A program made the translations under genes and the position numbers. The notes beneath the pieces are model-generated. The model was not told the DNA's origin. It did no database searches and saw nothing but the letters and a program-made list of their open reading frames with translations. Positions 1 to 55,445 of a stretch of DNA of 55,445 nucleotides are shown here, piece after piece. Origin of the DNA: an uncultured Bacilli bacterium (GTDB lineage: Bacteria > Bacillota_I > Bacilli_A > RF39 > UBA660); assembly GCA_944329195.1 (NCBI GenBank), contig CALVHX010000003.1:1-55445 (forward strand), written 5' to 3'. The stretch's first letter is position 1. Each line of letters opens with the position of its first letter.

Positions 1-945
1 GTATTAAGAGAAGAGATAGAAGAGATAACGATAGCAGAAGATAATAATGTTCCAGAAGGAGTAGAGAGCGTAGATATCTCATCAAATAAAGATGGAAGTG
101 TAATGATGTGGTATGAAGACGCAGATGGAAATAATTTATATGAAGTATATATAGGAGGAATAAATGGACTAGTAAGAACTAATACTAGTGGAAGTGGATT
201 ATTTTCCTATTTAACAAATATAGAGAGTTTAGATTTAAGTAATTTAGATACATCATATATGACAAGTATGAGTTATATGTTCTATAATAGTAGTGGTCTT
301 AAAGAAATAAACTTAAGTAATTTTGATACAAGTAATGTTACGGATATGAAACAGATGTTTCGTGGATGCACTAATTTAACAAGCCTAGATTTAAGTAGCT
401 TTAATACAAGTAGTCTCACGGATGTGACGCAAATGTTTCGTGGATGTACTAATTTAACAAGTTTAGATGTAAGTAGCTTTGACACAAGTAATGTAACTAA
501 TATGGCTGGTATGTTTTATGGGTGTTCGAGTTTAACGAGTCTAGATTTAAGTAACTTTAATACGTCAAATGTTACTTCGATGGGAAGTTTTATGAACGGC
601 GGGATGTTTGAAGGGTGTAGTAGTTTAACAAGTTTAGATTTATTTAGTTTTGATACATCTAGTGTAACTAATATGGAAAGAATGTTTTCTGATTGTAGTA
701 GTTTGAAAGAGTTAGACTTGAGTAACTTTTATACAACTAGTTTATTTCAAGCGGATATGTTGTTTAGTGGCTGTAGTAGTTTAAGATTACTAGATATAAG
801 AAATTTTTCTTTTGGTACAATGGGCTATTCTCTATGGAATGGATTTAATAGCGTACCGAGTGATGCAACTATCTATGTTATAGATGATTCTACGAAGAAC
901 TGGCTAAATAGTGAGTACAATTTAACTAATGTTATAGTAGTTTGA
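1..945 (+). CDS. BspA-like DUF285 repeat surface protein, 5'-truncated by window edge
   Basis: The reading frame is open from base 1, so the start lies upstream of the window and only the C-terminal ~314 residues are visible. The protein carries about eight tandem repeats of roughly 25 residues with the pattern MFxGCxxLTSLDLSxFDTSNVTxM, typical of the DUF285 (BspA-like / lipoprotein-26) leucine-rich repeat family. These are usually secreted adhesins in host-associated Firmicutes and Mollicutes-like bacteria. The last ~40 residues leave the repeat register, and no LPxTG motif or terminal membrane segment is visible, so surface attachment would have to come from the missing N-terminus. The family is clear from the repeats; the ligand is unknown. 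Confidence 0.85.
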   Translation, partial: VLREEIEEITIAEDNNVPEGVESVDISSNKDGSVMMWYEDADGNNLYEVYIGGINGLVRTNTSGSGLFSYLTNIESLDLSNLDTSYMTSMSYMFYNSSGLKEINLSNFDTSNVTDMKQMFRGCTNLTSLDLSSFNTSSLTDVTQMFRGCTNLTSLDVSSFDTSNVTNMAGMFYGCSSLTSLDLSNFNTSNVTSMGSFMNGGMFEGCSSLTSLDLFSFDTSSVTNMERMFSDCSSLKELDLSNFYTTSLFQADMLFSGCSSLRLLDIRNFSFGTMGYSLWNGFNSVPSDATIYVIDDSTKNWLNSEYNLTNVIVV

Positions 946-1028
946 ATGTTAGTGATTTATATATGTAAGATAAATACATGGTATTTAAGAAGTAATGTGT
1001 TTATCTTTCTTTTTTATACAATGAGAGC

Positions 1029-1048
1029 TTAACAAAATAATTTTTTTA
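1029..1048 (+). repeat. 20-nt sequence repeated at 54142-54161
   Basis: This T-rich 20-mer (ttaacaaaataattttttta) occurs exactly again just upstream of the TnpB relic near the other end of the window. It may mark the left end of a related insertion-sequence relic. The low complexity of the sequence weakens the inference. Confidence 0.4.
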
Positions 1049-1078
1049 TCTTTCTATTTTTAATAAATTCAATAGTTT

Positions 1079-1375
1079 TTGATACTTCTATTGGTAACAA
1101 GCAACGAAAATCAGCTATTAATGTTAGAAATTAAAGATGTTTCTTTAACTTTTATTATCACTGGAAATAAAAAAATGCGAGATACATCATTAAGAGATTT
1201 AAAAAGACTTGTAGATAGATATCAAATAAAACTTGATGTTCCTAAATTAAGACAAATGGAGTGCTGGCAAAATTTTGATATTACTACATTATCTTTAAAT
1301 GATTATTCCATTTATTTACCTACTATAACATTAAGTGCAGTAGGAAAACTTGGTGGTAACGACAAGGCGTGGTAA
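1079..1375 (+). CDS. Doubtful ORF of 98 codons, possibly part of a mobile-element relic
   Basis: This TTG-started frame has no convincing ribosome binding site and I do not recognise the product. It is hydrophilic after a short hydrophobic start and shows no signal, membrane or metal-binding motif. It lies between a 20-mer shared with the TnpB relic near 54.15 kb and a perfect palindrome at 1374-1391. That layout suggests the interior of a decayed IS200/IS605-type element, but I cannot match the sequence to TnpB. It could equally be a gene fragment. The rest of 946-1429 shows no other coding signal. Confidence 0.25.
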   Translation: MILLLVTSNENQLLMLEIKDVSLTFIITGNKKMRDTSLRDLKRLVDRYQIKLDVPKLRQMECWQNFDITTLSLNDYSIYLPTITLSAVGKLGGNDKAW

Positions 1376-1397
1376 AACTTGTTTTACCTTTTGTTCT
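1374..1397 (+). terminator. Palindrome with T-run at end of doubtful ORF
   Basis: The sequence ggtaaaa-cttg-ttttacc followed by ttttgtt forms a 7-bp hairpin. It would work as a terminator and also resembles the subterminal hairpins of IS200/IS605 ends. A similar ggtaaa/tttacc arrangement follows the TnpB relic near 54.5 kb. Confidence 0.45.
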
Positions 1398-1429
1398 GGA
1401 TTGAATGTTTATTATTTTTTTTCTACTCA

Positions 1430-1458
1430 TTTACTTTTTGTTAAAGTAATGATATAAT
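1430..1458 (+). promoter_or_regulatory. Sigma-A-type promoter of ftsK/spoIIIE
   Basis: TTTACT (1430-1435) and TATAAT (1453-1458) are separated by 17 bases, about 30 bases upstream of the start codon at 1487. Confidence 0.6.
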
Positions 1459-1486
1459 TGGTTATAGTTATAGAAGGATTGATGTT

Positions 1487-3682
1487 ATGAGTAAAAAGAA
1501 GAAAAAGAAAGATAGTGAAAAGAAAAAATTTGAGTATAGTAATGAAGTTGTGGGTATTATTTTAATTCTTTCTGCAATTATTGGGATTGGTGGATATGGT
1601 CCTGCGGGGAATTTTATTAGATCTTTTGCTGTTTTTTTAGTTGGAAATATTTATATATTTTTATTGGTAGCGGTTCTTTGTTTAGGTGGCTATCTTATTG
1701 TAAAAAGAAAAAGTCCTAATTTTTTTAGTTTAAGATGGATTGGTTTATATATTATTGTTGTATCATTTTTGATACTTCTACATGTTAAGTATATTACAAA
1801 TAATTCACAAGAAGGGGTAAAGATAATTACTGAAACATTTAATAATTTATTATTAACTTTTAAAAGTACTGCGGCTATATCTAATAGTGGTGGTGGAATT
1901 ATAGGGGCACTATTTACATTTCTTTTTTATAGTTTATTTAGAGATGGAACAACAATTGTTGTTGTTACTATGATAGTAATAGGGGTTATTTTGCTCTTTA
2001 ATACTAGTTTGATTGAGCTTTTGAAGAAGACAAAGCTTCCTAAATTTAAGAAAAAGGAAAGAAGTGTTAAAGATGATTCTGAAGATGAAGTAGATAAACG
2101 AATTATTGTTTCTAGTTCTAAAGACATAGATAAGATTCCTGATAAGGAAATTACTGAGCCTGATATTCCGATTAAATCTATTTCTTCATCTGCTGATAGT
2201 GTAGATAGTATTTCTGAAGTTGAAAAGCCTGTTGTCAATGTTAATTATAAGTTACCGCCTCTTTCTTTACTGAAGCTTTCTAAAGGCAACAATGATAAGG
2301 AAAATGTTGAATCTGTTAAACAAAATATTGCTACTTTAGAGAAGGTTCTTATGGATTTTGATATACCTGGTAAAATAAAAGAGTGTCATATTGGACCTTC
2401 TGTAACTCAATATGAACTTGAATTGCAGGCTGGTACTAAAGTTAATAAGCTTCTATCTATTCAAAAGGAGATTGCCCTTAATTTGGCTGCTAAAGATGTA
2501 AGGATTCAGGCACCGATTCCTGGAAAGAGTACGATTGGAATTGAACTTCCAAATAAAGTAAATTCGGCTGTTTCTTTTAGAGAAGTACTTAGTAAACTGC
2601 CAGAGGTTAATGAAAAGACACTTTTGGCGGTTGGTTTGGGTAAAGATATTATGGGAATTGTCAAGTGGGCTGAAATTAATGCAACTCCGCATCTTTTGAT
2701 AGCTGGTGCGACTGGTAGCGGTAAGTCTGTCTGTATTAATTGTATAATTGCTTCGATACTTATGAGAACTAAGCCAGATGAAGTTAAGCTTGTCATGGTG
2801 GATCCAAAAAAGGTAGAGCTTTCCATGTACAATGGTGTTCCTCATCTTCTTACTCCAGTAGTTACCGATCCTAAAAAGGCTTCGATAGCTCTTAAGAATA
2901 TTGTCGCTGAGATGGAAAGAAGGTATCAGGTATTTGAAGATACTAAGTGTAAAAATATTGCTTCATATAATAAAATGTGTGAAACAAATACGGATTATCA
3001 AAAAATGCCATATATCGTTTTTATAATAGATGAGCTTGCTGATCTTATGTTAGTAGCTGCTAAAGACGTTGAAGATTCAATAATGAGAATTACGCAGATG
3101 GCAAGAGCGGCAGGTATTCACTTAATTGTTGCAACTCAAAGGCCCTCTACTGATGTAATAACTGGTGTGGTTAAAGCTAATATTCCATCGCGTATATCTT
3201 TTGCGGTGTCATCTTCTATTGATTCTAGAACAATTTTAGATCAGACAGGAGCAGAAAAACTTTTAGGTAAAGGTGATATGCTATTTAAACCGATGGGAGA
3301 AAATGTTCCTATTAGAATACAGGGGGCTTATGTAAGTGATGAAGAGTTACAAAAAATAGTTGATTTTACAATATCTCAACAGAAAGCTAATTATGATCAC
3401 TCTCTTACTGAAGAGAAAGGAGAAGGATCTGATGCTGGAAAATATGATGATGGATATGAATCAAAAGAGGAATATGATGATCCCCTCTACAATGATATAG
3501 TTGATTTTGCTATGGAATTTGGAAAGATTTCTGCTTCATTGATACAGAGAAAATATCGTATTGGTTATAATAGAGCGGCTAGAATAGTGGATCTTCTCGA
3601 AGAAAGGGGCATAATAGGTCCACAAAATGGGTCAAAGCCTAGGGAAGTATTAATAAAGAAAGATAGTAATGATGGTGAATAG
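1487..3682 (+). CDS. ftsK: FtsK/SpoIIIE-family DNA translocase
   Basis: This membrane-anchored, ATP-driven double-stranded DNA pump clears chromosomes from the division or sporulation septum. A lysine-rich start is followed by about four transmembrane helices (to ~175) and a charged linker (~180-260). The FtsK alpha/beta motor follows, with Walker A GATGSGKS at 407-414 and a Walker B segment ending in DELADLM near 515. The C-terminal ~65 residues form the winged-helix gamma domain that reads KOPS/SRS sequences (the RKYRIGYNRAARIVDLLEERG region). At 731 residues it is close to the usual SpoIIIE length. Because sporulation genes occur in this window, it may serve as SpoIIIE; the sequence alone cannot separate FtsK from SpoIIIE use. 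Confidence 0.95.
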   Translation: MSKKKKKKDSEKKKFEYSNEVVGIILILSAIIGIGGYGPAGNFIRSFAVFLVGNIYIFLLVAVLCLGGYLIVKRKSPNFFSLRWIGLYIIVVSFLILLHVKYITNNSQEGVKIITETFNNLLLTFKSTAAISNSGGGIIGALFTFLFYSLFRDGTTIVVVTMIVIGVILLFNTSLIELLKKTKLPKFKKKERSVKDDSEDEVDKRIIVSSSKDIDKIPDKEITEPDIPIKSISSSADSVDSISEVEKPVVNVNYKLPPLSLLKLSKGNNDKENVESVKQNIATLEKVLMDFDIPGKIKECHIGPSVTQYELELQAGTKVNKLLSIQKEIALNLAAKDVRIQAPIPGKSTIGIELPNKVNSAVSFREVLSKLPEVNEKTLLAVGLGKDIMGIVKWAEINATPHLLIAGATGSGKSVCINCIIASILMRTKPDEVKLVMVDPKKVELSMYNGVPHLLTPVVTDPKKASIALKNIVAEMERRYQVFEDTKCKNIASYNKMCETNTDYQKMPYIVFIIDELADLMLVAAKDVEDSIMRITQMARAAGIHLIVATQRPSTDVITGVVKANIPSRISFAVSSSIDSRTILDQTGAEKLLGKGDMLFKPMGENVPIRIQGAYVSDEELQKIVDFTISQQKANYDHSLTEEKGEGSDAGKYDDGYESKEEYDDPLYNDIVDFAMEFGKISASLIQRKYRIGYNRAARIVDLLEERGIIGPQNGSKPREVLIKKDSNDGE

Positions 3683-3745
3683 ATGTCATTATTATCTTGA
3701 ATATTAAAGTCTTTGTAATAAAGGATGATTTATTTATTCAAATGG

Positions 3746-3774
3746 TTGATATTTGAGTAAAAATATTATATAAT
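3746..3774 (+). promoter_or_regulatory. Sigma-A-type promoter of yceD-rpmF
   Basis: TTGATA (3746-3751) and a perfect TATAAT (3769-3774) are separated by exactly 17 bases, 20 bases before the yceD start. Confidence 0.7.
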
Positions 3775-3794
3775 TATTAAGCGGGTGAAATTTT

Positions 3795-4265
3795 ATGATA
3801 ATAGAATTATTTGATCTTACTAGTAAGGGGAAGAAAGTAAATATTGATGGTGATGTTAATATTTCGAAGGAACTTTTAGATGCTAGTACGATTAGAAGAT
3901 TAAATAATGTTCACTTTAAAGGTTATATTGATAAACTCATCGATGATAGTTATGTGCTAGCGGGCGTACTATCTGGTACAATGATTATTCCTGATGATAT
4001 AACATTTGAAGATTTTGAGTATAATTTTACAAGTGAAATAGAAGAAAATATTGAAGAAACAAGAATAAATTTCCAAAAAACTATTGATATTACTGAAGAT
4101 TTATGGCAAAATATTCTTGTGGAGATTCCTCTTAAAGCTGTCAATGAGAAAAATAAAAACTTGAAGCTTAAGGGTGATGGATGGAGACTAATAAGTGAGG
4201 ATGATATTACAAGTAATGAAAATAATCCTTTAAGTAGTCTTGAAGAAATGTTTAGGAAGGAGTGA
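3795..4265 (+). CDS. yceD: YceD/DUF177 family protein
   Basis: A small acidic cytoplasmic protein of 156 residues. The DUF177 family (YceD, large-subunit rRNA accumulation protein) is recognised by its length, by the conserved central [15 protein letters not shown]-like strand region, and above all by its position directly upstream of rpmF, which is the standard yceD-rpmF arrangement. The family supports 23S rRNA accumulation in plants and E. coli. The usual cysteine pair of many family members is absent. The stop codon is separated from the L32 start by only five bases, so the two are translated from one message. Confidence 0.75.
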
Positions 4266-4270
4266 AGGAT

Positions 4271-4513
4271 ATGGCAGTTCCATTTAGAAAAGTTAGTAAA
4301 ACTAGAAAAAATATGAGAAGAACTCACTATAAAATTACCGCTAATGGTCTAGTTGAGTGTACTAACTGTGGGGCTAAAATAAGACCTCATAGAGCATGTC
4401 CAGAATGTGGATTTTATAAGGGAGCAGATACTTCTAAAGAAGAAGTGGTAAAAGCTACAGAAGAAAAGAAAGTTTCTAAAAAAGAAAAAACTTCAAAAAA
4501 GGTAGAAGAGTAG
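4271..4513 (+). CDS. rpmF: 50S ribosomal protein L32 with a charged C-terminal tail
   Basis: The product begins [19 protein letters not shown], the standard L32 start. The ATG at 4271 is chosen over the in-frame GTG at 4262 because aggaaggagtgaagg precedes it at the right distance. A zinc ribbon with two CxxC pairs (CTNC and CPEC) is present. L32 is usually 57-60 residues; this one has 80, because about 25 Lys/Glu-rich residues follow the zinc ribbon. L20 in this window has a similar tail, which may be a lineage trait. The gene is co-transcribed with yceD and followed by a terminator. Confidence 0.95.
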
Positions 4514-4519
4514 TATAGA

Positions 4520-4550
4520 GCAGTACAACGGTGTTTTTGTGCTGTTTTTT
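4520..4550 (+). terminator. Rho-independent terminator after rpmF
   Basis: An 8-bp stem cagtacaa/ttgtgctg (one G-U pair) is followed by six T residues. Confidence 0.75.
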
Positions 4551-4590
4551 AGTAATAAGTAGAGTTATTTAAGTGTTAAGGAGAGGGAAA

Positions 4591-6585
4591 ATGGATAAGA
4601 AAAATTGGACTGGTTATCCACATATAGATAGACCATGGATGCAGTATTATAAAGAAGGTGCAGATAAAATTAGAATACCTAATATTAATTTAAAAGAATA
4701 TTTAGAAGGGAAAAATATAGGTAGAGAATCATTAATAGCGGAAAGTTATTATGGTAGAAAAACTTCTTATAGAGAATTTTTTGATGGTTGCGATCTTGCA
4801 TCGAAAGCGCTTTCACAAGTTGGTGTTAAAAAAGGGGATATGATAATGTTTTTAGTTCCTAATATCCCTGAAACTTCGAGGTTGTGGCTTGGAGCTACTC
4901 AGTTGGGAGCAATATCTGACTTTGTTGATCCAAGGCCTGATAGTATGAATATAGAAGCCAATGCAAGAAAGGTTTTGGAATTAATAAAATACGAGAAGGC
5001 AAATTATATTGTTGCATTAGATAAATGTTATTTAGGTATGTTAAAACCTATTGAAAATGAGCTTAAAGAATTGGGAATAGATACTATAATATTACTATCT
5101 GCTACTGATTCAATGAATTTGTCTGGTAAGATAGATTATTTAAAAGATGTAATAAATTATAAGAAAATAGAGAATATGCGAATTACAGATGAAGCTGTAA
5201 AATTAAATATTTACAGAACTTTATCTGATAAGCTTAAAGCGATGAAGGGGGAAAATAAGCGCCTTACAGAAGCGTTAAAATCATCGCCTTTAAGGATTAT
5301 TAAATATGCTGATTTAGTTAGAGAATGTGCAAATTCTAGGTTTGATGTGGTAAGTGAAGCGGATCTTATAAATTATATAGGTCATACTTCTGGAACTAGT
5401 GGATCTAGACCTAAACCTATTACTGCCACTAATAGAAATGGAATGTCGACCCTAGAGCAATTAATAAAGGGAAATGTCAGTTTTGAAAAGGGCGATAGAG
5501 TACTTCATGTTTTGCCATACTTTGCTCCTTTTGGTGCTTATGATAATTTTTTATTAAATCTTGCTAGTGGTTCTATTGATATATGCGTTCCAGAATTTAA
5601 AATTAGTGAATTTGGATATTTAATAAAAAAACATCTTCCAAATGTAATTGTAGGAACTCCAGCATGGCTAGCGGCTCTTCCTGGATGTGATTATCTTGAA
5701 AATATGGATCTTTCATGTATTAAAAGAATAATTTATGGAGGAGATTCTATGACAGTTGCTGATGAAGAACATTTAAATGAATGGCTAAAGAAGCATGGTA
5801 GTAAGGCTGTAGTCGAAAAGGGTCACGGAATGAGTGAATTTTTGGGTTGTGGTTCTTATGCACAAAAAAGTTATAATTCACCTGGTTCTATTGGGATACC
5901 TTTGCCAAAAACAATATATGCAATAGCTGATCCTGATAAAGAAGAATTGGTGCCATTGAAGTTTGAAGATGGTCAAGAATTTTTGGAAGGAGAATTAATA
6001 GTGTCATCTGAAGCTGTTACTCTTGGTATATTGCATGGTGAAATTATTGTTCCACGTTATAAGTTGGACGGAAAAAAATTTATAAAAACTGGTGATATTG
6101 CTCGTATGTATAGAAATGGCGAATTTTATATCATAAATAGGATGAACCGCATGTTTACTAGAGTTGATGGGTTTAAAGTAAAGCCTTATGAGATTGAAAG
6201 GGAGATACTAAAAAATCCAAAAGTGAAATATGCTTGTGTTGTTGGTTATCATGATGAGAAGAGAAGAGGGCTTATGCCAATTTGTCATGTTGTTTTAGAT
6301 AAAGTGTATAGTCAGGAAGAAGCATTAGAAATTGTTAAAGATATTGTATATAATATAATTGGCAATCCAAATATGTCCTCAAGGCAAATACCTGCTAAGT
6401 TTAAAGTAAGAGCGGAGATGCCACTTTCTAAGAATAGTAAAGTAGACTATAGAGCTTTGGAAAGGGAAGGCTTAACTGGAGAAGAAATTAATGTTGATGT
6501 TGAAGAAACAAACTTACGAGTTGGTGCTATAGAAATATATACTTCAAATATAGGTAAGGCACGCACTAGAGCAAAAAAAGATTAG
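4591..6585 (+). CDS. AMP-binding acyl-CoA synthetase-like ligase (ANL superfamily)
   Basis: An adenylate-forming enzyme of 664 residues. It would activate a carboxylic acid with ATP, most likely a fatty acid, and transfer it to CoA or another thiol. The ATP-binding P-loop reads GHTSGTSGSRPKP near 264-276, and the hinge and A8 region KTGDIARMY...NRMNRMFTRVDGFKVKP lies near 499-535. The expected catalytic lysine sits in SKNSKVDYRALE near residue 616. The ATG at 4591 follows aaggagaggg; the upstream in-frame GTG at 4573 overlaps that ribosome binding site and is rejected. The 11-base gap to the sensor-like gene suggests co-transcription. The substrate is unknown. Confidence 0.8.
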   Translation: MDKKNWTGYPHIDRPWMQYYKEGADKIRIPNINLKEYLEGKNIGRESLIAESYYGRKTSYREFFDGCDLASKALSQVGVKKGDMIMFLVPNIPETSRLWLGATQLGAISDFVDPRPDSMNIEANARKVLELIKYEKANYIVALDKCYLGMLKPIENELKELGIDTIILLSATDSMNLSGKIDYLKDVINYKKIENMRITDEAVKLNIYRTLSDKLKAMKGENKRLTEALKSSPLRIIKYADLVRECANSRFDVVSEADLINYIGHTSGTSGSRPKPITATNRNGMSTLEQLIKGNVSFEKGDRVLHVLPYFAPFGAYDNFLLNLASGSIDICVPEFKISEFGYLIKKHLPNVIVGTPAWLAALPGCDYLENMDLSCIKRIIYGGDSMTVADEEHLNEWLKKHGSKAVVEKGHGMSEFLGCGSYAQKSYNSPGSIGIPLPKTIYAIADPDKEELVPLKFEDGQEFLEGELIVSSEAVTLGILHGEIIVPRYKLDGKKFIKTGDIARMYRNGEFYIINRMNRMFTRVDGFKVKPYEIEREILKNPKVKYACVVGYHDEKRRGLMPICHVVLDKVYSQEEALEIVKDIVYNIIGNPNMSSRQIPAKFKVRAEMPLSKNSKVDYRALEREGLTGEEINVDVEETNLRVGAIEIYTSNIGKARTRAKKD

Positions 6586-6596
6586 AAGGGTGAAAA

Positions 6597-8402
6597 ATGG
6601 AAAGTATAGCTGGATTTTTATTAATAAATATATATGCTCTTTTACTTATAATAGCTACTTGTATAATATTTTTTAGTAAGCAAAGAGCTAGACAAGTAGA
6701 AGATGAGATATATAAAAATTTTCTTTTAACTAATGTGTTCATGTCTATTAGCGGATTGATTCTTGGAATATTTGTAAGTCCTGACTTTTTTAATAGATCT
6801 ATCGTTGTAATATTTAACAAGCTATACTTAATAAGTTTACTTTTATGGATATATCTTTTAACAGTATATACTGTATACATATCGTTAAAAGACAAAATAA
6901 AGAAGTATAGAAAACTGGGGAATATACTAATTGTAATAAGTGTCATACTTATTATAGTTTTGCCGATAGAAGTTAATTTAACAGAAGGCGCTTCTGCTGT
7001 TGCAACAGGTCCTAGTGTGATGATTACTTATTTAGTAGCGGGAGTAGGATTTCTGATACAAATAATATCATTATTTTTGAACTATAAAAATTTAAAAAGT
7101 AAGAAATATATACCACTTTATTTATTAATTATTTTGGGTACTTTAGTGCTCGTTATACAGATTGTAAATCCTACGCTTAATTATTTGATAAATCCTATCT
7201 TGATATTTATTGCATATATAATGTATTTTACGATAGAAAATCCTGATGCTAAGGTTCTCGAAGAAGTACATAAGGCTAAGGAAATATCAGATAATGCTAA
7301 TGAAGAGAAGGCTATATTCTTATATAACATGACTAATGAAATTAGAAGTATTACAAAAGATATAGATGACTCTGCCGATAGTATTATAAATGCAATAGGT
7401 AGTGAAAAGATAGATGTAGAGGAGATTGGTTATTCTGCGAGAGATATTAAGACAAGTACATCTAAATTTACGATGATGACTAATGAGATATTAGATATCT
7501 CTCAAGTAGATAGTACAAATATTAAAATATATAATGATAAATATAATATTAAGTTAATAATTAAAGAATTAGTTCAAAAATACAAAAGAGAATGTGAAAA
7601 TAAGAATTTAGATTTTAGAAGCAATATTGCTAGTGATGTGCCAGAGTACTTATATGGGGATAGTGTTGGATTAAAAAAGGCTTTATCTATAATATTAGAT
7701 AATAGTATAAAGTATACAAACGATGGATTTATAGAGTTTAGTGTCAATATTATAAAAAAGCGTGATGTATGCAGACTTATAATAAGTGTGGAAGACTCTG
7801 GCGTAGGAATAAAAGCAGAAGATCTGTTCAAGATATTTAGTAAGAAACAAGAGGATAGAGAAGATAATAGACATAATTTAGATAGTAACTTATACAATGC
7901 TAAAAGGTTGATAACTTTGATGAATGGTACAATAATACCGAATAGTGTATATGATAAGGGTACTACTATTAAAGTTGTCTTGGATCAGAAAATGGTCGAT
8001 ATTGATACCAGCGGACTTAATAAGTATGAAAAGGTATACGATAAGAAAAAAATATTACTAGTAGATGATAATGAATCAAGTGTAAAGATAATAAGTAAGT
8101 TATTGGATGGTACTAATATTATTTTAGATACGGTATCTTTAGGTAGTGAATGTTTAGATAAGATAAGAAACAAAGAAAAATATGATTTAATATTGCTAGA
8201 TGAAGAGATGAAGCCACTCGATGGTATTACTGTAATGAGAAAATTAAAGAGTATTAGAACATTTAATACTAATGTGATACTTCTTACCCGTAATAATAAT
8301 CACGAATATGATGAGAGTTATTTAAAATATGGATTTGTCGATTATATATTAAAACCGATAGATAAGGATAAGTTATTAGAAAAAATAAGTAAATATGTGT
8401 AG
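6597..8402 (+). CDS. Hybrid histidine-kinase-like protein with receiver domain, probable pseudokinase
   Basis: The N-terminal ~215 residues contain about seven hydrophobic helices forming a membrane sensor. A dimerisation/HATPase region (~225-460) and a C-terminal receiver domain (~485-601) follow. In the dimerisation helix the usual MSHEIR phospho-acceptor motif reads MTNEIR, so the acceptor is Asn247 instead of His. The N-box (LDNSIKYT) and G1 box (EDSGVGI) survive, but the G2 GTGLGL loop is replaced by a glycine-free stretch (HNLDSNLYNAKR). The receiver is intact: acidic pair in LVDDN, Asp535 in LLDEEM, Thr in LLTRN and Lys in LKPID. The protein probably cannot autophosphorylate and may instead scaffold or be phosphorylated by another kinase. 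The gene follows the AMP-ligase by 11 bases, with a terminator behind it. Confidence 0.8.
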   Translation: MESIAGFLLINIYALLLIIATCIIFFSKQRARQVEDEIYKNFLLTNVFMSISGLILGIFVSPDFFNRSIVVIFNKLYLISLLLWIYLLTVYTVYISLKDKIKKYRKLGNILIVISVILIIVLPIEVNLTEGASAVATGPSVMITYLVAGVGFLIQIISLFLNYKNLKSKKYIPLYLLIILGTLVLVIQIVNPTLNYLINPILIFIAYIMYFTIENPDAKVLEEVHKAKEISDNANEEKAIFLYNMTNEIRSITKDIDDSADSIINAIGSEKIDVEEIGYSARDIKTSTSKFTMMTNEILDISQVDSTNIKIYNDKYNIKLIIKELVQKYKRECENKNLDFRSNIASDVPEYLYGDSVGLKKALSIILDNSIKYTNDGFIEFSVNIIKKRDVCRLIISVEDSGVGIKAEDLFKIFSKKQEDREDNRHNLDSNLYNAKRLITLMNGTIIPNSVYDKGTTIKVVLDQKMVDIDTSGLNKYEKVYDKKKILLVDDNESSVKIISKLLDGTNIILDTVSLGSECLDKIRNKEKYDLILLDEEMKPLDGITVMRKLKSIRTFNTNVILLTRNNNHEYDESYLKYGFVDYILKPIDKDKLLEKISKYV

Positions 8403-8412
8403 AATATTTAAA

Positions 8413-8443
8413 GATCAGTCAATTAATTTTGAACTGATTTTTT
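8413..8443 (+). terminator. Rho-independent terminator after hybrid kinase gene
   Basis: The stem atcagt/actgat, extended by tcaa/ttga pairing with a bulge, is followed by six T residues. Confidence 0.65.
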
Positions 8444-8506
8444 AATATGGAATAGTATTTAAATTTATAGAAAAATATCTAGATATGTCGAAATAGTATT
8501 TTTTCC

Positions 8507-8535
8507 TTTACTTTTATATAGTTAGTTGATATACT
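8507..8535 (+). promoter_or_regulatory. Sigma-A-type promoter
   Basis: TTTACT (8507-8512) and TATACT (8530-8535) are separated by 17 bases and lie upstream of the gene starting at 8569. Confidence 0.55.
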
Positions 8536-8568
8536 TTAGATGTAATAGTAGTAATAAAGGAGAAAGTT

Positions 8569-8952
8569 ATGATAGGAGTTCATACTGTTGATATTACTAA
8601 TATAAAAAAAATACTTAAAAGTTGTCCTTATTATGATGAAATTGTTAACTATGAATTTGATTATAATGATAAGATGACAATTAATCTTATTGATTGGTAT
8701 AAGGATCTTATTTTTTCTTGTAATGGTGATGATGATAGTGATATTAAAATTATATCACAAATAGATAGATGCTTGTATTTATATATTAAAGATAATAAAT
8801 TTAAAATGGGATTGAAAAATAGAATTGATACTGAAGACGTAGAATTTAATAATGAATGGATAAGTAAATATTTAGTAGATGTTATTGTTAATTTTACAGA
8901 AGAATATGAAAATTTAAAAATCTTAGATTTTACTAGTAGCAGGTGGATATAA
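8569..8952 (+). CDS. Hypothetical protein, 127 aa
   Basis: The ATG is preceded by aaaggagaaagtt, a strong ribosome binding site, and the gene has its own promoter, so it is very likely real. The product is acidic and soluble, with no signal peptide, membrane helix or metal-binding pattern, and a mixed alpha/beta composition. I do not recognise its family. It lies between the hybrid-kinase terminator and priA; the short gap to priA contains a separate TATAAT box, so it is probably a single-gene transcript with read-through into priA possible. Confidence 0.7.
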   Translation: MIGVHTVDITNIKKILKSCPYYDEIVNYEFDYNDKMTINLIDWYKDLIFSCNGDDDSDIKIISQIDRCLYLYIKDNKFKMGLKNRIDTEDVEFNNEWISKYLVDVIVNFTEEYENLKILDFTSSRWI

Positions 8953-9010
8953 TTAAGGTATTTTAAGATCAATTTTATTTTTATGATATAATGGTTATAG
9001 GTGTTAAGTT

Positions 9011-11191
9011 ATGTATATAGATGTATTATGTGAATTAGGTGCGAAGGCTATTGATCAGACTTTTGTCTATCACGTTCCTACTTTTTTAAAAGAGAGTATT
9101 AAAATCGGAGTTAGGGTGAAAATTCCCTTTGGTAAAATGGAAATAGAAGGTTTTGTTATCAATATTAATAACGATTCTTTGTTTGATAGGGATAAAATTA
9201 AAGATATTATATCTGTTATCGATGAGGAGCCAGTTCTTAATAAAGAAATGTTAATTCTTGGAAAATATATGGCAGATAGTTTGCTTTGTTCTAAAGTATC
9301 GGCATATCAGGTTATGTTACCAAAGGCTCTAAAGGCGCAAGTTAATACGAATGTAAAATTAAAATACAATAAGTACTTGAGAAGAAATAAGAGTATTGAA
9401 GAGATCGATTTATACATTAGTAAATGTAGATATGAAACTCAGATAGAACTTTTATGTAAATTGAAAGAAAAAGATATTTTAATTAGGAAAATGAATAGTA
9501 GTATAAATACTATATTAAAACATGGTCTTGCCTCAATTGTGTATGAGGAAGAAAGTAGATATAAATATACTGGTAAATCTGACTATAAAAAGGTAAGTCT
9601 TACAAGTGAGCAAGAGAAAGTTGTATCTTGTGTTGTTAATTCTTTTGATAGATCACATACCTTTCTTCTTTATGGAGTTACAGGTTCTGGTAAAACAGAA
9701 GTATATATGAATATTATCGAAGAAGCTTTGAAACAAGAGAAGTCTGCGATTATGTTGGTTCCGGAAATTAGTTTGACTCCACAGATTGTTGGAAAATTTA
9801 TGGCAAGATTTGGTGATGTTATTTCTATATTACATTCTAAACTTTCCGATAGTGAAAGGTATGATGAATACAGAAAAATTACTCAAGGTAAATCAAAAAT
9901 TGTGATTGGAACTAGGAGTGCTATATTTGTTCCTTTTTTAAATATTGGAGTAATTATTATCGATGAAGAACATACTTCTTCTTACAAGCAAGAGAATAAT
10001 CCTAGATATAATGCTAAAGATATTGCTATGTGGAGAAGTAAATATCATGATTGTCCAGTATTATTGGGTTCCGCTACTCCTTCTATGGAGACAATGGCAA
10101 GAGCTGCTAATGGAGTGTATACTCTACTTACGCTGAATAAAAGAGTTGGAAATAGTACTCTTCCAATAGTGGAAGTTGTCGATATGAAAAAGGAAGTTAA
10201 AAAGGGGAACTTTATTTTATCAGATATATTAAAAAATAAAATAGATGATAGGTTGTCAAAAAAAGAACAGATAATTTTATTACTTAATAAACGTGGTTAT
10301 TCTTCCATTATTAGTTGCAAGGAATGTGGATATGTGGCGAAGTGTCCTAAATGTGATATAACATACACTTATCATAAGAAAAGTAATAATTTAAAATGTC
10401 ATTATTGTGGAACATCAGTACCTGTAATTTATAAATGTCCTATTTGTGGTAGTGATAATTTAAAAGATTATGGTATGGGAACAGAAAAGTTAGAAGAAGA
10501 GTTAAAGAAAATATTTGATGCAAAAATAGTTAGAATGGATGTTGATACTACGACGAAAAAAGGTGATCATCAGAAAATAATAGATGATTTTGGTGAACGT
10601 AAATATGATATATTGATTGGTACACAGATGATTGCTAAAGGGTTAGATTTTCCATTAGTTACTTTGGTAGGAGTGGTGTCAGCAGATAGTAGTTTGACTG
10701 CTTCTGATTTTCGTGCTAGTGAAAATACTTATCAATTACTTTCTCAAGTTGCAGGTAGAGCGGGTAGATCTGATAGAAAAGGTGAGGTTATTATTCAAAC
10801 GTTTAACCCTGATCATTATAGTATTAGATTGGCTGAAAGACATAACTATTTAGAATTTTATAGGGAAGAAATGAAGATGAGAAAAATGCTCAAATATTCA
10901 CCTTATTATTATATGGTTCTTTTGAGTATAACTTCTAAAGTATATGAAATTGGTTCTGTAGAGTCAAATAAGATTGCTAGTTATTTAAGAAATAATTTGG
11001 ATAAAGAGACAATTGTGTTGGGGCCTTCTATGGCAAGTGTGTTTAAAGTTAACAATATATTTCATTATCAGATAATTATTAAATATCGAAAAGACAACAA
11101 TTTGATGTCTACTCTTAAATTTATTGATGAGATGTATAAGAAGAATAATAAGATAAATGTAGAAGTTGATTTTAGCCCGATTAGGATATAA
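9011..11191 (+). CDS. priA: Primosomal replication restart helicase PriA
   Basis: A superfamily-2 DNA helicase that recognises stalled forks and reloads the replicative helicase. The N-terminal 3'-DNA-binding domain (FVYHVP...GVRVKIPFG) is followed by Walker A GVTGSGKTEV near 222-231 and the DEEH box near 318. A cysteine-rich zinc insertion with eight Cys in four CxxC pairs spans ~436-480, and motifs V and VI (GTQMIAKGLDFP, QVAGRAGR) come after it. At 726 residues it is somewhat shorter than Bacillus PriA (~805) but has every expected motif. A TATAAT box (8987-8992) lies just upstream with a weak -35. Confidence 0.95.
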   Translation: MYIDVLCELGAKAIDQTFVYHVPTFLKESIKIGVRVKIPFGKMEIEGFVININNDSLFDRDKIKDIISVIDEEPVLNKEMLILGKYMADSLLCSKVSAYQVMLPKALKAQVNTNVKLKYNKYLRRNKSIEEIDLYISKCRYETQIELLCKLKEKDILIRKMNSSINTILKHGLASIVYEEESRYKYTGKSDYKKVSLTSEQEKVVSCVVNSFDRSHTFLLYGVTGSGKTEVYMNIIEEALKQEKSAIMLVPEISLTPQIVGKFMARFGDVISILHSKLSDSERYDEYRKITQGKSKIVIGTRSAIFVPFLNIGVIIIDEEHTSSYKQENNPRYNAKDIAMWRSKYHDCPVLLGSATPSMETMARAANGVYTLLTLNKRVGNSTLPIVEVVDMKKEVKKGNFILSDILKNKIDDRLSKKEQIILLLNKRGYSSIISCKECGYVAKCPKCDITYTYHKKSNNLKCHYCGTSVPVIYKCPICGSDNLKDYGMGTEKLEEELKKIFDAKIVRMDVDTTTKKGDHQKIIDDFGERKYDILIGTQMIAKGLDFPLVTLVGVVSADSSLTASDFRASENTYQLLSQVAGRAGRSDRKGEVIIQTFNPDHYSIRLAERHNYLEFYREEMKMRKMLKYSPYYYMVLLSITSKVYEIGSVESNKIASYLRNNLDKETIVLGPSMASVFKVNNIFHYQIIIKYRKDNNLMSTLKFIDEMYKKNNKINVEVDFSPIRI

Positions 11192-11196
11192 AATTA

Positions 11197-11225
11197 TTGC
11201 TTCTTTTTTCCTTTTATTGTATAAT
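11197..11225 (+). promoter_or_regulatory. Sigma-A-type promoter of prepilin-like gene
   Basis: TTGCTT (11197-11202) and TATAAT (11220-11225) with a 17-base spacer lie 25 bases before the start codon at 11251. Confidence 0.65.
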
Positions 11226-11250
11226 TGATTTATGATATGGAGGAGCGGTA

Positions 11251-13821
11251 ATGAATAGAAAAGGTTTTACTTTGATAGAGTTATTAGTTACTATTGCTAT
11301 AGTTTCTTTAATAGCGGGCATTTCTGCTTATGCTATTATTTCTTCGGTAAACGATTCAAAGGAAAGAGCACTTGCTATTACTTCTAATAATATAAAAGAT
11401 GCTGCTAAACTTTATGCCACTGAGCAAAATAGTGAAAGTGATTGGAAAGATGTAACTGGCTATGAATATAAATATTTTTGTGTTACTATTCAAGAGCTTA
11501 TTAATAAGGGATTATTAAATTCAGATGATACTTTGAATAAAGATTATAATTTTACTGGTTCTACATACGTTATAGTAATGAAGGATAAACTTACTTCTGT
11601 TGTAGAAAAAGAAGAGATAACTGATGACTCTTCTCTTGATAGTTATAAGATATGTACTGGTGAAATAAAAAATGAAGAAGTTACTGCGCCAGAAGTTAGT
11701 GGTAGTAATTCTTATACGGATCAAATTGACTTAGATTTTGAAGATGGAGCGGCAGAATCTGCTAGAGAATATGAGTGCTTATATGGTCTTACTTCAAATA
11801 ATTTAGATAGAACGGGAACTATTGATGGAAATGTTTGTAGGATGTCTGGGCTCGATAATAATACTAATTATTATGCAAGAGTGTGTATGAGAACTGAAAG
11901 AGAAAGTTATATATGTTCAGAAACTAGTTCTTATAAAACTAAAGACTTTGTTTCTCCTACTATAGATAAGGTTGGAAAAACTGGTGTTATGATAAAGTAT
12001 GATGACAGTAATGTTATAGGTGGAGCTAATTACTATTTTAAGTCTTCGGTAGATACGATTTCTATAGGTGATGTTAATAGGTGCGATCTAAATGGTGATA
12101 CGTTTACTTGTAGTGGAAGTACAACGACAACAATTGAGGCAAATACTTGGTATAAGACGGATATGGAGAATGTCGATTTGGAATATGAACAAGAAAATTA
12201 TATTGTAACTATTACCGCTAGAATAACTGATAAAAGTAATAATTTTAAAGAGTCAAGTAAAAATATTTCAATTGAAAAAAATTTGGTTACGTATACTGCT
12301 ACTTTTAATTTGGGACTTGCCGACACGATAAATGGTGGAAAAAATAATATAAAAATTTCTTGTCAAGCGGAAGAAGGAAAGAGTTGCGTTCCTAGTTCTA
12401 AAGCTCCTACTATAGTAAGAAATGGTTATACTTCAGTTGGGTGGAGTACATCAAAGTCCGCTACGAGTGCTAGTTTATCTAGTGGTGGTACGATAACACT
12501 TTCTGGTAATATTTCTTATTATCCTATAACCTATAAGAGAGTTACTGTAACATTTGATAAAAATGGTGCCTCTTCAATAGGCAGTACAAGTGTAAGTTGT
12601 AACATGTATAATAGTGCTACTTCGTGTTCAGTTAAATCGCCAACGATAACTGCATCTTCTAACACTCCTAATGTAGTAGGTTGGAATACAAGTAAGAGCG
12701 CTAAAACATCATCTTGGAATGTTGGGGTTAATAAAAGTTTTAGTTCAAATACTACATATTATGCTATAACTAAAAGTAGTTCTAAAACTTATACTGCAAC
12801 ATTTACAGTTCAAGATACTAATTCTGCTAGTAGTAGTTTTGGAAGTACTAGCTGTACAATAGCGGAGACATATAATGGTGCTGCACCAAGTAGTAGTTGT
12901 CAAATAACGGCTCCAGTTCTTACTGGTAAAAATGGATATTCGGCAGTTGGATGGAATACGAATAGAAATGCGACTGTCGCTAGTGTAGGTAGTGGTGGTA
13001 GAGCATATTTAACTGGTAATACTACTTATTATTCGATAGTTGCTAAATCTGCTCCTTCTGTTCCTGCTCCTAGTTTGACAATTAATATTTCTTCGCATGG
13101 ATTTAATCAAACATACACTAATAGTAGCGGTGGTACTAAGAGTGTAAATATCACATGTAATTCTTCTTCGTGTACAGATATAGGTTCTAATAGTTGTACA
13201 AATTCATCGTGTCAAGGAATTGGTTGGAGTGGTAAAAAACCAATTATTAGTTGGAGCACTAACTCTTTGAATACTTTAAATGTATATTATGATAGTCAGA
13301 CACATAATCAATTTGATGAAAGTAGATGGGGATCTTATAGCACTTCTACTACTGGAACGATGAGCGTTGAGACAGGCGGATATAGGATTATTAGAATAGT
13401 AGATACTGATGGTAACTCAACTGTTGAAGTGAAAATTTACTTGAAATTAGATTATGTTGCTCCTATTGTTACATTACCATCGTCCAGTTCGACAGCTTGG
13501 AGGAAGGACCTTTGGGATATTTACTATAGTGACAGTTTATCTGGTCTTAGCAGTAGCGTCAATGCTTTTGCAGAACCTACGTATATAAGTTGTAGCAATT
13601 CTGAGGCAAGAAATAATTGTGGTATTACTAATGGTTTTCAGTCCTATGGTGGTAGTTCTGGCTCGAAGACTACGCAGTGTAGTGCATATTATGATTGTTA
13701 TTCTAACTATTTGGAATTATGGTCCTGTGCTACAGATAATGTTGGTAATAAAACTTGCTCAAAAAGGGTTAATCCAAGTGGAACACAGACAAATTATACA
13801 TATTTAGTTAAAGATTATTAG
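11251..13821 (+). CDS. Giant type IV prepilin-like surface protein with InlB-type repeats
   Basis: The N-terminus MNRKGFTLIELLVTIAIVS is a classical class III/type IV prepilin signal (cleavage at G^FTLIE, Glu at +5, long hydrophobic helix). Pseudopilins and pilins usually have 120-200 residues; this protein has 856. The ectodomain has a fibronectin-like section (~150-230) and three tandem modules of ~75 residues resembling InlB B-repeat/Flg_new units (motif AxFxxN...GYxxVGWNTxxxA...GNTTYY). It ends in a Cys-rich domain rich in Ser, Thr, Asn and Tyr. No pilus ATPase, platform protein or prepilin peptidase gene is nearby. It is probably processed by a distant PilD/ComC and exposed on the surface as an adhesin. 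The ATG follows ggagcggta. Confidence 0.8.
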   Translation: MNRKGFTLIELLVTIAIVSLIAGISAYAIISSVNDSKERALAITSNNIKDAAKLYATEQNSESDWKDVTGYEYKYFCVTIQELINKGLLNSDDTLNKDYNFTGSTYVIVMKDKLTSVVEKEEITDDSSLDSYKICTGEIKNEEVTAPEVSGSNSYTDQIDLDFEDGAAESAREYECLYGLTSNNLDRTGTIDGNVCRMSGLDNNTNYYARVCMRTERESYICSETSSYKTKDFVSPTIDKVGKTGVMIKYDDSNVIGGANYYFKSSVDTISIGDVNRCDLNGDTFTCSGSTTTTIEANTWYKTDMENVDLEYEQENYIVTITARITDKSNNFKESSKNISIEKNLVTYTATFNLGLADTINGGKNNIKISCQAEEGKSCVPSSKAPTIVRNGYTSVGWSTSKSATSASLSSGGTITLSGNISYYPITYKRVTVTFDKNGASSIGSTSVSCNMYNSATSCSVKSPTITASSNTPNVVGWNTSKSAKTSSWNVGVNKSFSSNTTYYAITKSSSKTYTATFTVQDTNSASSSFGSTSCTIAETYNGAAPSSSCQITAPVLTGKNGYSAVGWNTNRNATVASVGSGGRAYLTGNTTYYSIVAKSAPSVPAPSLTINISSHGFNQTYTNSSGGTKSVNITCNSSSCTDIGSNSCTNSSCQGIGWSGKKPIISWSTNSLNTLNVYYDSQTHNQFDESRWGSYSTSTTGTMSVETGGYRIIRIVDTDGNSTVEVKIYLKLDYVAPIVTLPSSSSTAWRKDLWDIYYSDSLSGLSSSVNAFAEPTYISCSNSEARNNCGITNGFQSYGGSSGSKTTQCSAYYDCYSNYLELWSCATDNVGNKTCSKRVNPSGTQTNYTYLVKDY

Positions 13822-13829
13822 GAGGAGTA

Positions 13830-14264
13830 ATGAAAAAGAACGTTGATAAGAAATTACAGATAATTTTAATTGTATTGATTGCACTTATTATAACTGTTTC
13901 AATTGTAATTTTCGTTAGTAAAAATAGACCGACTTCTGATGAAAATTATGAAGTGATAATAGGTGATGATGGTACATTGCCAGATGTTAATTATAATGAT
14001 TTTGAGATTACTGATGCTTCTTTTTCTGTTGATAGAGAAAATAATAATACGAAAATTTATTTGACAATAAAAAATAATAGTAGTGATTCTAAATATTTAG
14101 ATAGCTTTAATGTCATTGTTAAGGATAGTTTGGGCAATAGAATAAATAAATTTTATGTCATGGTCGACAAAGAATTTTCGGCAGGAGAAGAATATGAAAC
14201 TATTACTGGTGGAGATATAATTCTAGAAGATGCTTATAAACTTGAGTTTGAATTTAATGATTAA
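13830..14264 (+). CDS. Membrane-anchored extracytoplasmic protein, FxLYD/DUF4352-like
   Basis: A 144-residue protein with a basic start, one transmembrane helix (~10-30) and an extracytoplasmic beta-sandwich-like domain (~50-144). The segment ITDASFSVDRENNNTKIYLTI resembles the FxLYD/DUF4352 immunoglobulin-like fold. It starts eight bases after the prepilin-like gene behind a ggaggag ribosome binding site and shares its terminator. A role as accessory or chaperone for the giant prepilin is an inference from this pairing. Confidence 0.65.
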   Translation: MKKNVDKKLQIILIVLIALIITVSIVIFVSKNRPTSDENYEVIIGDDGTLPDVNYNDFEITDASFSVDRENNNTKIYLTIKNNSSDSKYLDSFNVIVKDSLGNRINKFYVMVDKEFSAGEEYETITGGDIILEDAYKLEFEFND

Positions 14265-14291
14265 AAAAAGATAAAATGCTTATCTTTTTTT
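14263..14291 (+). terminator. Terminator after prepilin operon
   Basis: An 11-bp stem (aaaaaaagata/tatcttttttt) with a 7-base loop ends in a T-run. Its A/T symmetry would let it act in both directions. Confidence 0.8.
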
Positions 14292-14341
14292 CATATTTAT
14301 TTTTATTCTTAATATAATTTACTAGAAAGAAGAGGAATAAT

Positions 14342-14830
14342 ATGATTAATAAGAAAAATTTGTGGTTTTTAACCTTGTTTAGTTTAGTACTTGTCTTATC
14401 TATCTACTATGTGACAATGCCTAACGAAATATTTATTTCTAACACAGATAAAGTATCAGAAGATGAAAGAGATGTGTCGGTAGATGAATCATCGATAATA
14501 GCGGCTCTTAAAGTAGAAGATGATACGGAAGTTATGGAAAAAATGAACGAACTTAAGGAAAAAATTACCGATGTAGATGCATCGACTGAAGAGAAAAATA
14601 CAGCATTTGAGGAATTAAAATTAATGAATAAAAATTCTTCAAAGGAAGAAACATTAGAAACTAAAATAAAGGAAATGTGTAATTGTGATAATTTTGTTAA
14701 AATAGATGGAGATAATGTTAGAGTTGTTCTCAATTCAGATGATTCTTCAGTAACTAGTGCCAATAATATAATGCGATTAGTTCAAGATGAGTTTTCTGAA
14801 AAAATGTATATTTCAGTAAAATTTAACTAA
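14342..14830 (+). CDS. spoIIIAH: Stage III sporulation protein AH-like (SpoIIIAH)
   Basis: A 162-residue single-pass membrane protein. The N-terminus (MINKKNLWFLTLFSLVLVLS) and acidic linker match SpoIIIAH, and the C-terminal region (~105-162) fits its YscJ/FliF-like ring-building domain. SpoIIIAH sits in the mother-cell membrane and docks with forespore SpoIIQ to form the feeding channel. In most spore-formers it is the last gene of the eight-gene spoIIIA operon; here no other spoIIIA gene is adjacent, and it is instead followed by gerE and gerM. The ribosome binding site is agaagagg. The family call rests on N-terminal resemblance and context. Confidence 0.75.
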   Translation: MINKKNLWFLTLFSLVLVLSIYYVTMPNEIFISNTDKVSEDERDVSVDESSIIAALKVEDDTEVMEKMNELKEKITDVDASTEEKNTAFEELKLMNKNSSKEETLETKIKEMCNCDNFVKIDGDNVRVVLNSDDSSVTSANNIMRLVQDEFSEKMYISVKFN

Positions 14831-14919
14831 TATGGGTAGTTTTACCTCACTTTAATTGTTCATATGAATACAATATTATGAGTAGACATAGACCACCCTA
14901 AAAGGGAAGTGAGGTATTT

Positions 14920-15126
14920 ATGAGTAAAGGCATACTAACAAATAGAGAAAAAGAAGTGTTTTCCTTATTAGTCGAAAATAAGACAACAAGAGAAATTGCT
15001 GATATTTTGAATATTAGTGAAAAGACAGTACGAAATCATATTTCTAATACAATGCAAAAATTATCTGTGAAAGGAAGAGCACAAGCAGTAGTAGAACTAA
15101 TAAGATTAGGCGAAATAACTTTATAA
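14920..15126 (+). CDS. gerE: Spore coat transcription regulator GerE
   Basis: A 68-residue stand-alone LuxR/GerE helix-turn-helix. The core matches Bacillus GerE closely: TNREKEVFSLL, then SEKTVRNHISN, then MQKLSVKGRAQAVVEL. GerE is the last regulator of the mother-cell cascade and activates or represses sigma-K-dependent coat genes. There is no receiver domain, which excludes ordinary LuxR-type response regulators. The ATG follows gggaagtgagg. The leader (14831-14919) contains an inverted pair ttacctcact/agtgaggta whose right arm covers the ribosome binding site, so translation could be modulated. A terminator follows the gene. Confidence 0.9.
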   Translation: MSKGILTNREKEVFSLLVENKTTREIADILNISEKTVRNHISNTMQKLSVKGRAQAVVELIRLGEITL

Positions 15127-15148
15127 GTCACATGTTGTGACTTTTTTC
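15125..15148 (+). terminator. Terminator after gerE
   Basis: An 8-bp stem aagtcaca/tgtgactt with a 3-base loop is followed by a T-run. Confidence 0.75.
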
Positions 15149-15201
15149 TTTTTTTGTAATGATGACTATACTAATTACATATATTTTACTAGGTGATATT
15201 T

Positions 15202-16164
15202 ATGTTAACAAGAATGTCTATAAAGAAAATAATGGTGTCGACAGCGGCGGTTTTAATTTTACTCATTATTTATTTAATTCCGGATAATAGAAGAGAAATA
15301 GAACTTAAAAATGATGGAATTGAATATGTTTATGATAATACTGGGTCTACGATTTATTTAGTGGATAGTAATGATTATGTGGCAAGGACTACTATTCCTA
15401 CTTGCAATTGTGAAGGAAAGGAGAAAGCTGATGATTTATTAGAAGGATTAATTATTGGTGGGAGTAAATCGAATATTATTCCCAATGGTTTTCGAAGTGT
15501 CATACCGCCAGGAACTAGTGTCTTAGGTTTAACATTGGAAGATAATGTTTTAACGATAGATTTTTCAAAGGAATTATTAGATATTGCTGAAAAAGAGGAG
15601 AAAAAAATGATTGAAGCAATTGTCTATACATTAACTAGTATAGACGGGATTGATAAGGTGATTATAAAAGTAGAAGGGGAAGTGTTGTCTAACCTTCCAA
15701 ATAGTAAGGAGAACTTGCCTACAGTACTAGATAGAAGTTATGGTATTAATAAGACATATGATTTAGTAACAACAAATAATATTGAATCTTATACAGTCTA
15801 TTATGTTAATAATTATAATGACGAAGAATACTATGTTCCTATTACAAAATATGTAAATGGAAATGGTGATGATCCAATTAAAGTTATAATTAAGGAGCTT
15901 AGTAGTTCCCCAATATATGAGACTAATCTTATGAGTTATTTAAACGCTGAAGCATCTCTTTTGGGTTATGAATATACAGATAATAATTTGAAACTTAATT
16001 TTAATGAATTATTACTTAATGGAATAGATAATAAAAATATTTTAGAGGAAGTTATATATACGATTAGTTTATCCGCTAATGATTTGTATGATGATTTGGA
16101 AATGGTATCATTTTATGTAAATAATGAAGAAGTTTATACGATGAATTTGAGTGAAATAGAATAA
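15202..16164 (+). CDS. gerM: Spore germination/feeding-channel protein GerM
   Basis: A 320-residue protein with one N-terminal membrane helix and two tandem GerMN domains (~60-150 and ~195-305). Each carries the characteristic GTSVLGLTLEDNVLTIDFS-type strand pair. In Bacillus, GerM is made in the mother cell under sigma-E and helps assemble the SpoIIQ-SpoIIIAH ring, so its location three genes after spoIIIAH fits. B. subtilis GerM is a lipoprotein, but no lipobox cysteine follows the hydrophobic segment here, so it is probably membrane-anchored. The ATG at 15202 follows aggtga by five bases; the in-frame GTG at 15193 overlaps that site and is rejected. Confidence 0.85.
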   Translation: MLTRMSIKKIMVSTAAVLILLIIYLIPDNRREIELKNDGIEYVYDNTGSTIYLVDSNDYVARTTIPTCNCEGKEKADDLLEGLIIGGSKSNIIPNGFRSVIPPGTSVLGLTLEDNVLTIDFSKELLDIAEKEEKKMIEAIVYTLTSIDGIDKVIIKVEGEVLSNLPNSKENLPTVLDRSYGINKTYDLVTTNNIESYTVYYVNNYNDEEYYVPITKYVNGNGDDPIKVIIKELSSSPIYETNLMSYLNAEASLLGYEYTDNNLKLNFNELLLNGIDNKNILEEVIYTISLSANDLYDDLEMVSFYVNNEEVYTMNLSEIE

Positions 16165-16214
16165 TAATGAATTGCGTAATTTTATTATGAACGATTTAAT
16201 AAAGATGTTTGTAA

Positions 16215-16243
16215 TTGTCAACTATTTTGAGTCTTTATATAAT
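16215..16243 (+). promoter_or_regulatory. Sigma-A-type promoter of peptidase gene
   Basis: TTGTCA (16215-16220) and TATAAT (16238-16243) with a 17-base spacer lie upstream of the M15 peptidase gene. This suggests the gene is expressed separately from the gerM transcript. Confidence 0.6.
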
Positions 16244-16273
16244 ATTATGAAAATGGCTTGATAAGCTATTGGA

Positions 16274-17125
16274 ATGGTGGTGAGAAACTTGATAATTACT
16301 AAAAGGCAGATAAGCGAACATTTTAATTCTGAAGAGTTTATGTGCCCTCATTGTAGGGAAATAAAAATAGATGAGAATTTGGTTAATAAAATGGAGAATA
16401 TTTTTAAAAAGTTAAATGCTAGTAAATGTATTGTATCAAGTGGTTATAGGTGTCCTAGTTATGATATTCAAATAGGTGGTTTTGCAGGTCGTCATAGTGA
16501 GGGATTAGCCGCGGATTGTGTCTATTATGATAAAGATGGAAAAATTATTCCCAGTAAGATTGTCATATGTGTGGCTTACGATTTAGGTGAATTAAATGGT
16601 ATTGCTAAAATCGATGATAACTACGTTCATTTAGATAATAGAAGTAATGGAACATACTATGGAGATGAGACAAGGGGGAACTCTAGTTATTGGTCTAATC
16701 CTTATGCTTATTTTAATGTTAGTAGAGAAGAGGTAGAAGAGTACACAGGTAAAGAAAAGATTCAGTATCAAGTACATGGAATAAATAAAAAATGGTATGC
16801 TAATGTGAATGTAGGTGGTATATCAGATACAGATACTAATACTTATGCTGGTGTCTTTGGTATTCCTATTGATTGTCTCTACATTGATAATTTGGAATAT
16901 CGTATTAAGACAAAAAATGGATGGCTACCTTCTGTTTTAGGAAGAAATGATTATGCTGGTATATATGGTAGAGAGGTAATAGGCATTGCAATTAAAAATG
17001 CAACTTATAGAGTGCATATTAAAGGAGGTAATTGGCTTCCTTGGGTATCTGGTTATGATGTTAATGACTATAATAATGGCTATGCTGGTAATGGCAAAGT
17101 TATAGATGCACTGCAGATTAAATAA
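16274..17125 (+). CDS. Peptidase M15A family D,D-carboxypeptidase-like protein with C-terminal wall-binding region
   Basis: The N-terminal ~115 residues form a peptidase M15A domain. The zinc ligands appear as His and Asp in the HSEGLAADC segment and His in YVHLD, after the typical SGYRCP segment. The enzyme should cleave peptidoglycan stem peptides. The C-terminal ~115 residues contain three Trp/Gly/Tyr-rich units (near KWYANV, NGWLPSV, GNWLPWV) that look like carbohydrate- or wall-binding repeats. No signal peptide is visible, as in phage endolysins and some spore enzymes. A TTG at 16289 behind ggtggtgag is a good alternative start. Proximity to gerM may suggest a spore-wall role, but a phage-derived lysin is also possible. 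Confidence 0.75.
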   Translation: MVVRNLIITKRQISEHFNSEEFMCPHCREIKIDENLVNKMENIFKKLNASKCIVSSGYRCPSYDIQIGGFAGRHSEGLAADCVYYDKDGKIIPSKIVICVAYDLGELNGIAKIDDNYVHLDNRSNGTYYGDETRGNSSYWSNPYAYFNVSREEVEEYTGKEKIQYQVHGINKKWYANVNVGGISDTDTNTYAGVFGIPIDCLYIDNLEYRIKTKNGWLPSVLGRNDYAGIYGREVIGIAIKNATYRVHIKGGNWLPWVSGYDVNDYNNGYAGNGKVIDALQIK

Positions 17126-17183
17126 ATAAAAGACTACTAAAAGTGATGTGAACTTTGTTTATAAGGCATTGTAAAAAATTAAT

Positions 17184-17236
17184 AAAAAATCAAGAGTTAA
17201 TAAAGTGAGTTTAACTAGACTCTTGATTTTTTATCG
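17184..17236 (+). terminator. Strong terminator after M15 peptidase
   Basis: A 14-bp perfect stem (aaaaaatcaagagt/actcttgatttttt) closes a 21-base loop and ends in T residues. Confidence 0.85.
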
Positions 17237-17310
17237 ATATAAATTATTTCTTTAAAAAAGAAAAAGCCTTAATTTATAAGACATAAATTATTAAGATAAT
17301 GGATATAATA

Positions 17311-17356
17311 AAAGAACATAATTATAATTCATAGACTGAATATAATTATGTTCTTT
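17311..17356 (-). terminator. Terminator at the end of the Panacea operon
   Basis: A 16-bp perfect inverted repeat (arms 17311-17326 and 17341-17356) overlaps the stop codon of the - strand toxin candidate. With the terminator at 17184 it insulates two convergent transcripts. Confidence 0.7.
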
Positions 17357-17771
17357 ACATATTAGTTTCTAAAAATTCATCTTTTGTAAATGAAATTCTT
17401 TCAACTTTATTGTTCGCGATATATTTATTATATCTATTAATAATATTGTTATATTCGGTTTGCTCAATTTTATAACCATTTTTATATAAATATTTTTCCA
17501 ATCCAGTAAAGTTTTCTATTACATAATTATCATTTATTTTAGCAAATGATAATCTTGGTAAAGGTGGATTATATTTTCTTATTAATACATTGAAAGGATA
17601 AGTAAAACAATTAGGTTTGCCATCGACTTTAGATATATTTATTAATGTTAGAGTGTTATATAAAGTATTTTTGTTTACTACTAACATTAATCTTTTTTTA
17701 CATTCGATATTTTTTATACCACTTGCAAAATACGGTGGTACAAAATATAAGAACATACCTTCTTCAATCAT
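17355..17771 (-). CDS. Candidate toxin of a Panacea-type toxin-antitoxin pair
   Basis: This 138-residue protein overlaps the last base of the Panacea antitoxin gene in the order antitoxin-toxin on the - strand. The N-terminal half (MFLYFVPPYFASGIKNIECKK, then RLMLVVNKN and TLTLINISKVDGK) is a beta-rich segment. It resembles the SH3-like barrel of MazF/PemK-type toxins, where a binding-strand 'KRPxLVL' segment is common. A Pro-rich loop (YNPPLPRLSFAKIN) and a Lys-rich C-terminal helix follow. I do not recognise a named family. The toxin role is inferred from its partner, the coupling and its size. Panacea antitoxins are known to pair with many unrelated toxins. Confidence 0.55.
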   Translation of the reverse strand: MIEEGMFLYFVPPYFASGIKNIECKKRLMLVVNKNTLYNTLTLINISKVDGKPNCFTYPFNVLIRKYNPPLPRLSFAKINDNYVIENFTGLEKYLYKNGYKIEQTEYNNIINRYNKYIANNKVERISFTKDEFLETNM

Positions 17772-18298
17772 TAATAATCTAGTTCTTCCATTGATTTAAA
17801 TTCTTCTGAATTCATAATATTATAAGCATCCAAAACATCCCTAATGTTATCAAGTTCTTTTTCTAATTCTTCATTTGGAACAATTGATTTATTTTTATCT
17901 TTAAAATCAAGCTCATTATTTGAAATTTGTAAATACTTTTTCCAATATTCAAATTGGTGTGTCATATTAGATAAAGTATCAGCATTTTCAGAACCATATA
18001 TATTTTTTGTTAATTCTAAAATTTCTACTTCTTCATCTGTTAGTTTATTTCTTCTATAGTTTAGTAATTCATCTAAATTATTCTTGTATTTAAGTCTTAC
18101 ATTTTCCATAACCATGCCATTTTCAAATGCGCAAAATTGGTCGTCAAATAACAATTTGTTATTCTTTGCTAAACTTATTAACTGAGCGAAAAATAATAAT
18201 TTTTGTAATTTCATATTACCTTTAAATGTATTTCTAGGGGTATCTAAATTGTTTTCTAAAAACCATTTAGTATAATCAAAAACATTAGTCCTGTTCAT
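17771..18298 (-). CDS. Panacea (DUF4065/SocA-like) antitoxin
   Basis: A 175-residue protein with the DUF4065 layout: the helix MKLQKLLFFAQ near 28-38, the FENGMVMENVRLKY segment near 58-71, and the C-terminal LSNMTHQFEYWKKYL helix near 108-122. This domain (Panacea, SocA-like) is the antitoxin half of many two-gene toxin-antitoxin systems and also occurs as a ClpXP adaptor. The gene overlaps its downstream partner by one base. Its upstream region holds a perfect TATTCTA-N8-TAGAATA palindrome next to the -10 box, consistent with autorepression. The ribosome binding site is ggaggtg. Confidence 0.85.
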   Translation of the reverse strand: MNRTNVFDYTKWFLENNLDTPRNTFKGNMKLQKLLFFAQLISLAKNNKLLFDDQFCAFENGMVMENVRLKYKNNLDELLNYRRNKLTDEEVEILELTKNIYGSENADTLSNMTHQFEYWKKYLQISNNELDFKDKNKSIVPNEELEKELDNIRDVLDAYNIMNSEEFKSMEELDY

Positions 18299-18322
18299 GT
18301 TAGCACCTCCATTGTTATATTC

Positions 18323-18353
18323 ATTATATCATATTCTATGAAATATTAGAATA
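18323..18353 (-). promoter_or_regulatory. Promoter/operator of the Panacea pair
   Basis: On the - strand, a TATAAT -10 box (18323-18328) directly follows a perfect inverted repeat TATTCTA-N8-TAGAATA (18332-18353). A repressor bound there would block RNA polymerase. No clear -35 is visible, which suits a regulated promoter. Confidence 0.55.
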
Positions 18354-18681
18354 CGCTTTGCTCAAATATGTGGGAAATATTATAACATATATTTTGGAAA
18401 ATGATACATTTTTTGTTTGTATTTTAGACAAGTTTATGTACTATATTTATATTATAATTTTTATCATTTTATGACCAAACTCGTGTATTTATTTTTAGCT
18501 GGAGAATATGGCAGACAACAACTACCCAGTTGGTAGTATACCCCAGTATTTAAAGAGTTTATGTAAATTATAGATGCCATACACTTTTAAAAATATCTTA
18601 TTTTTGTCCAAAAAGTTATTGACATTTACATATATCACAATTTCTAAATTTGTCAGTCATAAAGTTTAACACAACTTATAA
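18354..18681. other. Long AT-rich intergenic stretch with one GC-richer hairpin
   Basis: No open frame with a ribosome binding site is seen here on either strand. The only GC-richer segment is 18499-18546. It contains a hairpin actacc-cagtt-ggtagt (18521-18537) inside a possible ctgg/ccag closing stem, so a small RNA is possible. A TTGACA near 18611 has no matching -10. Confidence 0.5.
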
Positions 18682-18710
18682 ATAAAAAAGGTTAACCGAA
18701 ATTAACCTTT
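18682..18710 (-). terminator. Terminator of the tRNA-Arg transcript
   Basis: On the - strand a 9-bp stem aaaggttaa/ttaaccttt is followed by a T-run, about 40 bases downstream of the tRNA. Confidence 0.75.
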
Positions 18711-18748
18711 CATATATTCTAAGTCGATTAGTTCGACTGGTTTTCCTA

Positions 18749-18825
18749 TGGTGTCCTGGTGGAGATTCGAACTCCAGACCGATCGCTTAGAAGGCGATTG
18801 CTCTATCCTGCTGAGCTACCAAGAC
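18749..18825 (-). tRNA. trnR-TCT: tRNA-Arg (anticodon TCT)
   Basis: A 77-base cloverleaf with encoded CCA. The acceptor is GTCTTGG/CCAGGAC, the anticodon stem ATCGC/GCGAT carries loop CTTCTAA (anticodon TCT), and the T arm is TGGAG-TTCGAAT-CTCCA. It reads AGA, a favoured Arg codon in this AT-rich sequence. Confidence 0.95.
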
Positions 18826-18922
18826 ATCAGTCAATATAGATTATACAATAATATTGTAAAAATATCAACTATTTTTTTTAATTTTAATAAAATATTTATA
18901 TTATATGAAGGGGGTAAAATTA

Positions 18923-18951
18923 TTTACAAAAAATAACTTTTAATATATAAT
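18923..18951 (+). promoter_or_regulatory. Sigma-A-type promoter of flippase-like gene
   Basis: TTTACA (18923-18928) and TATAAT (18946-18951) are separated by 17 bases, 16 bases before the ATG. Confidence 0.65.
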
Positions 18952-18967
18952 TTAGATAGGTGGTAGT

Positions 18968-20434
18968 ATGGAAAAGTATGTTAAATGGCTATTTTTCTTT
19001 TTTGTAATATTATTATGTCATATTACTAAAAGTAATAATTTATTTTTACTTACAATAAGTTTTAGCTTACTAATGATATTTTATAATTTGTTTTCATGTA
19101 ATAATTTTAAGAATATCTTGAGTAATTATCATGATAAAAAATATTATCATTCAAGAGATAAGCTATTTAAATACTTTGTATCATTTGTTTTTGTTATTAT
19201 GCTATTTTTGGGGTTATTTTCTTATTTGTTAGGTAACATTATGGGAATTTATAAACTTGGGGTTGTTAATATTACTTCGATTATTTTTCTTTTTTTCTTA
19301 ATTGTTACTAGGATAACTGGTGAATATTTGGAAGTTATTGGTCATAAGAAAATTGGAAGTAATTTATTTAGTGTCTTTTTATTTGTGACGATTATTGTCG
19401 ATTTAGTTGGGGCTATTTTAACTTTCAATATATTTAAGTTAGATGATTATTTTGGTGTTATGTCTCTTTATTTGGGAAGCGTTTTAACTTTTATTCTTTT
19501 ATTTACTATATTATATTTCAAAATATTTAGAAAGATGAAAAGGAATACTTATAGAGATAATCGTGAATTAAAAATAAATTATTTTAAAGAAATTAAGAAT
19601 ATATTTATTAAAGATACTACCATTGTAGTATTTAATATTATTAAACCTTTTTATATATATTTTTCTATTGTTATTTTATATTATTTACTGATAAATAAAT
19701 ATGGTTATAATTATGATGAAGTTGGTCAAATTATTACTGATACTTATTTTTTTGGTATTATTGTTTTTTATTTTATTTATTTGGTGATGAGGTCATTTTA
19801 TATTAATAATATAGAGGATTTAATAAATGAAATAAAAAATAAGAATAAAAAAATTAATGTTATGTTTAATAATTTAATTAACAAGGTTGTCGATCTTTCA
19901 CTGATGATTTGCATTGTCTTGTCTGTTATATCTGGACCTATAAATTTGTTACTTTTTGATAATAATTATAATGTTGTTTTAATTTTGGTCCCTTTTTTAT
20001 TATTTTATATTTTATACGATGTTGTTGTAAGGATTAATTTGGTGTGTAATAAAAGTAAGACGGTATTAATTATTATCTTACTTGGCGCTTGTGTAAAGAT
20101 GATATTTGAGGTTGGCTTTATAGCTACGGTGTATAGAATGGGATATAGTTTAATATTCGGAAGTATTATTTCGAGTGTACTGGGCTTTACTATTAGTATA
20201 ATTATAGGTTTATTTTTTATTCAGAGGAGACTAAAGATTTCCTATTTAGAAAACTTTACTAATATCTTAAACATTATTTATGATAATCTTTTGTTTTGTG
20301 CTATTTTAGTCTTGTTTACTTTAGTTGTGAAAGTAAACACTGATACTATTTTGTCTAGTATTTTAGTAATTTTATTTTATTTGATGGTGTCAACTTTACT
20401 AATTTTTATAAAGAAAAGATTGAAGAAAAAATAA
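18968..20434 (+). CDS. Polytopic membrane protein, MOP-superfamily (MurJ/Wzx/SpoVB-like) flippase candidate
   Basis: A 488-residue protein with about 12-14 hydrophobic helices separated by short basic loops, and a Lys-rich end. Length, helix spacing and a long central cytoplasmic loop (~180-215) fit the polysaccharide-transport branch of the MOP superfamily (Wzx, MurJ, SpoVB), which flip lipid-linked sugars. No sequence signature decides which branch, so this is a topology-based call. The ribosome binding site is aggtgg. The following genes encode an exported protein and a GH31-like protein, so a link to surface glycans is plausible but not shown. Confidence 0.5.
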   Translation: MEKYVKWLFFFFVILLCHITKSNNLFLLTISFSLLMIFYNLFSCNNFKNILSNYHDKKYYHSRDKLFKYFVSFVFVIMLFLGLFSYLLGNIMGIYKLGVVNITSIIFLFFLIVTRITGEYLEVIGHKKIGSNLFSVFLFVTIIVDLVGAILTFNIFKLDDYFGVMSLYLGSVLTFILLFTILYFKIFRKMKRNTYRDNRELKINYFKEIKNIFIKDTTIVVFNIIKPFYIYFSIVILYYLLINKYGYNYDEVGQIITDTYFFGIIVFYFIYLVMRSFYINNIEDLINEIKNKNKKINVMFNNLINKVVDLSLMICIVLSVISGPINLLLFDNNYNVVLILVPFLLFYILYDVVVRINLVCNKSKTVLIIILLGACVKMIFEVGFIATVYRMGYSLIFGSIISSVLGFTISIIIGLFFIQRRLKISYLENFTNILNIIYDNLLFCAILVLFTLVVKVNTDTILSSILVILFYLMVSTLLIFIKKRLKKK

Positions 20435-20443
20435 TTCTATTTA

Positions 20444-20472
20444 TTGCACTTTTCTTCTTATTATGGTATTAT
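20444..20472 (+). promoter_or_regulatory. Sigma-A-type promoter of exported-protein gene
   Basis: TTGCAC (20444-20449) and TATTAT (20467-20472) with a 17-base spacer lie upstream of the gene starting at 20505. Confidence 0.6.
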
Positions 20473-20504
20473 TGTATTAGTATAAATGGTACGGAGGTAA
20501 GTTT

Positions 20505-22034
20505 ATGAATAGTCTTATTAATAAAAGAAATGTTTTCATAGTAGTTGGTATTATGGTTTTTATTTTTTTACTTGGTGGAAGTTATGCTCTTTGGAAATAT
20601 GTTAGTACCGCTAATGCTGATATTAATACTATTACTCATGGTCTTGACTATTATATAAATTATACTAAAGGCCAAGATATTACTTCTGGGGTATTAAATC
20701 AAAGTTTTGACTATACAGGTGGAAATAGTACTGATATCGAACTTTGGAAAAAGGATAATACATACGATATATACGGTCATATTTATTTAGATGTTGAAGA
20801 AATAGGAAGTAATTTGCGGAAGGCTTCTTCTTTGAAATATGTGGTTCTCAGTGGGGAAAATATTATATCGAACGGAAGCTTAAGGGGGATTAATCAAGGT
20901 AAAAAAGTTCTTTTGAAAGGTGATATTCCGCTTATGACTAGTAAGCAAGTTTTTACTGTGTATATATGGCTTGATATAACAGAGGAAACAGATGAAAGTG
21001 TTTCTGGAGAAACTTTGGATATTAGTGTAGTATGTGATGCTACTATGATGGAGCTTGGTCTTCCTAATTACGATGGTACTAGGGATATAATTGTCGATAA
21101 GATAAGAGATATGTACAATAATGCTACTAAAACTGTTGTGACTAACAATGGTGTTAGATATAATTATGCAACAAGTGTAAACTTGATGGAAGATGCGGAC
21201 GGTAATATTAGGTATTATGGTGCAAATCCTAACAATTATATATACTTTAATTGTTCTGATTATAGTAATCAGTCATCTGCTACTTGTGAAGTATGGCGTA
21301 TAATTGGTGTTTTCGGGGATAATTTAAAGATAATGAGAAGTGGATCGATTGGTTCTTATTCTTGGGATAATAAGGATGATACGAGTGGTTCGGAAGGAAG
21401 TTATGGTAAGAATGATTGGTCTGATGCAAGAATTATGAAGTTATTAAATCCGGGTTATACTACGCAAAGTATTGGAGGAAGTCTATACTATAATAGTAGA
21501 AGTGGCAATTGTTATGCTAATGGTGCTAATGCTTATACTTCTTGTGATTTTACTAATAGTGGCTTGAAAAATGAGACAACTAGAGCGCTTATCGAAGAAA
21601 TGACATGGAATTTAGGTGCTCACAGTAGTACGGGAGTATATCCAAATCAAATCTATCAATATGAAAGAGGAACTAATGTATATTCTGGAAGACCGACAAC
21701 TTGGAATGGCAAAGTAGCTCTTCCTTACGCATCAGATTATGCTTATGCAGCAGACTTGAGAAGTTGTAATAGTCAGCTTTCTAGTTATAGTAATTCTAAT
21801 TGTACATCGACCAACTGGATGAAATCTGTCTTTGGTAGTCAAAGACTTGTCTGGCTTCTTACTACATCATCCGCTAATAGTCATTATGTTTGGTACGTAG
21901 AACCAACTGGTAATTTAAATGTCAATTCTGCTTTTGGAGTACCTGAAATTTTTCCTACTGCTTATCTTGATTTTTCATCTTCTGTGCTTTCTGGTACGGG
22001 GACTAGTACTAATCCTTATATGTTAAATGTGTAA
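20505..22034 (+). CDS. Exported protein with TasA-like N-terminus and DUF6273-like domain
   Basis: A 509-residue protein with an N-terminal membrane/signal helix (~10-28) that runs into SYALWKY. This helix-plus-strand start resembles TasA/camelysin-type secreted proteins. The middle (~30-180) is beta-rich. The C-terminal ~280 residues have the patterns CEVWRIIGVFGDNLKIMRSG, SDARIMKLLNPGY and RLVWLLTTSSANSHYVWYV, which resemble DUF6273-type modules common in large surface proteins of gut Firmicutes. Several Cys may form disulfides. The ribosome binding site is acggagg. The function is unknown; the surface location is well supported. Confidence 0.6.
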   Translation: MNSLINKRNVFIVVGIMVFIFLLGGSYALWKYVSTANADINTITHGLDYYINYTKGQDITSGVLNQSFDYTGGNSTDIELWKKDNTYDIYGHIYLDVEEIGSNLRKASSLKYVVLSGENIISNGSLRGINQGKKVLLKGDIPLMTSKQVFTVYIWLDITEETDESVSGETLDISVVCDATMMELGLPNYDGTRDIIVDKIRDMYNNATKTVVTNNGVRYNYATSVNLMEDADGNIRYYGANPNNYIYFNCSDYSNQSSATCEVWRIIGVFGDNLKIMRSGSIGSYSWDNKDDTSGSEGSYGKNDWSDARIMKLLNPGYTTQSIGGSLYYNSRSGNCYANGANAYTSCDFTNSGLKNETTRALIEEMTWNLGAHSSTGVYPNQIYQYERGTNVYSGRPTTWNGKVALPYASDYAYAADLRSCNSQLSSYSNSNCTSTNWMKSVFGSQRLVWLLTTSSANSHYVWYVEPTGNLNVNSAFGVPEIFPTAYLDFSSSVLSGTGTSTNPYMLNV

Positions 22035-22064
22035 TAAAATAGAATAAAAAGAGAAGGTGTTTTT

Positions 22065-24410
22065 ATGGCTAACGTGAGTAATTATTATATAGATAAAAGA
22101 GAAAACTTAATTAGTAATAAAGACTCTTATGTTGTTGGAAAAAAGTATCGTTTTACTGTTTTATCTTCTCGTTTAATTAGGCTAGAATATAGTGAAAGTG
22201 GTGTTTTTGAAGATAGACCGACATCCTTAGTCATAAATAGGTCCTTTCCAAAAGAAGAGTATTCTATTACTGAGAGTAATACGCTTATACAAATTACTAC
22301 TAGTGTTTTTACAATTACTTATGTAAAGGAAAGTCCATTCAAAGCGGGACCTTTGGGTGGAAACCTTAAAGCGGCAATTAATGGGACTGATAAGGAATGG
22401 CAAATTAACAGTCCAGAAGCTAAAAACTTTAGGGCTATTAATTATTCAATTGACAGCGCTAAAAATAAGATTGTTTTAGATAAGGGTCTATATTCTTTAG
22501 ATGGTTTTTGTGTTATTGATGACTCTAATTCTTTAGTGTTAGATGATAATGATACTTTTGTCGAAAGAGAAAATAAGGAAAAAGATTTATATTTATTTTT
22601 GTATAATAAAGATTTTGAAGGATGTTTAACTGACTATTTTACCTTGACTGGTTATCCGAATTTGATACCGAGATATGCATTGGGTGTGTGGTGGTATAAG
22701 AATGATAAATATAACTCTAATGATATAATTAATTTAGTAAATAAGTTTAGCAGTAGTAATGTGCCTTTATCAATTTTTTTACTGGGAGATTGTTGGCATG
22801 GTGAAGTTAACTATTATACTCCTAATAATAGTCAGATAGATCTTTTAGGAATAAGTAATTTTTTAAATCAACAAAAAATAAAATTAGGGGTAACTATTAA
22901 TCCGAAATTGGAAATTAAGAAAGGAAGCTTTGAATATAATATAATCAGTAGTTACTATAATGGCGATAAACTTAATTTTATTCCTCTATCTAATGAAAAA
23001 CTCGGTATTTATTTAAATTTATTTATAAATAATTTAGAAAATTTGGGTGTTGATTTATTTAGTATCGATTACAACAATGCGTTAGATAGAATTACTCTAT
23101 GGAAATTTAATCATTATCATTGTGGTAGAAATGAAATAAGAAATAGAAGGGGACTGGTATTATCTCGTAATAGTGGCATAGCATCTCATCGATACCCTGT
23201 TGTCTTTAGCGGAAAGACATTAGTTAACTGGACGACGTTAAATTTACTTCCAAGGTATAATTTACAGGCATACAATATAGGAATATCTTTTGTTGCACAT
23301 CCAATAGGGGGATATTTTGGTGGTGTAGAAGAGGATGAATTATATTTAAGATACGTTCAGTTTGCCACTTTTTCTCCTATTTTCTTACTTGCTAGTGAGG
23401 GTGGAAAATATTATAAAAGGGAACCTTGGATGTGGAATTCTATTATAGAAAGACATGCCTTATACTATATGAATTTAAGATATCGTCTAATACCGTATTT
23501 GTATACTGAAAGTTATGATTACCATAAAACTGGTCATGGTATAATTAAACCTTTTTATTATGATTATCCTAAAATAGTCGATGAACCTATTTTTAATAAT
23601 CAGTATTTTTGGGGAAGGGAGTTTTTTGTAGCTCCTATTACTAATAAGAAGAATTTAATTATTAATAGGGTGATGAAAAAGATATTTGTTCCTTCTGGTA
23701 TTTGGTTTGACTTTTTTAATGGTAAAAAGTTTAATGGTAATAAGAATTATAATAATTTTTATCGTGATGAAGATTATCCTGTTTTTGTGAAAGCAGGTGC
23801 TATTGTGCCTATGAGTATCAATATAAGAGAGGAAATACCAAGTGCCTTAGAAATCAATATATATCCTTTGGCTAGCGGTGAGTATAGTCTATATGAAGAT
23901 GATGGATATAGTAATAATTATAAGAGAGGATTGTATATGATAACTAATTTTAGTTATCAATATGAACAAGATAATTATACTTTTAAGATAGAAAAAAAAG
24001 ATGGTAAGAATTTACTTAATACGAGAAGTTATCTGTTACGATTTAAAAATACTAAGAATATAACTGAAGTAGTTATTACTGATAAAATGGTTAAATATAA
24101 CTGCTATTATGATGGAAATGATTTTATAGTGAGTTTAGATAACTTAATTATAGGTAGAAATTTTGAAGTTAATATAAAAGGGAAAGATATTTTGGTTAGT
24201 TCAGTTAGAGTTATCAATGAAGAAATTAAGGAAATATTGTATGACTTGCAGATTGAAACTAAACTTAAAGAAAAAATTGATGAAATACTATTTAGTGATT
24301 TGGAAGTAAAGAAAAAGAGAATAAAGATTAGAAAATTAAAGAGAAAGGGTCTGGATAGTAAATACATTAAAATATTTATTAATTTACTTGAATATGTCGA
24401 GAAAGCATAG
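22065..24410 (+). CDS. Glycoside hydrolase family 31-like protein lacking the acid/base residue
   Basis: A 781-residue protein with the GH31 layout: an N-terminal beta-sandwich (~20-200), a TIM barrel (~200-490), and C-terminal beta domains with the LYEDDGYSNNY motif near 610. GH31 enzymes are alpha-glucosidases or alpha-xylosidases. The nucleophile region reads SIDYNN with Asp335. The acid/base motif, normally FSGDT, reads FSGKT (Lys384), and the -1 subsite motif HDIGG reads HPIGG (Pro413). It therefore probably binds sugars without hydrolysing them or uses altered chemistry. A Lys/Glu-rich helical tail of ~70 residues (~710-781) is added at the end. No signal peptide is visible. It follows the exported-protein gene by 30 bases. 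Confidence 0.8.
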   Translation: MANVSNYYIDKRENLISNKDSYVVGKKYRFTVLSSRLIRLEYSESGVFEDRPTSLVINRSFPKEEYSITESNTLIQITTSVFTITYVKESPFKAGPLGGNLKAAINGTDKEWQINSPEAKNFRAINYSIDSAKNKIVLDKGLYSLDGFCVIDDSNSLVLDDNDTFVERENKEKDLYLFLYNKDFEGCLTDYFTLTGYPNLIPRYALGVWWYKNDKYNSNDIINLVNKFSSSNVPLSIFLLGDCWHGEVNYYTPNNSQIDLLGISNFLNQQKIKLGVTINPKLEIKKGSFEYNIISSYYNGDKLNFIPLSNEKLGIYLNLFINNLENLGVDLFSIDYNNALDRITLWKFNHYHCGRNEIRNRRGLVLSRNSGIASHRYPVVFSGKTLVNWTTLNLLPRYNLQAYNIGISFVAHPIGGYFGGVEEDELYLRYVQFATFSPIFLLASEGGKYYKREPWMWNSIIERHALYYMNLRYRLIPYLYTESYDYHKTGHGIIKPFYYDYPKIVDEPIFNNQYFWGREFFVAPITNKKNLIINRVMKKIFVPSGIWFDFFNGKKFNGNKNYNNFYRDEDYPVFVKAGAIVPMSINIREEIPSALEINIYPLASGEYSLYEDDGYSNNYKRGLYMITNFSYQYEQDNYTFKIEKKDGKNLLNTRSYLLRFKNTKNITEVVITDKMVKYNCYYDGNDFIVSLDNLIIGRNFEVNIKGKDILVSSVRVINEEIKEILYDLQIETKLKEKIDEILFSDLEVKKKRIKIRKLKRKGLDSKYIKIFINLLEYVEKA

Positions 24411-24416
24411 TATAAT
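24388..24416 (+). promoter_or_regulatory. Sigma-A-type promoter of the small membrane gene and leuS
   Basis: TTGAAT (24388-24393) and TATAAT (24411-24416) are separated by 17 bases and overlap the end of the GH31-like gene. Confidence 0.65.
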
Positions 24417-24442
24417 ACTTGTTTAGATGGAGGTAATTGTGT

Positions 24443-24829
24443 ATGAATGAGGTACTTAATATTTTACTTGAATATATTATTGTATATGTACTTATTTTCA
24501 TACTTAATTATCTTTTTTTTGTAAGAAGAAAAACAAAGTATAATAAAAATAAAGTGCCAGTAGAATTTTACTATTTAGTAAATTTGTATAAGCTCGATCA
24601 AAAGAAAATTAATTATAAAAAGTTTATTTATATAACGGCTTTTATTAATACCTTTATTGTAGCTAGTACTTATATTGTTATTTATAGATTATTAGATAGC
24701 TGGATATGGCAACTTGTTTTTGGGATAATAATAATTATTTTATTGATTGTAATTTGTTATGGATTACTTGGTAGATATTACCAAAGAATTATGAACAAAG
24801 GAAAGAAGAGAGGTAAGAAGAATGTATAA
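24443..24829 (+). CDS. Small membrane protein upstream of leuS
   Basis: A 128-residue protein with three hydrophobic segments (~5-25, ~60-82, ~88-110), basic loops ([12 protein letters not shown]) and a Lys/Arg-rich end. The ATG at 24443 follows tggaggtaat; an in-frame TTG two codons upstream lacks a site. It overlaps the leuS start by eight bases, so the two are translationally coupled. I do not recognise a characterised family. Confidence 0.7.
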
Positions 24830-27638
24830 TTTTCGTAAAACAGAAAAAAAATGGCAGGAGTATTGGGAAAAGAATGATACCTTTAGAACTGATATTTACG
24901 ACTTTAGTAAACCTAAATATTATGTTTTAGATATGTTTCCTTATCCTTCCGGTGTCGGGCTTCATACTGGTCACGCCGAAGGATATACGGCAACTGATAT
25001 AATTGCTAGGATGAAAAGAATGCAAGGATATAATGTACTTCATCCAATGGGATGGGACTCTTTTGGGCTTCCAGCGGAGCAGTATGCTATTAGTACTGGT
25101 AATCATCCTAATGGTTTTACTGAGAAAAATATAGAAACGTTTAGAAAACAACTCAAGTCACTTGGCTTTTCTTATGATTGGAGTAAAGAAATATCTACTA
25201 GTGATCCTAAATATTATAAATGGACACAGTGGATATTTAAAAGACTATATAATGATGGACTTGCGAAATATATCGATATGCCAGTTAATTGGTGTGAAGA
25301 ACTTGGATGTGTACTTTCCAACGATGAAGTTATAAATGGAAGAAGTGAAAGAGGTGGATATCCTGTTATTCGTAAAAATATGAAACAATGGGTTATGGAT
25401 ATTCCAAAGTATGCTGAAGTGCTTCTTTCTGGTTTAGATAAATTAGACTGGCCAGAGTCGACAAAGGAAATTCAAAGAAACTGGATTGGAAAATCGGTTG
25501 GAGCAGAAATTACTTTTAAAGTAGCAAATACTAACAAGGAATTTATCGTGTTTACGACGAGAGCGGATACTTTGTTTGGGGCTACTTACTGCGTGCTTTC
25601 TCCCGAGCATAAATTAGTTGATGAAATTACGACAGATAGTCAAAGAGAGGCTGTAGATAAATATAAAGAAATTGCCTCTACTAAATCTGATTTAGAAAGA
25701 ACAGAGTTAAATAAAGAAAAAACGGGATGTTTTACTGGGGCATATGCAATAAATCCTGTAAATGGTAGGAAGATTCCGATTTGGATTGCAGATTATGTTT
25801 TAGCTACATATGGTACAGGTGCCATAATGGCAGTACCTGCACACGATGAGAGAGATTATGAATTTGCTTCAAAATTTGGCCTTGATATTATTCCTGTATT
25901 ACAACAAGAAACGGGAATAAGAAGGGAAAAAGAAAGCTTTAAAAATATTATAGTAGCTGTTATTTATGATCAAAATTCAGATAAATATTTAACAATAAAC
26001 TGGAAAGACAAAGATGGAAGATTATTTGTTAGCGGAACTAAAAAAGAAAATGAAACCGATTTAGAATGTGCTATAAGAGAAATACAAGAAGAAACGGGGT
26101 ATACCAATATTAATTTTGTGAGAAACACTTTTCCTATTAATCATCATTATTTTGCCTATAATAAAAATAAAGCTTACTCTATAAATGTAGTTGGTTTGCT
26201 ATTTGAATTAGTAGATGATACTAAAGTTAACACTAATTTAGATGAAGATGAAAAGGATAATTTTAAAATTGAATGGGTATGTAAAGAACAAATTTCGGAG
26301 GTAATCGATGAACTTCACAGTACTGTATTTTGTAATCTTATATATCCTAAAGCTTATACTGGAGATGGGGCTCATATAAATTCTGATTTCTTAAATGGAC
26401 TTGGCAAACAAGAGGCAATTGATAAAATGATTTCATGGCTAGAAGATAAGAAGATAGGTAGTAAGAAAGTTAATTATCGCTTAAGAGAATGGATTTTTGC
26501 TAGACAAAGATATTGGGGTGAACCTGTTCCCGTTGTCCATTTAGAAGATGGAACTATAAAATTATTGGATGATAAAGATTTACCGCTAGTGCTTCCTGTT
26601 ATGGAAGATTATAAAAGCAGGAATGGTAAAGCTCCTTTAGATAATGCCCAAGATTGGAAAAATGTCGTAATAGATGGTGTTAAAGGCGTAAGAGAAACTT
26701 CAACGATGCCTGGAGCGGCAGGGTCTTCTTGGTATTTTCTTAGATATATTGATCCACACAATGAAAATGCTATTGCAGATGAAGAATTACTTAAGCACTG
26801 GATGCCTGTCGATTTATATATTGGAGGACCTGAACATGCTGTTGGACATTTATTGTATTCAAGATTTTGGAATAATTATTTATATGATAAAGGTATATCT
26901 CCAGTTAAAGAACCATTTGAAAGATTAGTTCATCAAGGAATGATACTTGGGGAAAATGGTATTAAAATGGGTAAGAGATATCCTGAATTTGTAATTAATC
27001 CTACAGATATTGTAAATAGTCATGGAGCTGATGCACTTCGCTTATACGAAATGTTTATGGGACCATTAGAGGCAGATAAACCATGGAGTAGTTCTGGTAT
27101 TGATGCCGCTAAAAAGTTTATCGATAGAATATATAGAATTTTTGAAGATGGTAAAGTACTCGATAAAGAAAATAAAAAGCTGGAGAAAATTTATCATCAA
27201 ACAATTAAGAAAGTGACAAGTGATTATGAAACTCTTAACTTTAATACTGCTATCAGTCAGATGATGATTTTTGTAAATGCTGTCTATAAGGAAGGTTTTT
27301 TACCTAGAGAATATGCTTTTGGCATTGTTAAAGTACTTAGTCCTCTATGCCCTCATTTAGGAGAAGAACTTTGGGAAATGTTAGGTAATAATAATACTAT
27401 TGCTTATGAAAAGTGGCCTACCTTTGATGAGAATAAAATAGTAGAAGAAGAAGTGTCTATTGCTGTCCAAGTTAATGGTAAACTAAGAGATACTATTAAG
27501 GTATTACAAGATGCTGATAAAAGTGTACTAGAAAATGAAGCACTTAATAGTGAAATAGTTAAGAAGTGGGTCGATGGTAAAGAAATAGTAAAAATTATTA
27601 CTGTACCTAATAGAATTGTAAATATTGTCGTAAAATAG
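24822..27638 (+). CDS. leuS: Leucyl-tRNA synthetase with an inserted Nudix domain
   Basis: A class I synthetase charging tRNA-Leu. The HIGH-type motif is HTGH, the KMSKS-type motif reads KMGKR, and the CP1 editing domain retains [10 protein letters not shown] and the [11 protein letters not shown] segment whose Asp is needed for hydrolysis of mischarged tRNA. Between FGLDIIPVL (~356) and [10 protein letters not shown] (~511), where most bacterial LeuRS have a linker of only tens of residues, sit about 150 extra residues. They contain a full Nudix box: Gly405, Glu411, Arg419-Glu420, Glu423-Glu424, Gly426-Tyr427. The total is 938 residues against ~805 usual in Bacilli. The reading frame is continuous through the insertion, so this is a domain fusion and not an assembly break. 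Confidence 0.95.
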
Positions 27639-27660
27639 GCACTCAAGTGAGTGCTTTATA
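27637..27660 (+). terminator. Weak terminator after leuS
   Basis: A perfect 7-bp stem gcactca/tgagtgc with a 2-base loop is followed by only tttatatg, so termination may be incomplete. Confidence 0.45.
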
Positions 27661-27670
27661 TGTTATTTAG

Positions 27671-27727
27671 ATACTATATAGTATTTTGGAAAATACGAAA
27701 AAAATCACAAATTTTTTATGGTGATTT
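27671..27727 (+). promoter_or_regulatory. Cluster of palindromes upstream of the WYL regulator gene
   Basis: Three inverted repeats lie in 57 bases: atactatatagtat (27671-27684), gtatttt-gg-aaaatac (27681-27696) and aaatcac...gtgattt (27702-27727). They are candidate operators for the regulator encoded at 27755. No clear -35/-10 pair is visible apart from sequences inside the palindromes. Confidence 0.5.
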
Positions 27728-27754
27728 ATATTCAAAAGCAATAGGTGGGATGAT

Positions 27755-28348
27755 ATGAGTAAAATTTCAAATGCTATTCAAATGGTAAATTATTTAAATA
27801 CAGGTAATAAATATACTGTGAAGGAACTCGCAGCAAAATTGGGTGTCACTGAACGCATGATTAGATATTATAAGGCAGAATTAGAGCAAGCTGGAATTCC
27901 CATAGATACTTTCATGGGACCAAATGGTGGATATTACATATTAAATATAAAAAATCAATATAATCACTTTAATAAATATGATTTGCAGTTATTAGAAAAT
28001 GTTTACAGAATTTTGGAAGAGAATGGTTATGAAGATATTGATAAGTACTGGAAAATAATTGATAAGATTAGAGTTGCTAGTGATATTGAGGAAGAAAAAA
28101 GTAAATATTTTCTAGATAATTCAACTGGTAATAATTCGGAATTATATTTTATATTAAAAAAAACGATTGTAAATAGATCATCAATAAGAATCTTATATAG
28201 AAATTTGAAGCAAGAATGGCAAGAAAGGATTATCCATCCTTTACAGATATTTAATTATGAAAATAAGTTTTATGTAACGGCTTTTTGTGAATTAAGAAGT
28301 GATATTAGACATTTTGAATTTGATAGAATTAGATTGAACGATAAATAA
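27755..28348 (+). CDS. HTH-WYL transcription regulator
   Basis: A 197-residue protein with an HTH_11 winged helix (~5-62; TVKELAAKLGVTERMIRYYKAEL) and a linker with the GGYYIL turn. A WYL core follows (~130-197; IRILYRNLKQEWQERIIHPLQIFNYENKFYVTAFCE...HFEFDRI). WYL regulators sense ligands, often nucleotides or nucleic acids, and commonly control DNA-repair or defence loci. It is shorter than most family members (~300), stopping after the WYL core without the C-terminal WCX extension. It stands directly upstream of the six-gene metabolic operon and is its most likely regulator. The ribosome binding site is aggtggga. Confidence 0.85.
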   Translation: MSKISNAIQMVNYLNTGNKYTVKELAAKLGVTERMIRYYKAELEQAGIPIDTFMGPNGGYYILNIKNQYNHFNKYDLQLLENVYRILEENGYEDIDKYWKIIDKIRVASDIEEEKSKYFLDNSTGNNSELYFILKKTIVNRSSIRILYRNLKQEWQERIIHPLQIFNYENKFYVTAFCELRSDIRHFEFDRIRLNDK

Positions 28349-28374
28349 TTTAGACGAAATATTTCCTACATGTG

Positions 28375-28383
28375 TGCTATAAT
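28375..28383 (+). promoter_or_regulatory. Extended -10 promoter of the HAD-PRTase operon
   Basis: TGCTATAAT (TG at 28375-28376, TATAAT at 28378-28383) forms an extended -10 with no strong -35, 26 bases before the TTG start. Confidence 0.6.
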
Positions 28384-28408
28384 ATAGTTACAGGTGGAGG
28401 TGGTTAAA

Positions 28409-28885
28409 TTGAATAAAAAAATATTTATTGATTTTGATGGCGTGATTTTTGATACAGAAAAAAGGGTAGTTGATAGAAAAAAACAAAATCCAAAAATGAG
28501 TTGGAATGAATTTTTCGAAAATTTAGATTGGTTTCAATTGTTAGAAGAATCAATGGTTATAAATAATGCAATTGATTATATATTAGAAGGACAATCGAAA
28601 TCCAAACAGATTGCTATTTTAACAAAAATTCATACTTTGGTTGAAATGCAAGCCAAAGTAAAAGCATTAAGAAGTAGAGGGATAGAGGTTCCAATATTGT
28701 TTGTTCCTCCTCATGTTAAAAAGAGTCAGGTTTATTTACCCAATAATGAAGAAATTTTGATCGACGATAGTCTTAAAAATCTTGTCGATTGGAAGCAGAA
28801 TGGTGGAACTAGTATCTATTTTAATGAGGAATTAGTTTGTATACCTCAATTTAAAACAATAAAGTCTTTAAACAAGGTATTATAA
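28409..28885 (+). CDS. HAD-superfamily phosphatase, 5'-nucleotidase-like
   Basis: A compact 158-residue HAD protein. Motif I is DFDGV (~7-11) with both nucleophile aspartates, motif II Thr lies in ILTKI, motif III Lys in KKSQV, and motif IV is LIDDS. The set is complete, so it should be an active phosphatase. The length and DFDGV start resemble the 5'(3')-deoxynucleotidase (NT5C) group, so a nucleotide monophosphate is the likeliest substrate (inference). The TTG at 28409 follows aggtggaggtgg; the in-frame GTG codons at 28394 and 28400 lie in that site. It is the first gene of the operon, nine bases before the next. Confidence 0.75.
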   Translation: MNKKIFIDFDGVIFDTEKRVVDRKKQNPKMSWNEFFENLDWFQLLEESMVINNAIDYILEGQSKSKQIAILTKIHTLVEMQAKVKALRSRGIEVPILFVPPHVKKSQVYLPNNEEILIDDSLKNLVDWKQNGGTSIYFNEELVCIPQFKTIKSLNKVL

Positions 28886-28894
28886 GGTGGTTTT

Positions 28895-30418
28895 ATGATA
28901 AGCGAGGAATTGATAAAAAATTATGAAAGAGCTCTAATGCAAAAATATAATGCCGTTTGTTTTGACATTGATGGTACTCTTACCGAAGATAATTCAACAA
29001 GGATAGATGTTCGAATATTACCTATTCTAGCGAATATATTAAAGCGACACATTCCGGTAGTATTTATAACTGGTAGGGGAGAGACTGGACTGAATGATTT
29101 ATCAAGAGAAATAGTTTATGATTTAAAAAATAAACATGGTGTTACAGATAAACAATTGTTAAAAATGTACGCCCTTACTAATGATGGTGCTAGGATATTT
29201 ATGACTAGTAATGGTAGTAGTAAACTTTTTAATGTTAGTGAATATATTTCAGAAAGAGAAGACTTGCTTAAACTAAATGAGTTAAATATCAAGATTGTTA
29301 ATTTGTTGAGGTCAACTGTATTAGGTGATTACTGTAAAGTTACTTATTCTAAAGATTCTGATAGTGATTTAATAGTTAACATTCGATTGTTAGTTTTAGA
29401 TGAAAGTATTGAAGTCAAAAATACAATAATAAAAGAAATTGAATCTTTAATAAATGATACTAAAAGCTGGAATATTAATTTAACTATTGGAATACATAAT
29501 GGGAAGCAAATTCTACAAGTAGGCACAACAACAAAGGATAAGGCAATGCAAGTGGTTGAAAGAATGATTGGTATTCCACAAAATTCGATGTTAAGGATAG
29601 GAGATTGTGGAGATAAAAATGGTAATGACTATTCGATGTTGAATTGTCCCCAAGGATTTAGTGTGAATAAAGTAAGTGGTAAGAATGATAGTTGCTTTCC
29701 AGTTATTGATAATGGAAAAATAATAAGGGGAGTAAATGCTACATTATTTTTAATGAAAAAAGTTAAATTATTACCAACGATTTGTTTAGAACACGCGATA
29801 CAGGAAGATTATAAAAAAGCATATGCTAAAGTGGAAAAGAAAATGAATCAAGGTAAAAACAAAAATATTTATTATTTTGATGGTTTAATAAATGAAAAGT
29901 TTCAGACAGTTTATGGCATTAATAGTTTGTTCGATTCATCCAGTGGAAGTATCAAAATTCCCATGTATGAGTGGGTTAATATATCAGATGATAACCAGCT
30001 TAAACGGTTGTGGTTAACATATGATGGTGCAAGTTTATGTTATTCCATGTATGATAATGAAAATATTTTACTAAGAGGTTCAAGAATATATTACTACTTT
30101 TTGTCACAAAGATTTCATGATGAAAAGAAAAAAGAAGATATAACAACTAAAGAGATGATATATGGTTGGTTGAATAATAATGGAGAGTTTTTGCTTCAAT
30201 CCTTGAATGCTTTTAGTAATGTTAATGTAGATGAATTAAACAACATAAAAATGATATTGGGAATAATTGATAATGTTAGAAATTATCTGCTGATTTTATT
30301 AAACCAATTAATTGTTGGAAATGATACGGAAAAAAATATTATGTTAAATTTGACTTGTTTAAATAAAAATACACTGATTTATAAAATATACAATAATTTG
30401 GTAAGTGCGAAAAATTGA
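28895..30418 (+). CDS. HAD-IIB/Cof-type phosphatase with helical C-terminal domain
   Basis: A 507-residue protein. The first ~280 residues form a HAD phosphatase of the C2-cap, Cof/sucrose-phosphatase type: motif I CFDIDGTLTED near 22-32, motif II FITGRGE near 57-63, motif IV RIGDCGDKNGNDY near 233-245. The remaining ~225 residues are mostly alpha-helical, rich in Tyr, Asn and Lys, and unlike any domain I recognise. HAD-IIB enzymes dephosphorylate sugar phosphates. The stop codon overlaps the start of the phosphoribosyltransferase gene (TGATG), so the two are made together. HAD plus PRTase pairs also occur in the tellurite-resistance-associated biosynthetic modules; no ter gene is seen here. 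Confidence 0.75.
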   Translation: MISEELIKNYERALMQKYNAVCFDIDGTLTEDNSTRIDVRILPILANILKRHIPVVFITGRGETGLNDLSREIVYDLKNKHGVTDKQLLKMYALTNDGARIFMTSNGSSKLFNVSEYISEREDLLKLNELNIKIVNLLRSTVLGDYCKVTYSKDSDSDLIVNIRLLVLDESIEVKNTIIKEIESLINDTKSWNINLTIGIHNGKQILQVGTTTKDKAMQVVERMIGIPQNSMLRIGDCGDKNGNDYSMLNCPQGFSVNKVSGKNDSCFPVIDNGKIIRGVNATLFLMKKVKLLPTICLEHAIQEDYKKAYAKVEKKMNQGKNKNIYYFDGLINEKFQTVYGINSLFDSSSGSIKIPMYEWVNISDDNQLKRLWLTYDGASLCYSMYDNENILLRGSRIYYYFLSQRFHDEKKKEDITTKEMIYGWLNNNGEFLLQSLNAFSNVNVDELNNIKMILGIIDNVRNYLLILLNQLIVGNDTEKNIMLNLTCLNKNTLIYKIYNNLVSAKN

Positions 30419-31224
30419 TGATAAATATTTCCTTTAATAAAAGTTATAAAATCAATAATAACGATATTATTCAACTGATAAAAAATGTAATTACGATTAC
30501 CGATATATTTAGGATAGATTTTGCTAAACAACCTATTAAAGCAAATTATTCTAAAGAATTTAGGGTGTATAGGGAGATAGATAATTTTGCTGAAAATTTT
30601 ATCACCTCTTGTTTAACGATGCAAAAGGATTTAAGAATTTATAAAAAGGGTATTTGTGGTGTGTGTTATGGCGGCTTGGAACTACCAATTATAATGAAAT
30701 CAATGGATAATAGGATAGATGATGTATCTGTGTTAAAGTTTAACAAAAATGTAACTGGTTATTCCAAAAAGCAATCATTGGAGTTGAGATTTTTTGATGT
30801 ATTTAATGCTGGTGGTATTGAACTTTTTGGTGTCGATAAGCAAAAATCTTATGTTTTATTAGATGATAATTTATTAACAGGAAAAACTATGCAGCTTGCA
30901 TTGACTACTTTATATGACATAGGAATTGATGTAGATAAAATTATTGTTGTTAGATATCCGGGTGTTAATAGAATTAGTCAAATGTTTATGCCAAATCATG
31001 GGGCTATTGACTATAGACATTTTTTTGAATTTATTGAGGGTTTATATTTTCCTAGTCCATATAGTTGGAGAGACCCATATAGTTCTGATCCATATGAGGA
31101 TTCTCTTGGGATATTTGATTTGAATAGAAGAAAAGTGCTAGAGTGTTTAGTAAAAAACGGTGACTACTCTAAAAATAGTGAAGTGTCATTTGTAAAGAGG
31201 TTGATTAGGAATGAAAATAATTAA
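30418..31224 (+). CDS. Phosphoribosyltransferase-like protein
   Basis: A 268-residue protein whose key feature is the PRPP-binding signature YVLLDDNLLTGKTMQ near 141-155, with the two acidic residues and TGKT loop of type I phosphoribosyltransferases. Upstream GICGVCYGGLELP near 78-90 fits the first substrate-binding loop. It could add or remove a ribose-5-phosphate on a base or similar acceptor, but the acceptor cannot be told. The C-terminal ~70 residues are Tyr/Pro/Ser-rich (FPSPYSWRDPYSSDPYEDS), an unusual tail. It overlaps the preceding HAD gene and is 99 bases from the DHH gene; that gap holds no clear terminator. Confidence 0.7.
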   Translation: MINISFNKSYKINNNDIIQLIKNVITITDIFRIDFAKQPIKANYSKEFRVYREIDNFAENFITSCLTMQKDLRIYKKGICGVCYGGLELPIIMKSMDNRIDDVSVLKFNKNVTGYSKKQSLELRFFDVFNAGGIELFGVDKQKSYVLLDDNLLTGKTMQLALTTLYDIGIDVDKIIVVRYPGVNRISQMFMPNHGAIDYRHFFEFIEGLYFPSPYSWRDPYSSDPYEDSLGIFDLNRRKVLECLVKNGDYSKNSEVSFVKRLIRNENN

Positions 31225-31323
31225 TGTTGCTAGCTTGTTGTTTAAGGTGTATATGTATATGTTATATTATTTAAAATTTAGTTTGTGTGAAAAATACAAA
31301 AATGAAATATAAGGAGAGGTTGA

Positions 31324-32277
31324 TTGATTTTAATAATGAATGAGATTGTAGATGTATTAAAAAAAATTAATAATAATATTTATATTAGTGGTCATAAAAA
31401 GGCTGATTGTGACTCTTTATTCTCTTCTTTAGCTCTGGCTCTTTTACTTAACGATATGGGAAAGACTTGCAAGGTTTATATTGAAAAAGAAGATATAGAG
31501 AAGGTAGAATATTTTCAATGTAACGATATCATAGTGGATGACATTGTTGATGATAATTTTACTTTTATATTATTGGACTTAAATAAGATAGAAAGGCTTC
31601 CAGATAAAATGATATATGCCTTTCAAAAAGCTACTACAACAATCAATATAGACCATCACATAAAAAATAATACCAAATCAAAATTTGTTTATAGCTTTGA
31701 AGAAAAAAGTTCAACGTGTGAGATAATTTATGACATAGCTAGTGAATTACAAGTAAAGATTAGTAGTAAAATTGCTGAATTGTTATTCACTGGTATAGTT
31801 AGCGATACAAATATGTTAGTGAATAATGCTGATTATAATACTTTTTTAATATTATCACATTTATTAAAGAAAAACATAGATAAAGATTTTCTAATAAATA
31901 AGTATGTTATTGAAAAAACAGAAGAAGAAATGAAAATTATAGCATATATGATAAATAATATTATTTTTGATGAGGTTTATTATGTTGTATTGGATATGAA
32001 GAGGGAACCTTTTAGAAGTGTTTCATATGTTGATATTTCAAAAAAATGTATACCAACTATTATGAGTGATGAAAATATAAATATATTGATTGTAATAATG
32101 GATTATGGAATTAAAAAGAAAGGAGAAATACGGAGTAAAGGAAAAATTGATTCTGAAAAGTTAGCTAATATTTTAACTGGTGGTGGCCATTTTCATGCTG
32201 CTGGTTTCTCTAATAAAAAAAGTATAGATGAGATAATAGATATTTCGAAAAAATATATGGGTGATATTAGTGTATGA
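31324..32277 (+). CDS. DHH-family phosphoesterase, NrnA-like
   Basis: A 317-residue DHH/DHHA1 protein. Metal-binding motifs appear as GHKKADCDS near 19-27, LLDLN near 81, IDHH near 110-113 and SDTN near 159-162. The DHHA1 domain ends in the GGGHFHAAG motif near 293-301, which binds the phosphate end of the substrate. This is the layout of NrnA, which degrades nano-RNA and pAp, and of cyclic-dinucleotide phosphodiesterases without membrane domains. The canonical DHH centre is intact, so activity is expected. The TTG at 31324 sits five bases after aaggagagg; an ATG at 31336 is a weaker alternative. It overlaps the following kinase gene by 17 bases. Confidence 0.85.
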   Translation: MILIMNEIVDVLKKINNNIYISGHKKADCDSLFSSLALALLLNDMGKTCKVYIEKEDIEKVEYFQCNDIIVDDIVDDNFTFILLDLNKIERLPDKMIYAFQKATTTINIDHHIKNNTKSKFVYSFEEKSSTCEIIYDIASELQVKISSKIAELLFTGIVSDTNMLVNNADYNTFLILSHLLKKNIDKDFLINKYVIEKTEEEMKIIAYMINNIIFDEVYYVVLDMKREPFRSVSYVDISKKCIPTIMSDENINILIVIMDYGIKKKGEIRSKGKIDSEKLANILTGGGHFHAAGFSNKKSIDEIIDISKKYMGDISV

Positions 32278-33301
32278 TATTTTAAAATATTATTATGATA
32301 TAGATGCAAATAACATAGAGCCTTTATCTGGCGGTTGGATGAATGGAAAGTATATAGTTACTTCAAATAAAAATAAATACGTTTTAAAAGTATATAATCA
32401 TAAAAAAATTGAAAAAATGAGTAATGGTGAATTTTCTACTAATTATTTAGATAATCAAATGTTAAATAATTTGAGAATAGTAAACTATATGAACGAATTA
32501 AAATTAAATTGCCCAAAAGTTATACCGACAATTTTTAGCGATTTAATTGTAAAGTATGGCAATGATAGGTTGACTTTAATGACTTATATAAATGGAAAGA
32601 ATGTAGATAGAAAAAGTATAACTGGAATTCAATTATGTAATTTGGGTAATGAATGTTGCAAGATGCATAATTTATTTAAAAATGTTAGCGATGAGTTATA
32701 TGTAGGTAAATATTTAGCGCTTCCTACTTTAAATGACTTAGAAAATAGACTTATTTATAACACGTCAATTGTTTCTGCTGAAACTTCTAAAGAATTTATA
32801 GAGTTATTAAAGTTTGAAAAAAGAATTATAAGAAAATTATGTGATACTAATATAATTGATGAAATACCAATTGGTATTATACATGGTGATTTTGCAGATG
32901 ATAATATAATATTTAGTAATGACGCTCCGTATATTGTTGATTTTGAATTGGTAAGAAAAAATTCTTATTTACAAGATATAGGTAGAATTCTTTTATCGTA
33001 TTGTTTTGATGATGGTGTAATTAATTTTGGAAGAATTAATAATTTCAAAGCTGGGTATGATAATTTGAACTATAGTCAAATATTGTTATCATTAGTTATT
33101 GTTTGGATTAATGAAATTAATATGTGGATAAAAAGTAATTATTTTAGTAGAAATTTGACTTTAAAAGCAAAAAGATTTCAAGACGAATTAATATATTTGA
33201 CTATAAATCTTGAAAGTATTATTGATTTGTATTTTTATTGTGACAATGAGGAAATAATAGGAAAATATAAATCTTGCGAAAAGAAATTAGTTAGAAGATA
33301 G
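32261..33301 (+). CDS. Aminoglycoside-phosphotransferase-fold (APH) small-molecule kinase
   Basis: A 346-residue protein of the APH/choline-kinase fold. The ATP-binding start is SGGWMNGKYIVTS with the lysine in YVLKVYN, the catalytic loop is IIHGDFADDNIIF near 206-218, and the metal-binding IVDFE follows near 224-228. The family phosphorylates hydroxyl groups on small molecules such as homoserine, choline, methylthioribose or aminoglycosides. Given its neighbours, a sugar or nucleoside-like substrate is more likely than an antibiotic (inference). The GTG at 32261 overlaps the DHH gene; a GTG at 32270 is another possible start. Confidence 0.75.
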   Translation: MILVYDILKYYYDIDANNIEPLSGGWMNGKYIVTSNKNKYVLKVYNHKKIEKMSNGEFSTNYLDNQMLNNLRIVNYMNELKLNCPKVIPTIFSDLIVKYGNDRLTLMTYINGKNVDRKSITGIQLCNLGNECCKMHNLFKNVSDELYVGKYLALPTLNDLENRLIYNTSIVSAETSKEFIELLKFEKRIIRKLCDTNIIDEIPIGIIHGDFADDNIIFSNDAPYIVDFELVRKNSYLQDIGRILLSYCFDDGVINFGRINNFKAGYDNLNYSQILLSLVIVWINEINMWIKSNYFSRNLTLKAKRFQDELIYLTINLESIIDLYFYCDNEEIIGKYKSCEKKLVRR

Positions 33302-33320
33302 TTTAAGGGAGATTAATGAT

Positions 33321-35285
33321 ATGAAAATAATTAGTATAGGTGACTTAGTTACGGATTTCTATTATAAGAATGGTAAATTAATTGGTATCAATGGTGGTAT
33401 GACTGCGCATAATATAATTGCAAATATTAGTAAAATGGGCTTTGAATCTGCTACTTATGGTGTATGTGGAAATGATGCCGCTGGAAAGATAGCAATAGAT
33501 AGTTTGAAAAATATTGGTGTCAATATTGATAACATAAAAATAATAGATGGTTTAGAAACGCGCTGCTTTCACGTGTCATATTTTGAGGAAAATGGTAAAT
33601 TAGATTTTACTTCAAAAAAGAGATGCCCTTTTTGCGGTGAGAAACACTGGTATAATGATAGTAATATAAATTGCGATGATATTTTGAAAAATATAGATGA
33701 AGATGATATTTTAGTATTTGATAATTTAAATAGTAGAAACCAAATTATTATTGATAACTCTCGTAATAGAAAAATGTTAGATTTGGGTCAGTATTTTGAA
33801 CTAGACGATTATAGTGATAATGAGATTATTGATAAAATTAAAGGTAAGTTTGATTTTATAAACTTAAATGAACGTGTTGAAAAATATTTAATGAAAAGAT
33901 TTTCTATAAATTTATTAGAAGATGTATATAGTATATTGAAACCTAAATTAGTAATTGTTACTAGGGGTAGAAAAGGATCTGATTTTGTATTTAATGGTTA
34001 TAAAGTGAATAAAGAATTAGCAAATCCTTCTTTGGAACTTGATCCTACGGGAGCGGGCGATGCGTTTTTTTCTGTGTTTATTGGTGAGTATGTAAAAAAT
34101 AATTATGTTCTAGATGAAAAATTTATAGATTTTACTTTTGATAAGGCTACTAAACTTACGAAGAAAGTGGTAAAAAAGTTTAGTGCTAGGGGACATATAC
34201 AAAATTTATATAAGATAAAAAAGTTAGATAATAGTTGTACTTGTAGAAATTTTGATATTTTATTAAGAAAACAAATTAAAAGGTGTAATATAAATGTAAA
34301 TAACTTGGAAACTAGAATTATAAATGCTATTAAGAGCGGTGCTTATGAAAAATTAGTAAATATTAATTTTAAAGATTTAAATAATAGTATTTTTATTGGC
34401 ACAGGGGGTTCTTATGCTAGTGCTAAGTTTTCTTCTAAAGTTATTAATTATTTGTATGGTTTAAATACAATTGCTTTATTTCCAAGAGATTTGTATTATA
34501 GAAATAATAGTCGTGTAGATTCTATATTTATGTTTACTTATTCTGGCACGACAGATGATTTATTAATTTCAACTAAATCAATTGATAATAAAATTAAGTA
34601 TATTATTTCCAAAGGTGAGCTACAAAAAATCATAGCTAAAACAGGAATAACTAAAAATAACATTATTTCGTATAGGACAAGTACTAATAGAGGTAAGGAG
34701 AGAGGCTTCTTGTCTTTTGAAGGAGTTTTGGCTCCCGCTAGTTTATTTTTGAAACTATATTTTGAAAAAAACTTGAGAGATGATGTTGATTACTTTATTA
34801 GAGATAGTATAAACTATTGGAAGAATTATTTTGATAAGTATTTTAAGGATAATAAGAAAATGTTAAAAGATTTTCTAAAAATGGGAGGATTGCTAAATAT
34901 TTTTATAGGAGATTTTACGGAAGCGGCTGGTAGTGATTTAGAAAGTAAAATAGTGGAGTCTGGTATTTATAATTGCTTAATTCATGAAAAGAAAAATTTT
35001 TCTCATGGAAGATTTATTAATTATGAACATTTAAGTCAAAAAAAGAACATTTATCTTAAACAAAAAAGTACAAGCTTATATGAAGAAAAATTATTAGATT
35101 ATTTATCAAAAGATAAAAATCTAATAATTGAAAGTAGATATGATGGTATATTATGTGAATTTGATTTGTTAGTTGCTTCTCAATATTTGGTATATTATAT
35201 ATCGAATTTTCTTGATATAGATATTTCAAAGCCAAAGTATAGTGAAGATGCTATGAAAATATATTTTTACAAGGGAGAATTATAG
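33321..35285 (+). CDS. PfkB-family sugar kinase fused to a SIS domain
   Basis: A 654-residue two-domain enzyme. Residues ~1-290 are a ribokinase/PfkB kinase, with the N-terminal GINGGMTAHNIIANISKMG region and the C-terminal signature DPTGAGDAF near 240-248 carrying the catalytic Asp. A CPFCGEKHW element near 94-102 inserts two cysteines into the kinase lid, and CTC occurs near the domain junction (~306). Residues ~335-640 contain a SIS sugar-phosphate-binding domain (FIGTGGSYASAKF near 357-369, FTYSGTTDD near 405-413). Kinase plus SIS suggests sequential phosphorylation and isomerisation or deamination of one sugar. It is the last gene of the operon, 19 bases after the APH-type kinase and followed by a terminator. 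Confidence 0.8.
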   Translation: MKIISIGDLVTDFYYKNGKLIGINGGMTAHNIIANISKMGFESATYGVCGNDAAGKIAIDSLKNIGVNIDNIKIIDGLETRCFHVSYFEENGKLDFTSKKRCPFCGEKHWYNDSNINCDDILKNIDEDDILVFDNLNSRNQIIIDNSRNRKMLDLGQYFELDDYSDNEIIDKIKGKFDFINLNERVEKYLMKRFSINLLEDVYSILKPKLVIVTRGRKGSDFVFNGYKVNKELANPSLELDPTGAGDAFFSVFIGEYVKNNYVLDEKFIDFTFDKATKLTKKVVKKFSARGHIQNLYKIKKLDNSCTCRNFDILLRKQIKRCNINVNNLETRIINAIKSGAYEKLVNINFKDLNNSIFIGTGGSYASAKFSSKVINYLYGLNTIALFPRDLYYRNNSRVDSIFMFTYSGTTDDLLISTKSIDNKIKYIISKGELQKIIAKTGITKNNIISYRTSTNRGKERGFLSFEGVLAPASLFLKLYFEKNLRDDVDYFIRDSINYWKNYFDKYFKDNKKMLKDFLKMGGLLNIFIGDFTEAAGSDLESKIVESGIYNCLIHEKKNFSHGRFINYEHLSQKKNIYLKQKSTSLYEEKLLDYLSKDKNLIIESRYDGILCEFDLLVASQYLVYYISNFLDIDISKPKYSEDAMKIYFYKGEL

Positions 35286-35340
35286 AAAGATATGCTAGTT
35301 TTATTTTTAACTTCTAGTAGTGAAAACTTAAATTATTTAA

Positions 35341-35392
35341 TTAATTAGACTTATTTCATTAAAAATAAAACGGAAATAAGTCTTTTAATTAA
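35341..35392 (+). terminator. Terminator of the HAD-PRTase-PfkB operon
   Basis: An 11-bp perfect stem agacttatttc/gaaataagtct, extended by ttaatt/aattaa, ends with a short T-run. Confidence 0.75.
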
Positions 35393-35421
35393 TTATCATA
35401 TGTTAAAGATACGGCGAAATT

Positions 35422-35588
35422 AGTTACTATTCACAGCCTTTTGCCCTTTAATTTATAGTACTTTAAATTTAAAATTTGGATAAAAATAGGCTGTGAATAC
35501 TTGCTATTACACATATTTATAAACTCAAAAAAACAATAAAGTCCTTAAAATAAAGAAATTAATTGTCGAATTTAGCTGTGAATAGTAA
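35422..35588. repeat. Inverted-repeat element upstream of tRNA-Gln, MITE-like
   Basis: The 15-mer gttactattcacagc (35422-35436) recurs as its exact reverse complement at 35574-35588. A third partial copy (ggctgtgaata) at ~35489-35499 pairs with tattcacagcc at ~35427-35437. No open frame lies between the arms. The ~167-base unit with inverted ends looks like a small non-autonomous element or a folded intergenic repeat beside a tRNA gene. Confidence 0.5.
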
Positions 35589-35658
35589 CCGAAATTAAAA
35601 AAAGATGAAATTTTACTCTTGAATATACAAGCTCTTAATGTTATAATTATATTGTCAT

Positions 35659-35733
35659 TGCCTCGTCGCCAAGTGGTAAGGCACCAGACTCTGACTCTGG
35701 CATTCGTTAGTTCGAATCTAACCGAGGCAACCA
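35659..35733 (+). tRNA. trnQ-CTG: tRNA-Gln (anticodon CTG)
   Basis: A 75-base cloverleaf with encoded CCA. The acceptor is TGCCTCG/CGAGGCA with the U1-A72 pair typical of tRNA-Gln. The anticodon stem CCAGA/TCTGG carries loop CTCTGAC (anticodon CTG), and the T arm is GTTAG-TTCGAAT-CTAAC. It is followed by a terminator. Confidence 0.93.
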
Positions 35734-35742
35734 CGCAAAATT

Positions 35743-35770
35743 AGCCCTTATTTTTTAAGGGCTTTATTTT
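35743..35770 (+). terminator. Terminator after tRNA-Gln
   Basis: A stem of 8 bp, agccctta/taagggct, is followed by a T-rich run. Confidence 0.8.
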
Positions 35771-35785
35771 AACAAGTTACAATTA

Positions 35786-35920
35786 CTAGCAGCAATTATT
35801 ACCGATGGGATGATTTCTATTATCGCAGAATAAAATAAAAAATATTATCAATACAATAATAATTATCCATATCCAATTGCTACCGCATCCATAATAAGCA
35901 GGATATCCGCATCCATACAT
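35786..35920 (-). CDS. YjcZ-like small hydrophobic sporulation-type protein, 44 aa
   Basis: A short - strand gene reading MYGCGYPAYYGCGSNWIW and then a run of Ile/Leu/Phe (IIIIVLIIFFILF), ending HPIGNNCC. A Tyr/Gly-rich head followed by one membrane helix matches the YjcZ-like sporulation micro-proteins, although four Cys (two in the head, two at the end) are unusual. A ribosome binding site aaggaga lies about ten bases upstream of the ATG. Its frame is uninterrupted to a TAG. Several other spore genes in the window support the assignment, but the shortness limits confidence. Confidence 0.6.
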   Translation of the reverse strand: MYGCGYPAYYGCGSNWIWIIIIVLIIFFILFCDNRNHPIGNNCC

Positions 35921-36038
35921 GTTAATCAAATCTCCTTTCATAATTATTATATTTTAATTAAGAAATGGCGAATATTATGGATACCTAATATAATGGTAGT
36001 TTATAACAAAAATGTTAGTATATAGTAGGAGGAAAATT

Positions 36039-37700
36039 ATGACAAATAGAGATTTAGCTAATTTAATGTATCCAAATGTTACTAAAACACCAGATGATTA
36101 TGAAAAGAAATATCCAGATAGAAATCTTCCCGAAGGTGCTGTCGTATCAAGATTTGCTCCATCTCCAACGGGATTTGTTCATATGGGAAGCTTACTTACC
36201 GCTCTTATTGCCGCTAAAGTTCCGAAAGACACTAAAGGGGTATTCTATCTTAGAATTGAAGATACTGATGGGAAGAGGAGTATTGAAAATGGGATTCAAG
36301 GTATTATTGATGATCTTGATAACTTTGACATAACTATAGATGAAGGTGTCGTATCTGAGTCTTTAGAAAAAGGAATTTATGGTCCTTATATTCAGACTAA
36401 AAGAAAAGAGATATATGATACTTATGCTAAATATATGATAGAAAATGATCTTGCTTATCCTTGTTTCTGCTCGGAGGAAGAGTTAGATGAAATAAGAAGT
36501 ATCCAAGAAAAAAACAAGGAGAGAATTGGTTATTATGGAAAATATGCTAGATGTCGTCACCTTAGTATGGAAGAAGCGTATGATAGGATTAAAAATGGTG
36601 AGAAGTATGTGATTAGATTAAAATCTCATGGAGATTTTAATAAAAAAGTAGAAGTTAATGATTTAGTTCGTGGCAAATTAGAATTTCCGGAAAACGATAT
36701 TGATACTATCCTTATTAAGAGTGATGGTATTCCTGTTTATCATTTTGCACATGTTATTGATGATCATTTAATGAGAACCACGCATATTCTTCGTGGTGAA
36801 GAATGGATAAGTAGTACTCCTATTCATTTACAGTTATTTAGAATGCTTGGGTTTAAAATTCCTAAATACGCTCATTTAGGTCTTGTTATGAAAGTAGATG
36901 AAGATGGGACTAGAAGAAAACTATCCAAAAGAAAGGATCCAGAGGCCGCTGTTAGTTATTATCATGAAAAGGGGATTCCAGTCGAGGCTGTAAAACTATA
37001 TCTTATGACTATTGCTAATTCTAACTTTGAGGAATGGTTAAACCAGAATCCCGATAAAACTATAGATGACTTTAAATTTGATTTTAAGAAGATGAGCACT
37101 AGTGGGTCTTTATTTGATATCGAGAAACTTTTGAATATATCAAAAAATTATATTAGCAGATTGACAAAAGAAGAAGTTTATAGTGGTCTATGTGAGTGGA
37201 CATCAGAATTTGATTCTGAGTTTTATAATATTATAGTCAATTATAAGGACTATACTATGGATATTCTTAATATTGAAAGGGAACAAAAAAAGCCTAGGAA
37301 GGATTATGCTAGTTATTCAGAAATAAAAAGTCAGATATTTTATATGTATGATGAGTTATATAGTCCTACTGGTTATGAATGGGGAAGTATTACGGATAGA
37401 AAAGAAATTATGAATATTTTAAATACTTACATGGATAAATACTTTGATGTTTCTTGTAAAGAAGAATGGTTTGACAATGTAAGGAAGCTTACCGATATAT
37501 TGGGTTATGCTAGTAATATGAAAGATTATAAAAATAATCCTAATAATTATAAGGGAAGTGTTGCAGATATTTCTACTGTACTTAGGGTAGCTATTACTTC
37601 AAAGTGTACTACACCTGATCTATATGTGATTATGAAGCTTCTTGGTAAAGAGAAAATTAAAAAAAGAATTGCCAATATAGAAAAAATATTAGCTGATTAA
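36039..37700 (+). CDS. gltX: Glutamyl-tRNA synthetase
   Basis: A 553-residue class Ib synthetase. The HIGH-type motif is SPTGFVHMGS (~41-50), RIEDTDGKRS follows near 72-81, and the KMSKS-type motif is KLSKRKDPEA near 297-306. RIEDTD and KLSKR fit GluRS rather than GlnRS. As in most Firmicutes, this enzyme probably also charges tRNA-Gln for conversion by GatCAB, and a tRNA-Gln gene lies just upstream. The anticodon-binding part is longer than usual (~485 residues total in Bacillus). The ATG at 36039 follows aggaggaaaatt; an upstream in-frame ATG at 36012 lacks a site. Confidence 0.93.
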   Translation: MTNRDLANLMYPNVTKTPDDYEKKYPDRNLPEGAVVSRFAPSPTGFVHMGSLLTALIAAKVPKDTKGVFYLRIEDTDGKRSIENGIQGIIDDLDNFDITIDEGVVSESLEKGIYGPYIQTKRKEIYDTYAKYMIENDLAYPCFCSEEELDEIRSIQEKNKERIGYYGKYARCRHLSMEEAYDRIKNGEKYVIRLKSHGDFNKKVEVNDLVRGKLEFPENDIDTILIKSDGIPVYHFAHVIDDHLMRTTHILRGEEWISSTPIHLQLFRMLGFKIPKYAHLGLVMKVDEDGTRRKLSKRKDPEAAVSYYHEKGIPVEAVKLYLMTIANSNFEEWLNQNPDKTIDDFKFDFKKMSTSGSLFDIEKLLNISKNYISRLTKEEVYSGLCEWTSEFDSEFYNIIVNYKDYTMDILNIEREQKKPRKDYASYSEIKSQIFYMYDELYSPTGYEWGSITDRKEIMNILNTYMDKYFDVSCKEEWFDNVRKLTDILGYASNMKDYKNNPNNYKGSVADISTVLRVAITSKCTTPDLYVIMKLLGKEKIKKRIANIEKILAD

Positions 37701-37721
37701 TTTTATTTGGGAGGTTTTGTT

Positions 37722-38258
37722 ATGAAAAATATAAATTATAAAATAGAAAGAAATGATGTTTATATTGGTGAGGTGGTGAGAGCGGATGATATATTTAGGC
37801 ATGTAAGTGATGAAAATTTTGCTCTTGTGAAATCGGGACAATTGGATACTTCATGTCGTGAGGTATATCGAAATATGTTATTTGTTGTAGATGAAGAAAA
37901 TTTGTCAAATGATTTACTTTATACTTCTCCTAGTTATCCAATCTTGAATATTACTAATGATAATGTTTGTTTACAACTTAAAGGTCTTACAGTTATAAGA
38001 CGGTCATATAATTTGGGATCATTGCTTGAACTTTATGGATATAGAAAGAAATTATCTTATAATGATATAGTAAAGATACGAGAAGAAGTTTTTGGTAAAT
38101 CATTTTCGAGAGTGTTCCCGCTATTGCTTAAAATATCTTGTGACTCACAATATAGTGATATGGAAAAATTATGCCTTCCTATGCTTTTTTATACATCATC
38201 AGAAGAAAAGTTCATACCACATGCTGAAGAAGGAAAAATAAAAAGACTAATTAAATAA
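37722..38258 (+). CDS. Hypothetical protein, 178 aa
   Basis: The ATG at 37722 follows tgggaggttttgtt and begins 21 bases after gltX, so the two are probably co-transcribed. The in-frame TTG at 37707 overlaps the ribosome binding site and is rejected. The product is a soluble mixed alpha/beta protein without signal or membrane segment; it has a few Cys but no metal-binding pattern. I do not recognise a family. A long-loop terminator follows, shared with the convergent gene. Confidence 0.7.
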   Translation: MKNINYKIERNDVYIGEVVRADDIFRHVSDENFALVKSGQLDTSCREVYRNMLFVVDEENLSNDLLYTSPSYPILNITNDNVCLQLKGLTVIRRSYNLGSLLELYGYRKKLSYNDIVKIREEVFGKSFSRVFPLLLKISCDSQYSDMEKLCLPMLFYTSSEEKFIPHAEEGKIKRLIK

Positions 38259-38259
38259 T

Positions 38260-38328
38260 AAAAAGATGAGTTTGTAGGTTTTTCCAAATGTTTAGGAATG
38301 GAATAACTTATTTATAATCATCTTTTTT
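38260..38328. terminator. Bidirectional terminator between convergent genes
   Basis: A 10-bp stem aaaaagatga/tcatcttttt with a ~48-base loop has A- and T-runs outside, suiting both converging transcripts. Confidence 0.55.
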
Positions 38329-38680
38329 AGTTTTTTCTTCTATTGATTCCTACCATTGAGGCTAATGTGGAATCTAACATTAATAATAAAAAGTATATAG
38401 AGTTTCTAAGACTTAACGATTTTAAAAATAGATTTATAATTAAAAAGACAAAAATCCATATTATTCCATATTTTATTCCTTCTATATACCCTTTTTTGGT
38501 GGATGCTTTTCCTATTTTGTAACTTCCAATAAATATTGCAATAATGGGAATAAGAAGTTCCACTATTTTTAATATTGTACCGTTTAAAATATTGAAATAG
38601 TTTAAAATGGTTACAATAATGATACTTGTAAGTATGATTCCAATAGTCCAAGCTGAACTTTTTAAATAATTGATTAACAT
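38327..38680 (-). CDS. TIGR04086-family membrane protein
   Basis: A 117-residue protein starting MLINYLKSSAWTIGIILTSI with four transmembrane helices and the G(K/S)YKIGKASTKKGYIEG loop between helices two and three, the mark of the TIGR04086/YrzE-type family. The family is found mostly in spore-forming Firmicutes; its role is unknown. The internal ATG at 38680 is preferred because ggtgaaaatt precedes it; an upstream ATG at 38731 gives a longer, poorly supported start. The gene is divergent from the DUF421 gene. Confidence 0.75.
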   Translation of the reverse strand: MLINYLKSSAWTIGIILTSIIIVTILNYFNILNGTILKIVELLIPIIAIFIGSYKIGKASTKKGYIEGIKYGIIWIFVFLIINLFLKSLSLRNSIYFLLLMLDSTLASMVGINRRKN

Positions 38681-38754
38681 AATTTTCACCCAATTAATAG
38701 TATGTTTTTGTATAAAAAAATATACTTTCATACATAATTATAATGGTGATTAAA

Positions 38755-39390
38755 ATGATGATAGTGATGTTAAGAACAGTATTTTTTTATTTTTTTATTT
38801 TCATAATTTATAGAATAATGGGTAAAAGAGAGATTGGGCAACTCAGTATTATAGATTTAATTGTTTCTCTTTTAATAGCGGAACTTACAGTTATTAGTAT
38901 TGAAAATTATGATAAATCGATACTGTACTCGTTAATACCAATTGTTATATTAGTACTCTTGCAGTGTATACTTGCGTATTTTAGTCTGAAAAAACCGAAG
39001 TTTAGAATTTTTTTGGATGGAAATCCTTCTGTTATTATTAAAAATGGAAAAATAAACTATAATGAGATGCTAAAACAAAGATATAATTTAGATGACTTAC
39101 TTGTGCAACTTAGAGATAAAGGATATAGAAGTATTGAAGAAGTAGAGTATGCTATATTAGAAAGTAATGGTACTTTGTCTGTTTTTCCATACGATAATGG
39201 TAAAAGTCCTCTTCCACTTCCTATAATATTGGATGGAGACATTCAAGAAGATACAATTAAGCATTTGAAGAAAGATAAGAACTGGGTATATAATTTTTTG
39301 GATAGAAAAAATATTAAATTAGAAGATGTCTTTTTCGCTTTTTATAAAGATAAAAATATATTTATAATTAAGAACGATGACTTGTTATAA
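38755..39390 (+). CDS. DUF421/YetF-family membrane protein
   Basis: A 211-residue protein with three N-terminal transmembrane helices (~5-80) and a cytoplasmic DUF421 domain. The signatures are YRIMGKREIGQLSIIDLIVSLLIAE, then FLDGNPSVIIKNGKIN, and RDKGYRSIEEVEYAILESNGTLSVFP. YetF-like proteins in Bacillus spores influence inner-membrane properties and heat resistance; here only the family, not the role, is shown. The ATG at 38755 follows ggtgattaaa; an in-frame GTG at 38743 coincides with that site. Confidence 0.85.
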   Translation: MMIVMLRTVFFYFFIFIIYRIMGKREIGQLSIIDLIVSLLIAELTVISIENYDKSILYSLIPIVILVLLQCILAYFSLKKPKFRIFLDGNPSVIIKNGKINYNEMLKQRYNLDDLLVQLRDKGYRSIEEVEYAILESNGTLSVFPYDNGKSPLPLPIILDGDIQEDTIKHLKKDKNWVYNFLDRKNIKLEDVFFAFYKDKNIFIIKNDDLL

Positions 39391-39398
39391 AAAATGGT

Positions 39399-39426
39399 AC
39401 TTTTTTCTTATATCTCTCATAAATTA
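39399..39426 (+). promoter_or_regulatory. Candidate sigma-K/sigma-E promoter of cotE
   Basis: AC (39399-39400), 17 bases, then CATAAATTA (39418-39426) fits the sigma-K pattern AC-N16/17-CATAnnnTA. In B. subtilis cotE uses sigma-E and sigma-K promoters. The leader would be only ~13 bases, which lowers confidence. Confidence 0.3.
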
Positions 39427-39445
39427 TTGTGAGGGGTGATATCTT

Positions 39446-39985
39446 TTGTCAGCATATAAAGAGATAGTAACAAAGGCAGTAGTGGGTAAGGGTAAAAAAT
39501 ATTATCGTAATACTTATACTGTCAATACTGAGACAGTTCCTAATACTGTACTTGGATGTTGGGTAATAAATCATAAGTTTTCTGGTCAAGAAGTAGATGG
39601 AAAAATTGAAATAGATGGTTCTTTCGATGTGAATTTATGGTATTCTTATGACAACGATACAAAAACTTCTGTTATAACAAAAAATATACCATATAAAGAA
39701 GTGGTAACGGTATCCCAAAAAGAGACAACTGATTCTAGTAGTAAAGATATTATAGTAAGAAGTTTAAAACAACCTAGCTGTATATCTGCAAAAGAAAATG
39801 GAAATGCTATTAATATTGAGATAGAAAAAGAATTGGGAGTAGAAATTGTAGGTGATACTAAGGTTAAGATAGCTATTGAAGAAGATGAAGAGCCATGGGA
39901 TGAAATACCAGAAGAAGTTACTGAAGAAGTAGAGAAGGAAATTACTGATAATATTGATCCTAACTATATTAAAGAAGAAAAATAA
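39446..39985 (+). CDS. cotE: Outer spore coat morphogenetic protein CotE
   Basis: A 179-residue protein collinear with Bacillus CotE: MSAYKEIVTKAVVGKGKKY, CWVINHKFSG, EIDGSFDVNLWYSYDNDTKT, LKQPSCISA, the GDTKVKI strand and a strongly acidic tail. CotE directs outer-coat assembly around the forespore in the mother cell. In B. subtilis it follows miaB and ymcA; here that pair lies at 49.6-51.4 kb, so the order has broken up. A TTG start behind gaggggtgatatc is used. A terminator follows. Confidence 0.92.
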   Translation: MSAYKEIVTKAVVGKGKKYYRNTYTVNTETVPNTVLGCWVINHKFSGQEVDGKIEIDGSFDVNLWYSYDNDTKTSVITKNIPYKEVVTVSQKETTDSSSKDIIVRSLKQPSCISAKENGNAINIEIEKELGVEIVGDTKVKIAIEEDEEPWDEIPEEVTEEVEKEITDNIDPNYIKEEK

Positions 39986-39996
39986 TCTTCTTTTTT
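39971..39996 (+). terminator. Terminator overlapping the cotE 3' end
   Basis: The stem aaagaaga/tcttcttt followed by more T residues overlaps the stop codon. Confidence 0.75.
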
Positions 39997-40027
39997 CTTT
40001 GATTTTTTTTATAGAGTAAGAAATTTC

Positions 40028-40056
40028 TTGAAACTTTCTTCTATTTATGAGATAAT
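40028..40056 (+). promoter_or_regulatory. Sigma-A-type promoter of the DUF6232-like locus
   Basis: TTGAAA (40028-40033) and GATAAT (40051-40056) are separated by 17 bases, upstream of the ATG at 40078. Confidence 0.5.
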
Positions 40057-40077
40057 ACATGTGGACGGTGCTTTTTT

Positions 40078-40572
40078 ATGAATGACAAGGTTTATGATAA
40101 TGGAAATATTGTTATCTCAAAAAACAAACTATATTTTTATAGGGAAAATATTAGTTTTAGTCATTTAGAAAGTGCTAACTGTAGAAAACTTCCGAGGAGA
40201 AGTTTGTTTGTATGATTAAAGATTTGGTTTTCTATTTTGATTATACTTGTTATTGTATGTAATATTTGGAGAAATCTAATGATTGTAGGAGATATCTATA
40301 TTTATTCTATTTTTGTTTTGATGGCTTTTAATATTTTTTGTTTTTTTCAGAAGTATTATCTACTGACAATTAGGACTATATCTGGAAAAGAATATTATAC
40401 AAAAGGTAAAGATGGGAATTTGATGATGAAGATTTCAGATGTTATTAATTCAAAAATAGAAGATATACAAGATGTAAAAAATACAAGTGTTATTGTAAAT
40501 AATGGTATTATCAATAAAGGAAATAATAATATTAATAAAATTAGAGGAAAGAAAGATAATGATTATAAATAA
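40078..40572 (+). pseudogene. DUF6232-like membrane protein gene interrupted by an in-frame TGA
   Basis: The frame from ATG 40078 (MNDKVYDNGNIVISKNKLYF) runs to TGA at 40213-40215. The same frame then continues to 40572 with two membrane helices and YYLLTIRTISGKEYYT...DVINSKI. Together they have the DUF6232 layout: a short beta head, two helices, then a beta strand and helix. TGA is a stop elsewhere in the window, so this is a nonsense mutation or two separate products. The C-terminal part has a TTG at 40237 without a good ribosome binding site. The end of the protein reads NNGIINKGNNN, echoed at the start of the next gene. Confidence 0.6.
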
Positions 40573-40825
40573 TGGTGTAATAAATATAGGGGACAATAAT
40601 ACTGTAATAAGTGCTATTAGTTATTGTGACATAGCTAGGGAGCTTAATGTTTTACTTAATTATACTGAAAATAAAGAAGTTGTAGAATCCGCTATTAGAT
40701 ATGCTAATGAGGAAAATAGTGAAAAGTTAAAAAAAGTATTAAAGAAAATAGGAAAAGAGATGTTTTCTTTAATTAAAGAGTTGGGTTTAGTAGTACTTAA
40801 AAAATATATAGAAGGTATGTTGTGA
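40559..40825 (+). CDS. Hypothetical protein with N-terminal NNGVINIGDNN motif
   Basis: An 88-residue protein starting MIINNGVINIGDNNTVIS and continuing as a helical, Lys/Glu-rich domain with an amphipathic C-terminal helix (FSLIKELGLVVLKKYIEG). The ATG at 40559 follows agaggaaag and overlaps the preceding frame by 14 bases. The Gly/Asn-rich start resembles the short beta strands seen in small proteins encoded next to DUF6232 genes, and the preceding gene ends with a near copy of it. The function is unknown; the pair may form a small membrane-associated complex. Confidence 0.55.
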   Translation: MIINNGVINIGDNNTVISAISYCDIARELNVLLNYTENKEVVESAIRYANEENSEKLKKVLKKIGKEMFSLIKELGLVVLKKYIEGML

Positions 40826-40850
40826 TTTTGGAAAGGAAGTATTTTTACAA

Positions 40851-41579
40851 ATGGAAAGGCTTCAAAAGAAGATTGCAAATCTCGGATATTGTTCGAGAAG
40901 AAAAGCAGAAGAATTGATTACTAAAGGGGAAGTTTTAGTAAATGGAAAAGTTGTAACTAAACTTGGTACTACAGTTAAGCAAGGTGATGTTATAACTGTC
41001 GAAGGGAATATTTTAGATAATAGTAAAAGTTATGAATACTATTTATTAAATAAGCCAAAGGCAGTAGTTACGACTACTAGTGACGAAAAGGGAAGAAAAA
41101 CTGTTACGGATATTATAAGAACAAGTACGAGAATTTATCCTATTGGAAGACTTGATTATGATACGACAGGAATATTGCTTTTGACTAATGATGGGACACT
41201 GGCCAATTTACTTATGCAACCTAATTCACAAGTGGAAAAGACATATATTGCCAAAGTAGAAGGTATTATAAGTATATCTGATGTGCAAAAATTACGAAAT
41301 GGTGTATTAATAGAGGGTATTAAAACAAGAAAAGCAAAAGTGAAAATTAAGTCAGTTGATAAGAAAAAACAGACATCAATAGTAGAAATAACTATTCATG
41401 AAGGTAAAAATCATCAGATTAAGAAAATGTTTGAAGCACTGGGTTATAAGGTAGTGAAGCTTCGCCGAGAAAAATATGCTAATTTAAATTTGAAGGGGTT
41501 AATGCCCGGAGAATATAGAGCTCTTACTATCAAAGAGGTAAAAACCTTGTATAGTTTGTGTAAAAACAAGAAAGATTGA
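40851..41579 (+). CDS. rluB: 23S rRNA pseudouridine synthase, RluB type
   Basis: A 242-residue RsuA/RluB-family enzyme that isomerises uridine in 23S rRNA. An S4 RNA-binding domain (~1-60; LQKKIANLGYCSRRKAEELI) is followed by the catalytic domain with GRLDYDTTG near 103-111 (catalytic Asp) and the GKNHQIKKM segment near 184-192. Length and order match Bacillus RluB. TGA is the stop, evidence for the standard code. Confidence 0.93.
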   Translation: MERLQKKIANLGYCSRRKAEELITKGEVLVNGKVVTKLGTTVKQGDVITVEGNILDNSKSYEYYLLNKPKAVVTTTSDEKGRKTVTDIIRTSTRIYPIGRLDYDTTGILLLTNDGTLANLLMQPNSQVEKTYIAKVEGIISISDVQKLRNGVLIEGIKTRKAKVKIKSVDKKKQTSIVEITIHEGKNHQIKKMFEALGYKVVKLRREKYANLNLKGLMPGEYRALTIKEVKTLYSLCKNKKD

Positions 41580-41598
41580 TATATTTTAGGGGGTAAAT

Positions 41599-43164
41599 AT
41601 GAAATTAGAAGTATTTGAGAAAGATAAAAATAGTATTGCTTGTGATGATGATTATGGAGCTAGAATCTTTATAGATGATTTAAAATTACTGTTAGAAGAT
41701 GATTATGAAAAGAAGTTAATTTTTAAAATGATGAATGGCGATCAGATTGTAGAGAATCTCAATTTATCAAGACAAGTATGTGACATAATAGAAGATTATA
41801 TATTTAATAATTTGAGTCAGAAAGAGTTAATAGAAAATTTAGAAAGAAAAAATATACCTTTATTTTCTTTTATTATTCACTTGGTCGCTCGTTATCAGAG
41901 ACTTTATAATTCGTTAAAAAGAGATTTTACTTCTGTAATGATTTATTGTGATTATGAGAAATTTGATAAGAGCTTTGATAATGCAGTTGAGATAGTAAAA
42001 AAGTATAAACTACCTTCTACTATTTGTTGTGACGGTGTATCTTTAAATGAATATAAGCATATTCTTTCTAACTATGATTTGGAAAAATTAGATGCTCTTA
42101 ATATTAAAATTTACTATCAAATTTATAATAGGGCTGTTTCTCCAAGTAAATTATTTGAAGTTGCAACTTTTATTTGCGGAAAGGCTGATGAAATAAAAAG
42201 GTATAATTTGTCACCGTTAGAGCAAGTTATTTATGCTTATGATATTGTAAAGCAAAGAAAATATAAAAAGTCCGAAGGTAGTAATTTATCTAGAAATTTG
42301 GACAGCGTTATTTTTGGAGAATATATAGTCTGTTTGGGGTATGTAAATTATTTCAATGCTTTACTAAAGTGCTTAGGATATAATGCTTTGAATATTATTG
42401 ATTTTAAAAATAAGCATTGTAGAAGTGTTGTCCATATATGTGATCCTAAATATCGTTTAGATGGTTTTTATGTCTTTGATCCGACTTATGATTGTAGAAA
42501 GGAAAACAGTGAAGACTATTTAAGTCAATATAATTATTTTGGTGTTTCAATTGAGGAAGGAAGCCACTCTTTCCATAATAATATTGAAGAGCTTTTATCT
42601 TACGGTTTTGATGAATTTATTAAGATTATAGAGGGCCAAGATTCCATGGATAAAAGCATTATATTTAGTCGCTTGTTAAAAGAAATATTTGTATTTTCAA
42701 AAAATCCGAATTATAAATATTTTGAAGAAGAAATGAGCAATAGCGGTTATTTGGATGAGAAAGTGAGAGTTAAATTGCAGAGTATATACGAAGAGGTGAT
42801 GTCTAAATTTTTAGTACGTACTATTGATTTTAAAATTCTTGTTAAAGCGGTGTATTTTGTAAGGAGAATACAATATTATAATGGGGTGATATCTAAACTA
42901 TCTTATGAGAGTATTAAAGATGAAATGATTGCTAAGAAACTTGATGGAAGACGAATGGAATTGTTAGAAGAAGGAGTAGATTTTAATAGCGTACTTTTTA
43001 GATTGTGTTTTTATGAAGAACGCCTAGAAGAAAAACTTTTGAAAACTGAAGATAGTATTGGTTCTTCCTTACCTCCTGGTGTAGAATTAGTTAGAGATGA
43101 ATATAATATGAGACTTTTGAGAGTACTAAAGAGGGGACATGATGATAGGTCTATTCAAAGATGA
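41599..43164 (+). CDS. Transglutaminase-like cysteine protease-fold protein
   Basis: A 521-residue protein. The first ~190 residues are helical with no recognised domain. A transglutaminase-like core follows: the active-site Cys245 in VCLGYVNYFNALLKCLGY, His273 in KHCRSVVHI and Asp294 in FYVFDPTYD. The order and spacing of Cys-His-Asp match the papain-like transglutaminase fold, which in bacteria is usually a protease or peptide-crosslinking enzyme. No signal peptide or membrane segment is seen, so it is cytoplasmic. The ~210-residue C-terminal part is helical. The next gene overlaps it by 26 bases, suggesting linked function. The ribosome binding site is agggggta. Confidence 0.65.
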   Translation: MKLEVFEKDKNSIACDDDYGARIFIDDLKLLLEDDYEKKLIFKMMNGDQIVENLNLSRQVCDIIEDYIFNNLSQKELIENLERKNIPLFSFIIHLVARYQRLYNSLKRDFTSVMIYCDYEKFDKSFDNAVEIVKKYKLPSTICCDGVSLNEYKHILSNYDLEKLDALNIKIYYQIYNRAVSPSKLFEVATFICGKADEIKRYNLSPLEQVIYAYDIVKQRKYKKSEGSNLSRNLDSVIFGEYIVCLGYVNYFNALLKCLGYNALNIIDFKNKHCRSVVHICDPKYRLDGFYVFDPTYDCRKENSEDYLSQYNYFGVSIEEGSHSFHNNIEELLSYGFDEFIKIIEGQDSMDKSIIFSRLLKEIFVFSKNPNYKYFEEEMSNSGYLDEKVRVKLQSIYEEVMSKFLVRTIDFKILVKAVYFVRRIQYYNGVISKLSYESIKDEMIAKKLDGRRMELLEEGVDFNSVLFRLCFYEERLEEKLLKTEDSIGSSLPPGVELVRDEYNMRLLRVLKRGHDDRSIQR

Positions 43165-44047
43165 AGAAATATGTAATAATTATGATAATTCTGATGATAT
43201 TTTAAAGATTTTAAAGAGTTCTAAAGGATATAATCATGAATATATATATCGAATGTTAGCAGGAAACAGTGTTCTTGAAAAAGATAAAGTTTTAGAATTT
43301 GTAAAACTTATTAGCAGTGCAAATGCGGAATATAAGGCTAGATACATATATTATGTTTTGGTGAATGAAAATGTAAGAAAAATAGGAAAGAATTTAGAGT
43401 TTGCAAGATTAATTGATAGGTCTAAAGCTGAATATAATGCTAAATATGCTGCTTTAGTTTTGACAAATAGAATTGCTATTGAAAAGGGGATAGCATATGA
43501 AGGGGCAGAGTTAATTAATAAGTGTGATCGGGATTTTAAAGCGAGATTTATGGTGGTTGTTTTGACTGATGTAAATGCTATTACTTTAGGAGACGTCTTT
43601 GCGTTTGTGAAATTAATTAGTGAATCTGGAAGTGAATATAATGCTAGATATGCTGCTTTAGTTTTAACAAATGAGAGTGCTCTTGAAAAGGGTATAGCAT
43701 ATATGGGGGCAAATTTAATCAATGAATCGAAAGAGGAATTTAATGCTTTAATGGCATATTGTGTCTTCACCTATGAAAATGTTATGGCAGCGGGGAAATC
43801 TTTGGAGTTTGCAAGCTTAATTAACAAATTTGATACAGAGTATAAGACTAGATATGCTGGGTATATTTTGAGAAATGAAGAGGCAATAAGGTCTGATGTT
43901 GCAGATGTTTATGCTAAAATAATTGGTGAATCTACTAGTGAGGAGGAGGCTTCAAAAATATACATGGCGCTTGTTTGCTCCTTAAATTCAGAGAAAAGAA
44001 TTGGAAATAGGAAAAGTTTTAGCGTGAAAGTGCGAGAAAAACTTTAA
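43139..44047 (+). CDS. Helical tandem-repeat protein
   Basis: A 302-residue protein of about six repeats of ~38 residues with the pattern EF(A/V)xLIxxSxxEYNARYAALVLTNExAIEKGIAY. Each looks like a two-helix unit forming an alpha-solenoid, suited to protein binding. Conserved Tyr and Ala-Arg-Tyr positions recur through the repeats. The start overlaps the transglutaminase-like gene (ATG at 43139 or 43142 behind gaggggac), so it is translationally coupled to it. It may present substrates to, or regulate, that enzyme (inference). I do not recognise a named repeat family. Confidence 0.65.
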   Translation: MMIGLFKDEEICNNYDNSDDILKILKSSKGYNHEYIYRMLAGNSVLEKDKVLEFVKLISSANAEYKARYIYYVLVNENVRKIGKNLEFARLIDRSKAEYNAKYAALVLTNRIAIEKGIAYEGAELINKCDRDFKARFMVVVLTDVNAITLGDVFAFVKLISESGSEYNARYAALVLTNESALEKGIAYMGANLINESKEEFNALMAYCVFTYENVMAAGKSLEFASLINKFDTEYKTRYAGYILRNEEAIRSDVADVYAKIIGESTSEEEASKIYMALVCSLNSEKRIGNRKSFSVKVREKL

Positions 44048-44093
44048 ATTTTAGGAAAAATTGCTGAAAAACTAAATTTTTAGATTGTTTTGG

Positions 44094-44122
44094 TTGACTT
44101 TTTAATTTTCCTATAATATAAT
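44094..44122 (+). promoter_or_regulatory. Promoter of the infC-rpmI-rplT operon
   Basis: TTGACT (44094-44099) and TATAAT (44117-44122) are separated by 17 bases. Transcription would start near 44129. Confidence 0.75.
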
Positions 44123-44128
44123 TAACTA

Positions 44129-44265
44129 GAAAACGGAAAGAAGATTGTATTTATCTCACCTGACTAGCAGATAAGTAGTAGGTAAAAAAGCTGGCTCAAT
44201 TATATAAAACGAATTTAATAGCTTTTGTGTGGATAAATGAATACTTCTTTGGTATTCATTTTTTT
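44129..44265 (+). promoter_or_regulatory. infC operon leader with attenuator (L20-leader-like)
   Basis: About 150 bases of untranslated leader precede infC. It ends in a stem aatgaatac/gtattcatt (about 44236-44259) followed by seven T residues, an intrinsic terminator placed just before the ribosome binding site. In Firmicutes this operon is attenuated by L20 binding to its leader. The upstream half could form an anti-terminator; I infer L20 control from position and known biology. Confidence 0.65.
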
Positions 44266-44278
44266 GGAGGTGTTAGCT

Positions 44279-44800
44279 ATAGCTACTTTAAAGGATAATC
44301 TTATTAATGAACAAATTAAATGCAAGGAAATGATGGTGATTGGACCTAACGGAGAACAACTTGGTATTAAAACAAAACAAGATGCTTTGACCCTAGCGGG
44401 ATATGCTGGGTTTGACTTGGTTCTTATGAATGAGAATGGTAATCCACCTGTTTGTAAGATTATGGATTATAACAAATTTAAATACGAAAAAAAGAAGAAG
44501 ACGAAGGAAGCTCAAAAAAAGCAGCGTGAAACACAAGTTGAAACTAAAGAGTATCGTCTATCGGTAAATATTGATATTCATGATTTTAATACGAGAGTGG
44601 TAAATGCTAAAAAGTCATTGGAAAAAGGTAATAAAGTTAAAGCTAGTATTAGATTTAAAGGAAGACAAATTGCTCATCCTGAGCTTGCACATGATGTTCT
44701 AGATAGATTTTATGAAAAAGTTAGTGATGTTGCAGACATGGAGGCAAAGCCTAAAATAGAGGGTAAAACTATGTTTATGCTACTTACACCTAAAAAATAG
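44279..44800 (+). CDS. infC: Translation initiation factor IF-3, AUA start
   Basis: A 173-residue protein matching IF-3: ATLKDNLINEQIKCKEMMVIGPNGE, the FDLVLMNENGNPPVCKIMDY strand, the basic linker KYEKKKKTKEAQKKQRE, and a C-terminal domain with NIDIHDFNTRV and IRFKGRQIAHPELA. The start is placed at ATA (44279): ggagg ends eight bases before it, the residues line up with IF-3 N-termini, and infC is known for non-AUG start codons that let IF-3 repress its own synthesis. An upstream in-frame ATG at 44237 lies inside the attenuator hairpin, and GTG 44270 overlaps the ribosome binding site. Confidence 0.93.
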   Translation: MATLKDNLINEQIKCKEMMVIGPNGEQLGIKTKQDALTLAGYAGFDLVLMNENGNPPVCKIMDYNKFKYEKKKKTKEAQKKQRETQVETKEYRLSVNIDIHDFNTRVVNAKKSLEKGNKVKASIRFKGRQIAHPELAHDVLDRFYEKVSDVADMEAKPKIEGKTMFMLLTPKK

Positions 44801-44812
44801 AAGGAGGATATT

Positions 44813-45016
44813 ATGACTAAACTTAAAAAAAATAAGATGAAGACACATAAAGGAACAAAAAAAGTGTTGAATATTAGACAAAGTGGTTCAATTAGTAAGT
44901 CAAGACAAGGAGTACTACATAATACTGGTAAGAATTCTGCTGCTAGAGCTAGTGACAAGAAGAAGGGTACTAGTTTGAGTAAATCAGATTATAAGAGAAT
45001 TAAAGATTTAATATAG
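44813..45016 (+). CDS. rpmI: 50S ribosomal protein L35
   Basis: A 67-residue very basic protein with the L35 pattern [18 protein letters not shown] and [22 protein letters not shown]. The ribosome binding site is aaggagg. It lies 12 bases after infC and 10 before rplT, the normal order. Confidence 0.93.
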
Positions 45017-45026
45017 GAGGCAAGAA

Positions 45027-45530
45027 ATGACAAGAGTTAAAGGCGGCACAGTTGCACGTGCGAGAAGAAAGAAAGTATTAAAAGAAGCAAAAGGTTATTT
45101 TGGTAGTAAACATAGATTGTATAAGACAGCGCATGAACAAGTAATGCACTCTGGTGTCTATGCGTTTAGAGATAGAAAACAAAATAAGAGAAATTTCAGG
45201 AAACTTTGGATCACAAGAATAAATGCTGGTTGTAGAGAAAATGGTATTTCTTATTCTAAATTTATAAATGGATTAAATAAGGCAGGTGTTACAGTAAATA
45301 GAAAGATGCTTAGCGAACTTGCTATCGATAATCCAAAAGCATTTTCTGATTTAGTTGTTATTGCTAAAGATGCGTTAAATGGAAAAGCTTATGTACCAAA
45401 AAATATTTCTGCTACTAAAGAGAAGGAAGTTAAGACTGATAGTACAAAAACTACTAGTTCGAAGTCTGATGTAAAGAAATCTTCTACAAGAAAAGCTACT
45501 AATAAAACTAATGAGAAAGAGGAAAAATAG
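45027..45530 (+). CDS. rplT: 50S ribosomal protein L20 with a charged C-terminal extension
   Basis: The first ~118 residues are a standard L20: [55 protein letters not shown] and a C-terminal RNA-binding half. The protein then continues for ~48 residues rich in Lys, Ser and Thr, giving 167 where 117-119 is usual. L32 in this window has a tail of similar nature. L20 also represses its own operon through the leader. A terminator overlaps the end of the gene. Confidence 0.95.
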
Positions 45531-45545
45531 TATCTTTCTTTTTTA
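45515..45545 (+). terminator. Terminator of the infC operon
   Basis: The stem agaaaga/tctttct is followed by a T-run and spans the rplT stop. Confidence 0.65.
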
Positions 45546-45574
45546 TTTACTTTTTTATTTAGAGATGGTATACT
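45546..45574 (+). promoter_or_regulatory. Sigma-A-type promoter
   Basis: TTTACT (45546-45551) and TATACT (45569-45574) with a 17-base spacer lie upstream of the gene at 45625. Confidence 0.55.
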
Positions 45575-45624
45575 TATAGTTGATGGATAAGTCTTTTTAA
45601 AAGTTTGATGTGTGGTGATAGAAA

Positions 45625-45918
45625 ATGACATGTTCTAGTTGTAAGAATTTAGATGAAAAGAAGAAGTTAGAGGGAAAGGTGAGTGGATGCAAATATTATT
45701 GTAAGAAGAATAAGTGTTATGTCTGTGGTGATATGCCAAAATGTAAAAATCATCAAAGAGCATATTCGCGTGATAATATTACGTGTGATAAAATTTATGA
45801 AGAAGGAAAGGTTTTTTATAACGATGACCATTCACCTTTGTTTTATTTAGTTATTATAGCTGTTGTAGTTATTCTTTTAATAATAGCAAGGATTACTAGC
45901 CCTGAATTATTTGGATAG
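45625..45918 (+). CDS. Cys-rich, tail-anchored small protein
   Basis: A 97-residue protein with nine Cys in the first ~55 residues (CSSCKN, GCKYYCKKNKC, VCGDMPKCKNH), suggesting a zinc-binding head, and one C-terminal transmembrane helix (~70-90). The ATG follows gtggtgatag. I do not recognise a family. It has its own promoter, and lepA follows after 59 bases. Confidence 0.65.
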   Translation: MTCSSCKNLDEKKKLEGKVSGCKYYCKKNKCYVCGDMPKCKNHQRAYSRDNITCDKIYEEGKVFYNDDHSPLFYLVIIAVVVILLIIARITSPELFG

Positions 45919-45977
45919 ATTAAATTTAGAAGATATTATTTTACATAGTTCTATGATATAGAAGGCAGTGATAAATT

Positions 45978-47765
45978 ATGGAAACAAATAAAATTAGAAA
46001 TTTTAGTATAATAGCACATATTGATCATGGTAAGAGTACTTTAGCGGATCGTATTTTAGAGTATACAGGTGCAATTGAAAAAAGGCAGATGAAGGAACAA
46101 CTACTTGATAGTATGGATATAGAAAGAGAAAGAGGTATTACTATAAAATTAAATACTGTTAGACTAGAATATGATGGGTATGTTTTAAATTTGATCGATA
46201 CTCCCGGACATGTTGATTTTAGTTATGAAGTATCTAGAAGTCTAGCAGCTTGTGAGGGTGCAATACTTGTAGTTGATGCTACCCAAGGTATTGAGGCACA
46301 AACTCTTGCTAATGTATATTTGGCTTTAGATAATAATTTGGAAATAATACCTGTTATTAATAAAATTGATTTACCTAGTGCGGATATTGAAAAAGTAGAA
46401 AGAGAACTTTTGGATACTTTTGGTTTTACTAGTGACGAGATAATTAAAGTATCTGCAAAGACAGGAGAAGGTATTGAAAAATTAATAGAGGCAGTAATCG
46501 ATAGAGTACCTCCGCCAAAAGTGAATAATGATAAGTTAAAGTGCTTAATATTTGATAGTTATTTTGATTCTTACCGTGGTGTAGTGATTTTAGTTAGAGT
46601 TATGTCAGGTACTCTAACTAAAAAAACAAAAATAAAATTTATGGAAACTGGGGAAGTTTTTGATGTTGTATCGCTCGGATATCATACACCGTTTGAAAAG
46701 GAAGTATCATCATTAAGTATGGGGGAAGTTGGCTTTGTTACTGCTTCCATTAAATCTTTGGAATCAGTTAAAGTTGGCGATACTATTACTGATGTGGAAG
46801 ATCCTGCTTTGAATCCTCTTGCTGGATACAAACCGATGAAACCGATGGTTTACTGCGGAATATACCCAATCGAGCCTTCCAAATATCCTAATTTAAAAGA
46901 AGCTATACAAAAACTAAAATTAAATGATGCTGCTTTGACTTTTGAACCCGAATCATCTAGTACTTTGGGATTTGGTTTTCGCATGGGATTTTTGGGATTA
47001 CTGCATTTAGAAATTATTTCTGAAAGAATAGAAAGAGAATTTGGAATTGATATTATTGCTACGACTCCTTCTGTTAATTATGAGATAAATTTGACAGATG
47101 GTAGTACTATATTTATCGATAATCCTAGTATGATGCCAGACAAGGTTAGAATTAAGGAAATTAAGGAACCATATATTTTTACTAATATATTAGTTCCCAC
47201 TATATATATTGGACCTATTATGGAACTATGTCAAGATAAGAGAGGGATATATAAAAGTACGGATTATATTGATAAGACTAGGGTTAATATTCATTATGAA
47301 CTTCCATTATCTGAGATAGTTTATGATTTTTTTGATAGACTGAAATCATCAACGAAAGGATTTGCTTCATTTGATTATGAAATGATAGGTTACAAGGCGA
47401 GTGATCTTGTCAAGATGGATATTCTTTTAAATGGTGAAGTTGTAGATGCCCTTTCACTTATTGTTCATAAGGATTTTGCTTATGATAGAGGAAGAAGAAT
47501 GGTCGATAATCTTAAAAATATTATTCCAAGACAAATGTTTGAGGTGCCTGTGCAGGCAGTTATTGGAAGTAAGGTTATAGCGAGAAGTGATATTAAAGCC
47601 ATGCGAAAAGATGTTTTGGCTAAATGTTATGGCGGTGACATTACGAGAAAAAGAAAGCTATTAGATAAGCAAAAAGAAGGAAAAAAGAAAATGAAAACGA
47701 TAGGTAAAGTTGAGATTCCAAGTGAAGCCTTCTTAAGCATTTTAAGTGATTATAAAAAAAATTAA
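45978..47765 (+). CDS. lepA: Elongation factor 4 (LepA)
   Basis: A 595-residue ribosome-bound GTPase. G1 is AHIDHGKST (~14-22), G2 RGITIK, G3 DTPGHVD, G4 NKID. EF-G-like domains and the LepA-specific C-terminal domain ([25 protein letters not shown]) follow. LepA acts on stalled or misassembled ribosomes. Length matches the family (~600). The next gene starts 21 bases later. Confidence 0.96.
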
Positions 47766-47786
47766 CTAATATAAAGGCGGTATGAA

Positions 47787-49619
47787 ATGAAAGAATCAGA
47801 AAATATATTACTTGAGATATTGCTGGGGGAAGAAAAACTAGATTGGGAAAGATTAAATAAATTATTAGAAGAAGATTACGTCCAAACAATAAGAGGAATA
47901 TTTAAAGTTTTTACTGATTCTTTTTTGTCGAGGCCTTATAAAGAAATTGACCTAATCTTATTCAATATAGAGAAGATTGTATTATCTCAGAATTCAAAAA
48001 ATTTTAGAATAATAAAGAATGCGGTGATGGAAGCTAATAAAGAATTGTCGCAGATTAAGCTTAATAATGTCAGCTTCATATTGCGCTGTTTTAAATTTAG
48101 ATTGTTCGATTTAAATAGAAAGTTAAATGAAAAGTTAAAACAAGATAGCAAAGTGAATTTATATTCTATTTATTATAACTTAATATTTGAGCAGAGAAGA
48201 ATAGATATTATTATATTTGTTTTTAAATCAAATAAAAATATTTTGGATCTTACTGATACAAAAGGAAATGACTTATTTTTCAATATATTAGATTATTATT
48301 GCGAACTGAAAGATGAGGAAGAAAAGAAGTACTTTTGGGAAGTAATAATGATATTTTTGGAATATATGAGTAGTGAAAAAATAAGGGATAGTAAATATAT
48401 GAATTTACTGGAGAGAGAATTTTGTGTTAATGAAGAGCACGTGATTGCTTTAAGGGAAAAGATGATGGAAATAGTACAAATAGATTTAATGGGACTGTTT
48501 AAAAAATATCATGTTTCTAGTGAAGTACATAAATCTGTTATTGATGAATTAAAGAGTTTTTCTCGCTCTGAGGATGGAAGGGCTTTTATACATGGAAATT
48601 TTGTGACAATTGATGGCGAAGATGCTGAATGTCTAGATGATGCAATTTGTTTAAAAAAGAATAGCGATGGTACGTTTTATTTTTATGTTGCAATTACTGA
48701 TATACCTTCTGTTATTCCTTATGGGTCACTTAATTTTTATGATGCGTTAAAAAAAGTGGAAACGATATATCTTCCCGATAAAACTATTGATTTATATCAT
48801 CCACATATTTCGAGAAATTTATGTTCACTACTTCCTAATGTTAATAAAAATGTTATTGTATATAGATATTTATTAACGCCTAATTATGAGATCGATATAG
48901 ATAGTTTAGAAATAATCAAAGGAGTAATTAGAGTTAATAGTAACTTGAACTATAATCAAGTTAATAAACAGATGGGTATAGATGCTAAAACGTTAGAGAT
49001 GCTCGAAGGGATCTATTTGATGACTTTATTTTTAAGGTGTCAAAATAAAGTTAAGGAAAAATATCGAAAGGTAGAAAACATAATAAATAGTTCTGCCGTT
49101 TATCATCATAGTATGTTTGCAGACACTTCTATTTCTGCAAATATTGTACAAGAGTCGATGCTACTTGTTAATAGCTCTGTACCATATTATTTTAGTAGGA
49201 GGGGACTTGTTTATATTTTTCGAAATCATAAAGTAACAGATGATAGGGAAAAAGAAATTAAAATTAAAAATGCAATAGATGCAGTTCTTAATAGCAATGG
49301 TAGTATATCTTCACAAGAGTTAGATGAAATGGTAAATACTATAAGGCAGATGTATTTAACGGCTAGTTATAGTACTGTAAATCAAGGCCATCAAGGATTA
49401 GGATATGAGTTCTATTCGCATTCTACTAGTGGTGCCAGAAGATTTATAGATAGTTATAATCAATATTTGACATATCTTCAAATTTTTGGTAAAGAAAAAG
49501 GTGATGATTTAATCGTTTCTGCTGAAGAAGTAGTAGAAAGAGTTAATAAGCGAAAGATTGAGATCCGTATGTTCGAATCTGAATATGGAAGCCAACTTTC
49601 GAAAATAAGAAGGAAGTGA
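47787..49619 (+). CDS. RNase II/R (RNB)-like protein with a substituted catalytic aspartate
   Basis: A 610-residue protein. The N-terminal ~255 residues are helical with no cold-shock signature. The RNB domain starts FVTIDGEDAECLDDAICL with Asp276, Cys282, Asp284, Asp285; in RNase II/R the four metal-binding positions at this spacing are all Asp, so the second is replaced by Cys. The downstream HSTSGARRFIDSYNQYL keeps the RR and Asp of the SPIRRYxDL motif but loses its Ser-Pro-Ile. No S1 domain follows. It may be a weakened exoribonuclease or an RNA-binding protein. It lies between lepA and miaB, with one base between its stop and the miaB start. Confidence 0.75.
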   Translation: MKESENILLEILLGEEKLDWERLNKLLEEDYVQTIRGIFKVFTDSFLSRPYKEIDLILFNIEKIVLSQNSKNFRIIKNAVMEANKELSQIKLNNVSFILRCFKFRLFDLNRKLNEKLKQDSKVNLYSIYYNLIFEQRRIDIIIFVFKSNKNILDLTDTKGNDLFFNILDYYCELKDEEEKKYFWEVIMIFLEYMSSEKIRDSKYMNLLEREFCVNEEHVIALREKMMEIVQIDLMGLFKKYHVSSEVHKSVIDELKSFSRSEDGRAFIHGNFVTIDGEDAECLDDAICLKKNSDGTFYFYVAITDIPSVIPYGSLNFYDALKKVETIYLPDKTIDLYHPHISRNLCSLLPNVNKNVIVYRYLLTPNYEIDIDSLEIIKGVIRVNSNLNYNQVNKQMGIDAKTLEMLEGIYLMTLFLRCQNKVKEKYRKVENIINSSAVYHHSMFADTSISANIVQESMLLVNSSVPYYFSRRGLVYIFRNHKVTDDREKEIKIKNAIDAVLNSNGSISSQELDEMVNTIRQMYLTASYSTVNQGHQGLGYEFYSHSTSGARRFIDSYNQYLTYLQIFGKEKGDDLIVSAEEVVERVNKRKIEIRMFESEYGSQLSKIRRK

Positions 49620-49620
49620 T

Positions 49621-51045
49621 ATGATGAATTTTCCGGATTTAAAGGAAGCAAGAAAAAGAACAAAAGAAAAAGTAAATATTTTATATGATAAATATCTAAT
49701 ACCATATGAAGTAAAAAATATTGGTGTAGGGAAAAAATATTCAGTACTTACATATGGATGCCAAATGAATGTACACGACAGTGAAAATATTAGCGGCATT
49801 ATGGAAGAATTAGGATATTCTAGGGAAGAAAATTACGAAAATAGTGATATTGTGATCATAAATACTTGTGCTATTAGGGAGAATGCTCATAATAAAGTTA
49901 TTGGTATTTTGGGAAGAATTAAACATTTAAAAGAAATAAATAATAATTTGATTGTCATATTTTGCGGTTGTATGGCACAAGAAGAGTCTATTACTAATAT
50001 GATATATGAAAAATATCCATGGGTAGATATTGTAATAGGTACTCATAATATTTATGAAATTCCTCTATCTTTAAAAAAGGTGTTAGAAAGTGAAAAACAG
50101 AGTATTTCAGTGTATTCGATAGAAGGAGATATTATAGAGAATCTTCCAATAAAAAGAGACTCTAAATATAAAGCTTGGGTTAATATTCAATATGGATGTG
50201 ATAAGTTTTGTTCATATTGCATAGTTCCTTATACGAGAGGAAAGCAAAGAAGTAGGATGCCAGAGGATATAATAGAAGAAGTTAAAGGCTTAAAGGAAAA
50301 AGGTTATAGAGAGGTAACTTTGCTTGGTCAAAATGTTACCGCTTATGGTAAAGATTTGGAGAAAGGCTATACTATGGCTAACCTACTTGAAAATATATCG
50401 AAAACTGGGATTGACAGAATTCGTTTTGTTACCTCGCATCCTTGGGATTTTTCTGATGATATGATAGAGGTAATTGCTAGATATGATAATATTATGCCAT
50501 ATATTCATCTTCCTATTCAAAGTGGCTCTGATGATATTTTAAAAAAGATGAATAGAAGATATACAGTAGAAGAATATAAAGAGTTATTTTATAAATTAAA
50601 GAAAAAAATTCCTGGTGTTAGTATTACGACAGATATAATAGTGGGTTTCCCTAATGAAACTTCGAGTGATTTTGAAAAGACTTTAGCGGTATACGATGAG
50701 CTTAAATTTGATTTGGCTTATACATTTATTTACTCTCCTAGAGAGGGTACTCCTGCTTCTTTCATTAAAGATGAGATATCTATTGAAGAAAAAGAAGAGA
50801 GACTTTACAAACTTAATCAGAAAGTAAATGAATATGCAAAGATTGCTAATCAAAAATATTTGCATAAGATAGTCCCCGTTTTAATAGAGGGTTTTTCGGA
50901 TAAGAATGGTAAGGTTATGGGATATACTGATACAATGAAGTTAGTTAATATTGAGGCTGACGAATCTTATATTGGAAAGATAGTTCCCGTATTTATTACT
51001 GATGTTAAGACATGGTCGATGGAAGGAGTAGTAAAAGTTGATTGA
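49621..51045 (+). CDS. miaB: tRNA-2-methylthio-N6-dimethylallyladenosine synthase MiaB
   Basis: A 474-residue radical-SAM methylthiotransferase that modifies A37 of tRNAs reading UNN codons. The N-terminal UPF0004 domain holds the second cluster's Cys (YGCQMN, NTCAIRENA, FCGCMAQ), the radical-SAM motif is CDKFCSYC (CxxxCxxC) near 193-200, and a C-terminal TRAM domain ends the protein. All six cluster cysteines are present. Its neighbour ymcA overlaps it by eight bases, as in Bacillus. Confidence 0.95.
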   Translation: MMNFPDLKEARKRTKEKVNILYDKYLIPYEVKNIGVGKKYSVLTYGCQMNVHDSENISGIMEELGYSREENYENSDIVIINTCAIRENAHNKVIGILGRIKHLKEINNNLIVIFCGCMAQEESITNMIYEKYPWVDIVIGTHNIYEIPLSLKKVLESEKQSISVYSIEGDIIENLPIKRDSKYKAWVNIQYGCDKFCSYCIVPYTRGKQRSRMPEDIIEEVKGLKEKGYREVTLLGQNVTAYGKDLEKGYTMANLLENISKTGIDRIRFVTSHPWDFSDDMIEVIARYDNIMPYIHLPIQSGSDDILKKMNRRYTVEEYKELFYKLKKKIPGVSITTDIIVGFPNETSSDFEKTLAVYDELKFDLAYTFIYSPREGTPASFIKDEISIEEKEERLYKLNQKVNEYAKIANQKYLHKIVPVLIEGFSDKNGKVMGYTDTMKLVNIEADESYIGKIVPVFITDVKTWSMEGVVKVD

Positions 51046-51373
51046 AAGCAGTATAGAAGAATTATTTAATAGTATAAATGATTCTAGTGAGTACAAAGAA
51101 TATAAAAAAATTGTCGAGATACTTGCTAAGAATAAAGATATTATGAAAATGGTAGAAGAAATTAAAGCCCTTCAAAAAGAGGCTACTAATTTAGAATATC
51201 TCGGTGACGATAGATACAAGGATATAGATAAAGAGATAGAAGAAAAGATGCAAATTTTAAATAGCAATAAAGATTATCAAGAATATTTGGAGAAATTAAA
51301 ATCTTTTAATAAAGTGCTTTTAGCATCATCTTCGATGATTGAAGAATATGTCGATGAAAAAGTTGGAATGTAA
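51038..51373 (+). CDS. ymcA: YmcA/YlbF-family protein (RicA-like)
   Basis: A 111-residue helical protein of the Com_YlbF family (SSEYKEYKKIVEILAKN, then MVEEIKALQKEATNLE, then EIEEKMQILNSNKDYQEYL). In Bacillus, YmcA, YlbF and YaaT form the Ric complex, which affects RNase Y and Spo0A phosphorylation; placement after miaB matches ymcA. A TTG start overlaps miaB behind ggaaggag. Paralogue choice between YmcA and YlbF rests on position. Confidence 0.8.
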   Translation: MIESSIEELFNSINDSSEYKEYKKIVEILAKNKDIMKMVEEIKALQKEATNLEYLGDDRYKDIDKEIEEKMQILNSNKDYQEYLEKLKSFNKVLLASSSMIEEYVDEKVGM

Positions 51374-51477
51374 GTTTTTTGGGCGATTATTTACATAGTG
51401 TCAATTATTATATATTTTGTATTGTACGATAGATTTTTTATGATAAATTTGGTACAATATAGGTAGAGGTGTTAATG

Positions 51478-52626
51478 ATGAAATTAAGTATTGGAGTAAT
51501 TTTTGGTGGAAATAGTTTAGAACATGAGCTATCTATTTTAACAGCGGTACAGGCAATGGATAATATTGATAAAGAAAGATACGAAGTTGTTCCCATATAT
51601 ATAGCAAAAGATTTTACGATGTATACAGGTGGAATGCTTAGATATATTGATAGTTACAAGGATTTTAATCTAATTAATAGATATGCTACAAAAATAAATT
51701 TAATAAATAAAAAAGGAAGATTTATTTTACAAACATCCGGAATAATAAAAAGAGAATATAAAGAAATACATCTTGCATTTCCAATGGTACACGGGAAGAA
51801 TACGGAAGATGGTAGTATTGTCGGATATTTAGAAATTTTAGGTATTCCTTATGTTGGTAGTGATATATATTCTTCTTCGGTAGGGCAAGATAAAGTGTTT
51901 ACTAAACAGATACTTGCCTCTAATGGGCTTCCTGTTACTGATTTTGTTTACTTTACTAGTAGTGATTATCAGACTGATAAGGAAGATATATTTAAGAAAA
52001 TAGATGATTTATCTTACCCTCTTATCGTAAAACCTGCTAGACTAGGGAGTAGTATTGGTATTGAGCTAGTTAATAGAAAGGAAGAACTTGAGTCATCGAT
52101 TGAGAAAGTTATGTTAAAAGATGAGAAAGTACTAGTGGAAGAGTATATCGAATCGCGAAGTGAATATAATATGGCGGTTCTTGCAAGTAAAGGAAAATTA
52201 ATTGGATCTGTTATTGAAAGAATTGAAAAAGATGGCGTGTGTGACTACTATGATAAATATCATAAAGATAGTGATGATGACAGCTATAAAAGAATTTATC
52301 CTGCCGATATAAGCAAAGCACTTGCCGAGGAAATTGAGAAGACAAGTAAAAAAGCATATAAGGTGCTTTCTCTAGCGGGGGTTGCTCGAATTGATTATAT
52401 TTATGACAATAAAAAGAAAAAACTATATATAAATGAGGTTAATACTATTCCAAATTTCTTTTGTCATCATTTATTTGATGATAAAAATATTGACTACCGC
52501 GAACTTCTTGGCATAATGATTAAGGAGTCTATAGATAAGATTCATAAACAAGATAATATGGTAAAGACGTTAGATGATCAAATGTTTAAAAAAGTGACTA
52601 GTAAAGATGTAAGGGATATGAAATAA
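51478..52626 (+). CDS. ddl: D-alanine--D-alanine ligase
   Basis: A 382-residue ATP-grasp enzyme joining two D-Ala for peptidoglycan. The pattern is GVIFGGNSLEHELSILTA (~5-22), FPMVHGKNTEDGSIVGYLE, IVKPARLGSSIGI for ATP binding and INEVNTIPNF near the end. The omega-loop region has DYYDKYH, closer to Ddl than to D-Ala-D-Lac ligases. The protein has ~30 residues more at its C-terminus than many Ddl proteins. The ATG at 51478 is six bases after gaggtg; 51475 is an alternative. Confidence 0.93.
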   Translation: MKLSIGVIFGGNSLEHELSILTAVQAMDNIDKERYEVVPIYIAKDFTMYTGGMLRYIDSYKDFNLINRYATKINLINKKGRFILQTSGIIKREYKEIHLAFPMVHGKNTEDGSIVGYLEILGIPYVGSDIYSSSVGQDKVFTKQILASNGLPVTDFVYFTSSDYQTDKEDIFKKIDDLSYPLIVKPARLGSSIGIELVNRKEELESSIEKVMLKDEKVLVEEYIESRSEYNMAVLASKGKLIGSVIERIEKDGVCDYYDKYHKDSDDDSYKRIYPADISKALAEEIEKTSKKAYKVLSLAGVARIDYIYDNKKKKLYINEVNTIPNFFCHHLFDDKNIDYRELLGIMIKESIDKIHKQDNMVKTLDDQMFKKVTSKDVRDMK

Positions 52627-52627
52627 T

Positions 52628-53188
52628 ATGTATGGATATATTAGTGGAATGGTAAAAGAAATAGAACCTAATTACATTATTATTGATAACAATGGTATCG
52701 GATATCTTGTCTTTGTTCCTAATCCTTATGGTTTTGTGATAAATAAAGAGTATACAGTATATACATATTCTAATATAAGAGAAGATGAATATTCACTATA
52801 TGGTTTTAAAACAAGAGAAGAGAAAGAGTTGTTTTTAAAATTGATTTCTGTAAAAGGGTTGGGACCAAAGATGGCACTTCCTATGTTAGCTACTGGTGCG
52901 ACTAACTTAATTGAGGAAGCTATCGAGACAGAAAACATTAATTATTTGAAGAAGTTTCCTAAAATTGGCGATAAAGTGGCAAGACAGATGATTTTAGATT
53001 TAAAGGGTAAACTTAATGTTATTAACACGGGAATATTTGCTAGAGAAGATCATTCTGCCGAACTTACGGAAGCTTTAGTGGGACTTGGATACAGGCAAGT
53101 AGATATTAAAAAAATTATTAATAAGATCGATATAAATTTATCATTAGAGGAACAAATTAAAATGGCATTAAAGTTACTATTAAAGTAG
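52628..53188 (+). CDS. ruvA: Holliday junction branch migration subunit RuvA
   Basis: A 186-residue protein with an N-terminal OB fold (MYGYISGMVKEIEPNYIIIDNNGIGYLVF), the helix-hairpin-helix domain (ISVKGLGPKMALPML, FPKIGDKVARQMILDLKGK) and a C-terminal RuvB-binding domain (ALVGLGYRQVDIKKII). RuvB is normally next; here a terminator and convergent lexA follow, so ruvB must be elsewhere. It starts one base after ddl. Confidence 0.93.
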   Translation: MYGYISGMVKEIEPNYIIIDNNGIGYLVFVPNPYGFVINKEYTVYTYSNIREDEYSLYGFKTREEKELFLKLISVKGLGPKMALPMLATGATNLIEEAIETENINYLKKFPKIGDKVARQMILDLKGKLNVINTGIFAREDHSAELTEALVGLGYRQVDIKKIINKIDINLSLEEQIKMALKLLLK

Positions 53189-53205
53189 CTTTAATGTCAT
53201 TTTTA
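53162..53205 (+). terminator. Terminator overlapping the ruvA end
   Basis: A 12-bp stem atggcattaaag/ctttaatgtcat (one G-U pair) is followed by five T residues and covers the stop codon. Confidence 0.8.
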
Positions 53206-53214
53206 TCATTTTAT

Positions 53215-53236
53215 AAAAAAAGAGCAAATGGCTCTC
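53215..53236 (-). terminator. Terminator of lexA
   Basis: On the - strand, agagc/gctct is followed by six T residues just beyond the lexA stop. Confidence 0.65.
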
Positions 53237-53240
53237 AAAA

Positions 53241-53867
53241 TTAAAATTTTCTATATAATCCTATTGCTTTTCCCAAAATAGTTACATTTTTTAATATTAT
53301 AGGAAGCATATAATCATTTTCAGGTTGTAATCTAATATAATCATTTTCCCTAAAGAATCTTTTTATCGTAACTTGATTCTCATCATCCATAGCTATAATA
53401 ATTTCTCCATTTTTGGCACTGTTGGTTCTTTCTACAATAACAATGTCTTTATCGTATATTCCCGCATTGATCATACTATCTCCTTCTACTTTGATGGTAA
53501 ATATTTCTTTCTTTTTAGGTAGTAAGTAAGCAGGCAAGCTAATTACCTCATTGGGAACTTCGATTGCTTCGATTGGATTACCCGCGGTTACTTTGCCAAG
53601 TAAAGGTACAGTTACAATATCATTACTTTCTTTTTCAAACTCGTTTGGGACTAATAATTCTAATAGGTGATTGCTTCCTTCTCCTCTTTTTAAATATCCT
53701 TTTTCTATTAATTTATTTACATGAACATGGGCCGTAGCAGGGGAACTCAGATTAAAATTAGCGGCTATTTCTCTTATAGATGGTGGGTACTTTTTTTGGG
53801 CAGAAAACTTTTTTATATATGTTAAAATATCTTTTTGTCTGTTAGTTAATTTTCCTTCTTTAACCAT
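53241..53867 (-). CDS. lexA: SOS repressor LexA
   Basis: A 208-residue repressor. The winged-helix DNA-binding domain (~1-70; TNRQKDILTYIKKFSAQKKYPPS) is followed by the Ala-Gly cleavage site in VTAGNP (~92-97), the Ser nucleophile in EGDSMINAG and the Lys base in VTIKRFF. It should represses SOS genes until RecA-stimulated self-cleavage. Its own promoter carries a LexA box, and it is transcribed away from a small membrane-protein gene, the position yneA holds in Bacillus. Confidence 0.96.
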   Translation of the reverse strand: MVKEGKLTNRQKDILTYIKKFSAQKKYPPSIREIAANFNLSSPATAHVHVNKLIEKGYLKRGEGSNHLLELLVPNEFEKESNDIVTVPLLGKVTAGNPIEAIEVPNEVISLPAYLLPKKKEIFTIKVEGDSMINAGIYDKDIVIVERTNSAKNGEIIIAMDDENQVTIKRFFRENDYIRLQPENDYMLPIILKNVTILGKAIGLYRKF

Positions 53868-53888
53868 TTGTTAACTCCTTTCTTCTAT

Positions 53889-53928
53889 AATATAACACAT
53901 TAAATGTCAAAAGTCAAACAAATATTCG
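53889..53928 (-). promoter_or_regulatory. lexA promoter and LexA box
   Basis: On the - strand: TTGACT (53912-53917), 17 bases, TATATT (53889-53894). The LexA-box-like CGAATATTTGTTTG (53915-53928) overlaps the -35 and agrees with most positions of the Bacillus consensus CGAACRNRYGTTYC. Confidence 0.65.
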
Positions 53929-53936
53929 CTTTTTTC

Positions 53937-53965
53937 TTGACACGAACAAAAGTATGTGTTATCAT
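53937..53965 (+). promoter_or_regulatory. SOS-controlled promoter of the 43-aa membrane protein
   Basis: TTGACA (53937-53942) and TATCAT (53960-53965) are separated by 17 bases. The spacer contains CGAACAAAAGTATG (53943-53956), matching 11 of 14 positions of the Bacillus LexA box. Bound LexA would block the promoter. Confidence 0.7.
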
Positions 53966-53988
53966 TGGATAGTAAGGAGATGATAGAT

Positions 53989-54120
53989 ATGGAATTTGTT
54001 AAAAATAATAAGGGAGTAATAATTTTCTATTTACTTTTAATTTTAACTACTTTGGTTATAGTTCAAAGTAATAAAAGAAGTTTAGAAGTAGAAAACAAGT
54101 ATGTCTATCTCTCCAGATAG
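53989..54120 (+). CDS. LexA-regulated 43-residue single-pass membrane protein
   Basis: Reading MEFVKNNKGVIIFYLLLILTT and ending in KRSLEVENKYVYLSR: a short charged head, one transmembrane helix (~9-26) and a basic-to-mixed tail of ~17 residues. The ATG lies behind aaggaga at a normal distance, and the promoter carries a LexA operator. In Bacillus the divergent gene yneA encodes an SOS-induced division inhibitor with one membrane helix and a LysM domain; this protein lacks LysM but is similar in topology to the tiny inhibitors SidA and DidA. A role in SOS division arrest is an inference. Confidence 0.7.
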   Translation: MEFVKNNKGVIIFYLLLILTTLVIVQSNKRSLEVENKYVYLSR

Positions 54121-54141
54121 ATTTTTCTATATAATAGAAAT

Positions 54142-54535
54142 TTAACAAAATAATTTTTTTAGTTAAAATGTATTGATAAACATTTGCTTATATGTTATAG
54201 TTTGATTGTAGGCGAGGAGATACTTATATTGACTTATAAATTTAGATTATATCCAAATAAAAACAAATAGTCGTTTAGATATGTAAGACCGGTATATAAT
54301 TGTTATCTTACTAAACAATAAAAAGAGGGAGTAAAAAAGCATCTACTAATTACAAAGATTTAAAATACTTTCAAGAAGATAATAACTATTTCTCTAAAAG
54401 GAGTAATTATCCTGTATTTAAATAAAAGATTTAAGTATAAGGATTTATGAATGCACAAGATGTGGATTAGAGTTTGATTGGGATATATAGGAGGAGGGTA
54501 AAATCTATTTTATCTTTGGTTTACCTTTTCAAAAT
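54142..54535 (+). pseudogene. Decayed IS200/IS605-family tnpB relic
   Basis: The relic begins near the 20-mer also found at 1029. From TTG 54229 the frame reads TYKFRLYPNKNK, the classic TnpB/OrfB start, then a stop (54268) and a further in-frame fragment (RPVYNCYLTKQ). A second frame carries YKDLKYFQEDNNYFSKRSNYPVFK, and a third carries YECTRCGLEFDWDI, the C-terminal zinc ribbon, followed at once by a stop. Most of the RuvC region is deleted. A ggtaaa...tttacc hairpin region (~54497-54532) marks the likely right end. No tnpA is present. Confidence 0.75.
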
Positions 54536-54574
54536 TATAAAAATATATTATAATAATTGTGAAGGAAGGTTATT

Positions 54575-55387
54575 ATGAGTAATAGAACATCTAAAATTTT
54601 AGTGATTGTTTCGGCAGTGGTTCTTCTGCTATCAGGAGCGGGATTATATGTCTTGTTTGACATACAAGGATATGGTAAAACAGAAAGAAAGCAAGTAGTT
54701 TCTTATAATATAAAAGATTATATTGAAACTAGAGCATTAGCTTTTAATGATTATAATAATGTTTATAATAGTATCAATGTGTCGAGAGTAGATATAAAGA
54801 ATATAAGTAATGATAGTATTAGTGATTTTATTTCTAGAGAAGATGAATTAATCGGGTATATAGATGCTTATTACGATGAGATTGTTGCTAGAGATGGTTA
54901 TGTTCCTATTAATACCGCAAATAGTAATATTAAAGTTCAAATAAATGGAACAATATTGTCTGTATTTTATGAACTTGATTTCTTTTTAGATGATAGTATC
55001 TTTGAAAATAATATAAAGAAGTATGTAGCCACTATAAATATAGACTTAGCTACTGAAAAAGTATTAAGTAATGATTTTTTACTGGAAAAATATGATTATA
55101 CTAAGAGATATCTTTCTGAAAAACTTTTTGAAGAAGATGTACTTATTGCTACTAATCAAGTGGTAATGCAGAAGGATACAAATATAACTTTGACTAAAAG
55201 TGACATTGAAAAACAAAAAGAAGAGTATGTGGAAAGAATAGTTAATGAATTTGATAATATAATAAAAATGTATATTGAAAATAATTCTCTTGTTATGGTC
55301 TACGATAAAAAAGAATTAAATAACATATTCTTTGATAATAATTATGTGACCGAACTTAAAATTAGATATTTCAGAAATAAAGAGTAA
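54575..55387 (+). CDS. Membrane-anchored exported protein of unknown function, 270 aa
   Basis: An N-terminal membrane helix (~8-30) is followed by an extracytoplasmic alpha/beta domain of ~235 residues. The segment YVATINIDLATEKVLSNDFLLEKYD resembles the repeated strand-turn unit of RsiV/DUF3298-type extracytoplasmic domains, though not enough to assign the family. The ribosome binding site is gaaggaagg. No cysteine or lipobox is visible. Only 58 bases of AT-rich sequence follow to the window end, with no clear terminator. Confidence 0.6.
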   Translation: MSNRTSKILVIVSAVVLLLSGAGLYVLFDIQGYGKTERKQVVSYNIKDYIETRALAFNDYNNVYNSINVSRVDIKNISNDSISDFISREDELIGYIDAYYDEIVARDGYVPINTANSNIKVQINGTILSVFYELDFFLDDSIFENNIKKYVATINIDLATEKVLSNDFLLEKYDYTKRYLSEKLFEEDVLIATNQVVMQKDTNITLTKSDIEKQKEEYVERIVNEFDNIIKMYIENNSLVMVYDKKELNNIFFDNNYVTELKIRYFRNKE

Positions 55388-55445
55388 AATTAATTAAAAT
55401 ATAAAATTTGATTAAAATTACAAATTTAGTAATTTGATCTAATTT

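Follow-up and report, generated by a model that had tools for sequence, protein, structure and literature searches.

The fructoselysine enzymes FrlD and FrlB are a pair in which a PfkB-family kinase works alongside an enzyme with a SIS domain. In WYL-regulated defence loci, represented by BrxR of BREX and its relatives, a helix-turn-helix WYL regulator adjoins an accessory operon (PMC9122589, PMC9122601). The locus described here was found in a stretch of 55,445 nt, referred to as the window, from an uncultured Bacilli bacterium (GCA_944329195.1, contig CALVHX010000003.1, positions 1 to 55,445, forward strand). It resembles the fructoselysine pair in combining a PfkB kinase with a SIS-domain enzyme, but both are fused, invariant CPxC and CxC cysteines are present, a phosphoribosyltransferase (PRTase) and HAD phosphatases adjoin and a transporter is absent. 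Like the BrxR loci it pairs a WYL regulator with an adjoining accessory operon, but BREX, CBASS and restriction genes are absent, its flanks showed no defence enrichment and its regulatory element is a motif in promoter position that follows the regulator gene. The IMP-specific 5'-nucleotidase ISN1 (PMC7320144) is the top Foldseek match of the second HAD protein (TM ~ 0.5 on the target), but identity is ~ 13%, a common sequence family is missing and the HAD part is fused to a PRTase. Two further proteins are clear members of the broad NrnA/DHH-DHHA1 and APH-kinase families, but unlike these families in general they are paired inside a cassette in the loci found. The first-pass annotation knew of no named system with this exact gene set, and none was found in family, defence-system or literature searches; among the families, defence systems, plasmids, phages and papers searched nothing matched, and the literature gave nothing relevant on WYL with SIS, on PRTase with HAD and PfkB or on SIS with Ham1. 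Gene content and architecture are far from described systems, and the claim of novelty covers these and excludes the chemistry.

Gene order and conserved core

All seven open reading frames of the first-pass annotation (27755-35285) were present with the position and strand given there, and the gap of 99 bases (31225-31323) and the hairpin at the end of the operon were likewise confirmed (Table 1). The PfkB-SIS reading frame as a whole extends from 33321 to 35285.

Table 1 Features of the cassette, in window positions
Feature	Position	Strand	Basis or remark
Inserted stretch holding the entire cassette, in the leuS/tRNA-Gln interval	27640-35640		Boundaries approximate; cassette-free site in same-genus genome G150
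WYL regulator, HTH_11 + WYL, 197 aa	27755-28348	+	Pfam PF13280 (WYL) 8.5e-14, PF08279 (HTH_11) 5.8e-7
Control element AGACGAAATATTTCC (consensus AGACNNAATATTTC[C/A]), proposed WYL binding site	28352-28366	+	Conservation among relatives
Extended -10 promoter element TGCTATAAT	28375-28383	+	8 nt downstream of control element
HAD1, small HAD-family phosphatase	28394-28885	+	Likely start TTG 28409; motifs; NCBIfam HAD-IA 5e-4
HAD2, HAD-IIB phosphatase with ~ 230-aa extra region; N-terminal part of HAD2:PRTase fusion	28895-30418	+	NCBIfam HAD-IIB 8.5e-12
A5 run, site of HAD2/PRTase frame change	30410-30414	+	Relatives have one uninterrupted frame
PRTase part, PRPP motif DDNLLTGKT, loop YGGIELP	30415-31224	+	Pfam Pribosyltran 0.0037, under cut-off
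Slot gene 1, DHH/DHHA1 phosphoesterase, NrnA-like	31324-32277	+	Pfam DHH 8e-21
Slot gene 2, APH-fold kinase, HGDFADDN and IVDFE intact	32261-33301	+	Pfam APH 7e-17
PfkB sugar/nucleoside kinase domain of PfkB:SIS fusion	33321-34220	+	Pfam PfkB 5e-13
SIS phosphosugar isomerase/deglycase-like domain of PfkB:SIS fusion	34284-35285	+	PDB profile matches 2aml, GlmS
Operon terminator hairpin	35347-35383	+	11-nt perfect inverted repeat (11 perfect pairs), then T-rich stretch

Related loci share the gene order WYL - HAD1 - HAD2:PRTase - slot - PfkB:SIS, and the core was kept together in 49 of 49 informative loci, i.e. those on contigs reaching both core genes; therefore, its clustering is far above chance. 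The neighbourhood analysis thus revealed one co-inherited unit, other genomes clearly hold three or more of the genes together and it is nearly certain that the cassette is conserved as a unit. The idea of six enzymes acting as a single fixed pathway is unsupported, since the DHH and APH genes are exchanged or missing in most relatives, and a fixed six-enzyme set was rejected.

The DHH and APH genes lie outside the core as an optional module, one of the sets of dedicated, exchangeable enzymes that occupy a slot preceding PfkB:SIS. This slot is empty in most loci; otherwise it contains an acetyltransferase with an alpha/beta-hydrolase, the hydrolase alone or, in L057, L062 and L075 as in the window, the DHH and APH pair. 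The acetyltransferase belongs to the chloramphenicol-acetyltransferase (CAT) family (PF00302, 2.5e-29 in L035), and the catalytic HxxxDG is kept as NHAFQDG in all four copies. Among the 193 genomes of the order, close relatives of the slot hydrolase were found in only two, both cassette-bearing, and the slot APH had no other match. Slot content changed nine times on the PfkB:SIS tree, compared to a mean of 10.7 after shuffling. The DHH protein belongs to the DHH/DHHA1 proteins but is unassignable as NrnA, scoring 86 bits with the NCBIfam NrnA equivalog (cut-off 350); the L062 homologue gave matches to NrnA structures.

The regulator and its control element

The WYL gene of the cassette is the sole WYL match in the genome and has counterparts in nearly all related loci. 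Directly downstream of it, a conserved switch that had gone unnoticed before, AGACNNAATATTTC(C/A)-N8-TGNTATAAT, was found in 44 of 45 loci of the full cassette type. When 50 stretches of 105 nt following WYL genes were examined, 46 contained the control element with up to two mismatches, compared to 0.23% of random stretches, and its 8-nt spacing to the extended -10 box was identical in 40 of 50 loci. The first-pass annotation had noted palindromes with the WYL gene; the conserved control element is located after the gene, and the upstream palindromes were discarded as operator since they are not conserved. A wider regulon was rejected as well: the genome contains 98 matches with up to two mismatches, and a control with the pattern reversed gave 62. 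The sole other exact copy (C28) lies apparently inside a coding stretch and has no -10 box; since no other convincing copy is present in the genome, regulation looks local, and the WYL protein is the likely local regulator of the set. From the conservation and the position of the control element we infer that the WYL protein binds it.

Smaller relatives have WYL and SIS in common with the cassette and are organised as WYL-SIS or WYL-SIS-HAM1, the HAM1 being of the XTP/dITP pyrophosphatase type. Standalone SIS homologues adjoin WYL in seven further genomes. These minimal systems are devoid of the PRTase, the kinase and both HADs. Several have a weaker form of the switch, and three of the five minimal loci tested lacked a match to the element within two mismatches.

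Enzymes of the core

The active-site motifs of HAD1 and the PRTase are invariant or nearly so among relatives. In HAD1 these are DxDGV, T, K and DD, invariant in 10 relatives, although the NCBIfam HAD-IA match is under the curated cut-off. The PRTase part scored 17.0 bits with Pfam Pribosyltran (cut-off 26.3), but it contains a PRPP-binding motif with an acidic pair and TGKT that is nearly invariant in 39 relatives. In relatives, HAD2 and PRTase are one protein of ~ 775 aa encoded by a single continuous reading frame, and the description as two genes was therefore rejected for the family. In the window, the HAD2 frame stops at a TGA (30416-30418) and the PRTase frame begins with an ATG at 30418, adjoining the A5 run; decay, fission or an assembly error may account for the split. 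The split window halves were left out of the relatives' search alignment. Foldseek with the structural model of a relative matched the HAD2 part to the IMP 5'-nucleotidases ISN1 (E ~ 1e-8), and the best matches of the fusion covered only the HAD part. This fold and the HAM1 pyrophosphatase in sister loci are in line with the phosphate/ribose theme suggested before.

A PfkB kinase and a SIS domain are both present in the second fusion. GAGD and four cysteines of the PfkB domain are invariant in 42 sequences, the CPxC and CxC being a possible metal site; the AlphaFold model (pLDDT 88) led to the ribokinase family in Foldseek. The fructoselysine 6-kinase model matched with 1e-10 (41.6 against a cut-off of 247), and other sugar kinases matched equally well. 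The SIS domain had no match in Pfam, but profile searches (2aml, 1.3e-6; GlmS, 6.6e-4) support the assignment and the motifs GTGGS, YSGTT and E...HG are present.

Mobility and possible function

The distribution of the cassette is patchy (12 of 193 genomes of the order), and it was missing in both same-genus genomes searched. In the same-genus genome G150, the order is leuS - tRNA-Gln - gluRS and the distance between leuS and gluRS is 523 nt, compared to 8.4 kb in the window; the cassette is absent from this site. Chromosomal sites differ between genomes; in four, the cassette is on a serine-integrase element inside dacA, which is thereby split. The dacA junctions revealed no clear common att core repeat longer than expected by chance. 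A plasmid, phage or viral origin was rejected since neither PRTase nor SIS had a tblastn or pattern-confirmed match. Thus equipped with a conserved switch and a single exchangeable position, the cassette is passed from genome to genome in one piece.

The reading that we favour, at about even odds, is that this mobile accessory cassette acts on a single purine-nucleotide/phosphosugar metabolite, making, repairing or destroying it, and is controlled by its own switch. WYL would bind AGACNNAATATTTCC in place of the -35 box and would sense a nucleotide-like signal. The PRTase would couple PRPP to a base-like acceptor, the IMP-nucleotidase-like HAD fused to it would strip the 5'-phosphate, PfkB would phosphorylate the sugar part, the fused SIS domain would isomerise or deglycate the phosphosugar and HAD1 would take off a remaining phosphate. 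The slot enzymes might add and remove a group, acetyl in the case of the CAT-type enzyme and the esterase, phosphate in the case of APH and DHH. The full chemistry is doubtful, and the order of steps is conjecture because the minimal systems lack the PRTase, the kinase and both HADs. It is also unlikely, though conceivable, that WYL-SIS mobile cassettes respond to a nucleotide-type signal by making or removing an unusual nucleoside or phosphosugar metabolite that protects the cell from phage or competitors, with a protecting/deprotecting pair in one slot.

Defence genes (PMC9122601, PMC9122589) or DNA-damage genes (PMC10693628) are often under the control of a WYL protein, and the cassette is mobile, patchy and integrase-borne, with HAM1 or HD phosphohydrolase genes within or adjoining sister loci. 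An anti-phage or stress defence, in which the WYL sensor turns on enzymes that alter or deplete the nucleotide or PRPP pool during infection, is therefore possible but rather improbable: the enzymes had no PADLOC match below E 1e-3 (only generic WYL models matched), an effector is not recognisable in the cassette and it was not found in the phages, plasmids or viral contigs searched. In a coarse PADLOC test for a location in defence islands, 120 flanking proteins matched 36 families and 120 control proteins 21, mostly as single-protein matches; no system recurred, and no recurrent family was enriched over the control regions. If the cassette built a nucleoside-like metabolite, the slot enzymes could serve as a pair for self-protection and deprotection. 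This would fit fusions that link activities which would follow each other in the forward direction (PRTase with phosphatase, kinase with isomerase), and slot pairs in which one enzyme adds a group and the other removes it (CAT and esterase, APH and DHH); it is an unlikely reading, given the empty slot in most loci, the pyrophosphatase that minimal relatives contain instead and the lack of a recurrent exporter or scaffold-building enzyme nearby.

A cassette that repairs or salvages purine nucleotides after damage (glycated or non-canonical forms) would use the kinase and a SIS deglycase as in fructoselysine breakdown, and HAM1 and the nucleotidase for house-cleaning. The fructoselysine 6-kinase match, albeit under cut-off, the E...HG motif resembling the GlmS/deglycase class, HAM1 in sister loci and the ISN1-like fold of HAD2 fit this idea, but the equally good fit of other sugar kinases and a mobility and patchiness that it leaves unexplained for a house-cleaning system give it a low probability. 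Kinase, isomerase and phosphatases are also typical parts of an ordinary sugar or nucleoside catabolic operon under a WYL regulator. This is the least probable explanation and a very unlikely one: the operon has no transporter, none of the families that recur in the 376 flanking ORFs resembles an uptake system, the PRTase and the exchangeable slot are at odds with such a role and such an operon was not found in the literature searched.

In sum, the cassette is a conserved, mobile and self-regulated system of uncultured gut-type Bacilli, whose genomes are small and for which accessory genes should be costly. Its promoter element, fused enzymes and exchangeable slot make it open to direct testing, and since the WYL-SIS-HAM1 form has WYL, SIS and, partly, the control element in common with it, its function is approachable through these three genes.

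Conservation of the cassette and its exchangeable slot

All seven open reading frames that the first-pass annotation had assigned to a WYL-regulated locus were found in the window, as were its 99-base gap and terminal hairpin, and the domain calls WYL, HAD-IIB, DHH/DHHA1, APH and PfkB were supported. HAD1, the phosphoribosyltransferase (PRTase) and the SIS part were below the Pfam cut-off or had no Pfam match. Their active-site motifs are complete, as had been claimed, and invariant or nearly so across relatives, which keep the HAD motifs (DxDGT/V, T, K, D), the PRPP motif of the PRTase (DDNLLTGKT) and the SIS motifs (GTGGS, YSGTT, E...HG).

When 193 genomes of the order were searched with the PRTase, 12 contained relatives; neither same-genus genome had a match. 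Scanning one genome per species yielded 53 loci. Judging by assembly titles, all of them come from Bacilli/Tenericutes (uncultured Bacilli, Candidatus Onthousia, Caccenecus, Faecisoma, Coprosoma and Scybalousia); no relatives were found in the plasmids, phages and viral contigs searched. In every one of the 49 loci with a contig that extends to both HAD2:PRTase and PfkB:SIS, these two genes were neighbours or had nothing but slot genes between them, and WYL and HAD1 lay upstream of them in nearly all loci. The core of the six-enzyme set proposed earlier is kept, but DHH and APH are not fixed and occupy an exchangeable slot. This slot was empty in 39 of the 49 loci and contained a CAT-family acetyltransferase (PF00302, 2.5e-29) plus an alpha/beta-hydrolase in four, the hydrolase alone in three and DHH plus APH in three, the window not included. 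Slot state changed at least nine times on the PfkB:SIS tree, similar to the mean of 10.7 after shuffling, indicating that slot content turns over. Since the slot APH had no copy outside the slot among the 193 genomes and close relatives of the hydrolase occurred only in two cassette-bearing genomes, the slot genes are probably dedicated to the cassette. Both slot pairs would combine a group-adding enzyme with one able to remove that group.

Domain architecture of the two fusion proteins

HAD2 and PRTase, previously taken for two genes, are a single protein of ~775 amino acids in relatives. In the window the two frames differ by -1, the shift falling at an A5 run, and meet in a TGA/ATG overlap; the split may reflect decay, fission with translational coupling or an assembly error. 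The frame is also broken in two other loci (L067 and L068), at positions different from the window; none of 52 PfkB:SIS copies had a frame break. Further broken HAD2:PRTase frames were seen in L028 and L073.

AlphaFold models were obtained for PfkB:SIS (pLDDT 88) and HAD2:PRTase of the related locus L025 (pLDDT 86, pTM 0.84). Foldseek places the modelled PfkB part in the ribokinase/nucleoside kinase family; for the modelled HAD part its closest matches are IMP-specific 5'-nucleotidases (E ~1e-8, ~13% identity). Because each match list was dominated by one domain, the SIS and PRTase folds were left without Foldseek confirmation; profile matches to 2aml and GlmS support the SIS assignment. Four cysteines of PfkB:SIS (residues 102, 105, 306 and 308) are invariant in 42 sequences and could form a metal site, which would be unusual for a PfkB kinase.

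Positions of features in the window and in related loci
Feature	Locus	Position
leuS	window	24822-27638
Insertion in leuS	window	25905-26342
Control element, exact copy	window	28352-28366
A5 run (-1 offset)	window	30410-30414
TGA/ATG overlap	window	30416-30420
CPxC of PfkB:SIS	window	33624-33635
CxC of PfkB:SIS	window	34236-34244
Inverted repeat, GTTACTATTCACAGC	window	35423-35437
Inverted repeat, GCTGTGAATAGTAAC	window	35575-35589
HAD2:PRTase frame break	L067	near 2150
HAD2:PRTase frame break	L068	near 9040
WYL - SIS - HAM1	L126	7209-9454
WYL - SIS - HAM1	L127, L144, L145, L148	
WYL - SIS, then HD phosphohydrolase and GNAT acetyltransferase genes	L146	7068-9884
WYL - SIS alone	L147	

A control element and signs of mobility

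The palindromes noted earlier upstream of WYL are not conserved across related loci. Directly 3' of the WYL stop codon, 44 of 45 large-type loci (as distinct from the minimal WYL-SIS ones) carry AGACNNAATATTTC(C/A) - 8 nt - TGNTATAAT. The single exception, L065, has the element upstream of WYL, as do L047, L053 and L076, in which gene order differs. With up to two mismatches it was also present in two of the five minimal loci of that test, giving 46 of 50 loci overall versus 0.23% of random windows; its spacing was identical in 40 loci, and L147 and L148 have recognisable forms. No -35 hexamer was evident, and the AGACNNAATATTTC(C/A) motif occupies its expected position. From its conservation and placement, we propose the element as a candidate WYL binding site; a search of the window's genome revealed no further convincing site.

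In G150, a same-genus genome lacking the cassette, the order is leuS - tRNA-Gln - gluRS and the synthetase genes are 523 nt apart, versus 8.4 kb in the window. In four other genomes (L074, L060, L064+L075 and L077) the cassette has a large serine recombinase next to it and is enclosed by the halves of a split dacA; flanks are otherwise diverse. The recombinase has ~560 amino acids and is accompanied by an open reading frame of 64-70 amino acids, and dacA is a recurrent integration site whose cargo varies among genomes. Between operon terminator and tRNA-Gln of the window, a perfect 15-nt inverted repeat encloses 137 nt; it was not observed at G150's empty site and is possibly a mobile-element remnant. 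The window's leuS has a ~146-amino-acid insertion in the editing region, with the Nudix-like sequence REIQEETGY; this insertion is absent from leuS (818 amino acids) of two same-genus genomes.

Possible function and minimal relatives

Taken together, the cassette is a mobile, conserved enzyme set that brings its own regulator gene, has a fixed promoter element and contains an exchangeable slot. PRTase and then nucleotidase would act on one purine-nucleotide/phosphosugar metabolite, on which kinase and then SIS would also act. Defence, biosynthesis with self-protection, repair and plain catabolism are the competing explanations. A published account (PMC10693628) describes WYL domains as nucleotide-sensing modules governing DNA-damage and phage-defence genes, a function compatible with a possible defence role. 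When 120 flanking proteins were scanned alongside 120 control proteins, no defence family recurred in the flanks. PADLOC, Pfam and NCBIfam have no model describing the gene set, and, in agreement with the first-pass annotation, no similar named system was found in the open-access papers searched; a description may exist in subscription papers or preprints.

An SIS profile search turned up SIS homologues that stand alone, again within the same family of genomes. Judged from their neighbours, what stays constant is WYL plus SIS, often accompanied by the control element, and the surrounding enzymes tend to be nucleotide-related; HAM1 is of the XTP/dITP pyrophosphatase type (PF01725, 6e-23). The small WYL-SIS-HAM1 operons, minimal relatives of the cassette, may be the easiest to study.
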